From positions 1 through 64,000 of the forward strand of contig CAKKRE010000016.1 of assembly GCA_919902505.1 (NCBI GenBank): DNA of 64,000 nt. The letters run 5' to 3'. The position numbers and the translations under genes are program-made. This DNA is from Nitrospiraceae bacterium. Lineage in GTDB: Bacteria > Nitrospirota > Nitrospiria > Nitrospirales > Nitrospiraceae. The stretch's first letter is position 1; the number at the start of each line of letters is the position of its first letter. Below the pieces are notes generated by a model, which was given only the letters and a program-made list of their open reading frames with translations, did no database searches and was not told where the DNA came from. This document shows, one piece after another, positions 1-64,000 of this stretch.

Positions 1-66
1 TGCCGTACGTTGAGCCTCTGAGCGATGCGAGAACGCCGCTGGCGGACTTTTTCCGCATCCTGCTAG
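1..66 (-). repeat. Family-2 intergenic repeat (CTAGCAGGATG type), cut by window edge
   Basis: Read on the minus strand, the sequence starts with CTAGCAGGATGCGGAAAAAG and continues with a GC-rich tract. The TAG is the stop codon of the acetyltransferase next to it. A GCGGA/TCCGC stem with an AAAAG loop can form just inside the repeat. A close match in the other orientation lies at 6303-6340, and the downstream side of lpxI (27936) starts with the same CTAGCAGGA. The repeat probably continues beyond the window start. Confidence 0.5.
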
Positions 67-692
67 GTCTGATCACTGACTGCATCGTACTGTGCGAGGA
101 AGGCATCCACCCGATCGGACATTAACAGAGGAAGGGCGGCTTCAATTTTTTCACGCGGCCAATTCCACCAGGCGATGCGGAGCAAACTGGCAATGGTGGC
201 TGGATCGAACCGGTGCCGGATCACGCGTGCCGGCACACCCGCCACAATGGCATAGGGGGGGACATCCTTCGTGACCACACTCCGGGCCGCGATCACCGCT
301 CCATGCCCCACAGAGACTCCTGAGAGAATCAAGGCTTCGGTCCCGACCCACACATCGTGGCCGATACTCACATCGCCTTTCGAACGAGAGGGTCTGGGAA
401 GACCTCGGTCGTTTCCAAAGATGACTTGAAACGGAAAGGTCGAGACCCAATCGAGGTGATGCTCTTGGCTGGTGAGAATCGAGACCCCACCGGCGATGGA
501 ACAATACCGACCAATGCGAACCGTGCTGCCGTCGTCAGGCACGACAATATCCGGATGTCCGTAGGTTCCCTCCCCCACCTCGAAGGCCGCATATCTAGGA
601 TTGTGCTGCATGAATAGGGGAGAAGGCCCACCACTCCTGATACCGAACACGACCAGCAGTTTTGACCACCATTTCATATGCCCCTGTTTCAC
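63..692 (-). CDS. CatB-type hexapeptide-repeat O-acetyltransferase
   Basis: 209 aa. A left-handed beta-helix acyltransferase of the xenobiotic/CatB-related type, expected to move an acetyl group from acetyl-CoA to a sugar hydroxyl on a polysaccharide precursor in the cytoplasm. Visible features are the RIGRYCSIAGGV turn, a His pair in SQEHHLDW where the catalytic His lies in this family, the hexapeptide series from about residue 107 (VSIGHDVWVGTEALILSG), and the closing AGVPARVIRHRF. Met6 (MKWW) is an alternative start. It is the most 3' gene of the minus-strand polysaccharide region and ends at a CTAG-type repeat. The substrate cannot be told from sequence; modification of O-antigen or exopolysaccharide is inferred from its neighbours. 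Confidence 0.8.
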   Translation of the reverse strand: MKQGHMKWWSKLLVVFGIRSGGPSPLFMQHNPRYAAFEVGEGTYGHPDIVVPDDGSTVRIGRYCSIAGGVSILTSQEHHLDWVSTFPFQVIFGNDRGLPRPSRSKGDVSIGHDVWVGTEALILSGVSVGHGAVIAARSVVTKDVPPYAIVAGVPARVIRHRFDPATIASLLRIAWWNWPREKIEAALPLLMSDRVDAFLAQYDAVSDQT

Positions 693-737
693 AGCTGTTC
701 GCTCTCCGGATGCAGAGACCCGCTGAACCCGACTGCG

Positions 738-918
738 CTAGCCCGGATTATTCATGCATGCCGTCGCGAGGCGTTTGAGACTGAAGGCCGCCGGGGTTTC
801 TCGCACGTAAGGCCGACGCAGGCGTACGTGCAGTCCGTCGAGGAGGCCGAACGAGAACAACCCCGCCGGACGAGAGGATCGGACGCCGGAGCAGGTATTC
901 ATGAATAGTCCGGGCTAG
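738..918. repeat. CTAG-bounded intergenic repeat, copy 1 (subfamily B)
   Basis: 181 bp. The left end reads CTAGCCCGGATTATTCATG and the right end is its near-perfect inverse, ATGAATAGTCCGGGCTAG. The interior is GC-rich and matches copy 4 (8466-8646) in reverse orientation. The right-hand CTA (915-917) is the TAG stop codon of rmlD. No open frame of its own was recognised, so it looks like a non-autonomous element (MITE or REP-like). Confidence 0.85.
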
Positions 919-1757
919 GAGGCGAGCTTGCTCTGTGCGCTCAAGAAACGCGCCAACCCATCCTGCCAGGACGGCATGCTGAACCCGAGTTGATGCAGAC
1001 GGTCTGCGGATAGAACGGAATAGGCCGGTCGCTTCGCCGGTCTCGACATGTCGGCCGTCGTGATCGGCTCGACAGGGACCCGATGCCCCGACAATCTGAC
1101 GATCTCCGTAGCAAATTCGTGCCAGGTACAATGACCCGCATTCGTCACATGCAGCACGCCCTGGGCTGAGTGCGCCACAAGCTTTCCAACCATGCCCGCA
1201 AGATCCTCGGCAAAGGTCGGACAACCTCGCTGGTCGGCCACGACTTTCAAGCAGGGCCGCTCGGCCGCCAGTTGCAACATGGTCTTGACGAAATTCCTGC
1301 CGTGAAGACCATAGAGCCAGGCGGTGCGCACCACCAGAGTGTTCTCGCAACAAGCCAGCGCACGCTGTTCACCGGCCAATTTGGACGCACCGTATGCGCT
1401 CACAGGATTGGTCGGATCGGTTTCGAGATAGGGACGAGTACCTCGGCCGTCGAACACGTAGTCGGTGGAAATAGCGATGAGCCTCGCTCCGACCTGAGCG
1501 GCGGCGCGGGCCACTCGCTCAGTCCCGTCGGCATTCACCGCCATGGCCAAGGCTGGATTACGTTCGGCTCCATCTACGTCCGTATGCGCGCCTGCGTGAA
1601 TCACGACCTCAGGCGCGGCCTCGACAATGACGCGTCCGCAGTCCTGGTGCGTGAGGTCAAATGCCGGAAGATCGAGCAACGTCAGCTGATGCCCTCGTAG
1701 CGTCTGCTGAAGGTCCGCCCCCAGCTGTCCCTGCGCACCGGTGATTACGATCCGCAC
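915..1757 (-). CDS. rmlD: dTDP-4-dehydrorhamnose reductase
   Basis: 280 aa from the GTG at 1757, which begins VRIVITGAQGQLG, the usual N-terminal Rossmann motif of RmlD. A longer in-frame extension to 1838 lies inside rmlB and is unlikely to be used. The enzyme reduces dTDP-4-keto-L-rhamnose to dTDP-L-rhamnose with NAD(P)H. Supporting motifs are STDYVFDG, the catalytic YGASK (Tyr-x-x-x-Lys) and the C-terminal sugar-binding part. It overlaps rmlB by 13 nt, so the two are probably translationally coupled. Its TAG stop codon lies within the terminal CTAG of a repeat element. RmlC, the epimerase that comes before RmlD in the pathway, is not in this window. Confidence 0.93.
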   Translation of the reverse strand: MRIVITGAQGQLGADLQQTLRGHQLTLLDLPAFDLTHQDCGRVIVEAAPEVVIHAGAHTDVDGAERNPALAMAVNADGTERVARAAAQVGARLIAISTDYVFDGRGTRPYLETDPTNPVSAYGASKLAGEQRALACCENTLVVRTAWLYGLHGRNFVKTMLQLAAERPCLKVVADQRGCPTFAEDLAGMVGKLVAHSAQGVLHVTNAGHCTWHEFATEIVRLSGHRVPVEPITTADMSRPAKRPAYSVLSADRLHQLGFSMPSWQDGLARFLSAQSKLAS

Positions 1758-2773
1758 GCCGTGCCCTGCTGCAACCGCTTCGCATACTGCTGTTGATAGT
1801 ATTCCTTGAACTCTCCGGACTTGATGGTCCGCCACCAACTCTCATGCGTGCGATACCACTCGACCGTTTGCTTCAGCCCCTCCTCGAACCGCACGTGCGG
1901 CGACCAGCCCAAGGCGCGCAACCGGCTGCAATCGATCGAATAGCGACGATCGTGTCCAGGGCGGTCCTGCACCAAACGAATCAGCGACCGAGACTTTCCC
2001 AGCGTCGCCACGATCTGTTCGGCCACCGTGATATTTTCGCGTTCGTTTCCCCCGCCGACGTTGTAGACGGTTCCCGGTTGGCCATGCTCAAACACATGCT
2101 GGATCCCAGCCGCATGATCGTAGACCGACAACCAATCGCGGCATTGTTTACCATCGCCGTATAACGGAAGCGGCTCCCCGTCGATCGCGTTGGTCGCAAA
2201 CAACGGAATAAATTTTTCGGGGTATTGGTTCGGCCCGTAGGTATTGCTCCCGCGCGTGACCAGCACCGGAAACCGGTAGGTCGTCCAATAACTCAGCACC
2301 AGTAGGTCCCCTCCGGCCTTGCTCGCCGAATAGGGACTTCGAGGTTCCAACCGATCTCCCTCCGTGGAGCTGCCCTGCTCGACACTGCCGTACACCTCAT
2401 CGGTGCTGACCTGCAGGAACCGCCGCACTCCGGCCTGACGCGCTTCCTCCAACAGGATGCCGGTGCCCACAACATCCGTGCGGGCAAAGACCCCGGGATC
2501 GAGAATCGACCGATCGACGTGGGTTTCCGCCGCGCAATTGATGATGCCCTCAATGCGGTGTTCCTGCAGGATCTTGTGCACGACCTGTTGATCACCGATG
2601 TCGGCCTGCACGAAGACATACTGCGGATGCCCGGCGAGATCAGCGAGATTCTCCAGGTTGCCGGAATACTTCAGCGCATCCAGGTTCACGACCGAATGAC
2701 GGCCGCTCTGGATCAAGCGACGCACCAGATGCGACCCGATAAAGCCGGCCCCGCCCGTGACGAGAATACGCAT
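1745..2773 (-). CDS. rmlB: dTDP-glucose 4,6-dehydratase
   Basis: 342 aa, normal length for RmlB. It converts dTDP-glucose to dTDP-4-keto-6-deoxyglucose, the second step of dTDP-rhamnose synthesis, in the cytoplasm with bound NAD. Motifs are the N-terminal TGGAGFIGSHL, the active-site STDEVYG and YSASKAGGDL, and the RGSNTYGPNQYPEKFIP segment typical of the subgroup. Its start follows directly on the rmlA stop (2774) and its end overlaps rmlD, so rmlA-rmlB-rmlD form one minus-strand transcription unit. Confidence 0.95.
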   Translation of the reverse strand: MRILVTGGAGFIGSHLVRRLIQSGRHSVVNLDALKYSGNLENLADLAGHPQYVFVQADIGDQQVVHKILQEHRIEGIINCAAETHVDRSILDPGVFARTDVVGTGILLEEARQAGVRRFLQVSTDEVYGSVEQGSSTEGDRLEPRSPYSASKAGGDLLVLSYWTTYRFPVLVTRGSNTYGPNQYPEKFIPLFATNAIDGEPLPLYGDGKQCRDWLSVYDHAAGIQHVFEHGQPGTVYNVGGGNERENITVAEQIVATLGKSRSLIRLVQDRPGHDRRYSIDCSRLRALGWSPHVRFEEGLKQTVEWYRTHESWWRTIKSGEFKEYYQQQYAKRLQQGTACGS

Positions 2774-3508
2774 TTAGAACTCCATCCTGTTCGCCCCGGT
2801 CTGGGCCACGAGCTGGTTGGCGGCTAATAACGATTCGATCGTGCCGGCATCCGTCCACCAGCCATCCAGCACATTCCAGGTCAACTCCCCGGATGCAATG
2901 TAGGCATTATTGACGTCTGTAATTTCCAATTCGCCACGCCCCGAAGGTTTCAACGTCCGGGTAATCTCGAAGACATGGGCATCATAAAAGTAGATTCCGG
3001 TGACCGCATAGGACGAGCGAGGATGCGCCGGCTTTTCTTCGATGCTCAGCACTCGATCCCCTTCGAGGTGCGGCACACCGAACCGTTGTGGATCTTTGAC
3101 TTCCTTGAGGAGAATCTTCGCGCCATTTTTCTGCGCGCGAAACGCTCCTGCGGCCTGCGCAATATTACCCTGGATCAAATTGTCGCCCAGCACCACGCAG
3201 ATCGGCCCCTCATCGGCGAAATGCTCCGCCAGCCGCAACGCATCGGCTATACCTCCCTCCCCCTGCTGGTAGGTATAGCTGAGATGCTTCAGACCGAAAT
3301 CACGACCGTTCCCCAACAACTTCAGAAAGTCGCCCGCGCTGTTCCCGCCCGTCACTAACATCACTTCCGTAATACCCGCGTTGACCAGCGTCTGGATGGG
3401 GTAATAGATCATCGGCTTGTCATACACCGGCAGGAGATGTTTGTTGGTCACTTTGGTCAGCGGCAGCAATCGAGATCCGAGCCCCCCGGCAAGTACGACA
3501 CCCTTCAT
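2774..3508 (-). CDS. rmlA: Glucose-1-phosphate thymidylyltransferase (short form)
   Basis: 244 aa from the ATG at 3508 (MKGVVLAGGLGSRLLPLT); an in-frame extension to 3544 adds residues unlike the family. It joins dTTP and glucose-1-phosphate to dTDP-glucose and pyrophosphate. The nucleotidyltransferase signature GGLGSRLLPLT, the NKHLLPVYDKPMIYYP segment and VLGDNL (metal-binding Asp) are all visible. Classical RmlA is about 290 aa; this one lacks the C-terminal roughly 45 residues that carry the allosteric site, as in other short nucleotidyltransferases. It is the first gene of the rmlABD group. The 178 bp upstream show no recognised gene. Confidence 0.9.
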   Translation of the reverse strand: MKGVVLAGGLGSRLLPLTKVTNKHLLPVYDKPMIYYPIQTLVNAGITEVMLVTGGNSAGDFLKLLGNGRDFGLKHLSYTYQQGEGGIADALRLAEHFADEGPICVVLGDNLIQGNIAQAAGAFRAQKNGAKILLKEVKDPQRFGVPHLEGDRVLSIEEKPAHPRSSYAVTGIYFYDAHVFEITRTLKPSGRGELEITDVNNAYIASGELTWNVLDGWWTDAGTIESLLAANQLVAQTGANRMEF

Positions 3509-3686
3509 GATCACCCCCAACGAAAGAGCACGGCTTGAGCCCACGAACGGATCATCTTATATCACGCGATCGGCACTCGGCATAGATGCTTTCGAACAGC
3601 GTCCACCTCGATCATCGATCGACTTGAATCTTAGCGTCTCAGCCAAGCTTCAGACCAGAAAATTCGATCATGCCGCCGATGGAACA

Positions 3687-4889
3687 CTACGCGAGCTTCA
3701 TCACTCCGACGACGTGCTCGGCAAACGGCAGTGACGAAGTAAAGGCGGGGGACACGGCATTCAACACGTGGGTGGAACGCGACCCCGCCTCAATCACGAA
3801 ATCGCTCACGAGCTCGGCCGTTCGCGTATCGACCAACTGCGCCCGAATGCCGGGCGCTTGCCCCGGCAGCAAATCGGCTTTCTCAAACCCCCGTCCGAGA
3901 TCTTCCGCTTCACGGAAAAAGCCCGTGCGCGTCAGCTTGATCATCTCGGTCCAGGCAATCGAGCGAAAATGGTCCCGGTTACGACCGAAGAGTCGCATCA
4001 AATAGGCCAGCATCGTGACAGTACCACCGAGCGTTGCCCCGGTCAGGCCCTGATACTGCTCACGACCGAGCAGCGGGAGGGCCGAAGGGCCGATCGTCAC
4101 ATCGCCTTCAGGCCGTCGCGTAAAGTGCACGCCCAGGAACGGGTTGCGCAGGTCCGGAACCGGATAGATGTTGCCACGGACCTGCATGGCGGACCCGGGA
4201 CGCAGCTGATAGAACTGTCCGCGAAACGGTAAGATTTTGAAATGCAGCCCGACTTCGTAGGCATGCGCGATTCGATCGGCAAAGAGTCCGCCGCAATTCA
4301 CGAAATGTCCGTAGGTCACACGGCCTCGATCGGTACGCGCCACCGCATCGCCCTCCCGCCCTAGCCACGCGCAGCCGAAGCGAAACACCACGCCTTCGCG
4401 CTCGGCATCCGCCACCATGGCCGCCATGACCCGTTGCGGGTCGACCACGGCGGTATCCTGTACGTACAGCGCCTGCTGGACGGTCTTCGCGCAAGGTTCC
4501 ACCTCCTTCAGCGCCTGTTCATCGAGCAGGCTCACACGGACTCCATTGGCCTGGGATCGTGCGTGCAATTCATGCAGCGACGGCAACTCCGCTTCCGTCC
4601 GCGCCACAATCACCTTGCCGTGCTCGTTGAGCGGAATGGCGTGCTGCCGACAATAGGCTCGCAACCGCCGGTTCCCCTCCACACACAACCGGGCCTTAAG
4701 TGTCCCCGCCTTGTAATACACGCCCGCGTGTAACACGCCGCTGTTGCGACCGCTCGCGTGCCGGCCGGCCGTGGATTCCTTCTCCAGCACGACCACCGTG
4801 ACGCCATACCGGCGCCTGAGCTCCCTCGCGATGGCCACGCCGATCACTCCGGCCCCGGCGATTAAAAAATCGCACGTCTCTTCCGCCAT
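3687..4889 (-). CDS. lhgO: L-2-hydroxyglutarate oxidase-like FAD enzyme
   Basis: 400 aa using the ATG at 4889, which has GAGGGG 9 nt upstream; an ATG three codons earlier (4898) and a longer frame to 5009 are alternatives. It is a DAO-family FAD oxidoreductase: FLIAGAGVIGVAIARELRRR is the dinucleotide-binding fold at the N terminus, followed by GRHASGRNSGVLHAGVYY, which is characteristic of LhgO (YgaF). Members oxidise L-2-hydroxyglutarate to 2-oxoglutarate and pass electrons to the quinone pool or oxygen. The location between rmlA and a glycosyltransferase gives no obvious link to polysaccharide synthesis, so this is probably a metabolite-repair or catabolic gene placed here by chance. Confidence 0.85.
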   Translation of the reverse strand: MAEETCDFLIAGAGVIGVAIARELRRRYGVTVVVLEKESTAGRHASGRNSGVLHAGVYYKAGTLKARLCVEGNRRLRAYCRQHAIPLNEHGKVIVARTEAELPSLHELHARSQANGVRVSLLDEQALKEVEPCAKTVQQALYVQDTAVVDPQRVMAAMVADAEREGVVFRFGCAWLGREGDAVARTDRGRVTYGHFVNCGGLFADRIAHAYEVGLHFKILPFRGQFYQLRPGSAMQVRGNIYPVPDLRNPFLGVHFTRRPEGDVTIGPSALPLLGREQYQGLTGATLGGTVTMLAYLMRLFGRNRDHFRSIAWTEMIKLTRTGFFREAEDLGRGFEKADLLPGQAPGIRAQLVDTRTAELVSDFVIEAGSRSTHVLNAVSPAFTSSLPFAEHVVGVMKLA

Positions 4890-5013
4890 CTCGTTCATCC
4901 CCTCGACATCGGGCAAGTACCGGTCTGAGCCCCAATGACAACACAGGAATTGCAACCTGTCGAGCACCATCCCTCTTGCCGCCGATCCGGTATGCTCATC
5001 GAGGGTCACTGAC

Positions 5014-6093
5014 TCAGCCTGCCAGACGTCGATAGACCGCCACCGTCTCCACCGCAGTGCGATCCCAGGAGAATTCGCGCGCCCGAGCCAGTCCGCGGGT
5101 CCTCAACTCGTCCCGCAGCGCAGGGGATGTCAAAACACGGGCGAGTTCGATGGCCAATCGACCGCCGTCATGCGGATCGAGCAGCACCGCCGCGTCACCC
5201 GCCACTTCGGGCAGCGAAGAGGCGTTCGAACAGATCACCGGACAGCCGCACCCCATCGCCTCCAACACCGGCAGCCCGAACCCCTCGTAGAGCGAAGGAA
5301 ACACAAACACGGTGGCCTGCTGATAATAGGCGACGAGTTCCCGGTCGGACACCATGCCGACCAGTTTGGTGTGGGCGCCGATGCCATGATGCTCGACGGC
5401 CGCTCGAATATCCGGGCGTTTGCAGACATCACCCGCCAGGATTAGGTCGAAACGGTTGCGCAACATCTCGGGAAGTTTCGCGAACGCGTCGATGAGGACA
5501 CCGACGTTCTTGGTCGGGTCGGCTCCGGCTACACAGAACACGTAGGGCTTGCGCTCCCCCGGATGTCCGGCGGGCCGAAACCGCTCGGCATCGAGGCCCA
5601 GGGAGGTCACGGTCACCTGCTCGGGGCGAAGCGGAACGTGGGCCAGGAGATCGCGCCGCGAATGTTCGGAGATCGTGATGACGTGGTCGAGCTTCTTCCA
5701 GCGATCCCCGACCAGCCACTGTTCGATGCGACTATTGAGATTGGTACGGGCACGGAGCACCGGAAACAACAACGGCTTGACGTCATGGATGGTGGCCACG
5801 AACTTTCCGCGTTTCCAGGCCACGCAGGAATCGTACGGGAAGTGGAGCACATCGTACGGGCCGACGAGGAGCGGTGCCACCTGCTCCCAGAAACGGCGAC
5901 GGAACAGCGGGAACCGGATCACGCGATATCGCATATTCGGCCGAGCGGTGAACGGATGCTCTGCGTGGGGAAGCAGGATCTCGTACTGATTGTTCTGATC
6001 GACGCGCCCCAGCGCCTCGATCAGTTCCCGGGCATACCGCCCGATTCCCACATTCGCGTTCTTGAGATGCCAGGCGGCAATGACAATCTTCAC
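5014..6093 (-). CDS. GT4-family glycosyltransferase
   Basis: 359 aa from the GTG at 6093 (VKIVIAAWHLKNANVGIGRY), which has GAGAGG upstream; an upstream in-frame GTG at 6123 would add 10 residues. The GT-B fold is seen from the N-terminal glycine-rich GIGRYARELIEAL and the C-terminal donor-site motif EGFGLPVLEAMGCG, the E-x7-E of family GT4. ATIHDVKPLLFP and TISEHSRRDL are also typical of this family. It likely adds a hexose from a nucleotide sugar to a growing polysaccharide. The specific linkage cannot be predicted. A CTAG repeat (copy 2) lies 32 bp upstream. Confidence 0.85.
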   Translation of the reverse strand: MKIVIAAWHLKNANVGIGRYARELIEALGRVDQNNQYEILLPHAEHPFTARPNMRYRVIRFPLFRRRFWEQVAPLLVGPYDVLHFPYDSCVAWKRGKFVATIHDVKPLLFPVLRARTNLNSRIEQWLVGDRWKKLDHVITISEHSRRDLLAHVPLRPEQVTVTSLGLDAERFRPAGHPGERKPYVFCVAGADPTKNVGVLIDAFAKLPEMLRNRFDLILAGDVCKRPDIRAAVEHHGIGAHTKLVGMVSDRELVAYYQQATVFVFPSLYEGFGLPVLEAMGCGCPVICSNASSLPEVAGDAAVLLDPHDGGRLAIELARVLTSPALRDELRTRGLARAREFSWDRTAVETVAVYRRLAG

Positions 6094-6125
6094 AAGCTTG
6101 GCATCCCTCTCATCAGGTGGCACTA

Positions 6126-6306
6126 CTAGCCCGCATTATTCATGACGGTTCGTCGCGAAGCGAGACGGGCGCGCGGAGCCGGGAGGGAGGAAGGCCTCCT
6201 TGAACAGGATGTCGACCGACCGAGCGGCGAGCCCGCCCGCCGACAGGCTGGTCGCAGTTGCGAATCCGCGATTGCAGCAGAAGCGCTCATGAATAATGCG
6301 GGCTAG
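6126..6306. repeat. CTAG-bounded intergenic repeat, copy 2 (subfamily A)
   Basis: 181 bp. Ends are CTAGCCCGCATTATTCATGA and its inverse TCATGAATAATGCGGGCTAG, a perfect 20 bp terminal inverted repeat. The interior (ACGGTTCGTCGCGAAGCGAG at the left, GCGATTGCAGCAGAAGCGC at the right) matches copies 3 and 6 in the same orientation and copy 5 in reverse. It sits between two glycosyltransferase genes of the same strand. Confidence 0.88.
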
Positions 6307-6340
6307 CAGAAGGTGAAAAAAACCCGCCAGCGGCGTTCAT
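6303..6340 (+). repeat. Family-2 intergenic repeat fragment
   Basis: Starting at the CTAG that ends repeat copy 2, the plus strand reads CTAGCAGAAGGTGAAAAAAA and then CCCGCCAGCGGCGTTC. This matches the minus-strand start of the window (66 to 1) over about 37 nt with few differences. It runs up to the stop codon of the next GT2 gene. Confidence 0.45.
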
Positions 6341-7155
6341 CCGAGCGGCTGCCCCCGATCGACGGGTCGAGGAAATTTTTCCACCAGCGTATGGCCAAAT
6401 CGAAGTTGCTCCGATCGTTTTACCAACTTGGTTCTCAAATCGGTGACACGCCGTTGAAACCAATTTCCACGGATCGTCCGCCCCCACTTTTTTTGGAAAT
6501 GGGCCATATTGTGGTCCCAATATTGATCGGTCTCCGTACGAGACACCGCGGCCTGAGTGACTTTTGAGAAATGATGGATGAGCGCCGCACCGGTCATCGC
6601 GACGGAAAATCCTGCCGCCTTGGTGCGCCAGAGGAAATCGGTATCTTCGCATCCGCCATAGGAAAAGGCCTCATCGAACAGTCCAATCCGATCAAACACC
6701 GCTCGATCGATCAACATACAAGGCGCATAGAGTTCCCACCGCACCGCTCCGGCGCACGCCTTCGTAAACTCTCGGGCATAGGCCGCCAAATCATAGTCCA
6801 GCTGGCCTTCTCGAGCCGAGGGGCACACAATTCCATGCCCCCCCTGCTCCATGAACGCCAACAGGGCTTCGCTCCACCCCGCGGTCATGAGCAGGTCGTT
6901 GTTCAGGATGCCGATGACATCCCCCCGACTGGCTCGTATCCCCTGGTTCCAGGCTTTCGCACAACCAAGATTCTGCGCATTGGAAATGACCGTCGCATCG
7001 ACGCCTCGAAGATATTCCGTGGTCCCGTCCACACAGCCATTGTCGATCAGAATCAGCTCAACCGGAGGGGGGGTATAGGCCTTAATCGAAGCGAGGCATT
7101 GTCGAGTAAACTCGAGTTGATTGTAGAGCGCAATAACGAGGCTGATCGATTTCAT
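6337..7155 (-). CDS. GT2-family glycosyltransferase
   Basis: 272 aa. A GT-A fold inverting glycosyltransferase: the N-terminal SLVIALYNQLEFTRQCLASI, the LILIDNGCVDGT segment, and GDVIGILNNDLL with the metal-binding N-N-D in place of DxD are typical of rhamnosyl/galactosyl-transferase-like GT2 enzymes. The ED of GGCEDTDFLWR is the likely catalytic-base region. It lacks membrane segments, so it should act at the cytoplasmic face on a lipid-linked sugar. Repeat elements flank the gene on both sides (6126-6306 and 7162-7358). Given rml genes nearby, a rhamnosyltransferase role is possible but not shown. Confidence 0.85.
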   Translation of the reverse strand: MKSISLVIALYNQLEFTRQCLASIKAYTPPPVELILIDNGCVDGTTEYLRGVDATVISNAQNLGCAKAWNQGIRASRGDVIGILNNDLLMTAGWSEALLAFMEQGGHGIVCPSAREGQLDYDLAAYAREFTKACAGAVRWELYAPCMLIDRAVFDRIGLFDEAFSYGGCEDTDFLWRTKAAGFSVAMTGAALIHHFSKVTQAAVSRTETDQYWDHNMAHFQKKWGRTIRGNWFQRRVTDLRTKLVKRSEQLRFGHTLVEKFPRPVDRGQPLG

Positions 7156-7161
7156 GGATCC

Positions 7162-7358
7162 CTAGCTCGGATTATTCATGACGGTTTGTCGCGAAATCGC
7201 GGAGTCGCGAAGCGAGACGGGCGCGTGGAGCCGTGAGGAAGGAAGGCATCCGTGAACAGGATGTCGACCGACCGAGCGGCGAGCCCGCCCGCCGACAGGC
7301 TGGTCGCAGCTGCGAATCCGCGATTGCAGCAGAAGCGCTCATGAATAGTCCGGGCTAG
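7162..7358. repeat. CTAG-bounded intergenic repeat, copy 3 (subfamily A)
   Basis: 197 bp. The left end is CTAGCTCGGATTATTCATGA and the right end TCATGAATAGTCCGGGCTAG. The interior is collinear with copy 2 but has a short extra tract near the left end (AATCGCGGAGTCGCG). Its right-hand CTA (7355-7357) is the TAG stop codon of the next minus-strand gene. Confidence 0.87.
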
Positions 7359-8434
7359 AGCACCTGTGCGCACAACTCCAACAGATACGCCGCCCGACGG
7401 GCCGTCGTATGATAGGCCAGCAAATGCGAATAGGCGGCCTCCGCCATTCGCTGCCGTTCGGCTTCGTCGTCGCGGAGTCTTCGCACCCAATAGGTCAGAT
7501 CGCTCAAGTCCGGCCGACAAAACACTGCGTGCACACCATGTTCGAAGTTATGCGGAATGTCGATGTCCGGAGCCTCGGAGATCAACGGGGTCTTGGCTGC
7601 CACGACTTCCCAATAGCGTACCGTGTCGAATCCACCACCTCGAATAGAAAGCGCCGTCTTTGAACGGCCCAAGAGCGAGCGATAGGCCTCCATCCCCATT
7701 CTACTGAGCGAGCCTCTGGCCGGAGGATCTCCCAGCAACTTCGCCGCCATGATGTCGAACCAGGATTCGGCCAGCCTCGACCGCCGATCGGTCGGCTCGA
7801 CATAGACCCCGCCCTCGAACCGAATGTCCGGGGCGTCCCTCAATAGCCTGACCGCCGCCAGTCGCTTTCGGTGCGAAGCCCGCCCGACAAACGAGACATC
7901 GATGTCTCGGGTCAGACTCGGCGCACCTGACAACGCCGCCGCACTGACTGAGAATGGCAGTGGAAAGATACGCCCTTCAAACTCCTCACCGTACATCGAC
8001 CTCAGGCCCCGAAACCAGGCCCCGCCCAGTTCACCGGGGCGTTTGCGATACTCGCGCTTGAAATACACCCCAGCCCCCACCGCTCTGAGGAGATCCAGGC
8101 GAAGCTGCGTATCGTCTTCTCCGTCGAGCAACACAATAGGAGGGAGCCTGGCCTGATCTGCTAGGGCACGGAACGCAGCTTGGACCCCTCGTCTCGGAGA
8201 AGACAGCAGGGCCAAGTCAAGCTGTCCCGCGCGAAGCCTCTCAACCAGCGCGTCCTGAGCCTCTCCACCTTCTCGACCGAGGACGAGAGACGACGGTCGA
8301 GCATGGGGACCGTGATACGCGGCTTTACGGGGGAAGTCAAAAACATTCTCCCCCCCCAGCACTGCGCAGAGCCCGTCATAGATCTGGTCGGCCAGATAGT
8401 CAGGCTCCGAATCGGTCAGATATAGTACCTTCAT
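7355..8434 (-). CDS. CgeB-like glycosyltransferase
   Basis: 359 aa. It starts MKVLYLTDSEPDYLADQI and has the two-part layout of the glycosyl_trans_1_2 / spore maturation protein CgeB group: DIDVSFVGRASHRKRLAAVRLL in the middle, RSKTALSIRGGGFDTVRYWEV, and AAKTPLISEAPDIDIPHNF near the end. In this family the C-terminal part binds the nucleotide sugar. The role is probably transfer of a sugar during surface-polysaccharide or glycoprotein assembly; the acceptor is unknown. The stop codon TAG is inside repeat copy 3, so the repeat begins immediately at the end of the reading frame. Confidence 0.75.
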   Translation of the reverse strand: MKVLYLTDSEPDYLADQIYDGLCAVLGGENVFDFPRKAAYHGPHARPSSLVLGREGGEAQDALVERLRAGQLDLALLSSPRRGVQAAFRALADQARLPPIVLLDGEDDTQLRLDLLRAVGAGVYFKREYRKRPGELGGAWFRGLRSMYGEEFEGRIFPLPFSVSAAALSGAPSLTRDIDVSFVGRASHRKRLAAVRLLRDAPDIRFEGGVYVEPTDRRSRLAESWFDIMAAKLLGDPPARGSLSRMGMEAYRSLLGRSKTALSIRGGGFDTVRYWEVVAAKTPLISEAPDIDIPHNFEHGVHAVFCRPDLSDLTYWVRRLRDDEAERQRMAEAAYSHLLAYHTTARRAAYLLELCAQVL

Positions 8435-8465
8435 GTAAGTGTGATCGTCTCGAGGCTCGTGAGGC

Positions 8466-8646
8466 CTAGCCCGGACTATTCATGAATGCCTGCTCCGTCG
8501 TCCGATTCTCTCGCCCGGCGGGGCTGTTCTCGTTCGGCCTCCTCGACGGACTGTCAGTACGCCTGCGTCGGCCTCGCTTGCGAGAAGCCCCGGCGGGCTT
8601 CGGTCTCGAACGCCTCGCGACGACATTCATGAATAATCCGGGCTAG
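8466..8646. repeat. CTAG-bounded intergenic repeat, copy 4 (subfamily B)
   Basis: 181 bp. Ends are CTAGCCCGGACTATTCATGA and TTCATGAATAATCCGGGCTAG (inverse). The interior is the reverse complement of copy 1. The right-hand CTA (8643-8645) is the TAG stop codon of the methyltransferase gene. Confidence 0.87.
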
Positions 8647-9131
8647 GATTTCACTACGCGAAGCGTCACGTACATATTCTCAACCACGTTCCAGAGGTGC
8701 CGCCTGCACCGTTTGCGAAAATACTCGGGCAGAAATCGAAACGGTTTGCGGGTATCATAACGAACCGACTCAATTCGAAAATTCGTTCGCACGCCATAGT
8801 CAGTCGGCGCCTCGAAATACTGAAAGGTATCCTCCGTCAAATAGCGCACATGCGTCGGATCGCGAAATGCCCCGCGGGACGTGTAATAGGGAACGGTCAC
8901 ATGCACCTGAGCTCCTGACTTGCACACACGATAGACCTCTTCCATGAATGGAATCAGCTCGCGCACGTGCTCCATGACATGGCTCAGGTGAACCACATCG
9001 ACACAATCGGCCTTGAGCGGCAGCGGCTGCTCGATATCGCACAGGGCGTTGACCCCTGGTTCCCTTCGGCAGTCAAATCCGATGGCTTCCCGCTGCTTAT
9101 TTTTCCCGCACCCAAGGTCGATGACAATCAC
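8643..9131 (-). CDS. Class I SAM-dependent methyltransferase
   Basis: 162 aa. A short Methyltransf_11-type enzyme: VIDLGCGKNKQ is motif I that binds S-adenosylmethionine, IEQPLPLKADCVDVVHLSHVMEH covers motifs II and III, and PYYTSRGAFRDPTHVRY is a stretch common in methyltransferases of polysaccharide clusters. It probably methylates a sugar or a glycan end in the cytoplasm. Because it is small, only the core Rossmann domain is present and substrate-specific insertions are missing. The stop codon lies in repeat copy 4. Confidence 0.75.
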   Translation of the reverse strand: MIVIDLGCGKNKQREAIGFDCRREPGVNALCDIEQPLPLKADCVDVVHLSHVMEHVRELIPFMEEVYRVCKSGAQVHVTVPYYTSRGAFRDPTHVRYLTEDTFQYFEAPTDYGVRTNFRIESVRYDTRKPFRFLPEYFRKRCRRHLWNVVENMYVTLRVVKS

Positions 9132-9205
9132 TAGGCAGCCACCCTTTTCCAGGCCAGGCCTGCTCCGTCCAGCGGGGCAAGCCGTCCGACAAGTGCGCTC
9201 GCCTG

Positions 9206-10243
9206 TTACGGGCGCCTATCCATCAGATCTATGTATATATCTTCCAACCGTTTCGTAAGCAGAGCGGCGTCGAATTGCTCGCGGGCTTTCTCGTAGCTGC
9301 GTCGTCCAAACGTGGTCCGTAACGCCTCATTCTGCAGCAGCTCAATCACTGCACCTGCATATTGCCACTGCCATCGACACACGAAACCGGTCACATTGTG
9401 CTCTACCAGCTCCGCCTGGGCATTAGCCTTCTTTCGCTGAGGGGTGCTCAGCGTCACGACTGGAATGCCGTTGGCCATGGCCTCGGCGATGACACACCCG
9501 AACGTCTCCCCGATCCGCGAGCCATGCGTAAAGATATCGAGACGCCGATAGAAGTGTTTGACATGCACGGATGGCTCCAGTAACTCCACTCGACCGTTCA
9601 GGCCCAGCCCTGTCAGCGTGCTCCTCACCCGTTCCGTCGCGCCCTGAAGCAGGCACCGCACCTCCGGCACGTTCCGAAATATTCTCGGCAGACTCTTCAG
9701 GCAGACATCATGCCACTTCTGATCATCCGGTCGGCTACAGCGTCCGATCGTACGGCTGAACGGTTTATCCCCCCCGCTGACCTCTGAGAAGTCGACCGGG
9801 TTGTAGAGCACCTCGTACCGTTTGCCCGACTGCACTCCATAGCGACGAAAATAGGTCGACCTGGAACTCTCGGAGACAAAGCAGTGGCAGTCGATACGGT
9901 CCCCTTCCTGCTCGTCCAGTGCATGAAACACATTGGTTTCTACGACGCGAGGGCCGCCGGGGTGACGCTCGGGCAGAGAGCCAGGTTCGTAGGTCCCGGC
10001 GCGGTGAACATGGCAGATATCGATGTGGTAGTCGCGTACCAGTTGCGTCAAATCAGGCGGCTGGATGAACACCGGGATGCCGTATCGTTCGAGCTCCGCA
10101 GCACGAACCCCACCGCCCATGCGTCCACAAGCGAAGACCTCGAACCGCGACTTGTCGAGATATTGACAGAAAATCTGAAGGGTCTTCTCCGTGCCACCGA
10201 GCTCGAGCCTGTTCGACACATGCAGCACGCGGATCTTTGCCAT
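9206..10243 (-). CDS. GT4-family glycosyltransferase
   Basis: 345 aa. N-terminal IRVLHVSNRLELGGTEKTL is the classical acceptor-domain glycine loop of GT4. The donor-domain motif is GETFGCVIAEAMANGIPVV (E-x7-E), preceded by LLEPSVHVKHFYRRLDIFTHGS. It is expected to be a soluble retaining glycosyltransferase of core or O-chain assembly. It lies downstream of the GT9 gene with a 193 bp gap in which no other gene could be supported. Specificity unknown. Confidence 0.83.
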   Translation of the reverse strand: MAKIRVLHVSNRLELGGTEKTLQIFCQYLDKSRFEVFACGRMGGGVRAAELERYGIPVFIQPPDLTQLVRDYHIDICHVHRAGTYEPGSLPERHPGGPRVVETNVFHALDEQEGDRIDCHCFVSESSRSTYFRRYGVQSGKRYEVLYNPVDFSEVSGGDKPFSRTIGRCSRPDDQKWHDVCLKSLPRIFRNVPEVRCLLQGATERVRSTLTGLGLNGRVELLEPSVHVKHFYRRLDIFTHGSRIGETFGCVIAEAMANGIPVVTLSTPQRKKANAQAELVEHNVTGFVCRWQWQYAGAVIELLQNEALRTTFGRRSYEKAREQFDAALLTKRLEDIYIDLMDRRP

Positions 10244-10436
10244 GAACGTGTCACCTCAAGAAGCTATCGAGCTTGTGCCGCCCGTACGAATGACGCCCAC
10301 AATCTGTGCTGTCTCCCAGGCACCCGTTCCCTGAGTCCGACCAGTAGGCCCCAGCGATAGTCGAGTCTCAACGCAGCACCCGGCAACGAACCTCCTCCAG
10401 ACATCGCCGGAATGCCCACGCTCACCAGTTCGTCGC

Positions 10437-11474
10437 TCACGCCCCCGCCATCCTTCGTTCCAACATGCGGCTGGACGCCGTAAAGACCTCGTCCACCGTA
10501 ATCTGCTGCATACAACTCTCGTCCCCGCGCAAACAGGTTGGATGATAACAGGCCCGGCAATCCAGGCCTTTGTAGATCACCTGCGTCGGTCCCCCGCGCG
10601 GCCCCCACCGTTGCGGATAGGTCGGCCCGAAGAGCGCCACGACCGGGGTCCCCATCGTCGAGGCAATGTGCATGGCCCCGCCGTCGTTTCCGACGAACAG
10701 GGCACAACGTTTCACCAACGAGGCAAACTGCAGGAGCGAAAACTTCCCCGCCACCACAAGGGGCGCACAGCGCGTCTTGTGGGCGACCTGCTCAGCCACC
10801 TCGCGTTCACGCTGATCGCCGCCCAGGAGAATCCGGCAGGCAAACTTGTCGGCGAGACGATCCGCGAGCTGCGCGAACCGTTCATGCGACCATACTTTCA
10901 GCGAGTAACGCGCCCCCGGCTGCAACAACACCAACAAGGGAGGGGCTTGCGTAGACAAGAGCCCAGCTTCCTGCATCCAGCTCTCCACCACCTGCTCATC
11001 TGCCGGCGACGCATACAATGCCGGTGTGCCCGGCTTCGTGTCCAGCCCCAGGGCCCGCAGAGCGCAGAGATCGTAGTCCACTCGATGCTGATCTATCGGG
11101 CGTGGTTTAGCCACGGCACTGTACAAGAGGCCTCGCCAGCGATGTTCTGCATTAAATCCGATGCGGACGGGCGCGCCGGTTACCAGACCGATAATGGCCG
11201 ACCGGTCCCCATCGGTCAGATCGATCACGGCGTCAAAACCTCGCCGTCGCAGCATTTGCACAAACTTCAGCTGGGCGCCACAGGAGCCCTTTTCGAGACA
11301 CAACACCTCGTTCACATCCGGATTGTGCGCCAGCACGCCCTCCGTTCCACGATTGACCAGCATCGTGAGCTGCGCGTGGGGAAACGCCGCCCGCAACCCG
11401 CGCAACACCGGCGTCGACAGGAGCACATCGCCGATATGCCGCAATTTAATGATCAGGATATTCTGAAGATTCAT
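10437..11474 (-). CDS. GT9-family heptosyltransferase-like protein
   Basis: 345 aa from the ATG at 11474 (MNLQNILIIKLRHIGDVLLS). An upstream in-frame ATG at 11498 lies inside repeat copy 5 and is less likely. The family signature is the N-terminal IKLRHIGDVLLSTPVLRGLR and the C-terminal FVGNDGGAMHIASTMGTPVVALFGPT, which binds ADP-heptose. Three Cys in GLDCRACYHPTCLRGDESC recur in many GT9 proteins of this phylum. It likely transfers heptose, or another sugar, to the LPS core. Two other GT9 proteins (waaC, waaF) lie in the window, so this is probably heptosyltransferase III-like. Confidence 0.82.
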   Translation of the reverse strand: MNLQNILIIKLRHIGDVLLSTPVLRGLRAAFPHAQLTMLVNRGTEGVLAHNPDVNEVLCLEKGSCGAQLKFVQMLRRRGFDAVIDLTDGDRSAIIGLVTGAPVRIGFNAEHRWRGLLYSAVAKPRPIDQHRVDYDLCALRALGLDTKPGTPALYASPADEQVVESWMQEAGLLSTQAPPLLVLLQPGARYSLKVWSHERFAQLADRLADKFACRILLGGDQREREVAEQVAHKTRCAPLVVAGKFSLLQFASLVKRCALFVGNDGGAMHIASTMGTPVVALFGPTYPQRWGPRGGPTQVIYKGLDCRACYHPTCLRGDESCMQQITVDEVFTASSRMLERRMAGA

Positions 11475-11487
11475 CACACCGCCGACT

Positions 11488-11683
11488 TTAGCCCGCATTA
11501 TTCATGAGCACTTCTGCTGCAATCGCGGATTCGCTGCTGCGACGCGCCTTCGGCTGGCAGGCTCGCCGCTCAGTCCCTCGACGTACTGTTCAAGTACGCC
11601 TCGGTCCCTCGCAGCTCCGCATGCCCGTCTCGCAACGCGACTGCGCGATTTCCCGACGAACTGTCATGAATAATGCGAGCTAG
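11488..11683. repeat. CTAG-bounded intergenic repeat, copy 5 (subfamily A, reversed)
   Basis: 196 bp. The left end is TTAGCCCGCATTATTCATGA (first base changed from CTAG) and the right end TCATGAATAATGCGAGCTAG. The interior is in the opposite orientation to copies 2, 3 and 6: the CTTCTGCTGCAATCGCGGA tract comes first. The left end extends to 14 bp before the start of the GT9 gene. Confidence 0.85.
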
Positions 11684-11808
11684 CAGATCGTTGAACCACT
11701 GCTCCTATAACTTAGGGCACCGTCGAGGATCGCACATCCGTCCGTCGCGCGTGAAGCGTCGTTCGGCGCTCGTCCGGATGAATGAGCCTATGGCGTAGAG
11801 CGCGTAGC

Positions 11809-11838
11809 GTATGGTCCGAAAACGTTTTACGATTCACG
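11809..11838 (+). repeat. 30-nt repeat, inverted partner of 27819-27848
   Basis: The stretch starts GTATGGTCCGAAAACGTTTT and continues with ACGATTCACG. It matches the reverse complement of 27819-27848 with one difference in 30. Both copies lie just beyond the 3' end of minus-strand genes, in gaps where no gene was found (11684-11887 and 27752-27935). Confidence 0.7.
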
Positions 11839-11887
11839 ATTCACAGACCGTGATCACCACGCCGGCGCGCTTATTCAACAACCTGCC

Positions 11888-12991
11888 TCAGGCACAGAGT
11901 TCTCGATACAAGGCACTGGTACGCAACGCTGCGCGCTGCCAGGTAAACAGGCGCGCGCGCTCGAAGCCACGCTTCCGAAGTAGCTGTCGTAGCGCCTGGT
12001 CAGACAACAGGTTCACCATCGCCGTTCCTAACGCCTCGGCATCCTCCGGATCCACCAGCACCGCCGCATCCCCTGCCACTTCCGGAAGAGACGACGTCGA
12101 GGAGGTAATCGTCGGTGCTCCGCAGGCCATCGCCTCCAGCACCGGCATGCCGAATCCCTCATACAGCGACGGAAAGACAAACACGTCGGCGAAGGAGTAG
12201 AGCCGGCACAGCTCCTCACGGTCGAGACGACCGGTACAACGCACCTCTTGCTCCAAGCCGAGCGACCGGGCCGTCGCGAGGTAGCTTCCCTGCGGGTGCT
12301 CCGCATCCCCCACGAGCACAATGGCCCGTCCCCCAAGCTGTGAACGCGACTGCGCCACGGCCTGCAGAAAAACACGGTGGTTCTTTCTTGGATCGGCCCC
12401 GCCGACGAATAGAATAAATCCGGCGGATGGAATCGCCCAGCGCTTCATCAACGCGGCCATCGCCTGCTCATCCCGCACCGGAGAGAATGCCTCGGTCACG
12501 CCGTTATGGATGACGACCACCCGTTCACGAGGAATTCCATACAAGGCGTCTATTTCACGGGCCGAAAACTCCGATACGGTCACGACCCGTCGCGCGCGGT
12601 TGGCGGTGGCGATGGCCCGTCTGGAAGAACCGGCCTGCCCCAACAGCTTCCTCGAATATTCCGGATGCCTGGCCAGCCACAGATCATGGATGGTGACGAT
12701 GCCGCCCGATCGTCCCGTCGTATGCATCTTGAAGTTGGGGCCGTGATAGAGATCGAGCCTGTCCCACCCGCCCCGCCATGGCATCAGCCACCGCGGCGTT
12801 TCCACCCACCGCAGACGATCGTGGACCGGCCAGCCTTCGAGCCGGCCCGCTTGCAGGGACCCGGGCCGGAGATATCCGACATACTCGACGTGCTCATCCA
12901 AGGCCAGCAGCGACCGTAGCAGATGATAGGTATGCCAGCCGACGCCGCCCTTGTCCCCTACGATTGACGCCGCGTCGATCCCGATACGCAT
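11888..12991 (-). CDS. GT4-family glycosyltransferase
   Basis: 367 aa. It begins MRIGIDAASIVGDKGGVGWH, with the N-terminal glycine-rich acceptor loop, then GIVTIHDLWLARHPEYSRK and TVSEFSAREIDALYGI. The donor site EGFGMPVLEAMACGAPTI gives E-x7-E, and GGADPRKNHRVFLQA is the common GT4 phosphate-binding loop. It is related in sequence to the GT4 protein at 5014-6093 (shared SLYEGFG and SSLPEVAGDAAVL), so the two could be paralogues acting on similar substrates. A soluble mannosyl- or glucosyl-transferase role is plausible. The 204 bp downstream of its stop hold part of repeat copy 5 and a 30-nt repeat. Confidence 0.85.
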   Translation of the reverse strand: MRIGIDAASIVGDKGGVGWHTYHLLRSLLALDEHVEYVGYLRPGSLQAGRLEGWPVHDRLRWVETPRWLMPWRGGWDRLDLYHGPNFKMHTTGRSGGIVTIHDLWLARHPEYSRKLLGQAGSSRRAIATANRARRVVTVSEFSAREIDALYGIPRERVVVIHNGVTEAFSPVRDEQAMAALMKRWAIPSAGFILFVGGADPRKNHRVFLQAVAQSRSQLGGRAIVLVGDAEHPQGSYLATARSLGLEQEVRCTGRLDREELCRLYSFADVFVFPSLYEGFGMPVLEAMACGAPTITSSTSSLPEVAGDAAVLVDPEDAEALGTAMVNLLSDQALRQLLRKRGFERARLFTWQRAALRTSALYRELCA

Positions 12992-13040
12992 CAGGGGAAC
13001 GGGACCTCCGCCAGGTTCATGCCGGGCAGGGATGGATCGA

Positions 13041-13838
13041 TCATGCGTCCCGCCTGACGTTCACACGCTCCCAGGCCTTGGCATATTTGACGAACGTGTG
13101 GAGGCCGGCAAACATCGCCACCACCAATCCGTGCACCCCGTCGCGATACCCGCCGCGTGAGAACAGGGTTTTGAGGATCGTACCGAGATGGTGCGTGGCA
13201 ATAACCCAGCCGCTGATACGGGTGACCCGCTTCAGTTTCTCATCGGCACCGAGAGTCGTATACCGCATCATCTTGCGGATGTGATGGTTGACGGTGGGCA
13301 TGCTGTAGTGATCGAAGGGCTCCTGAAGCCGCTCCCGACGCCCGCTGAGCGTGAAGTTTTCGTGCAGCTTCACATCGTCGTACCGGCCGGCGGTGTTTCG
13401 GAACAGCCGCAGCTGATAGTCCGGATAGAGCCCGCCGCCTTGAATCCATTTCCCGTAGAAAAAATTCCGCCGGGGAATCTCATACCCTCCGATGTCGGCC
13501 GCCGGGGTCGTCGCCAGTAACGCTTCGATTTCCCGTCGTAATCCCCCGGTCACCCGCTCGTCGGCATCCACCACGAGAATCCACTCCGCAGCGGCCTGAT
13601 CGATACCGAAGTTTTTTTGCGGGCCATACCCGGGCCACGGGCGGACAAACACGTTCGGGGTGTACTGTTTTGCCAGCTCCACCGTCCGGTCTCGGCTTTC
13701 CGCATCCACGACGATCAGTTCGTCGGCCCAGCGCAGGGACTCGAGACAGTCGGCAATATTCTTCTCTTCATCCTTGGTGATGACCACCGCCGCAATCGTC
13801 ATCGTCCTCCGTCTCGCTCCATCGTCAGTGACCGTCAC
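13041..13838 (-). CDS. WaaE/KdtX-like GT2 glycosyltransferase
   Basis: 265 aa with a GTG start at 13838 that overlaps the upstream stop codon (GTGA); ATG at 13802 (MTIAAVVITKDEEKNI) is an alternative. Signature residues are AAVVITKDEEKNIADCLES, ELIVVDAESRDRT and the DADERV that carries the metal-binding Asp. The C-terminal KYAKAWERV region follows a hydrophobic GLVVAMFAGLHTF. Family members (WaaE, HldE-linked LgtF) add glucose to heptose I of the LPS core. Coupled with the next upstream gene, a paralogue, the pair likely performs two successive core additions. Confidence 0.85.
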   Translation of the reverse strand: MTVTDDGARRRTMTIAAVVITKDEEKNIADCLESLRWADELIVVDAESRDRTVELAKQYTPNVFVRPWPGYGPQKNFGIDQAAAEWILVVDADERVTGGLRREIEALLATTPAADIGGYEIPRRNFFYGKWIQGGGLYPDYQLRLFRNTAGRYDDVKLHENFTLSGRRERLQEPFDHYSMPTVNHHIRKMMRYTTLGADEKLKRVTRISGWVIATHHLGTILKTLFSRGGYRDGVHGLVVAMFAGLHTFVKYAKAWERVNVRRDA

Positions 13839-14638
13839 GCCTGACCCTGCTTCACCGTCGCAGCCTGACTGCCCTCAGGCAGCACCCGGGACCGCAACTC
13901 CCAGAAACGCGCGTACTTGATGAACGTATAATAGGCATAGAGTCCGGACAAGATAAGCCCCGGCACACCGTCCAGACAACCTTTTCGCCCGACGTACATT
14001 TTGAGAAAGGTGAAACAGGGATGTGAGACCAGCTGATGCGGGGAGAATGCGCGCCCCTGCTCGACCATGCGCCGCGCCATGAGATCGGAGTAGCGCTCCT
14101 GCTTGGCTAAGTAGTGGTCGATATTCCGGAACGGGTACTGCAGCGCAGCGCCCGTCAAATAGCCGATTTTCCCGTCCAGGTCGAAACTTTCATGGACGAG
14201 TTCCTCCCGATAACGCAACCGGCTCTTCCGGAACAACTGCGGCTGCCGGTAGTCGGGAAACCAGCCACAATGTTTGATCCATCGCCCGAGAAAATAATTC
14301 TTGCGGGGGACGAAGTAGGCATCGGCCTCCGGGCCTGCAGCCAGCACGCGCCGGATCTCGTCGCGCAACTCCGGCGTCGCCCGTTCATCGGTATCCAGAC
14401 TGAACACCCAGTCGTGCCTGGCATGGGTCAGGGCCTCGTTCCGCAGTCGTCCGAATCCGTGAAAGTCATGCTGATAGACCTTGTCGGTGAACTCCCGGCT
14501 GATCCGCTCGGTGGCGTCGGTACTGTGAGAGTCCACCACGATGATTTCATCCGCCCAGGTGAGGGACTCCAGACAAGCCCGCATATTGGGCTCGTCGTTG
14601 TAGGCGATGACCACGGCCGACACCGGAATATGATTCAC
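13835..14638 (-). CDS. WaaE/KdtX-like GT2 glycosyltransferase
   Basis: 267 aa from the GTG at 14638, which has AAGGA 9 nt upstream and begins VNHIPVSAVVIAYNDEPNMR; a longer frame reaches 14749 but would overlap the upstream gene. Shared features with the following gene are CLESLTWADEIIVVDSHSTD, a DTDERATPELRDEI active-site loop, PRKNYFLGRWIKHCGWFPDY and a hydrophobic C terminus ending KYARFWELR. It is therefore a paralogue with about the same length. A 4 nt overlap ties the two in one operon. Role: addition of a hexose to the inner core of LPS, by family inference. Confidence 0.83.
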   Translation of the reverse strand: MNHIPVSAVVIAYNDEPNMRACLESLTWADEIIVVDSHSTDATERISREFTDKVYQHDFHGFGRLRNEALTHARHDWVFSLDTDERATPELRDEIRRVLAAGPEADAYFVPRKNYFLGRWIKHCGWFPDYRQPQLFRKSRLRYREELVHESFDLDGKIGYLTGAALQYPFRNIDHYLAKQERYSDLMARRMVEQGRAFSPHQLVSHPCFTFLKMYVGRKGCLDGVPGLILSGLYAYYTFIKYARFWELRSRVLPEGSQAATVKQGQA

Positions 14639-14690
14639 AGCAACAGATCCTTCTCGAACAACGACGAACAGGAAATTGTGCCCCGCACGA

Positions 14691-16832
14691 TCATAATCGT
14701 GTCCCGAACTCGCGCCAGGACCAGAGGCGGTTCGAATCGAGCGCGACATTCGCCACCTCGTAGAGAGCCATCAACTCCCGGTCGCGAACAGCAAGCCGTC
14801 GTCGCCGGCCCGGCTCGTGCTCGGATAGCGCTTCGAAATTGAGCGTGGCCTCTTGAAACGACTCGGCCGAGAACGAATACAATAACAGCCCGTCCGGGCT
14901 GGCCAGGCCCACCAGATTGTCGTAGACACTGGTGAGATAGGCCACCTGGTCCTGCAGGCAATCGCGCACCAACAGACAGGTCAGGTCATGTCCGGCGAAC
15001 GCCCCCACGGCCGGCAGAATGCCGTTGAGGGCCAGCAGGGTCGGAGCCACATCGACCTGACTGGCAATGGCCGACACGGTCCGCGGGCGATAGGTGGCCG
15101 GAGTGCGCAACGACTCGTCCATCCAGATAAACAGCGGCGATGCAAAATGACCCGCCTTTCGCTCAATATCGGTGCTCCCGACCGGTTCGTGCCGGCCATG
15201 GTCACCCATGACGACGACAACCGTATTCCGCAAGAGTCCCTCGCGAACGAGTCTGGTAAACACCCGCTCAAATTCGAGATCCGTATATCGCAGGGCGCCG
15301 ACATACTTGTCCTGCACCTGCTCTTGCAGCAGACGCACCGCGGGATGGTTCTGCGGGGCCGCGAAGGGATGGTGGGTCGACAACGTGAGCGTCGTCAGAA
15401 AAAACGGCTTACCCTCCGCCTGGCGTTGCTTGATCCGTTCGTAACAGAAATCGAATAAGGCGCCGTCCACGATGCCGAGACCCATCCGTTCCGCATCCTT
15501 GGGAAAATCTCCCTCGTCGATCAGCTGCTGCAATCCATTGCGCGCCACGAACGACTGCAGCCGGTTCAGGTCCCGATGCTGCCCGATCACCATCTCCGTG
15601 CGATAGCCCTGACGCTGTAACAACGACGGCAGACAGAAGTAATCGTGGGCATAGCGCGTTTTCATCGCGGCGGCCCCTTGCCGAGGAAAGGCGCTGCAGA
15701 GGGTCGCAAACAGCCCGCGAGAGGTCTGGACACCGTTAGAGAAAAAGTTCTCGAAGTAGACGCTATCCTGCTTCAAGCGATCCAAAAAAGGCGTACCCTG
15801 AATTTCGCCATATCGCTGTCCCAGATACCGGCGATCCAACCCTTCGAGAAACACCAACAGGATGTTCGCCTGCCCGGGTAACCGAACACCGTCCGAAGAG
15901 GCGGTCATGGTTCTGACCAGGGGATACCGCTGATCCACAAACGCTTCACCCGGGCCGAGCAATCGCTGCACCGTCTGAACGGCGACCTCATAGGGCATCG
16001 CCTCGGCACTTGCCCGTTGCTCCATTGCCCCCCGTGATACCACCGCGATTCGCAGGGCCTCAGCCGCAAAAAGGACGGGATTCTGCGCCAGCGTGTAATA
16101 GACCATGCTTCCGATCGGCGCGATCCGAATCCCGTAGGGGCCGGAATGATGAAACCCGGCTCCACCGGCCACCAGTGCGACAAGGAGGAACGTGTTCGCC
16201 TGAAACCCCGAGCCCGGCCGCCAGCGAGCCAACGCCGGCACAATGGCGCAGGAAAAACTCCACCACCACAGCCCCATGGCCACAGCCTGGATGCCCAGAA
16301 AGAGCGCCAGCCGTGCGGCCCATTTTCCGGCCTCGCCTAACTCTGCGCTGGTTTGCTGCATCGCCTGTGCATTGGAGCTGTCCGGTGTCGCCGCAGGCGC
16401 AAAGAGGTCGCCGACATATTCGAGAAACACGAAATCCATATGCTGCCGGTTGAACCCGTAGTACCCCATGTCCACACACAGCAGGACAAACAACAACAAG
16501 CCGGTCAGCACACACCCCACGTGCAGCCCCGATCGAAACGACAGGAGGAAGGACTGGGTCAGACGTCTCACCCCGCTCCAGCCATGCCCCCGCAGGGCCC
16601 ATGCCCCTGCCCCGACCCCGGCCAGCACCAATGCAAAGGTGGCGGTAATGAAATCTCCCCGCACGCCGACGACAAGGGTCTTGAGCAGCAGCGGCAGGCT
16701 GGGAGCTTCCTGCTCAAACGCGTCGCGCAACAGAAACACCCGCTCCGCCATTTGCATCACAACGAAGAGGATCCACCAGAACAGCACGCTTTTGCGGATC
16801 GAGGCGCGGGCTTCCGCCCATCGTTGCATCAT
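14691..16832 (-). CDS. LTA synthase/MdoB-like membrane alkaline-phosphatase-superfamily protein
   Basis: 713 aa. The first 250 residues contain about five hydrophobic spans (near residues 17, 55, 105, 175 and 215), followed by an extracytoplasmic sulfatase-fold domain. NILLVFLEGLDRRYLG carries the metal Glu, SNGVQTSRGLFATLCS holds the likely Thr nucleophile, and VVVVMGDHGRHEPVGS has the metal Asp-His. Relatives move phosphoglycerol or phosphoethanolamine from phospholipids to glycans (LtaS, MdoB/OpgB). In an LPS operon of a Gram-negative organism, a decoration of the core or of periplasmic glucans is the likely task. The gene overlaps the GT4 gene upstream by 4 nt (ATGA). Confidence 0.82.
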   Translation of the reverse strand: MMQRWAEARASIRKSVLFWWILFVVMQMAERVFLLRDAFEQEAPSLPLLLKTLVVGVRGDFITATFALVLAGVGAGAWALRGHGWSGVRRLTQSFLLSFRSGLHVGCVLTGLLLFVLLCVDMGYYGFNRQHMDFVFLEYVGDLFAPAATPDSSNAQAMQQTSAELGEAGKWAARLALFLGIQAVAMGLWWWSFSCAIVPALARWRPGSGFQANTFLLVALVAGGAGFHHSGPYGIRIAPIGSMVYYTLAQNPVLFAAEALRIAVVSRGAMEQRASAEAMPYEVAVQTVQRLLGPGEAFVDQRYPLVRTMTASSDGVRLPGQANILLVFLEGLDRRYLGQRYGEIQGTPFLDRLKQDSVYFENFFSNGVQTSRGLFATLCSAFPRQGAAAMKTRYAHDYFCLPSLLQRQGYRTEMVIGQHRDLNRLQSFVARNGLQQLIDEGDFPKDAERMGLGIVDGALFDFCYERIKQRQAEGKPFFLTTLTLSTHHPFAAPQNHPAVRLLQEQVQDKYVGALRYTDLEFERVFTRLVREGLLRNTVVVVMGDHGRHEPVGSTDIERKAGHFASPLFIWMDESLRTPATYRPRTVSAIASQVDVAPTLLALNGILPAVGAFAGHDLTCLLVRDCLQDQVAYLTSVYDNLVGLASPDGLLLYSFSAESFQEATLNFEALSEHEPGRRRRLAVRDRELMALYEVANVALDSNRLWSWREFGTRL

Positions 16833-17932
16833 GATGCGATCACCTGCCGATAAACACGCTCCAACTCATCCACCATCCGGTCGATCGAATAGGACTGCTC
16901 CACCGTCTGACGGCCCCGTCGCCCCATCGCGGCGCGAAGCTCGGGATCGTTCAGCAGGCGGCCGATCCGGTCGGCCAACGCATCGGCATCCCGCGGCGGG
17001 ACGATGAACCCCGACTCCCCGTCGGCCAGCACATCGGGAATCGATCCGGTGGTCGTCGAGACAACCGGGAGTCCGATCGCCAGCGCCTGCATCAACACCT
17101 GAGGAATGGTATCGCCTTCGACTGTGGGAATCACAAAGAGATTCAGGGACCGGAACACATCCAGGAGGTCATCGCGAAATCCCAGCATGCGCACGTCGGA
17201 CGTCAAGCCGAGACGTTCGATCTGCGCGCGGATGTTCTGCTCCTCCGGCCCTTCACCCACGATGAGAAAGGCCACTCCCTGGTGCTGCTTCAGCACCTTG
17301 GCGGCCGCCTCCACAAGATACCGGTGGCCTTTATAGTCCCGCAGATAGGAAATCATCCCGACCAGCAGATGCCCGGCGGGAATCCCCAGCTCGGACCGGA
17401 TATCGTGCTGAGGTGTGGCCGGCGAAAAGTGCTCCACATCCAAGCCGATGGGAAACGACGCGACACGGTCCGGCGCCAATCCGTCCCGATGGATGAGGTC
17501 CTGCCGGTTCCGTTCGCTCCCGGTCACGATCACCATGTCGAAGAGACGACGATACAGCAAATGCGTGGTGGCATTGTGATTAAGCGGCGCCGAAATATGC
17601 CGCGTGCGAATGACTTTGGGGCGCGGATCGAGCAGACGCGACGACAGCGTCGCGATCCAGCTGTCGCGTGAACTGTTGACGTGGACGATCTCGGGACGCT
17701 CCCGCTTGAGCAACGCGCGAAAGGCCAGAATCGACAGCGGCAGCCGCCATTGCCGCATGACAAACGGTTCGACCGGAAGCCCCCGTTCCCTGGCCATGGC
17801 CATGATAGGGCTGCGCGGCTCCAGGACCAATCGAATACGATGGCCGCGCTTCAACAGACGCTCAGCGTGCAGCAGGACGGCCAGTTCCTGCCCGCCGACC
17901 GCCGTGCTGGATTCCGCAATGATGATGTTCAC
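16829..17932 (-). CDS. GT4-family glycosyltransferase
   Basis: 367 aa. The start MNIIIAESSTAVGGQELAVLL shows the GGQE acceptor loop. TRHISAPLNHNATTHLLYRR and GSERNRQDLI follow, and the donor site reads TVEGDTIPQVLMQALAIGLPVV, where the second Glu of E-x7-E is replaced by Gln (EGDTIPQVLMQA). That is a visible departure from GT4 consensus but occurs in a few LPS subgroups. Four-nt overlaps with both neighbours (14691-16832 downstream, waaC upstream) place it firmly in the envelope operon, so a core-sugar transferase acting after heptose addition is likely. Confidence 0.83.
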   Translation of the reverse strand: MNIIIAESSTAVGGQELAVLLHAERLLKRGHRIRLVLEPRSPIMAMARERGLPVEPFVMRQWRLPLSILAFRALLKRERPEIVHVNSSRDSWIATLSSRLLDPRPKVIRTRHISAPLNHNATTHLLYRRLFDMVIVTGSERNRQDLIHRDGLAPDRVASFPIGLDVEHFSPATPQHDIRSELGIPAGHLLVGMISYLRDYKGHRYLVEAAAKVLKQHQGVAFLIVGEGPEEQNIRAQIERLGLTSDVRMLGFRDDLLDVFRSLNLFVIPTVEGDTIPQVLMQALAIGLPVVSTTTGSIPDVLADGESGFIVPPRDADALADRIGRLLNDPELRAAMGRRGRQTVEQSYSIDRMVDELERVYRQVIAS

Positions 17933-18972
17933 AATGATCCTGGTTTCTGTGATCGCTCAAGTTGTTGTTCGACGGCACGAACGACCTGTTCCGGTCGCAC
18001 GGCGGTCAGACATTCGAGGGGCACGGCACGGGCACAGTCACGGCGAAAACAGGGTCGGCATTCCACCGCATGCGACAGGACGACATGGCCCTTGCCATAG
18101 GGCCCGGTTTTGACCGGATCCGTCGGGCCGAACAGGGCCACCACCGGCGTCCCCACCGCCGCGGCGATGTGCATGGGCCCGGAATCGTTCGTCACCAACA
18201 CAGCCGCGCGACGGAGTAAACCGGGGAGCAAGCCTACAGGGGTCTGTCCTGTCAGATCAATCGCTTTCGTACGCATGAGCGCCGTCACCGCGAGCGACTC
18301 CGCCCGCTCGGCCGGCCCGCCGATCAGGACCACAGGCAGCGCATGCGCCTGAGAAAGCCGGTCTGCTGCCTCAGCAAAATGTTGCGGCGGCCAACGCTTG
18401 GTCTCCCAACGCGCGGACACGTTCATGGCAACCCAGGGTTGATGGGGGGCAACTCCGGCCCGGGACAACATGGTCTCCACGGCCTGCCGGTCTCCGGTTC
18501 GATCGACGAATTCGAACCGCGGCTGCGTTGGACGTGTCGCGCCCAGCGCCTCGGCGACGAGCAGGTAGCGATCGACCGCGTGCATGGGCGCGGGAGGAAC
18601 CGCCACCCGCTGGGTATAGAACAGCGCGCTGCCCTCCCGCGCATTGGCAAACCCGACCCGCCGGCCGCAGCCGGCCAACAGCGCCATGGCCCCGCTCCGG
18701 AAGAGTCCTTGAAGATCGACGACCAGATCGAAGCCGACCGCCCGAAGAGCAGGCACCCGACCCAACCAGCCCCTGAATCCTTCCGATACCGAACAGACCT
18801 GATCGACCCCGGCAATGACTTCCACCAGTGGCGCCCATTGCCGCTTCACCAGCCAGGTGACCTCGGCCTGGGGAAACCGCTCGCGCAACGCCGCCAGGGT
18901 CGGCATCGCATGCACGATGTCGCCCAGCGAACTCGGTTTGATCAGCAGGAGTCGGCGTACAGGATCGGTCAT
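17929..18972 (-). CDS. waaC: LPS heptosyltransferase I-type (GT9)
   Basis: 347 aa. RRLLLIKPSSLGDIVHAMPT is the WaaC-type N-terminal signature (KxSSxGD), and VLVTNDSGPMHIAAAVGTPV is the C-terminal ADP-heptose binding motif. WaaC adds the first L-glycero-D-manno-heptose to Kdo2-lipid A at the inner face of the cytoplasmic membrane. Cys-rich SHAVECRPCFRRDCARAVP near residue 310 resembles the other GT9 proteins here. It lies 17 nt downstream of the waaF-gmhB fusion and overlaps the next gene, matching a core-assembly operon. Assignment to WaaC rather than another GT9 rests on the KPSSLGD motif. Confidence 0.85.
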   Translation of the reverse strand: MTDPVRRLLLIKPSSLGDIVHAMPTLAALRERFPQAEVTWLVKRQWAPLVEVIAGVDQVCSVSEGFRGWLGRVPALRAVGFDLVVDLQGLFRSGAMALLAGCGRRVGFANAREGSALFYTQRVAVPPAPMHAVDRYLLVAEALGATRPTQPRFEFVDRTGDRQAVETMLSRAGVAPHQPWVAMNVSARWETKRWPPQHFAEAADRLSQAHALPVVLIGGPAERAESLAVTALMRTKAIDLTGQTPVGLLPGLLRRAAVLVTNDSGPMHIAAAVGTPVVALFGPTDPVKTGPYGKGHVVLSHAVECRPCFRRDCARAVPLECLTAVRPEQVVRAVEQQLERSQKPGSL

Positions 18973-18989
18973 TCGGCCACCAGAAATGA

Positions 18990-20681
18990 TCAGCGCTGCA
19001 GGTCGGCGGCAGGCCTGTGCGTCGCATGGGCGACGATCCAGTCCACCGCCTGCGACAACCCCTCGGCCACATAGTCAGGAGGCAGATCGCGCGCCGTCAA
19101 GTCGGCCAGGGCCTCCGCACCGGACGGGCCGGTCATCACCAACAGGCTCTGCGCCCCCACCTGCTTGGCCAATTCGACATCACGAACACTGTCCCCGATC
19201 ACATAGGCGCGGCTCAGGTCCACCTGCAATTCGGCATGGGCCCGGTCGATCATGCCCCGGGCCGGTTTGCGACAATTGCAGTGATCGTCGGGATGGTGGG
19301 GACAAAAATACAATCCGTCGAGCGTCACCCCGTCCTCAGCCAGCACCAGCCGCAACTTGCTGTGAATCGCTTCAAGATCCCTTGAGGTAAAATATCCCCG
19401 GCCCAGCCCGGACTGATTCGTGACGACGACCAGGCGCGCCCCGGCCTGTTTCAACCTGGCCAACGCCGCCCCCACGCCGGGCAACACCGTGAAATCATCA
19501 GGAGACTTCACATATCCCGTATCCACATTCAAGGTGCCGTCACGATCGAGAAACACCGTGACTCCCGCCAGCGAGGTGGGAGAGCGGCGTGACATCGACG
19601 GCGTAGGGTCGGGCGTCGGAAGAGGGGTCACCAGCGGCAAATGCTGCACTGCGGCATCGTACACCTGCTCCACCGTCACCCCCGTCATGCACCGGTGATC
19701 GATGGGACATTCCCGCAAGAGACAGGGCGCACAGGATACCGGTTGCCGGACCAGCTTGGCATCGACGCCGAACGGCGAGGTCGTCTGCCAATCGGTCGGG
19801 CCGAACACGGCGACCAGCGGAACCTTGAAGGCGGCCGCGACGTGCATGGGCCCCGTGTCGTTCGTCAGAAACAACTGGCACCGCTTCACGAGCGCCATCA
19901 ATTCTCGCACCGTGGTCTGCCCGGAACAGACGACCGTGCGGGTCTTGATCTGTTCGGCGATGGCTTTCCCCAACGGTTCCTCACCCTTGGCTCCCAGGAT
20001 CGCCACGCCGACTCTGGCGCCCGATCGATCCTGCGCATCCTTGACCACACGGTTGACGACCTCGGCGTACCGATCCGGCAACCATCGCTTGGCCTGGCCA
20101 TAGGTCGAGCCGGGGTTCACCCCGATCACCGGATCCGAAGGCCCGATTCCGGCATCCGCCAACCGCCCGGTGATCAACGCCGATTCATCCGGCGTGACAA
20201 ACAGACGAGGCGCAGGCGCAGGACCCTGCCCACCCAGCGGCTTCAGGAGACCCCAATAGTACTCGACCTGATGCCGTTGCGCGGTGCGTGGCGGCACTGC
20301 CACCGGGTCGGTCAGCAACAGCGTTCGCCCGTCCGTCGCGTATCCGAATCGTCTGGGAATGCCCGCCAGGAAACTGATCAGCGCCGCCTCGAAGGCATTC
20401 TGAAACAGGATGGCCAGATCGAATCGGTGACGGCGCAACACACCGGCGAGCGTCCATTTCCCAACCAGCCCCGCATGGCGGCCCCGATCGTCATACACCA
20501 GCGTCCGGTTCACCGCCGGATGTTGCGCCAGCAGATCCGCAATGCCGGGCTTCACCAGCAGGGTAATCTCGGCCTGCGGGAACAGGGTGCGCACCTGGCT
20601 CAGGGCCGGTTCGCACATGACGGCATCCCCGAGCCAATTGGGACCGCGGACAACAATGCGACGGATGCCTTCCTTACGCAT
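18990..20681 (-). CDS. waaF-gmhB: Fused heptosyltransferase II (WaaF) and heptose-1,7-bisphosphate phosphatase (GmhB)
   Basis: 563 aa from the ATG at 20681 (MRKEGIRRIVVRGPNWLGDA), overlapping the lpxK end by 8 nt. Residues 1 to about 345 are a GT9 enzyme: VRGPNWLGDAVMCEPALS is the WaaF signature and TNDTGPMHVAAAFKVPLVAV the donor site. A Pro-rich linker (PLPTPDPTPSMSRR) leads to a HAD-type phosphatase from about 370: FLDRDGTLN (nucleophile Asp), VVTNQSG, and CPHHPDDHCNCRKPARG, the zinc loop of GmhB. GmhB removes the C7 phosphate on the way to ADP-heptose and WaaF attaches the second heptose, so both steps of one pathway are joined in one chain. No frameshift separates the halves. Confidence 0.9.
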   Translation of the reverse strand: MRKEGIRRIVVRGPNWLGDAVMCEPALSQVRTLFPQAEITLLVKPGIADLLAQHPAVNRTLVYDDRGRHAGLVGKWTLAGVLRRHRFDLAILFQNAFEAALISFLAGIPRRFGYATDGRTLLLTDPVAVPPRTAQRHQVEYYWGLLKPLGGQGPAPAPRLFVTPDESALITGRLADAGIGPSDPVIGVNPGSTYGQAKRWLPDRYAEVVNRVVKDAQDRSGARVGVAILGAKGEEPLGKAIAEQIKTRTVVCSGQTTVRELMALVKRCQLFLTNDTGPMHVAAAFKVPLVAVFGPTDWQTTSPFGVDAKLVRQPVSCAPCLLRECPIDHRCMTGVTVEQVYDAAVQHLPLVTPLPTPDPTPSMSRRSPTSLAGVTVFLDRDGTLNVDTGYVKSPDDFTVLPGVGAALARLKQAGARLVVVTNQSGLGRGYFTSRDLEAIHSKLRLVLAEDGVTLDGLYFCPHHPDDHCNCRKPARGMIDRAHAELQVDLSRAYVIGDSVRDVELAKQVGAQSLLVMTGPSGAEALADLTARDLPPDYVAEGLSQAVDWIVAHATHRPAADLQR

Positions 20682-21756
20682 GGCCGCCCGTCCTGCCTGG
20701 TGCTGAGTCGAGTCGCAACAATCGCTCCAACTCCTCCTGCCCCGACACAATTTCGGTGCGGAGTCTCACGGCCCAGCAGGCATCCTCCGCAACTAACAAC
20801 GGCGTAACCTTGTCGGCATCTTTCTCCGTCGTCACCAGCAGATCGGCGCCACAGGTTTTCGCCTTGGCTCGAATGCTGTCCATCATGCCACGGGTATAGT
20901 GCACATGATCGGGAAATGCCAGCATCTCAATCATGATGATACCCAATCCGGCCACCAGGGCGCGAAAGGACTCGGCGTTGCCGATCCCGCTGAAGAGCAC
21001 GGCCGACCGGCCGCGAAACGCATCCAACGGAAGCCGTTCGCCCGTCCCCACGCGCCGGAACTCCTCCGCCCGGAATCCCACACGCACCGGTGGCGGAAGC
21101 GAACCACAAGCCTGTAGCAAAGGATGCCAGACCGACTCCCCTCCATCCGCTTCATCGACCCGGGTGATCAGGATGGCCGAGGCGCGCACCGCCGCCGAAA
21201 GCGGCTCCCGTAAACGTCCGATCGGCAATGCCGCCTGGATACCCGCAGGATCCGTCGCATCCACCAGCAGCAAATTCAGATCGCGATGGAGCTGGACATG
21301 CTGAAACCCGTCGTCCAGCACAAAACAATCCACCGGCAGTCGCTCCAAGACCCATTGGCCGAGCGCATACCGGTCCGCCCCCACCGCCACGACGGCCTGA
21401 GGGCAACGGCGCGCGATCAGATAGGGCTCGTCTCCGGCTTCCTCCGGCCCCACCAACACCTGTTGCCCATCGGAGACCAGCAATTGGGGAGCCCTGCTGC
21501 GACGCCGATACCCGCGGCTCAGAATCGCGACGCGCTTTCCTTGCGCCGTCAGTCGCTCCACCAGGTACATGACGACCGGCGTTTTGCCTGTGCCCCCGAC
21601 CGTGAGATTCCCGACGCTGATCACGGGGCGAGGTAACCGACGCGTGGGGAACCAACCGTGTGCGTAAGACCACAGGCGAAACCTGGCTGCGAGTTCGTAG
21701 GGATACCCGAGCCACCGCAACCAGGACTGCAGCCCTCTCGACATGGTCGCCACCAT
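20674..21756 (-). CDS. lpxK: Tetraacyldisaccharide 4'-kinase
   Basis: 360 aa. The start ATG at 21756 shares its A with the kdtA stop codon (TGATG), a sign of translational coupling; a long in-frame extension upstream lies inside kdtA. LpxK phosphorylates the 4' position of the lipid A disaccharide at the inner membrane. Visible are PVISVGNLTVGGTGKTPVV with the P-loop GGTGKT, SRGYRRRS, and VLDDGFQHVQLHRDLNLLLV, which carries the catalytic Asp-His pair region. An N-terminal hydrophobic/amphipathic helix (SWLRWLGYPYELAARFRLW) fits membrane association. Neighbours kdtA, msbA and lpxB confirm the pathway. Confidence 0.95.
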   Translation of the reverse strand: MVATMSRGLQSWLRWLGYPYELAARFRLWSYAHGWFPTRRLPRPVISVGNLTVGGTGKTPVVMYLVERLTAQGKRVAILSRGYRRRSRAPQLLVSDGQQVLVGPEEAGDEPYLIARRCPQAVVAVGADRYALGQWVLERLPVDCFVLDDGFQHVQLHRDLNLLLVDATDPAGIQAALPIGRLREPLSAAVRASAILITRVDEADGGESVWHPLLQACGSLPPPVRVGFRAEEFRRVGTGERLPLDAFRGRSAVLFSGIGNAESFRALVAGLGIIMIEMLAFPDHVHYTRGMMDSIRAKAKTCGADLLVTTEKDADKVTPLLVAEDACWAVRLRTEIVSGQEELERLLRLDSAPGRTGGHA

Positions 21757-23111
21757 CACGATTGCCGACTCGACAACTCTCGTTCCTGCCCAACTCGCGC
21801 GTCCTTCGGAGTCTCTCGTCCCGGCAGAAAGGTGGCAATAATGTCCGCGCTGCGCTGGAGCGCGCCCTGGTTGTCCGCCACGACCTGCTGCGCCGCCTGC
21901 CCCATCCGCTGCAACGCGGCAGGATCGCGAAGGAGCGCTCGCAAACCCTGCGCGAGGTCCGGTTCGTCCTGTACCACCAGTCCTCCTTGCGCATTCACCA
22001 GGAGCGACGCCACTTCGGCACAATGGTCGGTATGCGGACCGAACAGCACCGGCTTTCCCCAAACCGCCGGTTCCAAAAGATTATGCCCTCCCACCGGCGC
22101 CAGGGTGCCCCCGACAAAGGCCACCACCGCATCTCGATACAACAGGGCCAATTCCCCGCGCGTATCCAGGACCAACACCCGCGCGCCCATGCCCGCCATC
22201 GGTTCTTGCCTGCCTGTGCTACGCCGCGCCACCGTGAGGCCTTTCGCCTGGATCATCTGCTCCACCTGCGCCGCCCGTTCGATATGGCGGGGGGCCAGGA
22301 CCAAGCGGAGCTCGGGGAACTCAGGACTCAGAGTCTGATAGGCGCCGACGATCGCTTCTTCCTCGCCGGGATGTGTGCTTCCGGCCACCAGCAACAGTTC
22401 CCGGTCGGTCAGCCCGAGCGCCGCTTTCGACACGGCCGTGCCGCCGGCGGCAGCCTGCGGAACCGGTTGATCGAACTTGATGTTGCCGGTGCATCGAACC
22501 CGTGACGGCTCGGCCCCTAAGTCGATCATGCGCTGCGCATCCCGCTCCGATTGCATGAGGCAGCAGCTGATCATGTTCAGCATGGTCCGGTAGAAATCCC
22601 GGATCACCGGCAGGCGTTGCCGCTCAAAGGAACGGGTGGATAATCGGCCGTTGACCAGAATCGACGGCACATTCCGCCGCCGCAAGTTCCGCAGGATATT
22701 CGGCCAGAGTTCCGTCTCGACAAAAATATACAGACTCGGCTTGAGACGGTCGATCGCCTGATTGACGACCCAGGGAAAATCCAGCGGCGCGTACCGGTGT
22801 TCGGCCACTCCCTCCAGACGCTGCTCCACCGCCTCACGCCCGGTTTCGGTGACGGTTGAAACGACGAGCCTTGCCTCGGGATACCGCCGACGCAAATCCC
22901 GCACAAGCGGCGCCACGGCCACCACCTCGCCCAAAGACACGGCATGAATCCAGATACAGTCCGACCTGCCGGCTGGCTCAGAGACGGGCGTCTCCGCCCG
23001 CAGTCCCAGCCGCTGGGGCAACCCGCGACGACAACGCTGCTTGGCCAACAGGACGAACAGGATAATCGGGGAAACCAGGAGCAGAAGACTGTTATAGAGC
23101 AGATACCACAT
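21756..23111 (-). CDS. kdtA: 3-deoxy-D-manno-octulosonate (Kdo) transferase
   Basis: 451 aa from the ATG at 23111, which overlaps the stop codon of the acyltransferase gene (TGATG). KdtA/WaaA moves Kdo from CMP-Kdo to lipid IVA. An N-terminal membrane anchor (YLLYNSLLLLVSPIILFVLL) is followed by WIHAVSLGEVVAVAPLV with the catalytic Glu, STVTETGREAV, FVETELWPN and LVAGSTHPGEE, all family signatures. The C-terminal part contains VGGTLAPVGGHNLLEPAVWG for CMP binding. Whether it adds one or two Kdo residues cannot be read from the sequence. Confidence 0.95.
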   Translation of the reverse strand: MWYLLYNSLLLLVSPIILFVLLAKQRCRRGLPQRLGLRAETPVSEPAGRSDCIWIHAVSLGEVVAVAPLVRDLRRRYPEARLVVSTVTETGREAVEQRLEGVAEHRYAPLDFPWVVNQAIDRLKPSLYIFVETELWPNILRNLRRRNVPSILVNGRLSTRSFERQRLPVIRDFYRTMLNMISCCLMQSERDAQRMIDLGAEPSRVRCTGNIKFDQPVPQAAAGGTAVSKAALGLTDRELLLVAGSTHPGEEEAIVGAYQTLSPEFPELRLVLAPRHIERAAQVEQMIQAKGLTVARRSTGRQEPMAGMGARVLVLDTRGELALLYRDAVVAFVGGTLAPVGGHNLLEPAVWGKPVLFGPHTDHCAEVASLLVNAQGGLVVQDEPDLAQGLRALLRDPAALQRMGQAAQQVVADNQGALQRSADIIATFLPGRETPKDARVGQERELSSRQS

Positions 23112-23841
23112 CACGGACCAGCCCGCAGGACGGCCTCATCGGCCTCGATCGTCATGCGGTTCAGCGTGTCTTCCAACTCCCGGCGGAAACGCTCGAGGTC
23201 GTCGGACGAGGCGTCGGGCGGCACGCTGATCGGCGGCCCCAGGAGAAAGAGGCCCCGTGAGAACGGATAGGGCATGATGAACCGGTCCCAGCTCGCGAAG
23301 AGTTTTTTTTTGAGCAGCCAAAGGCCATCGGGATGATCGGCAGGCCGGTGGCCCTCGCCAACTGCACCACGCCCACCTTGGCAGCCTGACGCGGGCCCTT
23401 CGGTCCGTCCGGCGTCAATACGAGATTGCCGCCGGACCGCCCGAGGCGAATCAGCTGTCGAAACGCTTCCGCCCCCCCTCTGGTGCTGGATCCGCGAACG
23501 GCGTCCAACCCGAACCGTGCCACGATGCGACGGATCAGTTCCCCGTCGCGATGCTGACTGATCAACACATGGGCTTCAAGCCCAGGAATGGCCAGCGGCA
23601 TCATCAATTGTTGCGCATGCCAGAAGGCCAGAATCACCCGCTTCTCTGCTGTAAATAACCGGGTCACATGCTCCAAGCCTTCCGTGCGCCAGGTCATCGT
23701 GCGGCGCAGCATCTGAATGATCCGGTAGCCGACGGGTGGCACCACCGCAACCTTGAGCACGTTGACGACCCGCTTCAGCAACGGCTGTGGCTGAGGAGCC
23801 GCCGCTGATCGATCAGTTGTCATAGGACTGCCATCCCTCAC
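23111..23841 (-). CDS. DUF374 lysophospholipid acyltransferase-like protein, frameshifted in an A9 run
   Basis: The reading frame is intact from 23841 to a run of nine T on the plus strand (23303-23311), after which the predicted protein turns into a low-complexity tail that stops at 23161. Adding one base to the run restores a frame that continues SKKKLFASWDRFIMPYPF and ends with a TGA overlapping the kdtA ATG, exactly as at the kdtA/lpxK junction; the restored protein is 243 aa. Family motifs FWHAQQLMMP (with the acyltransferase His), SQHRDGELI, RGSSTRGG and LTPDGPKGP are present. DUF374 proteins sit between msbA and kdtA in many LPS clusters and probably acylate lipid A precursors. A sequencing error, polymerase slippage or a real mutation are all possible. 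Confidence 0.8.
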
Positions 23842-23855
23842 CTTTACCTGCGTCC

Positions 23856-25592
23856 TTACTCCGAGATCGCATCGGCAAACTGCATCGCATGCAGGCGCTT
23901 ATACATGCCGCCCTTGCGCAGGAGCTCTTCGTGCGAACCCACTTCCGCAACCCTCCCCCTGTCCAGGACCACGATGCGAGTGGCATTCTGAATAGTCGAC
24001 AACCGGTGAGCCACCACCAGAGTCGTCCGGTTCTTCATCAAATTGCCCAAGGCCAGCTGCACGATCCGCTCGGACTGGGTATCCAGAGCCGACGTGGCTT
24101 CATCCAAAATCAAGATCGGCGGGTCACGGAGAATCGCCCGCGCAATGGCCAGACGCTGCCGTTCGCCGCCGGACAACTTCAGCCCGCGTTCTCCGATCAA
24201 CGTGTCGTACCCATCCGGCATCCGGACGATGAACTCGTGCGCGTAGGCCAGCTGCGCGGCTCGCGTCACATCCTCCGACGTCGCGCCCTGCCGTCCATAC
24301 GCGATGTTATTGCGGACCGTGTCGTCGAACAGCACGACTTCCTGCGACACGATCCCGATCTGTCCCCGCACCGAACGCAGGCTGCAGGTCAAGAGATCCA
24401 CCCCATCGATGAGAATCTTCCCGCCGGTGGGATCGTAAAATCTCGGCAAGAGACTGACTAAGGTGGTCTTTCCACTCCCGCTGCTGCCGACAAAGGCAAT
24501 GACCTCACCGGCCCGAATCGTCAAATCGATGCCCATCAACGCGGCATCACCCTGCCCCTCGTACCGGAACGCCACCTGCTGAAACTCGAGAGACCGGGTG
24601 ATCGCCGGCAACTCTGTATTTCCGCCGCTGGCATCCTGCTCGTTTGGAAGATCGAGTACATCAAACACCCGCTCGGCAGCGGCCAGCGCCTGCTGCACCG
24701 TATTATTGGCGCCCGACAATCTTCGAATCGGCGTGTAGGCCATGAACATCGCCGCCAGGAACGAGAAGAATGCGCCGGGGGTCATCTCGTCATGAATGAC
24801 CAGATACCCACCATACCAGATAATGCCCGCCACACCGAGCACACCGATGACCTCCATATGGGAAGCCCCGAGGGACGAGACCTGGATGGCCTTCATGGTG
24901 GTGTGAATGAAGGCGTCGTTGCTCTGGCGAAACCGCTTGGCCTCTTCGTCTTCCCGGCCGAACGACTTCACCATCCGAATCCCGGCAAGCGTCTCTTGCA
25001 GCGTCGAGGCCATGTCACCCATGCGTTCCTGCCCGCGCGTAGCCAGACTCCTCAAGCGCCGTCCCATGCGCGCCATGGTCACCACAGACAGCGGCACGAC
25101 AATCATGGACACCGCCGCCAGTTTCCAGTTCTGGTAAATGATCACGCCGATCATGGCCAGAAAGGTCAGCCCCTGCTGGAATAAATCTTTCAGCACACCG
25201 GTCACGGCGTTGGCCATCTGGTTGACGTCGTTGATGACTCGCGAGACCAACCGACCCGACGTATTCGTGTCGTGGAAGTGAACCGGCAATCGAACGAGCT
25301 TGGAAAAAAGCTGCTCCCTAATGTCGCCGATGACCTGGTTCCCGACATAGTTCATGAGATAATTCTGCCCGTAGTTGAACACGCCCTTGAACACCGCCAC
25401 CGCCAGGATCGCGATAGGAAGCACGAGCAGCAGGCTTTCATCCTTGCTGATAAACAGGCCGTCGAGGACCGGGCGCACCAGCCAGGCATAGGCGGCGGAG
25501 AGTCCGGCCACGAGCAGCGCGCACAGAAACGCAGCCCCCAGTCGAAACCGGTAGGGATCGAGATATTTGAGCAGGCGGAGATACTGTTTCAT
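23856..25592 (-). CDS. msbA: Lipid A export ATP-binding/permease protein
   Basis: 578 aa from the ATG at 25592, whose ATGA overlaps the lpxB stop; a start three codons earlier is possible. The N-terminal half has six membrane spans (ABC exporter type I) and the C-terminal half the ATPase: Walker A GSSGSGKTT, Q-loop VSQEVVLF, signature LSGGERQRLAIARAI, Walker B ILILDEATSALD and H-loop VAHRLST. MsbA flips the lipid A-core across the inner membrane as a homodimer. Gene order lpxB-msbA-acyltransferase-kdtA-lpxK supports a lipid A rather than a drug-export role. Confidence 0.93.
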   Translation of the reverse strand: MKQYLRLLKYLDPYRFRLGAAFLCALLVAGLSAAYAWLVRPVLDGLFISKDESLLLVLPIAILAVAVFKGVFNYGQNYLMNYVGNQVIGDIREQLFSKLVRLPVHFHDTNTSGRLVSRVINDVNQMANAVTGVLKDLFQQGLTFLAMIGVIIYQNWKLAAVSMIVVPLSVVTMARMGRRLRSLATRGQERMGDMASTLQETLAGIRMVKSFGREDEEAKRFRQSNDAFIHTTMKAIQVSSLGASHMEVIGVLGVAGIIWYGGYLVIHDEMTPGAFFSFLAAMFMAYTPIRRLSGANNTVQQALAAAERVFDVLDLPNEQDASGGNTELPAITRSLEFQQVAFRYEGQGDAALMGIDLTIRAGEVIAFVGSSGSGKTTLVSLLPRFYDPTGGKILIDGVDLLTCSLRSVRGQIGIVSQEVVLFDDTVRNNIAYGRQGATSEDVTRAAQLAYAHEFIVRMPDGYDTLIGERGLKLSGGERQRLAIARAILRDPPILILDEATSALDTQSERIVQLALGNLMKNRTTLVVAHRLSTIQNATRIVVLDRGRVAEVGSHEELLRKGGMYKRLHAMQFADAISE

Positions 25593-26722
25593 GCGCGACA
25601 CTCGGCCAGGACGGCTTCCGCGGCACGACGCGACGCACCGGGAGTGCCCAGCGCCCGGCGTACCGTCAGAAGCGCGGCCTTCATCTCCTCATACGCACGA
25701 GGATCTCCCAAGAGCCGTTCGGTTTCCTGCACGAGCCGCTCCGGTGTCGCCTCATCGTGAATCAATTCCGGTACAATTCCCCGTCCTGCGACCAGATTCG
25801 CGAGACCGATCCAGGGCACCCGAATCAAGAGACGGGCCAACCGATAGGTGAGCCAGGAGGAAGCCCGGTAAAACAAAATCATGGGCGTTCCCACGACCGC
25901 AGCCTGCAAAGTGGACGTGCCGGACTTGACGACCAGCAGATCCGATGCCGCCATGACCTCACTGGCTTGATTCCGAAAGATCCGAATGGGAACCGGACTC
26001 TCCTTTAAGAGATCGGCCAAAAACTGGTCCTGGATCGACGATGCCTGGGCCAGGATGAACTGAATCGCCGGATGCCGTTCCGCAAGCCGCTTCACCGTCT
26101 CCAAGAGGAGCGGAATATGCTCGAGCAGTTCGCCTTTTCGACTGCCCGGAAACAAGCCGATCACGGGGCCTGCATCCGACAGTCCGAACTGCCGGCGCAA
26201 GGCCTGCCGATCGTACGACGGCGCGACTTCGTCGAGCAGCGGATTGCCGACAAACGTACACCGCACGCCGGCCTTTTTGTAGAGTGGCTCCTCGAACGGC
26301 AGAATTGCGAGCACATGATCCACGCGCTGCTGGATCCAGCGCATCCGCCCCCGCCGCCAGGCCCATACTTGCGGCGCGATGTAGTAGAGCACTTTGAGAC
26401 CGCAGGCCCTGGCCACTCGCGCAAAATGAAAATTGAGGCCGGGGTTGTCGATCAACACGACGAGATCCCAGCGTTCACCCTTGATCAGTGTCCGGATACG
26501 CGAAATCCGCTGCAGCATCGTTTTGACGGCTGACAGGCCGATGAGCCCCATCACATCCAGCTGGGGAATATCTTTCACGAGTTCCGCGCCTGCCGCCCGC
26601 ATCGACGCGCCGCCGACACCCACAATCTGAATGGCGGGAGACAGCTCCTTGAGCGCCTTGACCAAGTGCGCTCCATGGAGGTCGCCGGAAGCCTCGCCGG
26701 TGACGATTAAGATGCGCGGCAT
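25589..26722 (-). CDS. lpxB: Lipid-A-disaccharide synthase
   Basis: 377 aa, normal length. It is a GT19 enzyme that joins UDP-2,3-diacylglucosamine and 2,3-diacylglucosamine-1-phosphate. The start MPRILIVTGEASGDLHGAHL and the following VGVGGASMRAAGAELV are diagnostic, as are DNPGLNFHFARVARA, YYIAPQVWAWRRGRM and GLFPGSRKGELLEHIPLLL. The substrate comes from LpxI (27936-28778), also in this operon. The end of the gene overlaps msbA by 4 nt. Confidence 0.96.
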   Translation of the reverse strand: MPRILIVTGEASGDLHGAHLVKALKELSPAIQIVGVGGASMRAAGAELVKDIPQLDVMGLIGLSAVKTMLQRISRIRTLIKGERWDLVVLIDNPGLNFHFARVARACGLKVLYYIAPQVWAWRRGRMRWIQQRVDHVLAILPFEEPLYKKAGVRCTFVGNPLLDEVAPSYDRQALRRQFGLSDAGPVIGLFPGSRKGELLEHIPLLLETVKRLAERHPAIQFILAQASSIQDQFLADLLKESPVPIRIFRNQASEVMAASDLLVVKSGTSTLQAAVVGTPMILFYRASSWLTYRLARLLIRVPWIGLANLVAGRGIVPELIHDEATPERLVQETERLLGDPRAYEEMKAALLTVRRALGTPGASRRAAEAVLAECRA

Positions 26723-26761
26723 GCTGCTCGTCTCGTGCAGATCGGCACAGAGGTCATACCC

Positions 26762-27751
26762 TTACACATTCTCCCGGCCAAAGGCCACCGCCGCAGCCTC
26801 ATCCGCCGAATGGCGTTGCGTAAACCGGCCGATGGCCTCCAGGACCAGGGTCGCCAGATTGAGCGCCGCTTCCCCGTCTTCACCGGACACGACGGGACGG
26901 GTCCCGGTATGCACCGCGTGAATGAACGAGTCCAGCTCGAGCCGCAACGGCTCCTCATCTCCGGCCTGGTAGGATTCGACGTCGATGGTCGGCTTGGCGC
27001 CGGCCGCCTGCACGCGACGGGACACGACCGCCTGGCGCGTTTGAAAATCGATCGAGACGTAACGGTCGCGCTGGAAGACACGCAGCCGGCGCATCTTGTT
27101 GGTCGACACGCGGCTCGCCGTCACGTTCGCGACGCAGCCGCCGGCAAAGGCAATACGGGCATTGGCGATATCGATGTTCGACGAGAGCACCGGCACGCCG
27201 GCCGCCCGCACCTCTTCGACCGGCCCAGGATTGAACGACAACACCAGATCCAGATCGTGGATCATCAGATCCAGCACGACATCCACGTCGATCCCCCGTT
27301 CACCGAAAGCGCTTAGGCGGTGACATTCGATAAAGGCCGGACGTTCGATGAAGGGGCGCATGCGCTGCATGATCGGATTGAACCGTTCGCTATGTCCGAC
27401 CTGTAACAGGCACCCACGGCGCGCAGCCAGTTCGACCAGTTCACGGGCTTCCGCCGACGTCACGGCGATCGGCTTTTCCACCAGCACATGTTTGCCGGCT
27501 TCCAGGCAGGCTTTGGTCGCTGCAAAGTGGGCAGAGGTGGGAGCGGCGACACTGACGATATCGACCTGCTTCAGCAGGTCGTCGAGGTCCGCCCAAGCCT
27601 GTACGCCATGCCGATCGGCGATCAATTTGGCGCGGGTCGGCGACGCATCGTACACACCCACTAATGTGGCGCCGGGGAGCGTCGCATAGTGGCGGGCATG
27701 GTGCTGCCCCAGATGACCGACGCCGATCACGCCGGCTCGAAGCTGTGTCAT
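26762..27751 (-). CDS. Gfo/Idh/MocA-family oxidoreductase
   Basis: 329 aa. The N-terminal Rossmann domain starts LRAGVIGVGHLGQHHARHYA (GxGxxG for NAD(P)), with EKPIAVTSAEARELVELA, the family's conserved EKP Lys, and GHSERFNPIM after it; the C-terminal half is the alpha/beta substrate domain. It lies between lpxI and lpxB. Enzymes of this family include UDP-GlcNAc 3-dehydrogenase GnnA, which with the aminotransferase GnnB makes the diamino sugar found in some lipid A. No GnnB is seen here, so a lipid A sugar role is only a hypothesis; similar proteins occur beside lpx genes in several phyla. Confidence 0.85.
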   Translation of the reverse strand: MTQLRAGVIGVGHLGQHHARHYATLPGATLVGVYDASPTRAKLIADRHGVQAWADLDDLLKQVDIVSVAAPTSAHFAATKACLEAGKHVLVEKPIAVTSAEARELVELAARRGCLLQVGHSERFNPIMQRMRPFIERPAFIECHRLSAFGERGIDVDVVLDLMIHDLDLVLSFNPGPVEEVRAAGVPVLSSNIDIANARIAFAGGCVANVTASRVSTNKMRRLRVFQRDRYVSIDFQTRQAVVSRRVQAAGAKPTIDVESYQAGDEEPLRLELDSFIHAVHTGTRPVVSGEDGEAALNLATLVLEAIGRFTQRHSADEAAAVAFGRENV

Positions 27752-27818
27752 CGCGCCCAGTCCTGTCTCATGAGGCAGGCCTCCGTTCCAACATTCTCGT
27801 CATCCGTGAATCGTAAAA

Positions 27819-27848
27819 CGTGAATCGTAAAACGTGTTCGGACCATAC
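27819..27848 (-). repeat. 30-nt repeat, inverted partner of 11809-11838
   Basis: Reverse complement begins GTATGGTCCGAACACGTTTT and ends ACGATTCACG. It sits in the 184 bp gap between the oxidoreductase and lpxI, followed on the minus strand by a second partial unit (GTTTTACGATTCACG), so it is a short degenerate tandem. No gene was supported in this gap. Confidence 0.7.
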
Positions 27849-27935
27849 ACTACAGATGATGAGCTATCGCAATGCGGACACCCTACAGGCGCTGCTCGCG
27901 GCGGATGGCGCGCTAGTCGAGTTATTCCAGTCCTG

Positions 27936-28778
27936 CTAGGTCATTCCGATGATCGCGATGCCGGCGCGGTTCGCCTTCGCGATCGTTTCGTCACGGTCCA
28001 GGAGAATCCCACGTCCCGCTTCCAACGCCAGCACCGACGCCTTTACGGACTCCATGACCTCGATGGTGCGCGGACCGACGGCGGGAAGATCGAACCGGAG
28101 ATCCTGCTGGGGCTTGCACCGCTTCACCACCACGGCGCCTCCATGCGCCAGTTCACCGCCCCGGCGGATCGCGCCATCGGTTCCTTCCACGGCTTCGACG
28201 GCCACAATCACCCGGTCCTTCACCACGACGCACTGGCCGATATCCAACGCCCCGATCTGTTTGCCCACATCCCAGCCGTACCGGATGTCTTCCCATTCTT
28301 TTTTGCTCGGCTCGCGCCTCGTCAGCGTGCCTTCTTCCACCAGAATCCCTTCCAGCCCGAAGGTGGATTCACAGATCTGAATACCTTCCTGTTCAATCTC
28401 CTCGGCCACTCGACGCAGGATGTCGTCGTCCTTGAGATGAATCAGTTTAGCGGCCAGAGCCAAGGCGCGAAAGTCCGGCCGGACCGTGGAAAATACGTGC
28501 GTCTTCTTGATACCGCCCAGCATGACTGCGCGCTGCACGCCGTCGCCCTTGAGCGCCTCGATCAATTTGCCGAACTGGCCGATCTTGATCCAGTGAATGT
28601 GATCGACGTGCCGCGCGAGTTCCGGGTCGGTTTCGCCCTCATGCGCCACCGCGGACACGGAATATCCGAGCCGCTTCGCATTGTCGGCAAAAATGATCGG
28701 AAACCGGCCGTTACCCGCAATCAGCCCGATCCGCTGCCCATCGGACGCGTGCATATGCTCGGCCACGTGCTTCCCCAC
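27936..28778 (-). CDS. lpxI: UDP-2,3-diacylglucosamine pyrophosphatase LpxI
   Basis: 280 aa with a GTG start (28778) preceded by GAGGAG. It is a DUF1009/LpxI protein: RIGLIAGNGRFPIIFADNAK, VMLGGIKKTHVFS, FGLEGILVEEGTLTRREPS and the C-terminal RFDLPAVGPRTIEVM segment are the family core. LpxI hydrolyses UDP-2,3-diacylglucosamine to lipid X and UMP, replacing LpxH in organisms that lack it. Placement directly after lpxA and upstream of lpxB in transcription order fits. The stop codon lies in CTAGCAGGA, the same start as the family-2 repeat. Confidence 0.93.
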   Translation of the reverse strand: MGKHVAEHMHASDGQRIGLIAGNGRFPIIFADNAKRLGYSVSAVAHEGETDPELARHVDHIHWIKIGQFGKLIEALKGDGVQRAVMLGGIKKTHVFSTVRPDFRALALAAKLIHLKDDDILRRVAEEIEQEGIQICESTFGLEGILVEEGTLTRREPSKKEWEDIRYGWDVGKQIGALDIGQCVVVKDRVIVAVEAVEGTDGAIRRGGELAHGGAVVVKRCKPQQDLRFDLPAVGPRTIEVMESVKASVLALEAGRGILLDRDETIAKANRAGIAIIGMT

Positions 28779-28781
28779 CCG

Positions 28782-29591
28782 CTACTCCTCTTCGCCCTCT
28801 TGATCCTTGCCGACCGACCGGCAGATCCCCCGTTTGGTCCCTTCCATGAACGCGGCCACCTGCATGACATCCGGGCTGGCACTGAAGTTCTCACGCGCCA
28901 GCTTGACGGCCTCCGCCACCCGGTGCCCGGAACGAAACAGAACTTCGTAGGACTTCTTCAGCGCCGCGATGCGCTCGGAGGAGAAACCATGCCGTCGCAG
29001 CCCGATGGAGTTCAGCCCGTACATCCGGGCGCGATACCCGCCGGCGGCCCGCATGAACGGCGGCAGGTCCTGGCCGAGTGCGCAGCACCCGCCGACCATC
29101 GCATAGGCCCCGATCCGCACGAACTGGTGGATGCCCGAGAGTCCGCCGATGATGGCGTGATCGCCGATCGTAATATGGCCGGCCAGACTTGCGGCATTCG
29201 CAAGAATGAGATGATTGCCGAGGTGGCAATCGTGCGCGACATGGACGTAGGCCATCAGGAAGTTGGAGTCGCCGATACTGGTGACTCCGCCGCCTTGCAC
29301 CGTCGCCCGGTTGACCGTCACGTACTCCCGCAGGATATTGTCGTGACCGATCACGACCTTGGTCGGTTCGCCCTTGTACTGCATATGTTGGGGCGGTCCG
29401 CCGACCGATACAAAGGGATGCAATTCGCACCGCTCTCCGATGTCGGTCCACCCATCGATGCACACGTGGGACAAGACGCGAGTGCCGGCGCCGATCCGGA
29501 CGTGTTCACCGACGACGGAATAGGCACCCACTTCCACATCGTCTGCGAGCACCGCTTTGGGATGGACCACCGCGGTCGGATGTATGTTCAC
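28782..29591 (-). CDS. lpxA: UDP-N-acetylglucosamine acyltransferase
   Basis: 269 aa. It transfers a 3-hydroxyacyl chain from acyl carrier protein to the 3-OH of UDP-GlcNAc, the first lipid A step. MNIHPTAVVHPKAVLADDVE opens a hexapeptide-repeat beta-helix; VSVGGPPQHMQYKGEPT, NILREYVTVNRAT and MAYVHVAHDCHLGNH (with the catalytic His) are diagnostic, and the C-terminal helical domain contains GLNSIGLRRHGFS. The three genes before it (bamA, two skp-like) and fabZ after show the common bam-lpx layout. lpxD, often found between skp and fabZ, is absent here. Confidence 0.95.
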   Translation of the reverse strand: MNIHPTAVVHPKAVLADDVEVGAYSVVGEHVRIGAGTRVLSHVCIDGWTDIGERCELHPFVSVGGPPQHMQYKGEPTKVVIGHDNILREYVTVNRATVQGGGVTSIGDSNFLMAYVHVAHDCHLGNHLILANAASLAGHITIGDHAIIGGLSGIHQFVRIGAYAMVGGCCALGQDLPPFMRAAGGYRARMYGLNSIGLRRHGFSSERIAALKKSYEVLFRSGHRVAEAVKLARENFSASPDVMQVAAFMEGTKRGICRSVGKDQEGEEE

Positions 29592-29659
29592 TCAAAACCT
29601 CCTCACCATCGACTGCTCTGCTGTTCAACGCCACGCGACCGGCCGACACAGGGCTCCGG

Positions 29660-30115
29660 CTACTTGTCCCCGCCGGCCTGTTCATCCGTGACCATGGCCG
29701 TGACTTCCGCTTCGCACACCAGCTCGGACTCGACGAAGGCCCTGCCTTGCATCTTCCAGAACGGCGCGCGCTTCTTCAGCACATCCACTTCCAAGCGGAG
29801 AATGTCACCCGGGACCACCGGCTTTCTGAATTTCGCCCCGTCGATGCCGGTCAAATACACGACCGGTCGGCCGACCGACCCCAACGACTTGAACGCCAAC
29901 ACCCCACCCACCTGGGCCAGCGCCTCAAGAATCAACACCCCGGGCATGACCGGACGGCCGGGGAAATGCCCCTGAAAAAACGGCTCGTTGATCGTCACAT
30001 TCTTAATGCCGACGATCCGGCGGTCCGGATCGAGCTCGCGAATGCGATCGACCAGCAAAAACGGATACCGGTGGGGAAGGATCGATTGAATCTCAACATT
30101 GTCCATCACTGACAT
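29660..30115 (-). CDS. fabZ: 3-hydroxyacyl-ACP dehydratase
   Basis: 151 aa, hot-dog fold. It dehydrates 3-hydroxyacyl-ACP in fatty acid synthesis and draws on the same pool as LpxA. ILPHRYPFLLVDRI is the N-terminal signature, INEPFFQGHFPGRPVMPGVL contains the catalytic His, and LILEALAQVGG the catalytic Glu. AGGAGG lies 8 nt upstream of the chosen ATG. The gene is followed by lpxA (68 nt gap), as in many Gram-negative bacteria, which couples phospholipid and lipid A synthesis. Confidence 0.95.
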   Translation of the reverse strand: MSVMDNVEIQSILPHRYPFLLVDRIRELDPDRRIVGIKNVTINEPFFQGHFPGRPVMPGVLILEALAQVGGVLAFKSLGSVGRPVVYLTGIDGAKFRKPVVPGDILRLEVDVLKKRAPFWKMQGRAFVESELVCEAEVTAMVTDEQAGGDK

Positions 30116-30157
30116 CAGCCCCGCCTCCTGTGTTGCGTAGACGATTACACATCCCGG

Positions 30158-30694
30158 CTATTTGTTTTGCCGGTCGAACTCCTTGACGATCTGCTCCGTC
30201 AGGTCGACCGACGGATGGCCGTAGACGACGATCTTGACTGTGGCCTCGCTGCCCCGGTCGATGACGGCGATATACCCTTCCTTCTGGGCCACCGCGGATG
30301 CCGCGGCATGGATGCGCTGCGCGAAATCCTGGACCATGCCTTTCTGCTTCTCCTGCACCTCACGGTTGAAGTCCTGAATCCGGCGCTGATAGGCCTCCAG
30401 CTTCGCCCTGAATTGCTCCTGTTTCTCCTTGCGGACCTCGTCGGTGAGCGCGCTGTCCTGGAGCGCCTTCTCAAGCTCCTTCAATTCCTGGTCGTCGGAA
30501 TCGATGATCTTCTGGCGCGTCGTGGAATAACTTTTGAGATCTTCGAGGGCGCGTTTCCCGGCCACGCTCCGCTCGACGATCTGTTGCTGATCCATCATCG
30601 CGACCTTGATGCGGTCCGCTGCCTGCACGGGCTGCGCCAGCCACGCCAACACCACCGGCACTGCACCCGCCACAATCCAAGTACGTACGTTCAT
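30158..30694 (-). CDS. skp: Skp/OmpH-family periplasmic chaperone
   Basis: 178 aa from the ATG at 30694 (MNVRTWIVAGAVPVV), which has GAGGGAG just upstream; ATGs at 30706 and 30709 are alternatives. A signal peptide (WIVAGAVPVVLAWLAQPVQA, cleaved before ADRIKVAMMD) directs it to the periplasm. The rest is the Skp coiled-coil arm, rich in Lys/Glu/Gln (about residues 45-130), followed by the beta-body segment GYIAVIDRGSEATV. Skp trimers hold unfolded outer-membrane proteins on their way to BamA. A second, lipidated relative is encoded directly upstream, overlapping or within 12 nt. Confidence 0.88.
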   Translation of the reverse strand: MNVRTWIVAGAVPVVLAWLAQPVQAADRIKVAMMDQQQIVERSVAGKRALEDLKSYSTTRQKIIDSDDQELKELEKALQDSALTDEVRKEKQEQFRAKLEAYQRRIQDFNREVQEKQKGMVQDFAQRIHAAASAVAQKEGYIAVIDRGSEATVKIVVYGHPSVDLTEQIVKEFDRQNK

Positions 30695-30705
30695 GGGCTC
30701 CCTCA

Positions 30706-31305
30706 TCATGGATACGTTTTATTGAATTCTTCGATCACCTGCGACGACACATCCACCGCCTCGTCGAAGTACAGAGTGGGCCCGCCGCGCCCGCGATCGA
30801 ACACGGCCTGGAGTTCCAACCGTTTGGCCACCCGGCCCGACAAGGTTTCAATTTTTTCACGGAATCCGTCCAACACCTCTTTCTGCTTATCCTGCACTTC
30901 ACGATTCAGGTCGGTGACCTTCTGCTGATACTCCGCCATGCGCCGCCGGAATTGTTCCTCCCGCTCGCGTTTGGCGTTGGCGCTCAACACACTGCCCTGC
31001 TTCATGAAGTCTTCTTCCATCCGCCGCAACTCTTTCTCCTCCAACTCGATCAAGGCCTGCCGGTTCTTGGCAAAAGAAGCCAGCATGTCCTTCGCCTTCT
31101 TCCCGGCATTGGTGTCGCTCAGCACGCGCTGGGGGTCGACGACACCGATACGTGTCGAAGTCGGCACCGTCGAGTGACCGGACCGGCACCCTCCGACCAC
31201 CAACGCCACGGTCAACAGCGCCAGGCACAACCCGGCCCGACCGGCTCCCCTCGATCCACTGCGGCCCACTGGTCCACCCATTCCGGTGATTCCTTTCTGA
31301 GACAT
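30706..31305 (-). CDS. Skp/OmpH-like lipoprotein
   Basis: 199 aa from the ATG at 31305 (MSQKGITGM); a start six codons earlier is possible. The N-terminal region has an Arg-containing head, hydrophobic LCLALLTVALVV and the lipobox VGGC, so the protein is predicted to be lipidated at Cys. After that come RIGVVDPQRVLSDTNAGKKA and a long charged coiled coil (EELEEKELRRMEEDFMKQ-type, about 75-145), the Skp fold. Classical Skp is soluble; a membrane-tethered form beside a soluble one and bamA suggests a division of labour in outer-membrane protein delivery. That is inference. Confidence 0.8.
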   Translation of the reverse strand: MSQKGITGMGGPVGRSGSRGAGRAGLCLALLTVALVVGGCRSGHSTVPTSTRIGVVDPQRVLSDTNAGKKAKDMLASFAKNRQALIELEEKELRRMEEDFMKQGSVLSANAKREREEQFRRRMAEYQQKVTDLNREVQDKQKEVLDGFREKIETLSGRVAKRLELQAVFDRGRGGPTLYFDEAVDVSSQVIEEFNKTYP

Positions 31306-31322
31306 CGACTCACATACCTGCA

Positions 31323-33647
31323 TCAGAACAGCGACCCGATCGTAAACTCAAAGACTCCCTGACGCTCGGTCGGCCGAGGATCGAGATTAATCCCGTAGGC
31401 AGCCCGCAACGGACCGAACGGCGAAATCCACCTGGCCTCGAACCCTACCGCACTCCGCAGGTTACTAAACTTCACCGGCTCGTTGTCGTCGAATCCGTTG
31501 CCATAGTCGAAAAAGATCACGCCGTTCAATTTCGCTTCGGACGAAATCGTGAAAATGAAATCGTTGTTAATGATGAATTCTTTCGCAGAACCCAACAACG
31601 ACCCGTTTGGCGTCACGGGACCCGCACGTCCGAAGACGAATCCGCGCATGGTATTGATGCCTCCTACGAAGAACCGCTCGGTGAGGGGAATGGGCCGGCC
31701 CCCGATCCCCTCCGTCGAGCCGTACCGAACGTGCACCGAGAACCGCGTATCGTAGATCAACGGCGTATACTTGATCACGTCCGCATAATACTTGAAAAAG
31801 TGATTGCTGCCGCCCAGCGCGGGTGTTCCGTAGTCGACCCCGAGACTGAAGCGCCAGCCGGTGCGCGGATCCAGGTAATAGTCGCGCGTGTCGCGAAAAA
31901 TCGAGGTACGAACACCCGTCGACGATTGTGTCCCGAGCTGGCGGCAGATGAGCGGAATGAAATCCGGGCACAGCCCTTCTTCGGGATCGCTGTATTTGAG
32001 TTGCTCGCCGAACAGACTGATGCTCCCGTTCACATACTCCGACAACCATCGGCTCCAGGTCGCGCTGACACCCGACTTCGACTCGAAGTAGGAAATGTAG
32101 TTGGTCATCGACCGATAAATATCCAGCTGCAGGGCATTGTACGAGTCGTTCACATAGGGATTGCGGAACGTCACCAATCCCAACGACCGTTGCTGGCCCA
32201 ATTGCCCGCGGATACGACCCAACCAGCCGTTCCCGCCGAGATTGCCTTCGGTGATATCCGCGATCGCCACCAGTTTGTCCAAGGTGCTGAATCCGCCGCC
32301 GATGCTGAACTGGCCGGTCGGCTTCTCCTTCACCTTGACGTTGAGATCGACTTTGTCGACATCGACCTGCTGCGGCAGAATTTCGACGGTCTCGAAAAAG
32401 TTGAGATTGTTCAATCGCTGGAAACTGCGTTTCAACGCCAGGGTGTCGACCACATCCTGCTCATCCAACCGCAGTTCGCGGCGCACCACGTTGTCGCGGG
32501 TCTTGTCGTTGCCGTTGACGTGGATCTCGCGGATCCGCATCATTTCTCCCTCTTTCACATTGAGGAGAATCGTGGCCGTGCGCGAATTGTTGTCGGGCGT
32601 CACGTTGGGCACGACGTCGGCGAACACATACCCCTTCGCGCCGTACAGGTCCGTGATGCGGGTGATTTCTCCCCGGATCTTGGCCCGCTGAAAAATTTCG
32701 CCCGGTCTGATGTTCAGCCCTTCGCGCAATTCATGATCCTCGAACACCGTATTCCCGCGGAACCCGACCTCCTGCACGATGAACGGCTCGCCCTCAACGA
32801 TCGAATAGTTGATTTCGAACCACTTCTTGTCCTCGCTCAGTTCCAGCGTCGGCTGGCTGATCTGCACGTTCAGATAGCCCTTGTTCAAATAGACTTCCCG
32901 CATGCGCTCGATATCGTTGCCCAGTTCCTCGCGCTTCAGCACGCCGGCATCGGACAGCAGGGACGGCACCTTCAACTGCGTGATGAGTCCATACCAGGGA
33001 ATCCACTCCCGGGTCGCCGTCACCTTAAAGACTTCTTCCTTGGCCACGGCCCGCATGCCCTCGAAATTGATATGGAGAACTTTGGCCTTGGTGCCTTCCT
33101 TGATGAAGTAGGTCAACCGTTTCCGGTCCTCATCCACCGCCTGGATGACGGGAATGACCTGACAGTTGTAGTAGCCGTCCTCTTGATAGGCGAGCCGGAT
33201 TTTTTCCGCGCTCTCTTTGGCCTGCTGCTGATCGAGGAACGTCTGGCTCTTGATCGTGATCTTTTCCTTGAGCTTGTCGTCGCTCAATTCCTCGTTGCCG
33301 TCGAACACGATCTCCGTGATGAAGGGTTTCTCCCGGACGACAAAACCGACGGACACACCTCCCGCATCCGGTTCCGTCTCCACCTGTACGTCCTCAAAGT
33401 AGCCGGTACCGTACAGGATCTTCACCTGCTCGCGGAGCGCGTCGGCCGTAAAACGATCGTTGGCCTTGAGCGTGAGACGCCCCTCGATCGCCTGGAGTTC
33501 AATGCGCTTCTGCCCACGAATGGTGACCGACGTGACCGTCGGCACGCCGCCCTGAGCGTACAGAGGCGCCCCGACACCGAACGCGTAGAGCGCCACCAGC
33601 GCGAGAATAAGAATCGGCACCCACCGCCTGCCTCCCGACTTGGTCAC
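31323..33647 (-). CDS. bamA: Outer membrane protein assembly factor BamA
   Basis: 774 aa from the GTG at 33647, which has AAGGA 5 nt upstream and starts directly before a signal peptide (RRWVPILILALVALYAFGVG); a frame extension to 33770 is unlikely. Five POTRA domains occupy roughly residues 30-375 (first: TVTSVTIRGQKRIELQAIEG), and the C-terminal Omp85 barrel follows, with the GVxxxxxYGRF-like VFGRAGPV/ RFFVGG-INTMRGF loop that includes the family RGF motif. The last residues EFTIGSLF end in aromatic Phe as outer-membrane proteins do. It is the first gene of the skp-fabZ-lpx operon and has a strong promoter candidate about 200 bp upstream. Confidence 0.95.
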   Translation of the reverse strand: MTKSGGRRWVPILILALVALYAFGVGAPLYAQGGVPTVTSVTIRGQKRIELQAIEGRLTLKANDRFTADALREQVKILYGTGYFEDVQVETEPDAGGVSVGFVVREKPFITEIVFDGNEELSDDKLKEKITIKSQTFLDQQQAKESAEKIRLAYQEDGYYNCQVIPVIQAVDEDRKRLTYFIKEGTKAKVLHINFEGMRAVAKEEVFKVTATREWIPWYGLITQLKVPSLLSDAGVLKREELGNDIERMREVYLNKGYLNVQISQPTLELSEDKKWFEINYSIVEGEPFIVQEVGFRGNTVFEDHELREGLNIRPGEIFQRAKIRGEITRITDLYGAKGYVFADVVPNVTPDNNSRTATILLNVKEGEMMRIREIHVNGNDKTRDNVVRRELRLDEQDVVDTLALKRSFQRLNNLNFFETVEILPQQVDVDKVDLNVKVKEKPTGQFSIGGGFSTLDKLVAIADITEGNLGGNGWLGRIRGQLGQQRSLGLVTFRNPYVNDSYNALQLDIYRSMTNYISYFESKSGVSATWSRWLSEYVNGSISLFGEQLKYSDPEEGLCPDFIPLICRQLGTQSSTGVRTSIFRDTRDYYLDPRTGWRFSLGVDYGTPALGGSNHFFKYYADVIKYTPLIYDTRFSVHVRYGSTEGIGGRPIPLTERFFVGGINTMRGFVFGRAGPVTPNGSLLGSAKEFIINNDFIFTISSEAKLNGVIFFDYGNGFDDNEPVKFSNLRSAVGFEARWISPFGPLRAAYGINLDPRPTERQGVFEFTIGSLF

Positions 33648-33845
33648 CGCAATCCTTCCGTACCACTTGGGAATGCAAGCACTGGTTGTCCTGAAGTTCG
33701 AGATAGGAAACCACCGCGTTCCGTGTCGCGTCTTCTGCGTCGGGCCGACCGGCCTTGCACAGGCACTCACGAACTGTTGTCGTTACCATCACCGATGCGC
33801 CGCTTTCGTTGCAGCACCACCGCACATGTGCAGAAAAACTCTCGG

Positions 33846-33874
33846 ATTATATTGACCACATTTTTCAATGTAAA
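33846..33874 (-). promoter_or_regulatory. Sigma70-type promoter candidate for the bamA-lpx operon
   Basis: On the minus strand TTTACA (33874-33869) is separated by 17 nt from a perfect TATAAT (33851-33846). Transcription would start near 33839, leaving a leader of about 190 nt before the bamA GTG. The surrounding AT-rich patch stands out from the GC-rich flanks in this 317 bp divergent gap between bamA and galU. No other gene is seen in the gap. Confidence 0.65.
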
Positions 33875-33928
33875 GGAGTTTCCCCGCGCAACGACGCACG
33901 CGCCGCGCCGAAAAGACCGGAGGAAATC

Positions 33929-33957
33929 TTGACTTCACTTACCCCATCACATACTAT
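33929..33957 (+). promoter_or_regulatory. Promoter candidate overlapping the galU start region
   Basis: TTGACT (33929-33934), 17 nt, TACTAT (33952-33957): a good sigma70-type match, ending only 7 nt before the galU ATG at 33965, so the mRNA would be nearly leaderless. The same stretch can also be read differently: GGAGG (about 33919-33923) lies 5 nt before the TTG at 33929, which could be a start codon adding 12 residues to GalU. The two readings exclude each other. Confidence 0.45.
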
Positions 33958-33964
33958 CCCCCCT

Positions 33965-34906
33965 ATGATAAAAACAGATGTACGTAAAGCGATTATTCCC
34001 GCTGCCGGACTGGGCACACGCTTCCTTCCCGCCACCAAAGCCTCTCCCAAAGAGATGCTGCCGCTGGTCGACAAACCGCTGATTCAGTACGTCGTGGAGG
34101 AAGCCGTCGCATCCGGCATCGAAGACATCATTGTCATCACCGGCCGCGGCAAGCGCGCGATCGAAGACCACTTCGACCGCTCCCTGGAACTGGAAGAAAA
34201 TCTCAAGGGCAGCGGCAAGGGGCAAGTGCTCAACCAGATGCGGCACATTTCGAATCTGGCGAACTTCTGTTACGTCCGCCAGCCGGAAGCCATGGGCCTC
34301 GGGCACGCCGTGCTCTGCGCCCAGCACCTGATCGGCGATGAGCCGTTCGCCGTCATTTTGGGCGATGAAATTATCGACGCGGCGGTCCCCGGCCTCGCGC
34401 AACTCATTCATATTTACAAGCAACGCAAAGGCGCCGTCTTGGGCGTGCAGGAAGTTCCGCCCCAAGAAGTGAGCCGATACGGCATCATCTCGGCCCGACG
34501 CCTGGGCAAGGGGCTGCACCGGGTCGATGACCTGGTCGAGAAACCCGCGCCCGCCGATGCGCCGTCGAATCTCGCCGTCATCGGACGCTATGTCTTGCCG
34601 CCGGAGATCTTCCCGATCCTCCGCAAGACTCCGCCGGGCAAAAATGGAGAAATCCAGCTGACCGACGCCTTGCGGCAACTCGTCAAGCACACCCCGATGT
34701 TCGCCCACGAAATCGAGGGACAGCGGCACGATGCGGGCGACAAACTCGGATTCCTCATTGCCACCGTGGAATTGGCGCTCAAGAACCCGTCGTTGGGACC
34801 TGCGTTCGGCGAGTTCCTGCAACAACGACTCCGACCGACCGCCGCCGACGTGCGTCGCCGCGGCCCAAGCCGATCCGGCCAAGGTCGAACACGCACCACC
34901 AACTAG
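33965..34906 (+). CDS. galU: UTP-glucose-1-phosphate uridylyltransferase
   Basis: 313 aa from the ATG at 33965 (MIKTDVRKAIIPAAGLGTRF), the start that matches the family; no Shine-Dalgarno sequence precedes this ATG, while an in-frame TTG at 33929 has one. The enzyme makes UDP-glucose for LPS and glycogen or trehalose synthesis. AAGLGTRFLPATKASPKEML is the nucleotide-binding signature, with VDKPLIQYVVEEA, QPEAMGLGHAVLCA and VILGDEII (metal Asp) after it. The C-terminal tail after about residue 290 (RRRGPSRSGQGRTRTTN) is basic and outside the fold. It is divergent from bamA and heads the plus-strand block. Confidence 0.95.
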   Translation: MIKTDVRKAIIPAAGLGTRFLPATKASPKEMLPLVDKPLIQYVVEEAVASGIEDIIVITGRGKRAIEDHFDRSLELEENLKGSGKGQVLNQMRHISNLANFCYVRQPEAMGLGHAVLCAQHLIGDEPFAVILGDEIIDAAVPGLAQLIHIYKQRKGAVLGVQEVPPQEVSRYGIISARRLGKGLHRVDDLVEKPAPADAPSNLAVIGRYVLPPEIFPILRKTPPGKNGEIQLTDALRQLVKHTPMFAHEIEGQRHDAGDKLGFLIATVELALKNPSLGPAFGEFLQQRLRPTAADVRRRGPSRSGQGRTRTTN

Positions 34907-34992
34907 CCTTGGGCATGACGGACTACCGTCACCCAGACCGTGCCACAGCACGTCACCATCACTGAGACCCTACAGCAGCAGACTGGAGCCTC

Positions 34993-37488
34993 ATGGCTGA
35001 AGCAGTAGAACAAGACTTCTCAAGCAACCAGAACCTCGAACCGCCGGACCAGCTGCCCCTGCTGCCCGTCCGAGATATCGTCGTGTTTCCTTACATGGTG
35101 CTCCCGCTGTTTGTCGGACGCGAGATGTCGATCAAGGCGATCGAAGCCGCGCTCGCGGGCAACCGCATGTTGTTCCTCGCCACCCAGAAATCCCTGGATG
35201 TGGAAAACCCGCAACCGGACGACATTCACGCAGTCGGCACCGTGGGCATCATCATGCGGATGCTCAAGCTGCCCGACGAGCGGATCAAGATTTTGGTCCA
35301 GGGACTCGCCAAGGGACGGATCGAAGAATATATCCAGAACGACCCCTATTATTCGGTTCGCATCGAGAAACTCGTCGAGACAAAGCAGACCGGTTCGACA
35401 CTGGAGACCGAGGCCGTCATGCGCACGGTCAAAGAGCAGATCGAGAAGATCGTCAGCCTCGGCAAAGTGCTGATTCCCGACGTGATGGTGGTCATCGAGA
35501 ATCTGGAAGACCCGGGCCGGCTTGCCGACATGGTGGCCTCCAATCTCGGACTGAAGGTCGACATCACGCAGGCGGTTCTGGAGATCGTGGACCCGATTCA
35601 GCGGCTGCGCCAGATCAGCGAAATTCTCTCCAAGGAAATCGATGTCCTCTCGATGCAGCAGAAGATCCAGGCTCAAGCCAAAGGGGAGATGGACAAGACC
35701 CAGCGCGAATACTTCCTGCGCGAGCAGTTGAAAGCCATTCAGAAAGAACTCGGTGAGCTGGACGAACGGGCCGAGGAAGTCGCGGAATTCCGCAAGCGCA
35801 TCAAAGACGCCAAGATGCCCGAGAAGGTCCTCAAGGAAACCGAAAAGCAGCTCAAGCGGCTCGAAAAAATGCACCCGGACACGGCGGAGTCGGCCACGGT
35901 CCGGACCTATCTGGAATGGATGGTCGAACTCCCGTGGAATAAAAAATCGAAAGACAATCTCGACCTGAAAGCCGCGATGAAGGTCCTGAACGAGGACCAC
36001 TACGACTTGGAAAAGGTGAAAGAACGCATCGTCGAATACCTCGCCGTGCGCAAACTCAAAGAGAAAATAAAGGGGCCCATCCTTTGTTTTGTGGGACCGC
36101 CCGGCGTCGGCAAAACCTCGCTCGGCAAATCCATCGCCCGCGCGCTCGGCCGCGAGTTCGTCCGGATCAGTCTGGGCGGAGTCCGCGACGAGGCCGAAAT
36201 CCGCGGCCATCGCAGGACCTACGTCGGCGCACTGCCGGGACGGATTATCCAGGGCATGAAACAAGCCGGCACGAACAATCCCGTGTTCATGCTCGACGAG
36301 GTCGACAAAGTCGGCATGGATTTCCGCGGCGATCCTTCGGCCGCTCTGTTGGAAGTGCTGGATCCCGAACAAAACAGCACCTTCACCGATCACTATCTCG
36401 GGGTGCCCTTCGACTTGACCGAAGTCATGTTCGTCACGACGGCCAACCTCATGGATCCGATTCTGCCGGCGTTACGGGATCGCATGGAAGTCATCGACAT
36501 CCCGGGTTATACGGAAGAAGAGAAACTCGGGATCGCGCAGAAATACTTAATTCCAAGACAGATGAACGAGCACGGCATTACCGAAAAACATATCCGCGTG
36601 AACGAGGCGACCATCCGCCACGTCATCTCGCACTATACCCGCGAGGCCGGAGTCCGGAACCTCGAACGGGAGATCGCCAACCTCATGCGGAAAGTGGCGA
36701 AGAAGGTGGCCGAGGGCAAATCCGAGTGTCACACCATCGACCAGACTAATTTGAACAAGTTTCTGGGTGTGGCGAAGTTCGTTCCGGAGGCGGAACTTGA
36801 AAAAGACGAAATCGGCGTCGCCACCGGCCTGGCCTGGACGGAAAGCGGCGGCGACGTGCTGTATATCGAAGCGACCGTCATGAAGGGCAAGGGGCAACTC
36901 ACCCTCACCGGGCATCTCGGCGACGTCATGAAAGAATCCGCCCAGGCCGCCCTGAGTTATGTTCGTTCGCGTGAGAAGACCCTGGGCATCAGCCCCGACA
37001 TCTTCGCCAAGAACGACATCCACATCCACGTGCCCGCCGGCGCGACCCCGAAAGACGGGCCCTCCGCCGGCATCACCATGGCGACGGCCATTGCCTCGGC
37101 GCTGGCCCAGATCCCGGTACGGCGCGATCTCGCGATGACTGGAGAAATCACCCTGCGCGGGCGCGTGTTACCGATCGGAGGCTTGAAGGAAAAAATCCTC
37201 GCGGCCAAACGGGCGAAACTCGCGACCGTCGTCCTTCCGAAGCGCAACAAGAAGGACCTGGAGGAAATTCCCAAACATATCCTCAAGGGCATCGAGTTGA
37301 TCTTTGTCGATACGGTCGACGATGTCATCAAGGCGGCCCTGCGGCGATCATCGTCCCGCAAACCGCGCGCATCGGCCCCGAAGACTCCGGTCAAGAAATC
37401 GGCGCGCGCGACCGCATCCAAGCGGACAACCGGCTCGCCCCGGAAAAGCCTCCACCTTCCGACGGCTTCGCCATCGTTGATTCTCTAA
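34993..37488 (+). CDS. lon: ATP-dependent Lon protease
   Basis: 831 aa. An AAA+ serine protease that degrades misfolded and regulatory proteins in the cytoplasm. The N-terminal substrate domain ([20 protein letters not shown]) is followed by a coiled-coil linker around 230-300, Walker A GPPGVGKT at 368-375, Walker [10 protein letters not shown], and the protease domain with the KDGPSAG motif (catalytic Ser691) and its partner Lys further on. After about residue 785 there is a Lys/Arg/Ser/Thr-rich tail of some 45 residues ([20 protein letters not shown]) that standard Lon lacks. The stop codon is 1 nt from the thiL start. Confidence 0.96.
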
Positions 37489-37489
37489 T

Positions 37490-38539
37490 ATGCCGTCAGG
37501 CCGATCACGTCGGACCAGTTCTGTCGGTAGCGAGTTCGGCCTGATCCGGCTGCTGCAAGCGCAGGCAGCCCGACCCGACCGGCAGGTGTTCAAGGGGATC
37601 GGCGATGACACGGCCATCCTCAAAACCTCGGCCAGTGAATGGACCCTCATCACGACGGACCTCCTGGCTGAGGGTGTGCACTTCGAGCCCGCCACCTCCT
37701 CCTATGAAGACATCGGCTACCGGGCAGCGATTGCCAACCTGAGCGATATCGCCGCCATGGGGGGGACTCCCCGCTTCATGCTCGTCGCGATCGCCATTCC
37801 GCCGACCTGTTCGACGGAACACATTCAACGGCTCTATCGCGGCATGATGCAAGCCGCCAATCCCTACCAGGTCTGCCTGGTCGGCGGTGACACGTCCGCC
37901 TCTAAGCACGGCCTGTTTCTCAGCATCACGCTCACCGGAACCGTACAACCTCGACGTGCTCTCCTGCGCAGCGGCGCCCGCGTCGGCGACAGGCTGTACG
38001 TCACCGGCACACTTGGCGACTCCCACGCAGGGCTGGACCTCCTGACGGCCACGGCCCGCGCCGGACCGGTGAAACTGCGTCCCGCACACACCCGCTTTCT
38101 CCTCGCGCGACACCACCGGCCGTCCGCCCGCATTGCAGAAGGCCGATGGTTGGTGAAACATGGACTCGCCAGTTCAGCGATCGATTTATCCGACGGCCTG
38201 ACCGGTGACCTTCGACACCTCTGCGAAGAGAGCGGCGTCGGAGCGGAAGTTCTTGCCGGCTCACTCCCGATTTCTCCCGCCTGTCTGGCCTATGCCCTGG
38301 CGCGCAGACTTGATGCACAGCAGATTGCCTTACACGGCGGCGAGGATTACGAGCTTTTGTTCACCGTTCCCCGCCGCAAGCAGCAGCAATTCGAACGGCT
38401 GGCCGCGAAAACCGATTTTTGCTTTACCGGTATCGGCTCGATCACGCCGAAACGACTCGGTCTACGGTTGCGGACCGAGGCCGGTGTCACCCGAGCGCTG
38501 CCGGTCACCAGTTACGAACATTTTCTCCGCCCCTCGTAA
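37490..38539 (+). CDS. thiL: Thiamine-monophosphate kinase
   Basis: 349 aa. It phosphorylates thiamine monophosphate to the active diphosphate. GSEFGLIRLLQAQA opens the fold, GIGDDTAIL and TTDLLAEGVHF are ATP/Mg-binding signatures of the PurM-like superfamily, and GGDTSASKHGLFLSITLTG and LHGGEDYELLFTVP follow. The first 10 residues (MPSGRSRRTS) precede the conserved core. Its start is 1 nt after the lon stop, so the two are probably cotranscribed. thiE, thiG and thiS lie 18 kb away on the other strand. Confidence 0.94.
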   Translation: MPSGRSRRTSSVGSEFGLIRLLQAQAARPDRQVFKGIGDDTAILKTSASEWTLITTDLLAEGVHFEPATSSYEDIGYRAAIANLSDIAAMGGTPRFMLVAIAIPPTCSTEHIQRLYRGMMQAANPYQVCLVGGDTSASKHGLFLSITLTGTVQPRRALLRSGARVGDRLYVTGTLGDSHAGLDLLTATARAGPVKLRPAHTRFLLARHHRPSARIAEGRWLVKHGLASSAIDLSDGLTGDLRHLCEESGVGAEVLAGSLPISPACLAYALARRLDAQQIALHGGEDYELLFTVPRRKQQQFERLAAKTDFCFTGIGSITPKRLGLRLRTEAGVTRALPVTSYEHFLRPS

Positions 38540-38562
38540 CGGCACCCGAACCAAGGCTATTG

Positions 38563-39042
38563 ATGACAGACGTACGATCGTTGTTTCGCCAAGTTCTCCA
38601 TCTCGATGAAACACCGCACCGGACGGCACTGGCCTTTGCCATCGGCGTCTTCATCGGTTTTTCCCCGGCCTATGGTCTGCATATGGTGATGGTGGGATTC
38701 TGCGCCTGGGCCTTCGGACTCAATGTGGTGGCGTTGCTCGCCGGCGCATTCCTCAACAATCCCTGGACGCTCATTCCCATCCTCGGAGGCACCTATTGGA
38801 CCGGTGCCGTCCTGTTGGGGGTGCATGACTTCCCAACCTTCGACTGGAGCGACCTTTCGTTCATGGGAATCTATCATCAGGTCTCGCCCTATGCCTGGCC
38901 GTTCTTCGTCGGCGGGATGATCCTGAGTGTTGTCGGTGGCCTGCTGGCCTACCCACTCGCCTATCTCTTACTGTCCAAGTACCGCCGAACAAACCCGGCG
39001 GACGCTCATCACCCGTTGCCCCCTTCATCAGGCCTGCGCTAA
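38563..39042 (+). CDS. DUF2062 membrane protein
   Basis: 159 aa from the ATG at 38563 (MTDVRSLFRQVLHLDETPHR). DUF2062 proteins carry a short amphipathic N terminus, then HRTALAFAIGVFIGFSPAYG and further hydrophobic stretches (HMVMVGFCAWAFGLNVVALL, PFFVGGMILSVVGGLLAYPL), giving about three to four membrane spans. NNPWTLIPIL is the conserved loop. The function of this family is not established. It is 23 nt after thiL and 22 nt before the HD gene, so it is part of the same operon. Confidence 0.8.
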   Translation: MTDVRSLFRQVLHLDETPHRTALAFAIGVFIGFSPAYGLHMVMVGFCAWAFGLNVVALLAGAFLNNPWTLIPILGGTYWTGAVLLGVHDFPTFDWSDLSFMGIYHQVSPYAWPFFVGGMILSVVGGLLAYPLAYLLLSKYRRTNPADAHHPLPPSSGLR

Positions 39043-39064
39043 GATCACTCGTCGCACGACACCC

Positions 39065-40486
39065 ATGAAACTACCATCCATCCAGCCCCCCGCTCCCTAT
39101 GACGGATCAGCCCTCATTGCCGATCCTATCCACGAATACGTTTCCTTTACGGTGCCGTATGCGACGCCGGATCCCTCGGAACGCACGGAGAAAGACCTGA
39201 TCGATTCTCCATGGGTGCAGCGACTGCGCTACATCTATCAGCTCCAAAGCGCGCGCTGGGTCTACCCCTCGGCGGAACATACGCGATTCGTGCATTCACT
39301 CGGCACGATGCACGTGGCAGGCCGATTCGCGCGCCATCTCTATCCATTCTTGAAGAAAGTGGTCCCCGACCTCCCCTCGGCGGCCTTCGTGGAGGAGTTC
39401 CTCCGCGTGACGGCGCTGGTGCATGACATCGGACATGGTCCGTTCTGCCATTTCTTCGACGATAACTTCTTGCACGGTTTCGGTCTCTCGCACGAGAAAC
39501 TCGGCCAGATCATCGTGCGCGAGCACCTGGGACCACTCATCAGAAAAATCCGCCGCAGTCCGTCGGGCCCCTTCGATCGCGGGGAAGAGCTGAACCCGGA
39601 TCACATTGCGCATGTGATCCTGAAGGAGAAAGGCAAAGACAACTCCCGCATCCCGCGCTGGATCAACATGCTCCAACCGGTTATTTCCGGCAGCTACACC
39701 GCCGACAACTTGGATTACGTGCTACGCGATGCCTACATGTGCGGTGTTGCCGTCGGGCCGGTGGACCTGACCCGCTTGATCCACTACACCATCGTCACCG
39801 ACAAGGGATTCACCATTCATAAGACAGGGCTGCCGGCCCTGCAGATGTTTTTGAACACCCGCATGTATCTGTATTCGAACGTGTATTATCACCGCACGAC
39901 CCGCGCCATCGACATTCACCTGCGCGACATCTTCGGCGACACCATGAAACTGTTGTTCCCCTCCAATCCGGCCAAACACATGGATGAATACTTGACGCTG
40001 ACCGACTGGTCGTTGCTGGAAGATGTCAGACGCTGGAAGAAAGCCGGCCAGAGCAGCCTGCGTCGCCTACATCAGGAATGGGCGCATATCCTGGGGCGCG
40101 ACGTGAAGTGGAAAATGGCCTACAGCACCGTACTCAAGGAAAAGGGGATCGAGCGAGGCATGGACTTCCCCAGTCACGAACAATTCCAGCAGCAGATTCA
40201 GAAGGCGTTGCCGGCAAAGCTGCACACGTTGCCGTTTCGCATCGACATGGCTCCGCTCGATCCGCGCCCGGATCCCAAGGATACGCGCGGCATCCCCCTG
40301 CTCGTCTTCGATCCCGGCACGAAGGGTGTTTCAACTGAGCCGTTAGAAGAGTTTTTGGATCTGCTCCCCACCCGCCTCGTGCAATTCCGCATCTACGCCC
40401 TCGACCACAATCAGGACGCCGCCCTTTCCCGCGCCGCCGCGACCGTGCTGAACAAGACCCCGTCGAGCATGGAAACGAATTTCTAG
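39065..40486 (+). CDS. HD-domain phosphohydrolase (SAMHD1/dGTPase-like)
   Basis: 473 aa from the ATG at 39065. The metal-binding His/Asp set is visible as AEHTRFVHSLGTMHVA, ALVHDIGHGPFCHFFDD and SGSYTADNLDYVLRDAY, the layout shared with SAMHD1-type dNTP triphosphohydrolases. PIHEYVSFT and DSPWVQRLRYIYQLQSARWV near the N terminus are the conserved lead-in. A dNTPase or other nucleotide phosphohydrolase role is inferred from the family; the substrate cannot be read. The frame ends cleanly 6 residues after a Pro-Ser-rich tail. A longer in-frame extension upstream overlaps the DUF2062 gene and is rejected. Confidence 0.85.
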   Translation: MKLPSIQPPAPYDGSALIADPIHEYVSFTVPYATPDPSERTEKDLIDSPWVQRLRYIYQLQSARWVYPSAEHTRFVHSLGTMHVAGRFARHLYPFLKKVVPDLPSAAFVEEFLRVTALVHDIGHGPFCHFFDDNFLHGFGLSHEKLGQIIVREHLGPLIRKIRRSPSGPFDRGEELNPDHIAHVILKEKGKDNSRIPRWINMLQPVISGSYTADNLDYVLRDAYMCGVAVGPVDLTRLIHYTIVTDKGFTIHKTGLPALQMFLNTRMYLYSNVYYHRTTRAIDIHLRDIFGDTMKLLFPSNPAKHMDEYLTLTDWSLLEDVRRWKKAGQSSLRRLHQEWAHILGRDVKWKMAYSTVLKEKGIERGMDFPSHEQFQQQIQKALPAKLHTLPFRIDMAPLDPRPDPKDTRGIPLLVFDPGTKGVSTEPLEEFLDLLPTRLVQFRIYALDHNQDAALSRAAATVLNKTPSSMETNF

Positions 40487-40512
40487 GCGGGAGCAGGTCC
40501 TTCTTTTTGCCA

Positions 40513-40743
40513 CTACCCTTGTTTGTTTGCGGCAGGACTAGAGACAAAGAGCCCGGCAAGGAAGCCGATCACACTCGTAAACATAGGCAGCACCAGCTCA
40601 GGCTTGCCTCCCTGCGGAACCGTAATGAACATCGCTGTGGCAATCGAAACGAACGACCCGCAGAACGAACGCGAATGCCGATACGACGACGAGCCACAAG
40701 CGAACTCTCGTTTTCTCTTCCGGCCCGGGAAGACATCCGGCAT
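40513..40743 (-). pseudogene. Decayed small two-span membrane protein gene
   Basis: The 3' part of this minus-strand frame codes for FVSIATAMFITV, a short polar turn PQGGKPEL and LVLPMFTSVIGFLAGLFVSS, a hydrophobic pair. Just upstream, the matching first half of a membrane helix (RLWLVVVSAFAFVLRVV) is in another frame, so one frameshift near 40645 splits the gene. No convincing start was found upstream, and the group II intron boundary lies 109 bp further. The spans resemble the C-terminal pair of the membrane protein at 46173-46670, but only in general pattern. The remaining part of the 40487-40851 gap holds nothing recognisable. Confidence 0.4.
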
Positions 40744-40893
40744 CGACCGTACTGCCTTTGCCGCCTATCCAAGCCTGGGACGAATGGCAAGCGACAAATT
40801 GCGACAGCCTATCCTGCTACAGGCCGATGCCGCCGTCGTAGCGGCTGGTGAATCGGGATAGGGGGTAGCGGTTCGTCCGCTACTCCCCTCCCA

Positions 40894-40928
40894 CACCACC
40901 GGACGTGCGGGTCCGCATCCGGCGGTTC
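40894..40928 (-). ncRNA. Group II intron domain V
   Basis: The 35 nt on the minus strand begin GAACCGCCGGATGCGG and close with CGTCCGGTGGTG. Arms ACCGCCGGA and TCCGGTGGT pair (one G-U), and TGCGG pairs with CCGCA at the tip. This is the catalytic core helix of a group II intron. It lies 12 nt beyond the maturase stop, as expected. Confidence 0.75.
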
Positions 40929-40940
40929 GGAAAGTTGAGG

Positions 40941-42411
40941 TTATGGTGCAGCAAGCCTCGGTACTCCTAATCGGTCGAAGTAGCTGTTGGGCAGGGCGAT
41001 GCTGAGCGCTCTGTGTGTGGACGTCCTCCACCAGCGTTTGGCGTAGGCCGCGGCGCCTCTTGCTACGAGCTCGGGAACACCCCGGGCACGCAGCGCGCGG
41101 CACACCGTTGTTCCACGTTTCCACTGTTTGAGTTGGACCATTCGCAGTCGGTGGCGAACCCACGTGTCGATGTCTCGGAACACGCTCGGTGTTTCGGCCA
41201 GGCGGTAGTACTCTCTCCACCCGACGAGATAGCCGCGTAGCTCTTGCGCCATCGTTGTATGGCTCCGCCCTCCGTTCCGGCTGGTCATGTGCCGGACGCG
41301 TTCCTTCATCGCCTCAAGGGCTTGGGGTGCCACGCGCCGTCTGACCGTCTCTCCCTGGTTCCAGAAACTGTAGCCCAGGAATTTCCGGCCTTCTGGTCGC
41401 GCCACCGCACTCTTCGCCTCGTTGATTCGCAGCCGGAGCCTCGCATAGAGACGCTTGAGCGTCTCCATCACGTCCGCGCCCGCCCGCTTCGATCCGACAT
41501 AGACGTTCCGATCATCTGCGTAACGGACGAAGGCGATTCCGCGTTTCTCCAGCTCCTTGTCCACTTCGTCGAGGAGCACGTTGGCCATTAGCGGTGACAG
41601 GCCCCCCCTGAGGCGTCCCCTCGTGCCGCTCCATCACGACCCCGTTCGTCATGATGCCCGCTTCGAGATCGCGACGGATAAGCCCCAGCATCCGCTTGTC
41701 CCCGATGCGCTTCTCCAGCCTTCCCATGAGCACATCGTGGCACACGCGGTCGAAGAATTTTTCGAGATCCACGTCCACCACGACCCGTTTCCCTTCCTGC
41801 ACGTACCGCTGCGCCTCACAGACGGCGTCATGCGCATTGCGTCCAGGTCTGAACCCGTGACTGTGCTCCGAGAAGGTGGGGTCGAACATCGGTTGCAGCA
41901 CCTGTAGGATGGCTTGCTGGATGAGTCGGTCGAGCACGCAGGGAATTCCGAGCTCGCGCACTCCACCCCCACGCTTGGGGATCTCCTGCCTTCGCACTGG
42001 CTTCGGCTGGTACGTGCCAGCGAGCAGCGGCGCTCGTATCGCCGCGCCATGTTCCACCACGTATGTCGGCAGCTCATCCACGGTCATCCCATCGACCCCG
42101 GGACCGCCCTTGTTCTGCTTCACTCGCTTCAACGCCGCCTTGACGTTGCCGCCCGCGACCACCTGCGCCATCAGGCGGTCGATTCCTGAGCGCGCGTTTC
42201 CGTTCGCCGCCATCGGTGTTTCGCCCCTCCGTTGCAGAGGTCGGGCTTCACCCTTGCCCTCCAGCGGGAGTTCCAGTTGCCTAGACTTCTGGCGCCTAAC
42301 ACGTCCGAGACTCACGGTCGTTGCACTCTTCTTTCCGTTTGGCCCTTTGCGGCGTGCCGCCCTGCCGGTGCGCTCGCCGCTCGTACGGCCTCTGCTGACT
42401 TCTCGCGCCAC
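40941..42411 (-). pseudogene. ltrA: Group II intron reverse transcriptase/maturase, frameshifted
   Basis: Two frames make one protein. The N-terminal part (42411 to about 41609) carries RT motifs: KQNKGGPGVDGMTVDELP, RRQEIPKRGGGVRELGIP, VLDRLIQQAILQVLQP, HSHGFRPGRNAHDAV and VVVDVDLEKFFDRV (catalytic Asp), up to RHEGTPQGG. The C-terminal part (to 40941) resumes MANVLLDEVDKELEKRG, then FVRYADDRNVYV with the YADD active site, and the maturase X domain KFLGYSFW and LRGYLVGWREYYR. The break is at a run of seven C on the plus strand (41602-41608); the Pro of the usual QGGPLSPL motif is lost, so a 2 nt deletion fits better than one extra base. No endonuclease domain is seen. As read, the enzyme would be inactive. 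Confidence 0.85.
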
Positions 42412-42742
42412 CCTCTTCGGCGCGTCGCCCGTTCAGACGTAAGGCGAGACCTCCCCAGGTAAGGGTCATGAATTCCCCCGCACAAGCGCCGCATCTACAC
42501 CGCCTCCCTTTGGTCGCGAGAGCTTCGCGGTCACACGCCCGCTCGCCCTGGGAGGTCGTCGCCTCGTATGCGGTTGCTGTTCGTCGCCTCGCGGTTTCCT
42601 TCCCGCTTCTTTCAGCGCCAGCCTCACGGCTGGACGGCTCACGCCGCTTCTTCGCCTTGCGGTTCTGTCGGGCTCGTTGCGACCAACTCGCCCAGAGGAC
42701 TTTCACCTCCTATTCATGCCCATACTGGGCACACATGAAACT

Positions 42743-43269
42743 CCCCGCAGCAAGCTGCGGGGTATCACAGAACTAACACATGCGGAGCTGCCGGAGAGCT
42801 TCGCGAGGGTGCCCTTGCCGCTGAATGTACCGTTCGATGGTCTGCCAGTTTGCCCGCTCCCCTACCGTGGCCACATCGTACCCATCGGTCCAACACTCCT
42901 CGCCCCACAGTACCCGCTTCACCGCGGGCTTGCGGCGAAAGATCTCCCGCGCCGTGAGGCTTTTGAACACCTGCACAATCCGGCCCTGAGCTATTTTCGG
43001 ATGTGCACCGCAGAGCAGATGGATGTGATTCTGGTCCGTCCCCATCGCTTCCATCTCGATCGGAAACCGTTCCGCAATCTCGGCCGCTGTCTCCTGGATG
43101 ATCGTCGTCACCGCCTCGTCCAGCAGCGCCTTCCGGTATTTCACGGGAAACACCATGTGGTAGTGGATTTGCCACGCACAGTGCGCTCCCTTTCTGACGG
43201 CATCGTCCCTCTGGTCCGCCATACTCCAGAGGGTACCAGAAAAGATTGTCCCCGTAGCAAGCTACGGGG
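42743..43269 (-). mobile_element. IS200-like element bounded by two related hairpins
   Basis: A single transposase gene of IS200/IS605 type is bracketed by hairpins with the same orientation and near-identical sequence: CCCCGCAGCAAGCTGCGGGG at 42743-42762 and CCCCGTAGCAAGCTACGGGG at 43250-43269. Both are followed on the plus strand by ATCACA and related bases. Similar subterminal hairpins at both ends are recognised by TnpA in this family. The exact cleavage positions cannot be fixed; the outer limits are probably within 25 nt of the hairpins. Confidence 0.75.
42773..43222 (-). CDS. tnpA: IS200/IS605-family transposase TnpA
   Basis: 149 aa, the normal size of a Y1 HUH transposase. CAWQIHYHMVFPVKYRKALL is the N-terminal signature, MGTDQNHIHLLCGAHP contains the HUH metal-binding pair (His-Ile-His), and the catalytic Tyr is most likely that of WQTIERYIQRQGHP near residue 130. 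It acts on single-stranded DNA and needs the subterminal hairpins found on both sides (42743-42762, 43250-43269). No TnpB/Fanzor-like partner is present. The frame is intact, so the element may still be active. Confidence 0.92.
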   Translation of the reverse strand: MADQRDDAVRKGAHCAWQIHYHMVFPVKYRKALLDEAVTTIIQETAAEIAERFPIEMEAMGTDQNHIHLLCGAHPKIAQGRIVQVFKSLTAREIFRRKPAVKRVLWGEECWTDGYDVATVGERANWQTIERYIQRQGHPREALRQLRMC

Positions 43270-43413
43270 AATCACAAGCTGAACAGCTCATGCCGATCAC
43301 CCAGAATATACTGCGAGAATCTCGCCGCGCAGGTATTCCCTCTCGGCCATGTTCATGAGCTTACATGCCAGAAAAGAATCCCGATAATAATTGGGAAAGC
43401 AAGGCCCTCGCGC

Positions 43414-43609
43414 CTAGCCCGGATTATTCATGACGGTTCGTCACGAAATCGCTGAGGCGCGTCGCGAGCCCGGCGCGTGGAGTCCGGAGGCCCCGACGCG
43501 TACTCGTGCAGTACGTGGAGAGTCCGATGGGCGAGCCCGCCGGCCAAAGGCTCGTCGCAGCAGCGGATCGGCGGTTGCAGTAGAAGCGCTCATGAATAAT
43601 GTGGGCTAG
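43414..43609. repeat. CTAG-bounded intergenic repeat, copy 6 (subfamily A)
   Basis: 196 bp. Ends are CTAGCCCGGATTATTCATGA and TCATGAATAATGTGGGCTAG. The interior is collinear with copies 2 and 3 and contains a GTAC-bearing centre. Its right-hand CTA (43606-43608) is the TAG stop codon of the lipoprotein gene. It lies about 145 bp from the IS200-like element, with no gene in the gap 43270-43413. Confidence 0.87.
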
Positions 43610-45081
43610 GGCTTTGTTTCAGCGCCTTGCGTCCGCTGATTCGCGAGCAGGCCCTTCGCAATTTCATCGACAATTTTTCCATGCGACTCAATCAGCGTTG
43701 CAAGACTCTTCAAACATTGCTCCAGCTTGTCCTTATCGGCATCGCTGGCCTTATCACATTCTTTGGCCCTCTCTGACAATTGAAGGAGAAAGCTCTGGCG
43801 CAACGCGACGATTAGACTCGGTCCCCTTGTGACAGGCTCAGAGATAGGCTTCCCGAATGCTGTGTCCGTGGCCATGGTGATCAGTTTCGCAGCGGTTTGG
43901 GGACCTTCACCGACACCAGGAGCTACTACGCCCGCTGCAATTTTGGCCGCTTTTTTGATAGTTTTGATCGAGAAATCAGTGTAAGCCTTGAGAAGCTCAT
44001 CCGGACTGTTGTCGAAACTCTTCAAGCTCCAGTTCCCGACATCATCTTTAATGAAAGCCATGGCGACTTTGCCACGGCCACTGGCGTAGACAGTATTAAT
44101 CTTGGACCAGGAATTGTCGGCGAACAACCGGTCGATGATCTTCACACGGTTCGCGACTGGTTCATTCCCAGAGAGAGCACTGGAGAACCAACCATCGTGC
44201 GCATTAAACCAATCGTAGAGGTGCACAAAGTCTGTCGGCTCAGCTTCCCTGAGAGCCACGCCGGGCGGAAGTTCTCGGCGGTCGAGGCCATCGGGTTTAA
44301 GTTGCTTCAGCAGAGCATCTACTCGGGCGTTCAATAGATTCCCATATTCGGATGTAGTGACGGTGACAGTAACTTGCGCAACCCTGACCAATCGGTTGAG
44401 CGAGGCGCCTCCACCGGAAGCAATTGCCCAGCGAAATGCATTTAACTTTAGGTCGCTCGCCATGGTTGCAACGTCGGCCAGAAAACTCACGACCTCAGAT
44501 CTCGATAATTCTGAAGACGGGCTTTGGTCGTGAGCATGTCGTAGCGTTGAATATCGATTCTTGATGTGCTTAATTTTCGCGATCGCTCGGTCCATATCCT
44601 TGATCAATGAGACCAATATCAGACAATCGAAATGGTCGATATCGTCCAGCAAGCCGAAGAGGCGCCAGAACCTAAGGTAGTACCAGGGCGTTTCCGCCTG
44701 CACCTTGTAACAAATCTTGTCGACTTCGGTTGTGCCATGATAGGTGCGAGCAATGCCCTCATTCACAGTCATGCCGTCATTATTCAGCCGTTCGAGCGGC
44801 CATGGGCCAGGGGAATGATGTCGTTCACCAGGAAAACCTTTATTGGCAAAGACAGCCCTTACAGCATTGTCGCTTTCAATGAGGCCACGATTCGCCTGAT
44901 CGAGCAGGCCCCAGAGATTGCTCCATTGGACCGGAGGCTCTTCCGAGAGAGGGCCTTTATAGACCTCGACGTCGATGCGCATGGCGGCTGAACCTGAAAA
45001 AGGGTGGGTCTCACATCCAGCCAGGTTTATCATGAACCACAGGGCGGGTAAGAGAATGACGAGAACGATGCGATGGTTCAT
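43606..45081 (-). CDS. Predicted lipoprotein of unknown function
   Basis: 491 aa from the ATG at 45081, which has AGGAGG upstream; a longer frame reaches 45117. The N terminus MNHRIVLVILLPALWFMINL is followed by a lipobox AGC, so lipidation at Cys is predicted. The rest has no domain recognised by eye: a mixed alpha-helical protein with many charged helices, a Gly-rich GGGASLNRL near residue 230, Ala-rich KKAAKIAAGVVAPGVGEGP and a C-terminal coiled-coil-like DEIAKGLLANQRTQ. It is the last gene of a four-gene minus-strand cassette of envelope proteins. Base composition looks less GC-rich than the housekeeping genes around. Function is not assigned. Confidence 0.7.
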   Translation of the reverse strand: MNHRIVLVILLPALWFMINLAGCETHPFSGSAAMRIDVEVYKGPLSEEPPVQWSNLWGLLDQANRGLIESDNAVRAVFANKGFPGERHHSPGPWPLERLNNDGMTVNEGIARTYHGTTEVDKICYKVQAETPWYYLRFWRLFGLLDDIDHFDCLILVSLIKDMDRAIAKIKHIKNRYSTLRHAHDQSPSSELSRSEVVSFLADVATMASDLKLNAFRWAIASGGGASLNRLVRVAQVTVTVTTSEYGNLLNARVDALLKQLKPDGLDRRELPPGVALREAEPTDFVHLYDWFNAHDGWFSSALSGNEPVANRVKIIDRLFADNSWSKINTVYASGRGKVAMAFIKDDVGNWSLKSFDNSPDELLKAYTDFSIKTIKKAAKIAAGVVAPGVGEGPQTAAKLITMATDTAFGKPISEPVTRGPSLIVALRQSFLLQLSERAKECDKASDADKDKLEQCLKSLATLIESHGKIVDEIAKGLLANQRTQGAETKP

Positions 45082-45121
45082 GCGGCCCTCCTGGTGGGCA
45101 GTAGGTAGCGAACACACCTCG

Positions 45122-46126
45122 TTATGGTGTAGGGCGGAAGCGATTTTTCCACGTTTCGATCACTTGCTGAATGTCGTTTTGCTGGCGATCCTGTTTCGCC
45201 ATAACGCTTTTCAGGTCATCAAGGGCGTCGGAAACGCGGACGCGCTCCTCCACCACGTTTTTCCAGTCGGCTTCGGGGGGCTGTTGGCCGTGAAGCGCCA
45301 TGCCAGACAATTGTTGCAGCATGCCGATCAGCGGCTTACTGTCCACCGTCATCGCCATGAGAAGACGCTGGTCAGGGTCGAGCCGCCGAACTCCTTCAGG
45401 ACCATACAGAAAATAGCTCCGTTGAATCGGTCGACCATCTGGGCATAATGGGTCAGATGAAATTTCTTTAGCCCCCCCGTTGCCGTTTCCGGCAGCACCC
45501 ATCCCTGAATCGTTTTCGTCTCCAAGCAGCTTAATCTGGTTCGTAATCTGCCTACTAATCTCGCTCTTAACCTCCGTCGCATCACCATATTCGGGCGTGA
45601 ACATCCCCCGCAAGGCTACCAAGCGTTTAACTTCGTTGATGATCTCGGCCCTCCGGGCTTCCTCGCGAGAGGCGCTGGCGGGAACCACCCGGAAGGCATT
45701 TGTAGTTTGGTCGAACGTTACTTGGGATCCAAACGGGTCGATTTGTTCTGCTCGCAGAACGCCCGATTCAAAGCGAATATTCGCGAAGAGTGCACTTGCT
45801 TTGCCCGTCATGCGAAATCGATATAAAGAATCACTGACGATCTTAAGCTTGCCGTTCTGCCTGACGTTGAAGGGCCCAAATGTCGTAGCGTAATCACCGC
45901 TGGGGCCTGATTGGGACCTTCCCTCCTCGACCTTGCACGCGTCCACTATCCGAAAGTAATAGGTCGTTCTGAAGCGAACCTGTTCATCCTGATAAGCGGG
46001 ATGTTCGCCCTGATCCACCCTCAAGGCCGGAGTCACATCCCCCAACGTCGAACATCCGCCACAGGCGACCAGAAGCAAAAGGTAGACCGTCGAGGGGGTA
46101 CTGAGAAGCAATCGATGTCGAGGCAT
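45122..46126 (-). CDS. Predicted lipoprotein of unknown function
   Basis: 334 aa from the ATG at 46126 (MPRHRLLLSTPSTVYLLLL), with GAGG 6 nt upstream; starts at 46129 and 46150 are possible. A signal peptide leads to VACGGCSTL, where Cys at either position could be lipidated. The mature part contains a beta-rich half (YQDEQVRFRTTYYFRIVDAC, NGKLKIVSDSLYRFRM) and a helical Gln-rich C terminus (KQDRQQNDIQQVIETW) suggesting coiled coil. No known family was recognised. It lies 40 nt upstream of the other lipoprotein gene and shares its strand and likely transcript. Confidence 0.68.
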   Translation of the reverse strand: MPRHRLLLSTPSTVYLLLLVACGGCSTLGDVTPALRVDQGEHPAYQDEQVRFRTTYYFRIVDACKVEEGRSQSGPSGDYATTFGPFNVRQNGKLKIVSDSLYRFRMTGKASALFANIRFESGVLRAEQIDPFGSQVTFDQTTNAFRVVPASASREEARRAEIINEVKRLVALRGMFTPEYGDATEVKSEISRQITNQIKLLGDENDSGMGAAGNGNGGAKEISSDPLCPDGRPIQRSYFLYGPEGVRRLDPDQRLLMAMTVDSKPLIGMLQQLSGMALHGQQPPEADWKNVVEERVRVSDALDDLKSVMAKQDRQQNDIQQVIETWKNRFRPTP

Positions 46127-46172
46127 CATGGGCCTCATATGTAGTTCCAAACCGATGACGCTGCTTTGTTAT

Positions 46173-46670
46173 TCAGGTTGTCGACTGCTTGGCGCTCGGC
46201 GCGTGCCGGGTTGTAGCCGGCGGCTCGCCGGAATCCTTGGTGGAGCGCCCGAAGAGGTAGCCTGCCAACGCTCCAAGAATGCCTGTGGAAGCGGTGAGCT
46301 GTTGTTCAGCTTTTGCCAAGATCACGACCAGTAGGGTTGCAAACACGACCAGCACGAGCCCGCTGCCATTGACCATCGTCTCCGGAGGCGACTCTCTACT
46401 CTTCAAATAGACCAGTACGAGGAAGAGCGACAACAAACCCATTCCCATGATGCTAAGAGCCAAGACCCGACGATTAGCTTCTTCTTCCATCCTGTAACGC
46501 GAATAATCTGCGATGGTCTCCTGAGATGCTGGCCCCGCCTGCCTGACTTTTGCTGCATCACTTGCCACCTGTTTTTCCAACTCCGACAAGGTGGTTGGAG
46601 CATTCTCCCCGAATGACGCAGCAACCAGAAGCAGGCTGGCTATGGCTACTCCGATAAACGTGCGCTTCAT
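46173..46670 (-). CDS. Small membrane protein with signal and two C-terminal spans
   Basis: 165 aa. MKRTFIGVAIASLLLVAASF is a probable signal peptide, cleaved near FGENAP. A charged, helical middle (TLSELEKQVASDAAKVRQ, DYSRYRMEEEANRR) precedes two or three hydrophobic spans: LSIMGMGLLSLFLVLVYL, SGLVLVVFATLLVVILA and GILGALAGYLFG. This looks like a periplasmic helical domain anchored in the inner membrane. The gene overlaps the preceding one by 4 nt (ATGA at 46667-46670). Not recognised as a known family; its C-terminal pattern resembles the decayed gene at 40513-40743. Confidence 0.65.
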   Translation of the reverse strand: MKRTFIGVAIASLLLVAASFGENAPTTLSELEKQVASDAAKVRQAGPASQETIADYSRYRMEEEANRRVLALSIMGMGLLSLFLVLVYLKSRESPPETMVNGSGLVLVVFATLLVVILAKAEQQLTASTGILGALAGYLFGRSTKDSGEPPATTRHAPSAKQSTT

Positions 46671-47033
46671 GGTCTGGAGTTCTCCTGTCCAATTTGTACA
46701 AGCAGCTCGGTAAAGTAGGTGACTTGGTTCAGACTACCTTGGGCTGCAGCCTCCCTCAGATCCCTTTGGATCCCAGCCTTCAGCTTCTTTTTCTCATCAG
46801 GCGGCAGCTGTTTGGCCAGATTCGCGGTTTTTGAGATTCTGTCGAAGTCCTCTTTTGAAAGTTGAGGCTTCCCTTGGGAGCCTTGCTCGAACAGGCGTTG
46901 CTGGCCTGATGAAGGGGGGGGTGAAGGGAAAGAGTTCAGCCCCAAATGAAAGAGCCCCCCAGCTAAAGACCAAGACAAAAAGCGGCCAGCTAATGACCAT
47001 CCGGCTGCGGCCGTGAGTGTTGAGTGATGTCAT
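46667..47033 (-). pseudogene. Small exported protein, frameshifted in a C8 run
   Basis: The N-terminal part, from about 47033 (MTSLNTHGRSRM) or 47000, codes for a signal peptide (ISWPLFVLVFSWGALSFGAE) in one frame; the helical remainder, SKEDFDRISKTANLAKQLPP through KAGIQRDLREAAAQ to the stop at 46667, is in another. They meet at eight G on the plus strand (46914-46921). With seven bases the frames join as FPFTPPSSGQQRLFEQG and give a 121 aa exported protein. It is the first gene of the four-gene cassette. Error, slippage or genuine decay cannot be separated. Confidence 0.6.
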
Positions 47034-47878
47034 GTCCCCGTGCCCGCGGTAACATTCCCTGTCAATCACACTTGCATGAACCATAGGGGCCATCTCCATT
47101 CAGTCTTTCTTGTGGAAAAGACCGTTCTATCTAGGTCGCCATTGAGGAGATCGCACAGATCTCTGGCAAAGGTGATATTGCCGATAACACGTTAACGCGC
47201 AGTTGCTTCCCGCTCACGGCCATGCCCTGGATGGAAATTCTCTGTCATCCATGGCACAGTCTCTTCGCGATCACAGCTATATCTCTCGAACAGATGTCTG
47301 TATGAAAATTCGGCAATCCTAGGAGCCTGTCCGAGTAATCAAAGATGAAAATTTTCGACGCACCCAATTGGCTCGGGATTAACGATCTTCACACAATCAG
47401 GGATGAAGAGACTCCCCAAAGCACGGATTTTCGGATTACTCGGACAGGCTCCTAGACCCATTTCACGAAGGTGCGAGGTTTCCACAATTAACACTATATT
47501 ACAAGCAATTCCCAGACCGACGGCGGGCCTGTACCATCGGCAGATCACATACGTATACTAACTTATTAAACTCAAACGGAAATTACGTAGGAGAGCACTG
47601 TACATCTCCAATCATTGCCGTAGCAGGCAAATCCGAATTGAAATACGTGCATTATCGCTTTCGATACAGAACCCGTATCTGGAGAGATACAGCTAGGTGC
47701 AGCTGATTAAGAATGGGCAGGTCTGTTTGGAGCAAGCCGCAGCAGCGGGGATGTTACTAATGTTCGGTTTTCAATGCTGAATTGGAAATGTCCGACGTAT
47801 TACGTCCGACGCCTCACGATTGACCGTTCACGAATGACGTTTGACGGGTCTCGAACTAACGAAGGTGCCGAGAGACTG
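47034..47878. other. 845 bp gene-free stretch
   Basis: No convincing gene on either strand; open frames here are short and contain no family signature. It holds a 135 bp MITE (47321-47455). The remainder is AT-richer than the flanks, with many stop codons, and ends (about 47815-47855) with degenerate TCACGATTGACC/TTCACGAATGACG units. It separates the unknown cassette from the proteasome region. Confidence 0.6.
47321..47455. repeat. 135 bp MITE with perfect 22 bp terminal inverted repeats
   Basis: The left arm (47321-47342) begins CTAGGAGCCTGTCCGAGTAA and the right arm (47434-47455) is its exact 22 bp reverse complement. The element starts and ends with CTAG, which could be the target duplication. 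The 91 bp inside contain no usable gene. Non-autonomous element; the enzyme that moves it is not in this window. Confidence 0.85.
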
Positions 47879-48865
47879 CTAGCGGCTGTCGCTTCCGACG
47901 GCTGTCGGGGTGGGTTCTTCTTTGGCTGGAACCACCGGCGCGGCCAAGACCGGCCGTGCAGCAGCGGGGTTCTGGGGAAAAGGAAGTTCGAGCAGAGCGT
48001 AGGGGTTCACGCGCGCTCCGTTGACCTTCATGCCCCAATGGAGATGCGGACCGGTGGCGCGACCGGTGGCGCCGACTTTGCCGATGATCTGCCCGGCCTT
48101 GATCAAATCACCTTCTTTCACCAGCACGTCGGAAAGGTGAAAATACATCGAGTACAGGCCGAGACCATGGTCCACAAAGATGCCGCGGCCTGAAAAGATA
48201 TGGTCCACAATCAGCCGGACGACACCGTCGTTGCTGGCCACCACGTCGGTGCCCATCGGCGCGCCGATATCTTCTCCGTTGTGCGGGTTTCTAGCCTGGC
48301 CGTTCATGATGCGGACACTGCCAAAAATCCCGGTCCGCTTACCGTGGACCGGTTCGATGAACCCGGCCTGCCAGAGCCGCATGGCAGACTCTTCAGCCAA
48401 CGCCTTGCGAACCTGCTCCTGTTCAGCCTTCCAGCGCGCGGCCGCTTTCTCGTCGAGATCGACTTTGTCTTTCGGCAACTTCAGATGCTCGACGGAAAAC
48501 TTCTCCTTCAGCACTAACACCTGATAGGAAAAATGGCGCGTCTGCTCCCCCAGTTGCGCATCGATCGTGAGCTCATGCGCACCCGGTTCATCCTGCAGAT
48601 CAATCCCCAGCAATCCGATGTAACCGGCGCCCCCGCCGGCAGCCGGGTCCGGAAAGAGCGTCACCTTGCGCCCCAGAAACTGACCTTTGACGCTGGTGGC
48701 ATCCTTGATGTCCGGAACGGCAATAACGACGACCTGCCCCTGCTTGCCGCTGAATTGACCGTCGCCGCCGCGAGGCACAGGTCCCGTGTTCGGAAACAGT
48801 TCGACGGGAAACACACTCGTCAGCAACACGACGGAAATGATGAGAAAACGATCCAGGAACGACAT
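47879..48865 (-). CDS. M23-family metallopeptidase (LytM domain)
   Basis: 328 aa from the ATG at 48865 (MSFLDRFLIISVVLLTSVFP), a signal peptide or anchor; a longer frame to 48997 is less likely. The N-terminal domain (residues 30-190) is beta-rich and lacks a clear name. A LytM peptidase domain follows with NPHNGEDIGAPMGTDVVAS, in which His and Asp are metal ligands, and GPHLHWGMKVNG (HxH) near residue 285. It would cut peptidoglycan cross-links or glycine-containing peptides in the periplasm. The gene is 32 nt downstream of pafA on the same strand, but a functional link to the proteasome is not apparent. Confidence 0.85.
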   Translation of the reverse strand: MSFLDRFLIISVVLLTSVFPVELFPNTGPVPRGGDGQFSGKQGQVVVIAVPDIKDATSVKGQFLGRKVTLFPDPAAGGGAGYIGLLGIDLQDEPGAHELTIDAQLGEQTRHFSYQVLVLKEKFSVEHLKLPKDKVDLDEKAAARWKAEQEQVRKALAEESAMRLWQAGFIEPVHGKRTGIFGSVRIMNGQARNPHNGEDIGAPMGTDVVASNDGVVRLIVDHIFSGRGIFVDHGLGLYSMYFHLSDVLVKEGDLIKAGQIIGKVGATGRATGPHLHWGMKVNGARVNPYALLELPFPQNPAAARPVLAAPVVPAKEEPTPTAVGSDSR

Positions 48866-48897
48866 GGTCTTGTCTCGTCTCTGCCCCTTAGCCCGCG

Positions 48898-50274
48898 TCA
48901 TCGATACAGTCGCGCGCCCGACATTTGCGATAATAATTCCTCGACCCGCCGGTTCACCGCGCTGAACGGATCCATACAGAGAATCGTCTCTTCCCAATAC
49001 CCGTTCAACTTCAGATATGTCCAGTCGACCGTGTACGACCGGTTCTTGGCCCGCGCGAACCGGATAAAGTCGCCGCGGACTTTTGCCCGCGTGGTCTGAG
49101 GCGGTACGGACATCGCCCGCTGCACCGCCTCTTCCTCCGCAACTCGGACGGCCATACCCCGATTCTCCATCAAATAATACAGCCCGCGGGTTCGTTTCAC
49201 GTCATGAAATTGCAAATCCAACAGGAACACCCGGGGGTCATCCCAGCCGCAATCCTTCTTGTCCGTGTACGACTGAATCAGATGCTTTTTCATCACCCAA
49301 TCGACCTCGTGCACGAGTTGCATCGGATCCTCTTCCAGACGATCCAACACCGACACCCACTTCTCCCAGACGTCGTCCAGCACCGGATCGTGCTCCTGCT
49401 CCGCCAGAAACTCTTTCGCGCGCTTGACGTAGACCCGCTGGATCTCGATGGCAGTCATCTGCCGGCCGTCATCCAGTTTGACCTTCTTGTTGAGGGTCGG
49501 ATCGCGGGAAATTTCACGGATGGCTTTCACAGGATCTTCGAGCTCCATCCCACTGACCGAATACCCGGCTTCGATCATCGAGAGGACCAACGTGGCGGTG
49601 CCGACCTTCAGATACGTCGCATACTCCGACATATTGGAGTCGCCCACGATGATGTGCAGCCGCCGATACTTCTCCGCATCGGCGTGGGGCTCGTCGCGGG
49701 TATTGATGATACTCCTGGATGAGGTCGTCGAGGAGGAGGTCTTTTCATGAATATGTTGGGCGCGTTGCGAGATGAAGTACTGCGGTTTACCCGAGACCTT
49801 CAGGACCTTGCCGGCGCCGGAATAGATCTGCCGGGTCACGAAAAACGGAATGAGTTGCTCGGTGACTTTCCAGAAATCCACGTCCCGGCGCATGAGATAA
49901 TTTTCATGGCAACCGTAGGTATTGCCGAGCGAATCGGTATTGTTCTTGAAAATATAAATTTCTCCGGACAACCCCTCTTCGCGAAGGCGCTCTTCGGCCG
50001 CCGGCAAACAGGCTTCCAGCAAGCGCTCGCCCGCCTTATCGTGGATGACGAGATCGAGGATATTGTCGCACTCCGGCGTGGAGTACTCCGGATGGCAGCC
50101 GGTATCCTGATAAAAGCGCGCGCCGTTGACCAGGAATGCATTCGACGGCCAGCTGTTCGGAATGAGGCCTTCGAAGATATAGCCCAGCACTTTCTCCATC
50201 GGAAGATAAATCTTCCCGTTCGGAGAGAAAATCAGGCCGTACTCGTTTTCTAAACCGAAGATACGTTGCTGCAT
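48898..50274 (-). CDS. pafA: Pup-protein ligase PafA
   Basis: 458 aa from the ATG at 50274 (MQQRIFGLENEYGLIFSPNG); a longer frame to 50385 is not needed. PafA uses ATP to join the C-terminal glutamate of Pup (or UBact) to lysines of target proteins. The fold is that of carboxylate-amine ligases: GLENEYG holds metal-binding Glu, TGCHPEYSTPECDNI, IFKNNTDSLGNTYGCHENYL and NTRDEPHADAEKYRRLHIIV are core signatures. It lacks the Dop-loop region seen in the paralogue at 51931-53430, which supports assignment as ligase rather than deamidase. It is the last gene of the proteasome cluster, 131 nt after prcA. Confidence 0.93.
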   Translation of the reverse strand: MQQRIFGLENEYGLIFSPNGKIYLPMEKVLGYIFEGLIPNSWPSNAFLVNGARFYQDTGCHPEYSTPECDNILDLVIHDKAGERLLEACLPAAEERLREEGLSGEIYIFKNNTDSLGNTYGCHENYLMRRDVDFWKVTEQLIPFFVTRQIYSGAGKVLKVSGKPQYFISQRAQHIHEKTSSSTTSSRSIINTRDEPHADAEKYRRLHIIVGDSNMSEYATYLKVGTATLVLSMIEAGYSVSGMELEDPVKAIREISRDPTLNKKVKLDDGRQMTAIEIQRVYVKRAKEFLAEQEHDPVLDDVWEKWVSVLDRLEEDPMQLVHEVDWVMKKHLIQSYTDKKDCGWDDPRVFLLDLQFHDVKRTRGLYYLMENRGMAVRVAEEEAVQRAMSVPPQTTRAKVRGDFIRFARAKNRSYTVDWTYLKLNGYWEETILCMDPFSAVNRRVEELLSQMSGARLYR

Positions 50275-50405
50275 GGAGAGGCGTTTCCTCGAATCCGCTT
50301 CTCTCAGGATACACCGTGGCGGGTGAGGCTTCAACCGAGGTCCGGCAATGAAAAGCGTCTCCCCGACCGGAAAGCGGATAAGCACGCAGTTGCGTGGAGG
50401 GTATG

Positions 50406-51089
50406 TCAGGCGAAGAGTTGGGAAATGTCGGCGCTGCTCAACCGTCTGAATTTCCGACCAAGGCGGTTCCTGTCCAGTACGGCGACTTCGAGGTTTTCAG
50501 AGGGGATCTTTTGAGTGGCGACCTGCTCCAGGGCGGCAAGGCAGCGCCTGAGCCCGTCTTTGAGTGACGGCGGCTGCGGCGTGGCATGTTCCCGCAAGTA
50601 TTGCTGAACGGCTTCCGACCGTCCCCCGATCACCGCAAGACTTTTTTCATCCACGATGCTGCCGTCGAATGAAATGCGGAAAATCTCATTCGCCTGACCG
50701 TTCATCCCGACCTGCACGACGAGGATTTCGACTTCCAGCGGCTTGACGTCGGTGCTGAAAGCCGTCCCCAGACTCTGCGAATAGGCATTGGACAAGGTCC
50801 GCGCGCTCACATCTTCCCGGCTGTACATGTACCCCGTCAGATCGGCATGGCGAATGCCGGCTTTCCGGAGATGCTCGAACTCGCTGTATTTGCCGGCTCC
50901 GGCAAATGCGATCCGGTCGTAGACCTCTGACACTTTATGCAATGAGGAGCTGGGATTGTCCGCTGCGAGCAGGATGCCGTCGACATATTCAAGCGCAATG
51001 ATGGAGCGTCCTTTGGCAATGCCCTTTTTGGCATACTCCGCCTTGTCCTGCATCATTTGTTCAGGCGAGACGTAGTAGGGCAACGGCAT
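50406..51089 (-). CDS. prcA: 20S proteasome alpha subunit
   Basis: 227 aa. Alpha subunits form the outer rings that gate the core and dock the ATPase. PYYVSPEQMMQDKAEYAKKG is the N-terminal H0 helix and gate, GRSIIALEYVDGILLAADNP begins the proteasome fold. The alpha subunit lacks the catalytic Thr, as expected. The C-terminal part (DGLRRCLAALEQV) is helical. It is 3 nt downstream of prcB and cotranscribed. Confidence 0.93.
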   Translation of the reverse strand: MPLPYYVSPEQMMQDKAEYAKKGIAKGRSIIALEYVDGILLAADNPSSSLHKVSEVYDRIAFAGAGKYSEFEHLRKAGIRHADLTGYMYSREDVSARTLSNAYSQSLGTAFSTDVKPLEVEILVVQVGMNGQANEIFRISFDGSIVDEKSLAVIGGRSEAVQQYLREHATPQPPSLKDGLRRCLAALEQVATQKIPSENLEVAVLDRNRLGRKFRRLSSADISQLFA

Positions 51090-51092
51090 CGG

Positions 51093-51917
51093 CTAGGATC
51101 TCCTTCGCTCTGCGATCATGGTTTCGAACAAGGCACGCACCCGGTCTTCGGGGACATCAGTGATACCGGCGCTACTAACAATTTTCGCCGTCGGATAAAT
51201 ACCGCGGACTAAATCAGGCCCACCGGTACCCACATCCTCATCTGCCGCATTGTAGAGGGCCAACAGCCCGACCCGTAGGGCCTCTTCTTCCTGGAGGCCG
51301 GATCGGTAATGTTCGCGCATCGTGTTGCGGGCATCCTTGCCGCCGGAGCCGATGGAATGGTGGTCGGATTCTTCGTAGCGCCCGCCAGTAATATCGTACT
51401 TAAAAATGCGACCTTCTTTCCGCTTGAGATCGTACCCGACGTAGAGCGGCATGACGACGAGTCCCTGAAACACCATCGGAAGGTTGGCCTTCACCATCTG
51501 ACCCAGCTTGTTGGCCTTCCCCTCACAAGACAGCTGCACACCTTCCAGCTTCTCGTAATGCTCCAGTTCCGTTTGAAACAGCTTAGCCATCTCGATACAC
51601 GGCCCCGCGGCCCCGGCGATAGCCATGGCGGAATAGTCGTCGATGCGAAAGACTTTTTCAATCCGCCGGTCCGCGATCTGAAAACCCTCCGTCGCCCGTC
51701 GATCACCGGCAATAATCGCCCCATCTCGATATTTCAACGCAAGGACCGTCGTCCCATGCGGCACCGGAATCGTTCCAGGGCGGCCAAGGTCTACTGGAAG
51801 CGCCGCTCGCTGAATAGCGATTTCATTCAAACCGGGTTTCAACTCAGGATGATGCTGGGTGAGGAAGTCGAAGAAGCTGGACCCCTCGTGATGTGAAAAG
51901 AAGGAGGAATGTTTCAT
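51093..51917 (-). CDS. prcB: 20S proteasome beta subunit
   Basis: 274 aa. It is the Ntn-hydrolase subunit with proteolytic activity. A 55-residue propeptide ends PVPHG and the catalytic Thr56 starts TTVLALKYRDGAIIAGDRRA. Nearby conserved Asp and Lys are part of the active site (AGDRRATEG). After SIGSGGKDARNTM and the ADEDVGTGGPDLVRGIYPT segment the chain is typical actinobacterial/Nitrospirota PrcB. Stop and start spacing to dop (13 nt) and prcA (3 nt) are tight, so no room remains for a tag gene between dop and prcB. Confidence 0.95.
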   Translation of the reverse strand: MKHSSFFSHHEGSSFFDFLTQHHPELKPGLNEIAIQRAALPVDLGRPGTIPVPHGTTVLALKYRDGAIIAGDRRATEGFQIADRRIEKVFRIDDYSAMAIAGAAGPCIEMAKLFQTELEHYEKLEGVQLSCEGKANKLGQMVKANLPMVFQGLVVMPLYVGYDLKRKEGRIFKYDITGGRYEESDHHSIGSGGKDARNTMREHYRSGLQEEEALRVGLLALYNAADEDVGTGGPDLVRGIYPTAKIVSSAGITDVPEDRVRALFETMIAERRRS

Positions 51918-51930
51918 TCAATGGTCACAG

Positions 51931-53430
51931 TCAGGTCGAAAGTTTAGCGAGCAGCGCGGACGCCGTCTCCGCTTGCGCCAGGAGTTCCCCCGTGAGCGAT
52001 TCGGTTCCTCGTAGCGGATCCATCAAGGGGATTTTCTTGATCTTGTTCTGCCCGATATCGAAGAGCACGGACGTCCAACTTGCCCCGTAGACGACATTCG
52101 GGTACTTCTTGATGCACTGGCCCCTGAAATAGGCCCTGGTCCCAACAGGCGGATTGAATTCCGCCCGCGCAATCTCATGATCCAATACCACCCGCTCAAT
52201 TCGATGATTCCGTTCCAGGGTGTAATACAGTCCCTTATCCGGACGGACATCATGGTATTGGAAATCCATCAGACGGACGCGCGGATCGTCCCAGCCACAG
52301 GATTTGCGTTCCATATAGGATTCGATCAGGTACCGCTTCGCTACCCAATCCAACTCCCGCACCAATGACCGAGGGTCCCGTTCCAGGCGATCGAGCACAT
52401 CTTCCCACCGCACCAGCACGTCCTTCGTCACTTGATCCAGTTCGTGGCAGGCATAGTAGCTCTGAGCGGCCTTGAGGTACGCCCGCTGCACGGCAATCGC
52501 AGTCGAGGCGCTCCCGTCGGTCAATTTGAGACTCTCCTTCACCTGCACATCCCGGGAGACCTGCTTGATGGCATTCACCGGCTCTGCCAGGCTGATGCGA
52601 GGAAGGTCGGCGCCGGCCTCGAGCAACTCCAGCACAATCGAGAGGGTCCCGACCTTCAGATAGGTCGATACCTCGGCCATATTGGCGTCTCCGACGATCA
52701 CATGGAGCCGCCGGTACTTCGCCGAATCGGAATGCGGTTCGTCGCGCGTATTGATGATCGGCCGCCGGACCATCGTGTTCAGATCCACGAGGGTTTCGAA
52801 AAAATCCGCCCGCTGCGAAATCTGATAGTCGACGGGGCTGGTCTGGTTTTCCGCGCCGACCTTCCCGGACCCGGCATAAATCGAACGGGTCACAAAGAAC
52901 GGCGTGAGGACCTGGGTGATGCGCTCAAACGGCACCGCCCGCGACACGAGATAATTCTCGTGGTACCCATAGCTGTTGCCCTTGCCGTCTGAATTATTCT
53001 TATACAACACGAACTGATCACGCCCGCGCGCCTTGGTAATCCCTTCCAAGGCCTGCGCGACGATGCGCTCACCGACCCGCTCGAACGCCACGACTTCCCT
53101 CGCATTGAGACACTCCGGCGTGGAGTATTCAGGGTGCGCGCCATCGACATACAGGCGCCCACCGTTGGCCAGGACTTTATTGAGTTGCCGATTGTAATCA
53201 GGTCCCGGCCGTTCCCGCTCGCCGTCGACCTCAAACCCGCGCGCATCCAGCAGGGGATTTTCGTTCTCGTAGTCCCACACCGCATGCGGAGCCGGAAGAT
53301 TCGGGTAGTAGCCGATGAGGTGAATGGAGTTGGCCACCGGGTCGGCCGCATTCGAGTCACGACTGGCGATACCGAATTCGGTCTCCGTGCCGATGACACG
53401 GGACGGATTGTGCGTAGGGTTGTCGCTCAT
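51931..53430 (-). CDS. dop: Pup deamidase/depupylase Dop
   Basis: 499 aa from the ATG at 53430 (MSDNPTHNPSRVIGTETEFG). Dop converts the C-terminal Gln of Pup to Glu and removes Pup from proteins. It is the paralogue of PafA: GTETEFGIASR, NGGRLYVDGAHPEYSTPECL, YKNNSDGKGNSYGYHENYL and NTRDEPHSDSAKYRRLHVIV align with the ligase at 48898-50274. The insertion PAPHAVWDYENENPLLDARG is the Dop loop, which decides this assignment. It lies between arc and prcB. An in-frame extension to 53556 overlaps arc and is rejected. Confidence 0.93.
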   Translation of the reverse strand: MSDNPTHNPSRVIGTETEFGIASRDSNAADPVANSIHLIGYYPNLPAPHAVWDYENENPLLDARGFEVDGERERPGPDYNRQLNKVLANGGRLYVDGAHPEYSTPECLNAREVVAFERVGERIVAQALEGITKARGRDQFVLYKNNSDGKGNSYGYHENYLVSRAVPFERITQVLTPFFVTRSIYAGSGKVGAENQTSPVDYQISQRADFFETLVDLNTMVRRPIINTRDEPHSDSAKYRRLHVIVGDANMAEVSTYLKVGTLSIVLELLEAGADLPRISLAEPVNAIKQVSRDVQVKESLKLTDGSASTAIAVQRAYLKAAQSYYACHELDQVTKDVLVRWEDVLDRLERDPRSLVRELDWVAKRYLIESYMERKSCGWDDPRVRLMDFQYHDVRPDKGLYYTLERNHRIERVVLDHEIARAEFNPPVGTRAYFRGQCIKKYPNVVYGASWTSVLFDIGQNKIKKIPLMDPLRGTESLTGELLAQAETASALLAKLST

Positions 53431-53441
53431 GAAATATCGCG

Positions 53442-55211
53442 CTACAGGTAGTGACCGGTGTTGACCGTTTCGATTTGGCGCGCCTCTGCAGGCCCGCCGC
53501 TGATCGTCCGGAGGTGGACAATCTTCTCGCCTTTCTTGCCGGCGACCTTTGCCCAATCGTCCGGATTCGTGGTGTTGGGCAAGTCTTCGTGCTCTTTGAA
53601 CTCCTCTCGGATCGCGCGGATCAGATCCTCGGCCCGCAGACCGGTTCCTTCTTGCGCAATCGCCCGCTTCACGGCGAATTTCTTAGCGCGCGACACGATG
53701 CCCTCAATCAACGCGCCGCTGGCGAAATCCTTGAAGTACAGCACTTCCTTCTCGCCGTTCGCATACGTCACTTCAATGAATTTATTTTCATCGGTCGTCG
53801 CATACATGGCATCGACGGTCATGTTCATGAGGGAATCCACAAGTGCCCGGGCATCCCCGCCATGCCGCTTCAGGTCGTCCTCGGCAAACGGCAAATCGGT
53901 CGAGACATACTTGGAGAAGATATCCCGCGCCGCCGTGGCGTCCGGACGACCGACCTTCACCTTCACATCGAGGCGACCCGCGCGGAGCACGGCCGGATCG
54001 ATCAAATCCTGCCGGTTGCTTGCCCCGATGACGATGACATTAGTGAGACGCTCCACACCGTCGATTTCCGAGAGGAATTGCGGCACGATGGTCGATTCAA
54101 TGTCCGAGGAGATACCGGTGCCGCGGGTGCGGAACAGTGCATCCATCTCGTCGAAGAATACAATCACGGGATGACCGTCGTCGGCGCGTTCCTTGGCCTT
54201 CTTGAACACCTCGCGCACCTGCCGCTCCGACTCGCCCACATACTTATTCAGCAGCTCAGGCCCTTTCACATGGAGGAAGTAGCTGCGCAGCTGCTTATCC
54301 TTGAGATGCCCTAACTTCTTGGCGATCGAACTGGCGACAGCCTTGGCGATCAAGGTCTTGCCGCATCCCGGCGGGCCATACAGCAACACGCCCTTCGGGG
54401 CGCTCAATTTGTAAGTCGCAAAGATGTGCGGGTACAGGAACGGCAACTCCACCGCATCACGCACCTGTTCGATTTCTTTTTGCAGTCCGCCGATATGTTC
54501 GTAGTCCACATCGGGAACTTCTTCGAGCACCAGTTCCTCCGCTTCCGATTTCGGCAGCTTTTCGATGACACAGCCGGAGCGCGGATCGTAGAGCAGGTGA
54601 TCGCCGACGCTGAGGCGCTCACTGAGCAACGGCTCGCCAAGCTCCGCGACTTTTTCTTCATCGAAGTGCAGGGTCACCAGCGCCCGATTCCCCTCCAGCA
54701 CATCCTTCAAGCGGACGACTTCGCCCTGGACATCGAATCCACGCACTTCGATGACATTGAGGGCTTCGTTGAGGATGACCTCCTGCCCTTTGCGGAGAGA
54801 CTTTGCTTTGATGGAGGGATGAAGACTCACCTTCATCTTGCGGCCGGATACGTAGACATTCCCCGTACCATCGGTATCGAGGCTGGAGAAAATTCCGTAG
54901 GTCGAGGGCGGAGCGGTCAGCTTCTCCACTTCAGCCCGCAACGTTTCGATTTGAGATTTGGCTTCCTGGAGAGTGGCGACGAGCTTTTCGTTCTGCTTCG
55001 TCGTTTGTTCGAGCTGGTAGCGTGACTGGTAGAGCCGCCGAATCTCCTCCTCCATGGACTGGATTTGGATGCGAAGTTTTTCCACCTCGCGGGCCTGTTC
55101 GTCGTTCTTGTGTGTCACGACTCCATCTCCGTCAGAAAGTGACTTGGTCAGGCGCTTGACGGAATCACGGAAGGACCGGAGTCGGCCTGAACTCCCTTTT
55201 GATTCGGCCAT
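53442..55211 (-). CDS. arc: Proteasomal AAA+ ATPase ARC/Mpa
   Basis: 589 aa. It unfolds tagged proteins and feeds them into the 20S core. A coiled coil at about residues 36-98 recognises the Pup-like tag in this family, two OB domains occupy about 100-230, and the AAA module contains Walker A GPPGCGKT (279-286), the pore loop KYVG (323-326) and Walker B VIVFFDE. The C terminus ends GHYL with penultimate Tyr, like the HbYX-type tail that opens the proteasome gate. It is the first gene of the cluster and has a clear promoter 60 nt upstream. Confidence 0.95.
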   Translation of the reverse strand: MAESKGSSGRLRSFRDSVKRLTKSLSDGDGVVTHKNDEQAREVEKLRIQIQSMEEEIRRLYQSRYQLEQTTKQNEKLVATLQEAKSQIETLRAEVEKLTAPPSTYGIFSSLDTDGTGNVYVSGRKMKVSLHPSIKAKSLRKGQEVILNEALNVIEVRGFDVQGEVVRLKDVLEGNRALVTLHFDEEKVAELGEPLLSERLSVGDHLLYDPRSGCVIEKLPKSEAEELVLEEVPDVDYEHIGGLQKEIEQVRDAVELPFLYPHIFATYKLSAPKGVLLYGPPGCGKTLIAKAVASSIAKKLGHLKDKQLRSYFLHVKGPELLNKYVGESERQVREVFKKAKERADDGHPVIVFFDEMDALFRTRGTGISSDIESTIVPQFLSEIDGVERLTNVIVIGASNRQDLIDPAVLRAGRLDVKVKVGRPDATAARDIFSKYVSTDLPFAEDDLKRHGGDARALVDSLMNMTVDAMYATTDENKFIEVTYANGEKEVLYFKDFASGALIEGIVSRAKKFAVKRAIAQEGTGLRAEDLIRAIREEFKEHEDLPNTTNPDDWAKVAGKKGEKIVHLRTISGGPAEARQIETVNTGHYL

Positions 55212-55270
55212 CGCCCCACTCGTTGGATCGTTTACAATCCCTGTCAGTGACGGTCATCAATACTGTTGGG

Positions 55271-55299
55271 ATTCTATCACCCGCCTATGGGGTGGTCAA
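55271..55299 (-). promoter_or_regulatory. Sigma70-type promoter candidate for arc-dop-prcB-prcA-pafA
   Basis: On the minus strand TTGACC (55299-55294), a 17 nt spacer and TAGAAT (55276-55271). Transcription would start near 55264, about 53 nt before the arc ATG. The spacing and hexamers are good matches to the consensus, and the rest of the 55212-55365 gap holds no gene. Confidence 0.65.
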
Positions 55300-55365
55300 C
55301 AGCAGCAGACGCCGACGCAGCGTGACGTGTGTCGATGCGTGAGACTGCCTCTGCGGCAATCATCT

Positions 55366-55992
55366 TCATGATTCGCGCTCGATCGCCGAAAGAAATTTCT
55401 CGGTTGCTGCTTCGACATTCGACGCACTCAAGATCGAGGACAACACCGCCACACCGAATGCTCCCGCCTGCCGCACCTCACGTGTGCGCGAGGCAGTCAT
55501 CCCTCCGATGGCAAAAATAGGAATGTGCACCGCGCGCGCGGCCTGTCCGAGTACCTGGAGGCCAAGCGGTGCCCCATACTCCCGCTTCGAAGGCGTGTCG
55601 TAAATCGGACCCAACACCAAAAAATCCGCGCCGTGCCGTTCTGCCGCCACCGCATCCTGGATGGAATGGACGGACAACCCCAACAGCTGTGAGGGTTGCA
55701 ACAGCGTTCGCACCACCGGGGCGGGCAAACTGCTCTCGCGCAAATGCGCCCCCCGGCACCCCAGTGCCACCGCCAGATCCACACGGTCGTTGATGAACAA
55801 CTGTACTTCCGGCAACTCGCGCTGCAGGTCGAGCGCCAAACAGAGCAGCTCTCGGATCGGAAGATCACGTTCACGCAGCTGCACCGCGCGCATACCGGCA
55901 CGCACCGCCTGCCCGACGACCGACACCAGCGGGCGTCCGGCGGTCTGTTGACGATCAGTCACCAAATACAGACGGAAATCGACGGAGGGCAT
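55366..55992 (-). CDS. thiE: Thiamine-phosphate synthase
   Basis: 208 aa. ThiE joins HMP pyrophosphate and thiazole phosphate to thiamine monophosphate; ThiL (37490-38539) then makes the diphosphate. FRLYLVTDRQQT begins the TIM barrel, and AVQLRERDLPIRELL, LFINDRVDLAVALGCRGAHL and VLGPIYDTPSKREYGAPLGL are diagnostic phosphate- and pyrophosphate-binding stretches. PIFAIGGMT closes the barrel. It is downstream of thiG with 129 nt between, probably in the same thiS-thiG-thiE transcript. Confidence 0.94.
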   Translation of the reverse strand: MPSVDFRLYLVTDRQQTAGRPLVSVVGQAVRAGMRAVQLRERDLPIRELLCLALDLQRELPEVQLFINDRVDLAVALGCRGAHLRESSLPAPVVRTLLQPSQLLGLSVHSIQDAVAAERHGADFLVLGPIYDTPSKREYGAPLGLQVLGQAARAVHIPIFAIGGMTASRTREVRQAGAFGVAVLSSILSASNVEAATEKFLSAIERES

Positions 55993-56121
55993 GCGCGAAA
56001 TATTCTGGCTGCTGAATGATGCCGGTGGAATGTGAGACGCCGGGAGATCAGGACCGGTTCACCACTCACCCACGCACTCAGCCCGGCTCGCCGACACCTA
56101 CCAATGACGGTTCATTGGCTG

Positions 56122-56892
56122 TTAGAGCATACCCTCGATCGGGCTGCTGGCCGTTGCATAGAGCTTGCGTGGAATACGGCCGGCTTTGTACGCCAGTCGG
56201 CCGGCCCAGACGCCATACTTCATAGCCTCGGCCATCGCGATGGGGTCCTGCGCGCCGGCAATGGCGGTGTTCATCAGCACCGCATCCGCTCCATACTCCA
56301 TCGCCAGCGCGGCATCGGAGGCCGTTCCGACTCCGGCGTCGACAATGATGGGCACCTTGACCGTTTCCATGATGATCTTGAGATTGTATGGATTACGGAT
56401 GCCAAGCCCCGAGCCGATCGGCGCAGCCAGCGGCATCACCGCGGGACAGCCGATATCTACCAATTTCCTGGCAACGATCGGATCGTCGTTCGTATAGGGC
56501 AGAACGATGAACCCTTCCTTGATGAGGATCTTGGCCGCCTCGATCAATCCCGCCGTGTCCGGGAAAAGAGTCTTTTCATCACCCAGGACTTCCAGCTTGA
56601 CCAGATCGGACACGCCGGCCGCACGAGCCAATCGGGCATACCGGACGGCATCTTCCACGGTGTAACAACCGGCGGTGTTCGGCAAAATGATGTATTTCTT
56701 TGGATCGAGATAATCCAGGAGATTTTCCTTGGACCGATCCGTGATGTTCACGCGACGAACCGCCACCGTCACCACGTCCGCACCGGACGCGTCGATAGCC
56801 TTCTTGGTCTCGGCAAAGTCTTTATACTTACCGGTCCCCACCCAGAGGCGAGACTTAAATTCCCGGCCGGCAATCACTAAGCGATCGTTCAT
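56122..56892 (-). CDS. thiG: Thiazole synthase
   Basis: 256 aa from the ATG at 56892 ([20 protein letters not shown]); three extra codons upstream are possible. ThiG combines deoxyxylulose phosphate, dehydroglycine and sulfur from thiocarboxylated ThiS to form thiazole phosphate. [28 protein letters not shown] (with the family's VNI), [52 protein letters not shown] and [20 protein letters not shown] are the family landmarks. It follows thiS by 17 nt. No dedicated thiF or thiO was found next to it. Confidence 0.95.
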
Positions 56893-56909
56893 CGTATCCA
56901 TAAATGTGG

Positions 56910-57116
56910 TTACCTCGCTCCGCCACCAATAAAGCTCAATATCTCCACCCGATCCCCCTCGCGGAGTCCGCGGGTCTCAAAATCCTTGCGATCCAGAATT
57001 TCCAGATTCAATTCGACGGCGACGCGATCGGCGCGGATCTCCAACTCGTGCAACAGCGCTGCAACCGTCTGACCATCGCCCATTCCACGAGACTCACCGT
57101 TGACCTGAATGATCAC
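56910..57116 (-). CDS. thiS: Sulfur carrier protein ThiS with a two-residue extension
   Basis: 68 aa with a GTG start at 57116 preceded by GAGGTG. It is a beta-grasp ubiquitin-like carrier whose C-terminal Gly-Gly is adenylated and thiocarboxylated to supply sulfur to ThiG. The start [20 protein letters not shown] and the internal [16 protein letters not shown] and [15 protein letters not shown] are canonical. The gene continues with Ala-Arg before TAA, so the diglycine is not terminal as it should be. Either a protease removes the two residues or the stop shifted recently. The neighbouring thiG and the promoter upstream fix the assignment. Confidence 0.88.
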
Positions 57117-57140
57117 TGCGCCACCTCAATTCTTCAGGTC

Positions 57141-57170
57141 ATCCTATGAAACGGGAAAACCGGTTGTCAA
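57141..57170 (-). promoter_or_regulatory. Sigma70-type promoter candidate for thiS-thiG-thiE
   Basis: On the minus strand a perfect TTGACA (57170-57165) is 18 nt from TAGGAT (57146-57141). The start site would be near 57134, about 20 nt before the thiS GTG, which leaves no room for a thiamine riboswitch; none was seen. Confidence 0.55.
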
Positions 57171-57245
57171 CCAAGCCCGGTGAGGCCTTGCCGTTTGGGA
57201 TTCGATACTCGCACAATGTAGATGAAGGCCGCCGGGCACACGACT

Positions 57246-57737
57246 ATGGACGACCGCACCCATCAACTTGCGCAGATTTTTCGTGCGATGGCCAACCTAT
57301 TGGCAGCCCAACGCGCCAATCCTTATCGCGTCCGCGCGTATCGGAAAGCCGCTGATTCGATCCTGGCGGTTACGGGAGACCTGGCTGATCTCACCGCGCG
57401 CCATCAGCTTCAGGAGATCCCCGGAATCGGGCGGGACTTGGCAGTGAAGATTGAAGAGTTTCTGGCGACAGGAACGATTCGCGCCTATGAAGAATTGAAG
57501 ACCCCGTTGCCGGAGGAAGTGGCCGGCTGGGCTTCGTTGCCGGGCCTCTCCGATGCGCTGGTAAGTTACTTATATGTCCGGCTGAACATCCGCACATTGG
57601 CCGATCTGGAAAGCCTGGTTGCGTCCCACCTCTTACGAACACAACCAGGCTTTTCCGGGTCGGAAGACACGCTGCTCGCCGCCATCCGCGAACGGATCGG
57701 AACCGTGCCGACTACGCCGCCGGCCGCAGCTCCTTAA
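57246..57737 (+). CDS. Stand-alone PolX-type helix-hairpin-helix protein
   Basis: 163 aa from the ATG at 57246 (MDDRTHQLAQIFRAMANLLA). The N-terminal 80 residues match the 8-kDa domain of family X DNA polymerases: RANPYRVRAYRKAADSILA, then LQEIPGIGRDLAVKIEEFLA, a helix-hairpin-helix that binds DNA. The polymerase palm and PHP domains are missing, so this is a truncated or specialised derivative. A second HhH-like pattern (WASLPGLSDALVSYLYV) follows. The C terminus is Pro/Ala-rich. It overlaps ctpA tail to tail by 26 nt. Role in DNA repair is inferred from the fold. Confidence 0.75.
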   Translation: MDDRTHQLAQIFRAMANLLAAQRANPYRVRAYRKAADSILAVTGDLADLTARHQLQEIPGIGRDLAVKIEEFLATGTIRAYEELKTPLPEEVAGWASLPGLSDALVSYLYVRLNIRTLADLESLVASHLLRTQPGFSGSEDTLLAAIRERIGTVPTTPPAAAP

Positions 57738-59061
57738 AGATCTTCCAGGTCTTCAACAGCTCAACGGCCTTTTGAAGCTGCACGTCATCATCCAGCGAAA
57801 TATCCCCGGCCGCATCCCCGGCCGACACGGCGCCATTCTTATGCGCAGGCTCCTCACCCGGCTTGGCCGAAGGCGATGGATCCTTTCCGGCTGCGGGCGC
57901 TTTGGCCGTCTTCGCTTCAGACTCTTTTCCGTCTTTCTCGCCGGCCTTTGCGACGGTCTGCGTTTGCAGTTTGACCACAATGTCCGGTGTGATGCCGGTG
58001 GATTGAATCGAGCGCCCCTTCGGCGTGTAGTACTTGGCCGTCGTGAGCCGGAGTCCCGACCCGTCACCCAGCGGCAGAATCGTCTGGACGGATCCCTTGC
58101 CGAATGACGTGGTCCCGACAATGACGGCCCGTCCCCAATCCTGCAACGCACCGGCCACAATCTCCGACGCGCTGGCCGACCCTTCGTTCACCAGGATGAT
58201 CATCGGCGAATCTTCAAGCGTCTCCTTCGTCTTGGAGAACCACTCATCCTTCTTCCCCTCACGACCTTTGGTATAGACGATCAGCTTCCCGTTCCCCACA
58301 AACTGTTCCGACACATCGACAGCCGCCGTCAACAGGCCACCGGGATTGTTCCGCAAGTCGAGAATCGTCCCCTGAACCTTCTGCTCCTTGAACTGCTTGA
58401 GCGCCCGACTGAGGTCCCGTCCCGTGGCTTCCTGGAACTGCGTCAAGCGCACATACCCGATGGTATTGTCGAGCACCTTGAACTTCACGCTTTCGATCTT
58501 GATGGTGTCCCGCACCAATGAAAACGCCAGCGGGTCCGCCGTGCCGTCCCGCTGGATCGTGAGGTTCACCTTGGTGCCTTTGGGGCCGCGCATTTTCTGC
58601 ACCGCATCCATCAGCGTCAAATCCTTTGTGGGTTCGTCGTTCACCTTGGTAATGAAATCACCAGCCTTGATCCCGGCTCGATGCGCAGGCGTGCCTTCGA
58701 TCGGGGAGATGACGGCGAGGCGGTTCTCCTTCACGCCGATCTGAATCCCGACCCCGCCGAATTCGCCTTTCGTTTCGACCTGCATTTCCTTGTACATCTC
58801 AGGTGTCATATAGGCCGAGTGCGGATCCAACGTGGAGAGCATCCCGCGAATCGCACCCTGTACGAGGTCTTTCACCTTTGTATCGTCGACGTAGTGTTTC
58901 TGCACCTGCGTCAAGACCTCGGAGAAGGTCCGCAGCTCTTCATAGGTCTCGGAGGCGTGGCCGGTCCGCTCCAATCCCTTTTCCAGCACAATGCCGATGC
59001 CCAGGGCCACCGTCACCATCAGCAAAAGATATAACCACCGTCGGCTTCGCCGCTGTTCCAT
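57712..59061 (-). CDS. ctpA: S41-family C-terminal processing peptidase
   Basis: 449 aa from the ATG at 59061 (MEQRRSRRWLYLLLMVTVAL), which begins with an N-terminal membrane segment or signal. A PDZ domain around residues 95-180 (GGVGIQIGVKENRLAVISPI) precedes the protease domain with DLRNNPGGLL, VNEGSASASEIVAGALQDWG (catalytic Ser in the GSASASE) and SFGKGSVQTI (catalytic Lys). It cuts proteins near their C termini in the periplasm, including peptidoglycan hydrolases in some species. The tail after about 370 is Lys/Glu/Ala/Pro-rich and probably disordered. It lies in one operon with ftsE, ftsX and envC. Confidence 0.93.
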   Translation of the reverse strand: MEQRRSRRWLYLLLMVTVALGIGIVLEKGLERTGHASETYEELRTFSEVLTQVQKHYVDDTKVKDLVQGAIRGMLSTLDPHSAYMTPEMYKEMQVETKGEFGGVGIQIGVKENRLAVISPIEGTPAHRAGIKAGDFITKVNDEPTKDLTLMDAVQKMRGPKGTKVNLTIQRDGTADPLAFSLVRDTIKIESVKFKVLDNTIGYVRLTQFQEATGRDLSRALKQFKEQKVQGTILDLRNNPGGLLTAAVDVSEQFVGNGKLIVYTKGREGKKDEWFSKTKETLEDSPMIILVNEGSASASEIVAGALQDWGRAVIVGTTSFGKGSVQTILPLGDGSGLRLTTAKYYTPKGRSIQSTGITPDIVVKLQTQTVAKAGEKDGKESEAKTAKAPAAGKDPSPSAKPGEEPAHKNGAVSAGDAAGDISLDDDVQLQKAVELLKTWKIFKELRPAA

Positions 59062-59087
59062 AACGTAGGTTTCCTTCCTTCCGAGGC

Positions 59088-60278
59088 CTATCGCTTCGAC
59101 AGCCACACGAGGGGATCCACCGGCTCTGCCCCCTCGCGCAACTCAAAATAGAGCGTATTCTCACCCGTCATGCCCGTGTCGCCCGTTTCACCGATCGCTT
59201 CTCCGGCTTCGATCCGGGCCCCGACCGCCGTCAATATTTTCGACGCATGGGCATACAACGAAAAAACTCCGTTTGCATGATCCATGATTATAACGAGTCC
59301 GTAGCCTTTCAACCAGTCCGCGTAGACAACCTGGCCGGCAAGCACCGACCGTATATTACTCCCTTCCGCAGCGCGAATCTCAATCCCTTTTCGCTGGATG
59401 TAGGTATTGAAGGTCGGATGCTTCTGCCGTCCGAAGTAAGACACCACTTGCCCTTCGGTCGGCCAGAGGAGCGTCCCACGTAATGCGCGAAGGCCTCCTG
59501 TCGCGGAGGGTGGACGAGTCGCCAGCGCTGCCCGACGTCTGGTTTCCAGCTCCTTCAGCAAGCTGTCGACCCGGTTGGCAGACCGCTCCAGTTCCTCTAC
59601 GGCCCGATCATGCGATTCCTTTTCTTGAGTGATTTTAGCGAGATACACCCGCTTCTGTTTTTTCAGCCCTTGGATCTGAGCCAGCTTTTCCTCGGTGCTG
59701 GCCTTGTAGGCCAGGATGCCCTGGCGCGCCTCTTCTCGACTCCGCTCGACCTCGGCGATCCGCTCGGCATCGTTCCGGTAGGTTTCCATGATCTCGTACT
59801 CTCGCTGCGTCACGGCCGAGAGATAGCGAAACCGCCGCTGAAAGTCTCCGGAAGAACTGGCCGCCAAGAGCGTTCTCAGGTGCCAAAACCGCCCCTCGAC
59901 ATATTGAACCCGCAAGCGAGCGGCAATCGCATCCTGCCGCTCGTCGATACGTTCGGACAGCCGGCTCAACTGCACGCTCATCTGCTCGATTTCCACATCC
60001 TTCTTTTTGAGCTTCTTCACGACGTCCTGGTGTTCCTGCCGGTAACGAACCAGACGTTCGTCCAAGGACTGCAATCCCTGCAGGACCGACTCGCGTTTCT
60101 TTTCCGCCTCGTCCGCTTTCTTACGTTTCTCGACAATCGTGCCGCGCAACTTTTCCAGCGTTTTCTTTTCTTGTTCGATCTTGTCCGCGTACGAGTCCTT
60201 GCGCTCCGCCCAGGCAGGGACAGTCCACAAGACCAGATGAGCAGCCACCACAACACATCCCCATCGCACCCACTTCAT
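59088..60278 (-). CDS. envC: EnvC-like murein hydrolase activator
   Basis: 396 aa from the ATG at 60278, which overlaps the ftsX stop (ATGA). A signal peptide (WVRWGCVVVAAHLVLWTVPA) is followed by a long coiled coil (about residues 30-245) and a C-terminal LytM domain (EGQVVSYFGRQKHPTFNTYI). The catalytic His/Asp positions of M23 peptidases are replaced (IQRKGIEIRAAEGS instead of HxGxD), as in EnvC, which activates amidases rather than cutting peptidoglycan itself. Placement next to ftsX and ftsE is the FtsEX-EnvC module of cell separation. Confidence 0.9.
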   Translation of the reverse strand: MKWVRWGCVVVAAHLVLWTVPAWAERKDSYADKIEQEKKTLEKLRGTIVEKRKKADEAEKKRESVLQGLQSLDERLVRYRQEHQDVVKKLKKKDVEIEQMSVQLSRLSERIDERQDAIAARLRVQYVEGRFWHLRTLLAASSSGDFQRRFRYLSAVTQREYEIMETYRNDAERIAEVERSREEARQGILAYKASTEEKLAQIQGLKKQKRVYLAKITQEKESHDRAVEELERSANRVDSLLKELETRRRAALATRPPSATGGLRALRGTLLWPTEGQVVSYFGRQKHPTFNTYIQRKGIEIRAAEGSNIRSVLAGQVVYADWLKGYGLVIIMDHANGVFSLYAHASKILTAVGARIEAGEAIGETGDTGMTGENTLYFELREGAEPVDPLVWLSKR

Positions 60279-61174
60279 GCCCGTCCCTCTCCGAACCGGA
60301 GCAGCGAGAGAAAACTGCCGGCACAACCGAGAAAGAGCCCCACACAGACAAGCGCCACACACATTTGGAAGGGGAAAAACGTCAGCAGCGCATCCACGCC
60401 CAGGAACCGGCTGGCAGACCGGATTTCATGGCGGAACAACTCAAACCCGGCTTTGAGGATTACGAGCGAGAGAGCACTGCCGAGGAACCCGAGCGCCGCG
60501 CCTTCGAGCAAATAGGGCACACGGATAAATGTCGTACTCGCCCCGATCAACCCCAGAATTTCAATTTCCTCCCGGCGTGAATACAGCGCCAAGCGGATCG
60601 TGTTCGCAATGATCGTGACCGACGCCGCCGATAAAATGATGCCGACAATGATGGCAGCCACCTCGATATACCGGACAATGCCGGCCAAGGCCTCGACCCA
60701 TTCCTGATTGTATTGCACCTGCGCAACTCCGGGGATCGACTGGGCGCGATTGGCCCACCGCCGCATCGCATCCGATGAGCGAGACTCCACAGCCAGCGTC
60801 ACGACGAATGAGGCCGGAAGCGGGTTTTGCCCGAGCCCCTGCAACAGATGGGACTCAGCCGGAAACTGACTCTGGAAATCAGCCAGCGCCCGTTCCTTGG
60901 ACACGAAGGTCAACGACCCGACGGCACGATCGGCTTTCAGTTGTAGTTCAATTTCGCTTCTCGTCTGCTCCGTCAGGTCGTCCTGCAGGTACACCATCAC
61001 CTGGATGTCCTGCTCAAGCGACGAGGCCATGCTCCTCAAATTGACATACAACAGCAAAAACACGCCGACGCAGGCAAATGTGAATGCCGTGGTGGCCACC
61101 GCGACCACCGTGGTCGTTCGATTGGTCAACACATTGGCGACCGCTTCCCGCAGCAGGTACAACAACCGCCTCAC
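60275..61174 (-). CDS. ftsX: Cell division protein FtsX
   Basis: 299 aa. The membrane half of the FtsEX ABC complex, which couples ATP hydrolysis by FtsE to activation of EnvC in the periplasm. Four membrane spans are visible: one near residues 25-45 (VVAVATTAFTFACVGVFLLL), then the extracytoplasmic loop (about 46-165), and three after it (IEVAAIIVGIILSAASVTII, LLEGAALGFLGSALSLVIL, FQMCVALVCVGLFLGCAGSF). REEIEILGLIGASTTFIRVP is the coupling helix region. Overlaps ftsE and envC by 4 nt each. Confidence 0.94.
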   Translation of the reverse strand: MRRLLYLLREAVANVLTNRTTTVVAVATTAFTFACVGVFLLLYVNLRSMASSLEQDIQVMVYLQDDLTEQTRSEIELQLKADRAVGSLTFVSKERALADFQSQFPAESHLLQGLGQNPLPASFVVTLAVESRSSDAMRRWANRAQSIPGVAQVQYNQEWVEALAGIVRYIEVAAIIVGIILSAASVTIIANTIRLALYSRREEIEILGLIGASTTFIRVPYLLEGAALGFLGSALSLVILKAGFELFRHEIRSASRFLGVDALLTFFPFQMCVALVCVGLFLGCAGSFLSLLRFGEGRA

Positions 61175-61839
61175 GAGCTCACCTGTTCCTGCGAGACCAC
61201 CTTGCCCTGGTCCAATGTGATCACCCGGCGATTAACCTGGGCCAAGACATTGGGATCGTGCGTCGCCACGATGATGGTCGTGCCCCGGGCGTTGATCGAC
61301 TTGAACAGTTCGATGATTTCGCTGGTCAGCTCCGGATCCAGATTCCCCGTCGGTTCATCGGCCAACAGCATGATCGGCCCATTGACGATCGCGCGAGCGA
61401 TACAAATCCGTTGCTGCTCACCGGTAGAAAGGCCGGGGGGAAAGAGGTCCTTCTTGTGATCCAGCCCAACCGACCGCAAGGCGTCCGTCACTTTCCGCCT
61501 GATTTCGACAGTCGAGGCCCCCTGCACCAGCAAGGGCAACGACACATTGTCGAACACGGTTTTCTTGGGCAGCAGGCGGAAATCCTGCAGCACCACACCG
61601 ATCTTTCGACGCAGTAAGGGGATTTCAGACGATCGCAATTTGGCCAAGCTGCGGCCCTGCACCAGGATCTGCCCTTCCTCAGGGCGCTCTGCGCCGATCA
61701 GCAATTTCAACAAGGTCGATTTTCCGGCGCCGCTCGGCCCCATCAAGAGCACAAACTCGCCCTTCTCGATTTCAAGGGTCACATCGGACAGCGCCAAACG
61801 GCGGTCGTAATATTTTGAGACGTGAAAAAGTTGAATCAT
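61171..61839 (-). CDS. ftsE: Cell division ATP-binding protein FtsE
   Basis: 222 aa from the ATG at 61839 (MIQLFHVSKYYDRRLALSDV). ABC ATPase partner of FtsX: Walker A GPSGAGKST, Q-loop VLQDFRLL, signature LSTGEQQRICIARAI (the usual LSGGE is LSTGE), Walker B MLLADEPTGNLD and H-loop VATHDPNV. ATGA overlap with ftsX. In-frame extension to 61905 would add 22 residues that are not conserved and is rejected. Confidence 0.95.
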   Translation of the reverse strand: MIQLFHVSKYYDRRLALSDVTLEIEKGEFVLLMGPSGAGKSTLLKLLIGAERPEEGQILVQGRSLAKLRSSEIPLLRRKIGVVLQDFRLLPKKTVFDNVSLPLLVQGASTVEIRRKVTDALRSVGLDHKKDLFPPGLSTGEQQRICIARAIVNGPIMLLADEPTGNLDPELTSEIIELFKSINARGTTIIVATHDPNVLAQVNRRVITLDQGKVVSQEQVSS

Positions 61840-61941
61840 GGATGGTGACAAGAGCAGCCGCCGGACCGGAGTGACCTCTCGGGCTCCCGCCGCCCGGCAC
61901 GACACACAGTGACTGGATAAATCAGGAACGCGATGCCCATC

Positions 61942-62328
61942 CTACCATCGCAGATCATCCCCCGCGACGTCGAATGCATTCGCAATATGCTGCACCGGTT
62001 CAGCCGTCCCGGAATCATCCTGTATCAAGACGACATCGAATCGGCACGCACGATCATAAATCCGGTGTTGCGCCAGATACTGCGCCGCAAGCTGAATCAA
62101 TTTGGCACGTTTGCGCGCATCCACCGCTTCAATCGCACCACCGTAGGTCCCAGTCCGTCGCCGTTTCACCTCGACGAACACCAGCACCCCCTGATCATCG
62201 GCAACCAGATCGAGTTCGCCCAATGGGGAACGCACATTCCGGCCAAGGATTCGAAACCCCTGTCGGCGCAGATAGGCCTCGGCTCGCCCCTCTCCTTCAT
62301 CCCCTACCAATCGGCGTCGGTCGCGCAT
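61942..62328 (-). CDS. yraN: UPF0102/YraN-family endonuclease-like protein
   Basis: 128 aa. EGRAEAYLRRQGFRILGRNV, the GELDLVADDQGVLVFVEVKR stretch with the PD-(D/E)xK-type Asp, Glu and Lys, and KRAKLIQLAAQYLA are the family core. YraN proteins resemble Holliday junction resolvases, but their function is not established. Position after rnhB in the trmD-rplS-rnhB-yraN order matches many genomes. Confidence 0.88.
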   Translation of the reverse strand: MRDRRRLVGDEGEGRAEAYLRRQGFRILGRNVRSPLGELDLVADDQGVLVFVEVKRRRTGTYGGAIEAVDARKRAKLIQLAAQYLAQHRIYDRACRFDVVLIQDDSGTAEPVQHIANAFDVAGDDLRW

Positions 62329-62343
62329 CGGTCCAGCGGGCCC

Positions 62344-63018
62344 TCAGACCTGGTCGACAGAGGAACACACTTTTCGAGCATCGCCGACACAGAGGTGCTG
62401 CACAGGCGCAAAACTCCGGCGATGAATCGCACAGGGCCCGTGCTCCCGGAGCAGACGGAGATGCTCCGGAGTCCCGTAACCTTTATGCTCGGCAAAATTA
62501 TATTGGGGATACCAACGGTGGTATTCAACCATCAAACGATCGCGCGTCACCTTGGCGATGATCGAGGCGGCCGCAATGGAGGAGGAGAGGCCATCGCCCT
62601 TGATGATAGAGCGTTGAGGAACTGAGAGCCCTGAAAGAGTGACCGCATCCAACAACAAAAAGTCCGGTTGGAGCGGCAATGCCTGCAGAGCACGCCGCAT
62701 CGCCAACCGGGTTGCTTGAAGGATATTCAACCGATCGATCTCCGCCTCCGTCGCAGCTCCGATGCCGACGCCGGTGGCCCGGCGAACGATTTCGGCGAAC
62801 AGCCGAACACGGTCTGACTCGCCGACCTGCTTGGAATCGTTGAGTCCTGGCAGGCGGCATCGACGCGGCAACACCACAGCAGCCGCTACGACAGGACCGG
62901 CGAGAGGCCCACGCCCGGCCTCATCGAGCCCGGCTATATGCCGGTACCCGCGACACCGAGCCTCCACCTCAAACTCCTCGGTGGGGCCCCCTGTCGTCGG
63001 GTTCGAAGAACCAGCCAA
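62344..63018 (-). CDS. rnhB: Ribonuclease HII
   Basis: 224 aa. It nicks RNA-DNA hybrids at embedded ribonucleotides. GYRHIAGLDEAGRGPLAGPV contains the first catalytic Asp and the GRG loop, NDSKQVGESDR and DFLLLDAVTLSG follow, and AAASIIAKVTRDRLM and FAEHKGYGTPEH complete the active-site set. The N-terminal 20 residues (MAGSSNPTTGGPTEEF) precede the conserved core and may overstate the start. Between rplS (50 nt upstream) and yraN (15 nt downstream). Confidence 0.94.
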   Translation of the reverse strand: MAGSSNPTTGGPTEEFEVEARCRGYRHIAGLDEAGRGPLAGPVVAAAVVLPRRCRLPGLNDSKQVGESDRVRLFAEIVRRATGVGIGAATEAEIDRLNILQATRLAMRRALQALPLQPDFLLLDAVTLSGLSVPQRSIIKGDGLSSSIAAASIIAKVTRDRLMVEYHRWYPQYNFAEHKGYGTPEHLRLLREHGPCAIHRRSFAPVQHLCVGDARKVCSSVDQV

Positions 63019-63067
63019 ACGTGCGCCTCTGTCCTGGTCTCACGCGGAACACAGCACAAACGATCGA

Positions 63068-63481
63068 TCAGGCCTTGGCAGCCGTGGCTGCTGCGGCTGC
63101 CTCACGCTTGGCCGCGGTTTGCGCCTTGCTCTCGACCTTAAACTCGCGATCTTCCACCTTGGCGAACTTGCCCTTCTTGGTGCGCAGATAGTAGAGCTTG
63201 GCTCGACGAACGCGACCTTGACGGACGACATCAACCTTGGCCACATTGGGCGAGTGGATGGGAAACGTCCGCTCAACGCCGACATTGTAGGACAGCTTGC
63301 GCACGGTGAAGGTTTCGCTATTGAGCGTGCCTTTCCTGGCGATGACCGTCCCTTCATACACCTGGATACGCTCTTTTTCACCCTCGACCACCTTCACGTG
63401 GACACGAACAGTATCCCCGATCTCGAACTTGGGCGTCGTCTTCTTGGTTAAGGATCGTTGGATCCGTTCTAGCCGATTCAT
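63068..63481 (-). CDS. rplS: 50S ribosomal protein L19
   Basis: 137 aa from the ATG at 63481 ([20 protein letters not shown]). L19 sits at the 30S-50S interface. [50 protein letters not shown] and [20 protein letters not shown] are family signatures. The C-terminal tail is Ala/Lys-rich ([17 protein letters not shown]) and longer than in the E. coli protein (115 aa). A GGAGGAGAAGG-type ribosome-binding site lies directly upstream. Confidence 0.96.
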
Positions 63482-63497
63482 AGTCCTTCTCCTCCTC

Positions 63498-64000
63498 TCA
63501 ACGAACAGGTACCTGTACAAGACTCTCTTGCATCACTTCGCTTAACAACCGCCGATCTTCCGATCCAAGCTCGCGATCCCGCAGGAGATCCGGCCGCTTC
63601 AGATAGGTGTTCCGCAACGCTTCCTTCCGGCGCCACAACCGGATCGCCTCATGATGACCCGATACCAGTACCTCCGGAACCGCCATCCCGCGCACCTCCG
63701 CCGGTCTGGTATAGTGCGGATACTCCAGCAATCCCTCGGTAAACGATTCCTCGGCCGCCGACGCCGCATCGCCCAACACGCCAGGGACCAGGCGCGCCGC
63801 CGCATCGATCATCACCAACGCCGGCAGTTCCCCTCCGGTCAATACGTAATCCCCGACGGAAATTTCTTCCGGATGCAGCGCCAGCCTGACGCGCTCGTCC
63901 ATCCCCTCATAGTGCCCACACACAAACACCACCACCCGTTCATCCTGCGCGAGGGACTGTGCAAGCTCCTGCGTAAAGGGCCGCCCTTGCGGAGACGGAA
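63498..64000 (-). CDS. trmD: tRNA (guanine-N1)-methyltransferase, 5' end cut by window
   Basis: The 3' two thirds are present. TrmD methylates G37 of tRNAs next to the anticodon to keep the frame. The conserved core [82 protein letters not shown] is visible, with the trefoil-knot SAM-binding part at GHYEG and GDYVLTGGE. The reading frame stays open through the last base of the window, so the N-terminal 90 or so residues lie outside. Followed directly by rplS (16 nt gap). Confidence 0.95.

Follow-up and report, generated by a model that had tools for sequence, protein, structure and literature searches.

A predicted group IIC intron at the right end of an IS200-like element

The intron and its neighbouring element

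The window, i.e. the whole 64,000-nt stretch of DNA analysed here, contains on its minus strand an IS200-like element with an intact transposase gene and, directly behind the right end of that element, a group II intron with its reverse transcriptase reading frame (Table 1). The initial annotation had placed the intron start at 42734, 8 nt behind the hairpin at 42743-42762, a position borne out by the Rfam matches and, independently, by the second copy of the element in the same genome, the alignment with which breaks off exactly at 42735. The T-rich tail described between hairpin and intron was an overstatement, as the spacer AGTTTCAT holds no terminator-like T tract.

Table 1. Features of the intron and of the adjoining IS200-like element in the window
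Feature	Position	Strand	Basis or remarks
Group IIC intron, 1,883 nt, GTGTG...CCCGAT	42734..40852	minus	Rfam domains, junction of the intron-free IS copy, and terminal motifs common to related introns
Intron start, GTGTGCCC...	42734	minus	
Intron end, ...CCCGAT, followed by TCACCAGCC	40852	minus	
Intron domain I core, RF02001 (D1D4-3)	42633-42465	minus	Rfam, 105.6 bits
Intron domains V and VI, RF00029 (D5/D6)	40927-40852	minus	Rfam, 43.4 bits; match ends exactly at 40852
EBS1 in 8-nt loop, GCGG-GC(GTGTGA)-CCGC	42531..42536	minus	Rfam alignment and register agreement across related introns
5' exon TTTCAT with IBS1	42735..42740	minus	Contains putative transposase cleavage motif TTCA (42739-42736)
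First 3' exon base, T (IBS3)	40851	minus	Joined with 42735, restores TTCATT
Reverse transcriptase ORF, 5' part (299 aa)	41512..42411	minus	TIGR04416, PF00078; best solved match GsI-IIC RT
Reverse transcriptase, 3' part in another frame, YADD and maturase (GIIM) domain	40941..41588	minus	TIGR04416, PF08388
C7/G7 run, site of the reverse transcriptase frame break	41602..41608	minus	Sequence and ORF table
IS200-like element, ~544 bp, putative ends GCTTGTGATT...GGGGAGTTTCA	42736..43279	minus	Comparison of ends in relatives, and empty sites
tnpA, Y1 (HUH) transposase, 149 aa, intact	43222-42773	minus	NF033573, PF01797; closest solved entry 2xm3
Left-end subterminal hairpin	43250-43269	minus	
Right-end subterminal hairpin, CCCCGCAGCTTGCTGCGGGG	42762-42743	minus	Putative intron landing structure
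Spacer between right-end hairpin and intron, AGTTTCAT	42742-42735	minus	

The RNA domains, the reverse transcriptase and the exon-binding loop, as read from the sequence, place the intron in class IIC. Both domain I and the D5/D6 region are present, the reverse transcriptase is of class C by its closest solved match and lacks an endonuclease domain, and a hairpin lies directly upstream of IBS1; RF02001 is taken as a IIC model from the EBS1 loop and the match of the intron-encoded protein to IIC, rather than from a curated label. In a profile search the protein showed RVT_1 and GIIM domains only, and its closest relative of solved structure was GsI-IIC RT (257 bits), ahead of 5hhj (172) and 7uim (169), with LtrA at 99. 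By type it is thus an ordinary group IIC intron, which as such would have been self-splicing and mobile. The present copy is probably immobile now, since its reverse transcriptase frame is broken.

In the adjoining element, the HIH motif and the tyrosine of TnpA are aligned as in Y1 HUH transposases of the IS200/IS605 type, and the closest solved transposase, 2xm3, is one which we take to be ISDra2 TnpA. The hairpin in front of the intron had been described as the twin of one at the other end of tnpA, and a counterpart in the same orientation does lie at 43250-43269; perfect hairpins with stems of at least 8 bp number only seven in the 64-kb window, two of which are this pair flanking tnpA. 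The right-end hairpin of 20 nt has a perfect 8-bp stem (-10.2 kcal/mol as DNA, z = -4.5). The two hairpins are preceded by TGATT and TGATA as putative guide sequences and terminal inverted repeats are absent, as in IS200-type elements. When the ends were aligned across relatives, the left flank ended in TTCA in 11/16 cases, followed by ACTTGTGATT and the hairpin, and the right end read TGATA-hairpin-AGCTTCA, followed by TT in 23/27 intron-free cases. Insertion downstream of a fixed TTCA motif, without target duplication relative to the empty loci described below, is likewise of the IS200 type. An alternative right end of 9 nt, closing on TTCATT, was considered; the end at TTCA is favoured rather than proven, because TT already follows the target in empty sites, where it would represent a preferred flank. 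Beside the left flank of the element, positions 43413-43605 hold a repeat of at least about 112 bp that has TTATTCATGA / TCATGAATAA and GGGCTAG motifs at its limits. It recurs near 7161-7238, is present in about 20 copies in this genome and in many across the genus, and may be a MITE or a structured repeat.

Ownership of the hairpin and recurrence of filled ends

The view of the initial annotation that this hairpin is not an ordinary terminator was tested in its own genome and in relatives. The genome carries two copies of the element, the second of which (G000:C7:28436-28882; its protein is 98% identical and has one stop) shares this right end, with the intron absent (GCGGGGCGCTTCATTGTTCC); a search allowing up to 2 mismatches found no further copies of the hairpin in this genome. 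Across the family the hairpin recurs at the right end of both the element and copies lacking tnpA, and the right-end pattern (hairpin followed by the TTCA end) gave approximately 280 matches in 68/175 family genomes, an approximate sum in which some sites are counted on both strands, compared with 1 for a reversed-pattern control. In two congeneric genomes the locus exists without the element, the intron or the hairpin, reading CATGAGCTGTTCGATTTCATCAGCC (G030) and CATGCGCTGTTCGATTCCGCCAGCC (G021), and its counterpart in the window is CATGAGCTGTTCA-(IS)-T-(intron)-TCACCAGCC. The hairpin is therefore the right end of the element, given that it recurs at that end in relatives and is missing from the empty locus, and a host terminator was rejected on the same two grounds; the character of the spacer also argues against a terminator. 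One family genome (G104) shows the right-end pattern about 80 times, with many of the matches at contig edges, which suggests that the IS or its MITE underwent a recent burst; the filled-end pattern occurs at none of these.

A right end joined to an intron start was found at three places in the 175 family genomes, namely the window, G107:C2 and G072:C150, so that the search proposed in the initial annotation, for further IS copies either carrying or lacking an intron, yielded one unoccupied copy in the genome of the window and, in other species, two more filled ends. The G107 case is a full IS, and the G072 case is a tnpA-less MITE (PHGD01000062.1, Nitrospira sp. LK70), which was also the one match returned by a pattern scan of genome contigs for filled ends. 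There were no filled ends outside the family in a phylum sample of 395 genomes. Between them, the introns of G107 and G072 are 97% identical, but their similarity to that of the window is only ~60-64%, which implies at least two intron lineages, one of them present in two different elements. The spacing from hairpin to intron is 7-8 nt at 3/3 filled ends, and relative to the putative cut between TTCA and TT the intron lies exactly at that point in G072 and G107 and 1 nt past it in the window. As in the window, joining the exons in G072 (AGCTTCA/TTATC) restores TTCATT. Occupancy is low, with 3 of ~280 end-like sites filled.

The known intron copies at IS ends appear, from their sequences, to be degenerate: the window copy has its frame break, in G072 the reverse transcriptase ORF is without the YADD stretch, and the 3' half of the intron at the G107:C2 filled end has been lost to an IS3-type insertion. 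Introns at G107:C2 and G107:C4 (L067, L122) are interrupted by IS3-type transposase genes, at ~425 nt in one copy and at ~60 nt in another.

A census with RF02001 across the 175 family genomes recovered 14 IIC introns, 13 of them with a readable 5' junction. Three of the 13 lie at IS/MITE right ends, four at attC-like sites (5' exon ending ACGT, the attC character being judged by eye), two at T-tailed terminators, one at another hairpin (G107:C4) and three, two of them in G064 and one in G108, at structures that are weak or unclear; an extra copy detected by DNA similarity (G107:C1) sits behind a terminator. The genome of the window has a second IIC-type intron (G000:C28:1-217, L081), truncated by the contig end, whose 5' exon ends in CAACGT like those of the attC-type introns in G068, G112, G120 and G165. 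In G064:C15 (L070), two related introns stand in tandem 1.7 kb apart with identical 5' flanks, as if a segment had been duplicated.

This spread of sites bears on the explanation that any hairpin will do for a IIC intron to land behind, the IS end being one of many with nothing special about it. The copies behind terminators and unrelated hairpins are what such indiscriminate landing would give, as is the weak exon pairing of the window intron described below, and yet 3/13 readable junctions fall at a single type of element with only 2 to 4 end-like sites per filled genome, and the IS end provides not only a hairpin but also the spacing and, for one lineage, 5 bp of IBS1 pairing. Chance landing in this sense is considered rather unlikely, with the qualification that it overlaps the preferred explanation of retrohoming into the IS end, because both involve the same mechanism and the one point of difference is whether the IS is favoured as a target.

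Exon pairing and the order of events

The EBS1 loop was taken from the Rfam alignment, as RNAfold of the whole of domain I failed to give the conserved EBS1 hairpin. One register pairs best in nearly all introns compared (AAAU/GUUU, CAAU/GUUG, ACGU/ACGU, UGGAG/CUUCA), and the first 3' exon base is T in most of them. The suggestion that the exon-binding sites be matched against the flanking sequence had a divided outcome. In the second lineage (G107, G072) the loop sequence UGGAG pairs over 5 bp with CUUCA of the IS end, but in the window GUGUGA against UUUCAU gives G.U, U-A, G-C, a mismatch, G.U and A-U, i.e. only 3 contiguous bp (one G.U) and a mismatch at -4, compared with pairing of at least 4 bp in the attC-type relatives. 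A shifted register, GUGA/UCAU (4 bp), suits the window better, but the relatives use another. The pairing in the window is therefore compatible with recognition of the IS end and carries little weight, because three such pairs would arise by chance about 1 time in 8.

The explanation that best fits these observations is that retrohoming brought a group IIC intron into the right end of the IS200-like element, which is very probably what occurred. The weak pairing in the window, the low occupancy of end-like sites and the missing 3' half of the intron at G107:C2 count against it. Comparison of sequences establishes the intron boundaries, the IIC features, the assignment of the hairpin to the IS, the intron-free copies, the empty sites and the recurrence elsewhere. 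In the proposed sequence of events, the IS would have inserted first and the intron second, by reverse splicing on the folded single-stranded hairpin. What the intron RNP would recognise is a DNA hairpin with a short IBS1/IBS3 next to it; the hairpin in this case is the one used by the Y1 transposase itself, and IBS1 is presumably the TTCA that marks the element's end for the transposase, extended by the first base of the flank. Each new copy of the IS or MITE would then represent one more intron target, and the idea that the IS hairpin serves as a landing site and its copies as portable targets gains support from three cases in two lineages. The intron itself would not travel with the IS: given its position at or outside the putative TTCA cleavage point, excision of the IS would leave the intron behind, with the TTCA of the left flank then replacing the lost IBS1.

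The same IS insertion was seen both with and without the intron in no genome examined, so that the order of events rests on inference, and the junctions in the window are by themselves indecisive, TTCA being common to the target and the end of the IS. An older intron could have stood behind a sequence ending TTCAT, with an IS200-like element, which targets TTCA, later jumping in directly in front of it. This reversed order draws on the identity of the IS target motif (11/16 left flanks) with the IS end motif and on the left flank in the window, which indeed ends in TTCA. It would, however, have left the intron without a hairpin of its own, since the left flanks of 3/3 filled elements contain no perfect stem longer than 4 bp, which points to the hairpin having come with the IS; the left flank of the G072 element, TTGA, would not pair with EBS1 UGGAG at -2, and an IS set beside GTGTG would depart from the preference for TT seen at 23/27 intron-free ends. 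The absence of a hairpin from the left flanks, the unpaired position at -2 in G072 and the TT preference argue for the IS having arrived first, and the reversed order appears distinctly improbable.

The coincidence of the homing site with the putative cleavage point of the transposase suggests that intron and transposase act on one and the same transiently folded strand. A more general proposal, held tentatively and as somewhat less than an even prospect, is that a single folded stretch of single-stranded DNA is recognised, at nearly one and the same base, both at Y1-transposon ends and by IIC introns, such that the spread of an IS200-like element and its MITEs would seed a genome with preferred homing sites exactly at the transposase cleavage point.

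Relation to known systems

Class IIC introns follow a known target rule of a hairpin and a short IBS1/IBS3 (PMC3898094, PMC7923331, PMC4424553), and low site occupancy has been recorded for other studied IIC introns, at 2/17 and 3/73 (PMC3522654). The mechanism proposed here is already known, and it is the type of target that is apparently undescribed; a literature search covering few subscription papers found no IIC intron at IS200/IS605 ends. The hairpin targets of IIC introns are usually terminators and attC sites, and a recurrent mobile hairpin ties the spread of the intron to that of the IS or MITE. The ~280 end-like sites in 68 genomes provide a natural set of near-identical targets on which the rules of spacing, stem and IBS1 could be tested.

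The transposon side resembles ISDra2-type IS200/IS605 elements in the affinity of its TnpA to 2xm3, in its subterminal hairpins and in the use of one short motif at both the left target and the right end, but differs in that motif (TTCA, as opposed to TTGAT in ISDra2-type elements) and in the absence of tnpB.

The exact adjacency of intron and IS recalls IStrons, in which a group I intron is combined with IS605 (PMC4227781), and raises the alternative that the two form one chimeric element moving together. The IStron intron, however, lies inside the element ends and is moved by the transposase, whereas the present intron is group II and lies at or beyond the right-end motif; in addition, intron-free IS ends far outnumber filled ones and IIC introns also occur without an IS. 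Membership of the IStrons was rejected, and a jointly moving chimera is scarcely credible.

The nearest precedent is found in Pseudomonas putida KT2440, where group II introns lie in REP elements in 2 of 9 copies (table, PMC1525189), likewise at short dispersed palindromes, in a comparison drawn irrespective of intron class and from a table giving counts only, with no exact IS-end position. Terminator-inserting class C introns (PMC4424553, PMC3898094) share with the window intron the ribozyme type, the class of intron-encoded protein, a hairpin 6-9 nt upstream and, putatively, a short IBS1 with T as IBS3, but in the window the hairpin forms the end of a transposon, lacks a T tract and has no part to play as a terminator. 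With the IIC-attC introns of integrons (PMC7923331) it has in common a target that is a mobile-element hairpin and itself a substrate for recombination, and it differs from them in its EBS1 sequence and in that the target is not attC but the end of an IS200 or MITE cut by a Y1 transposase.
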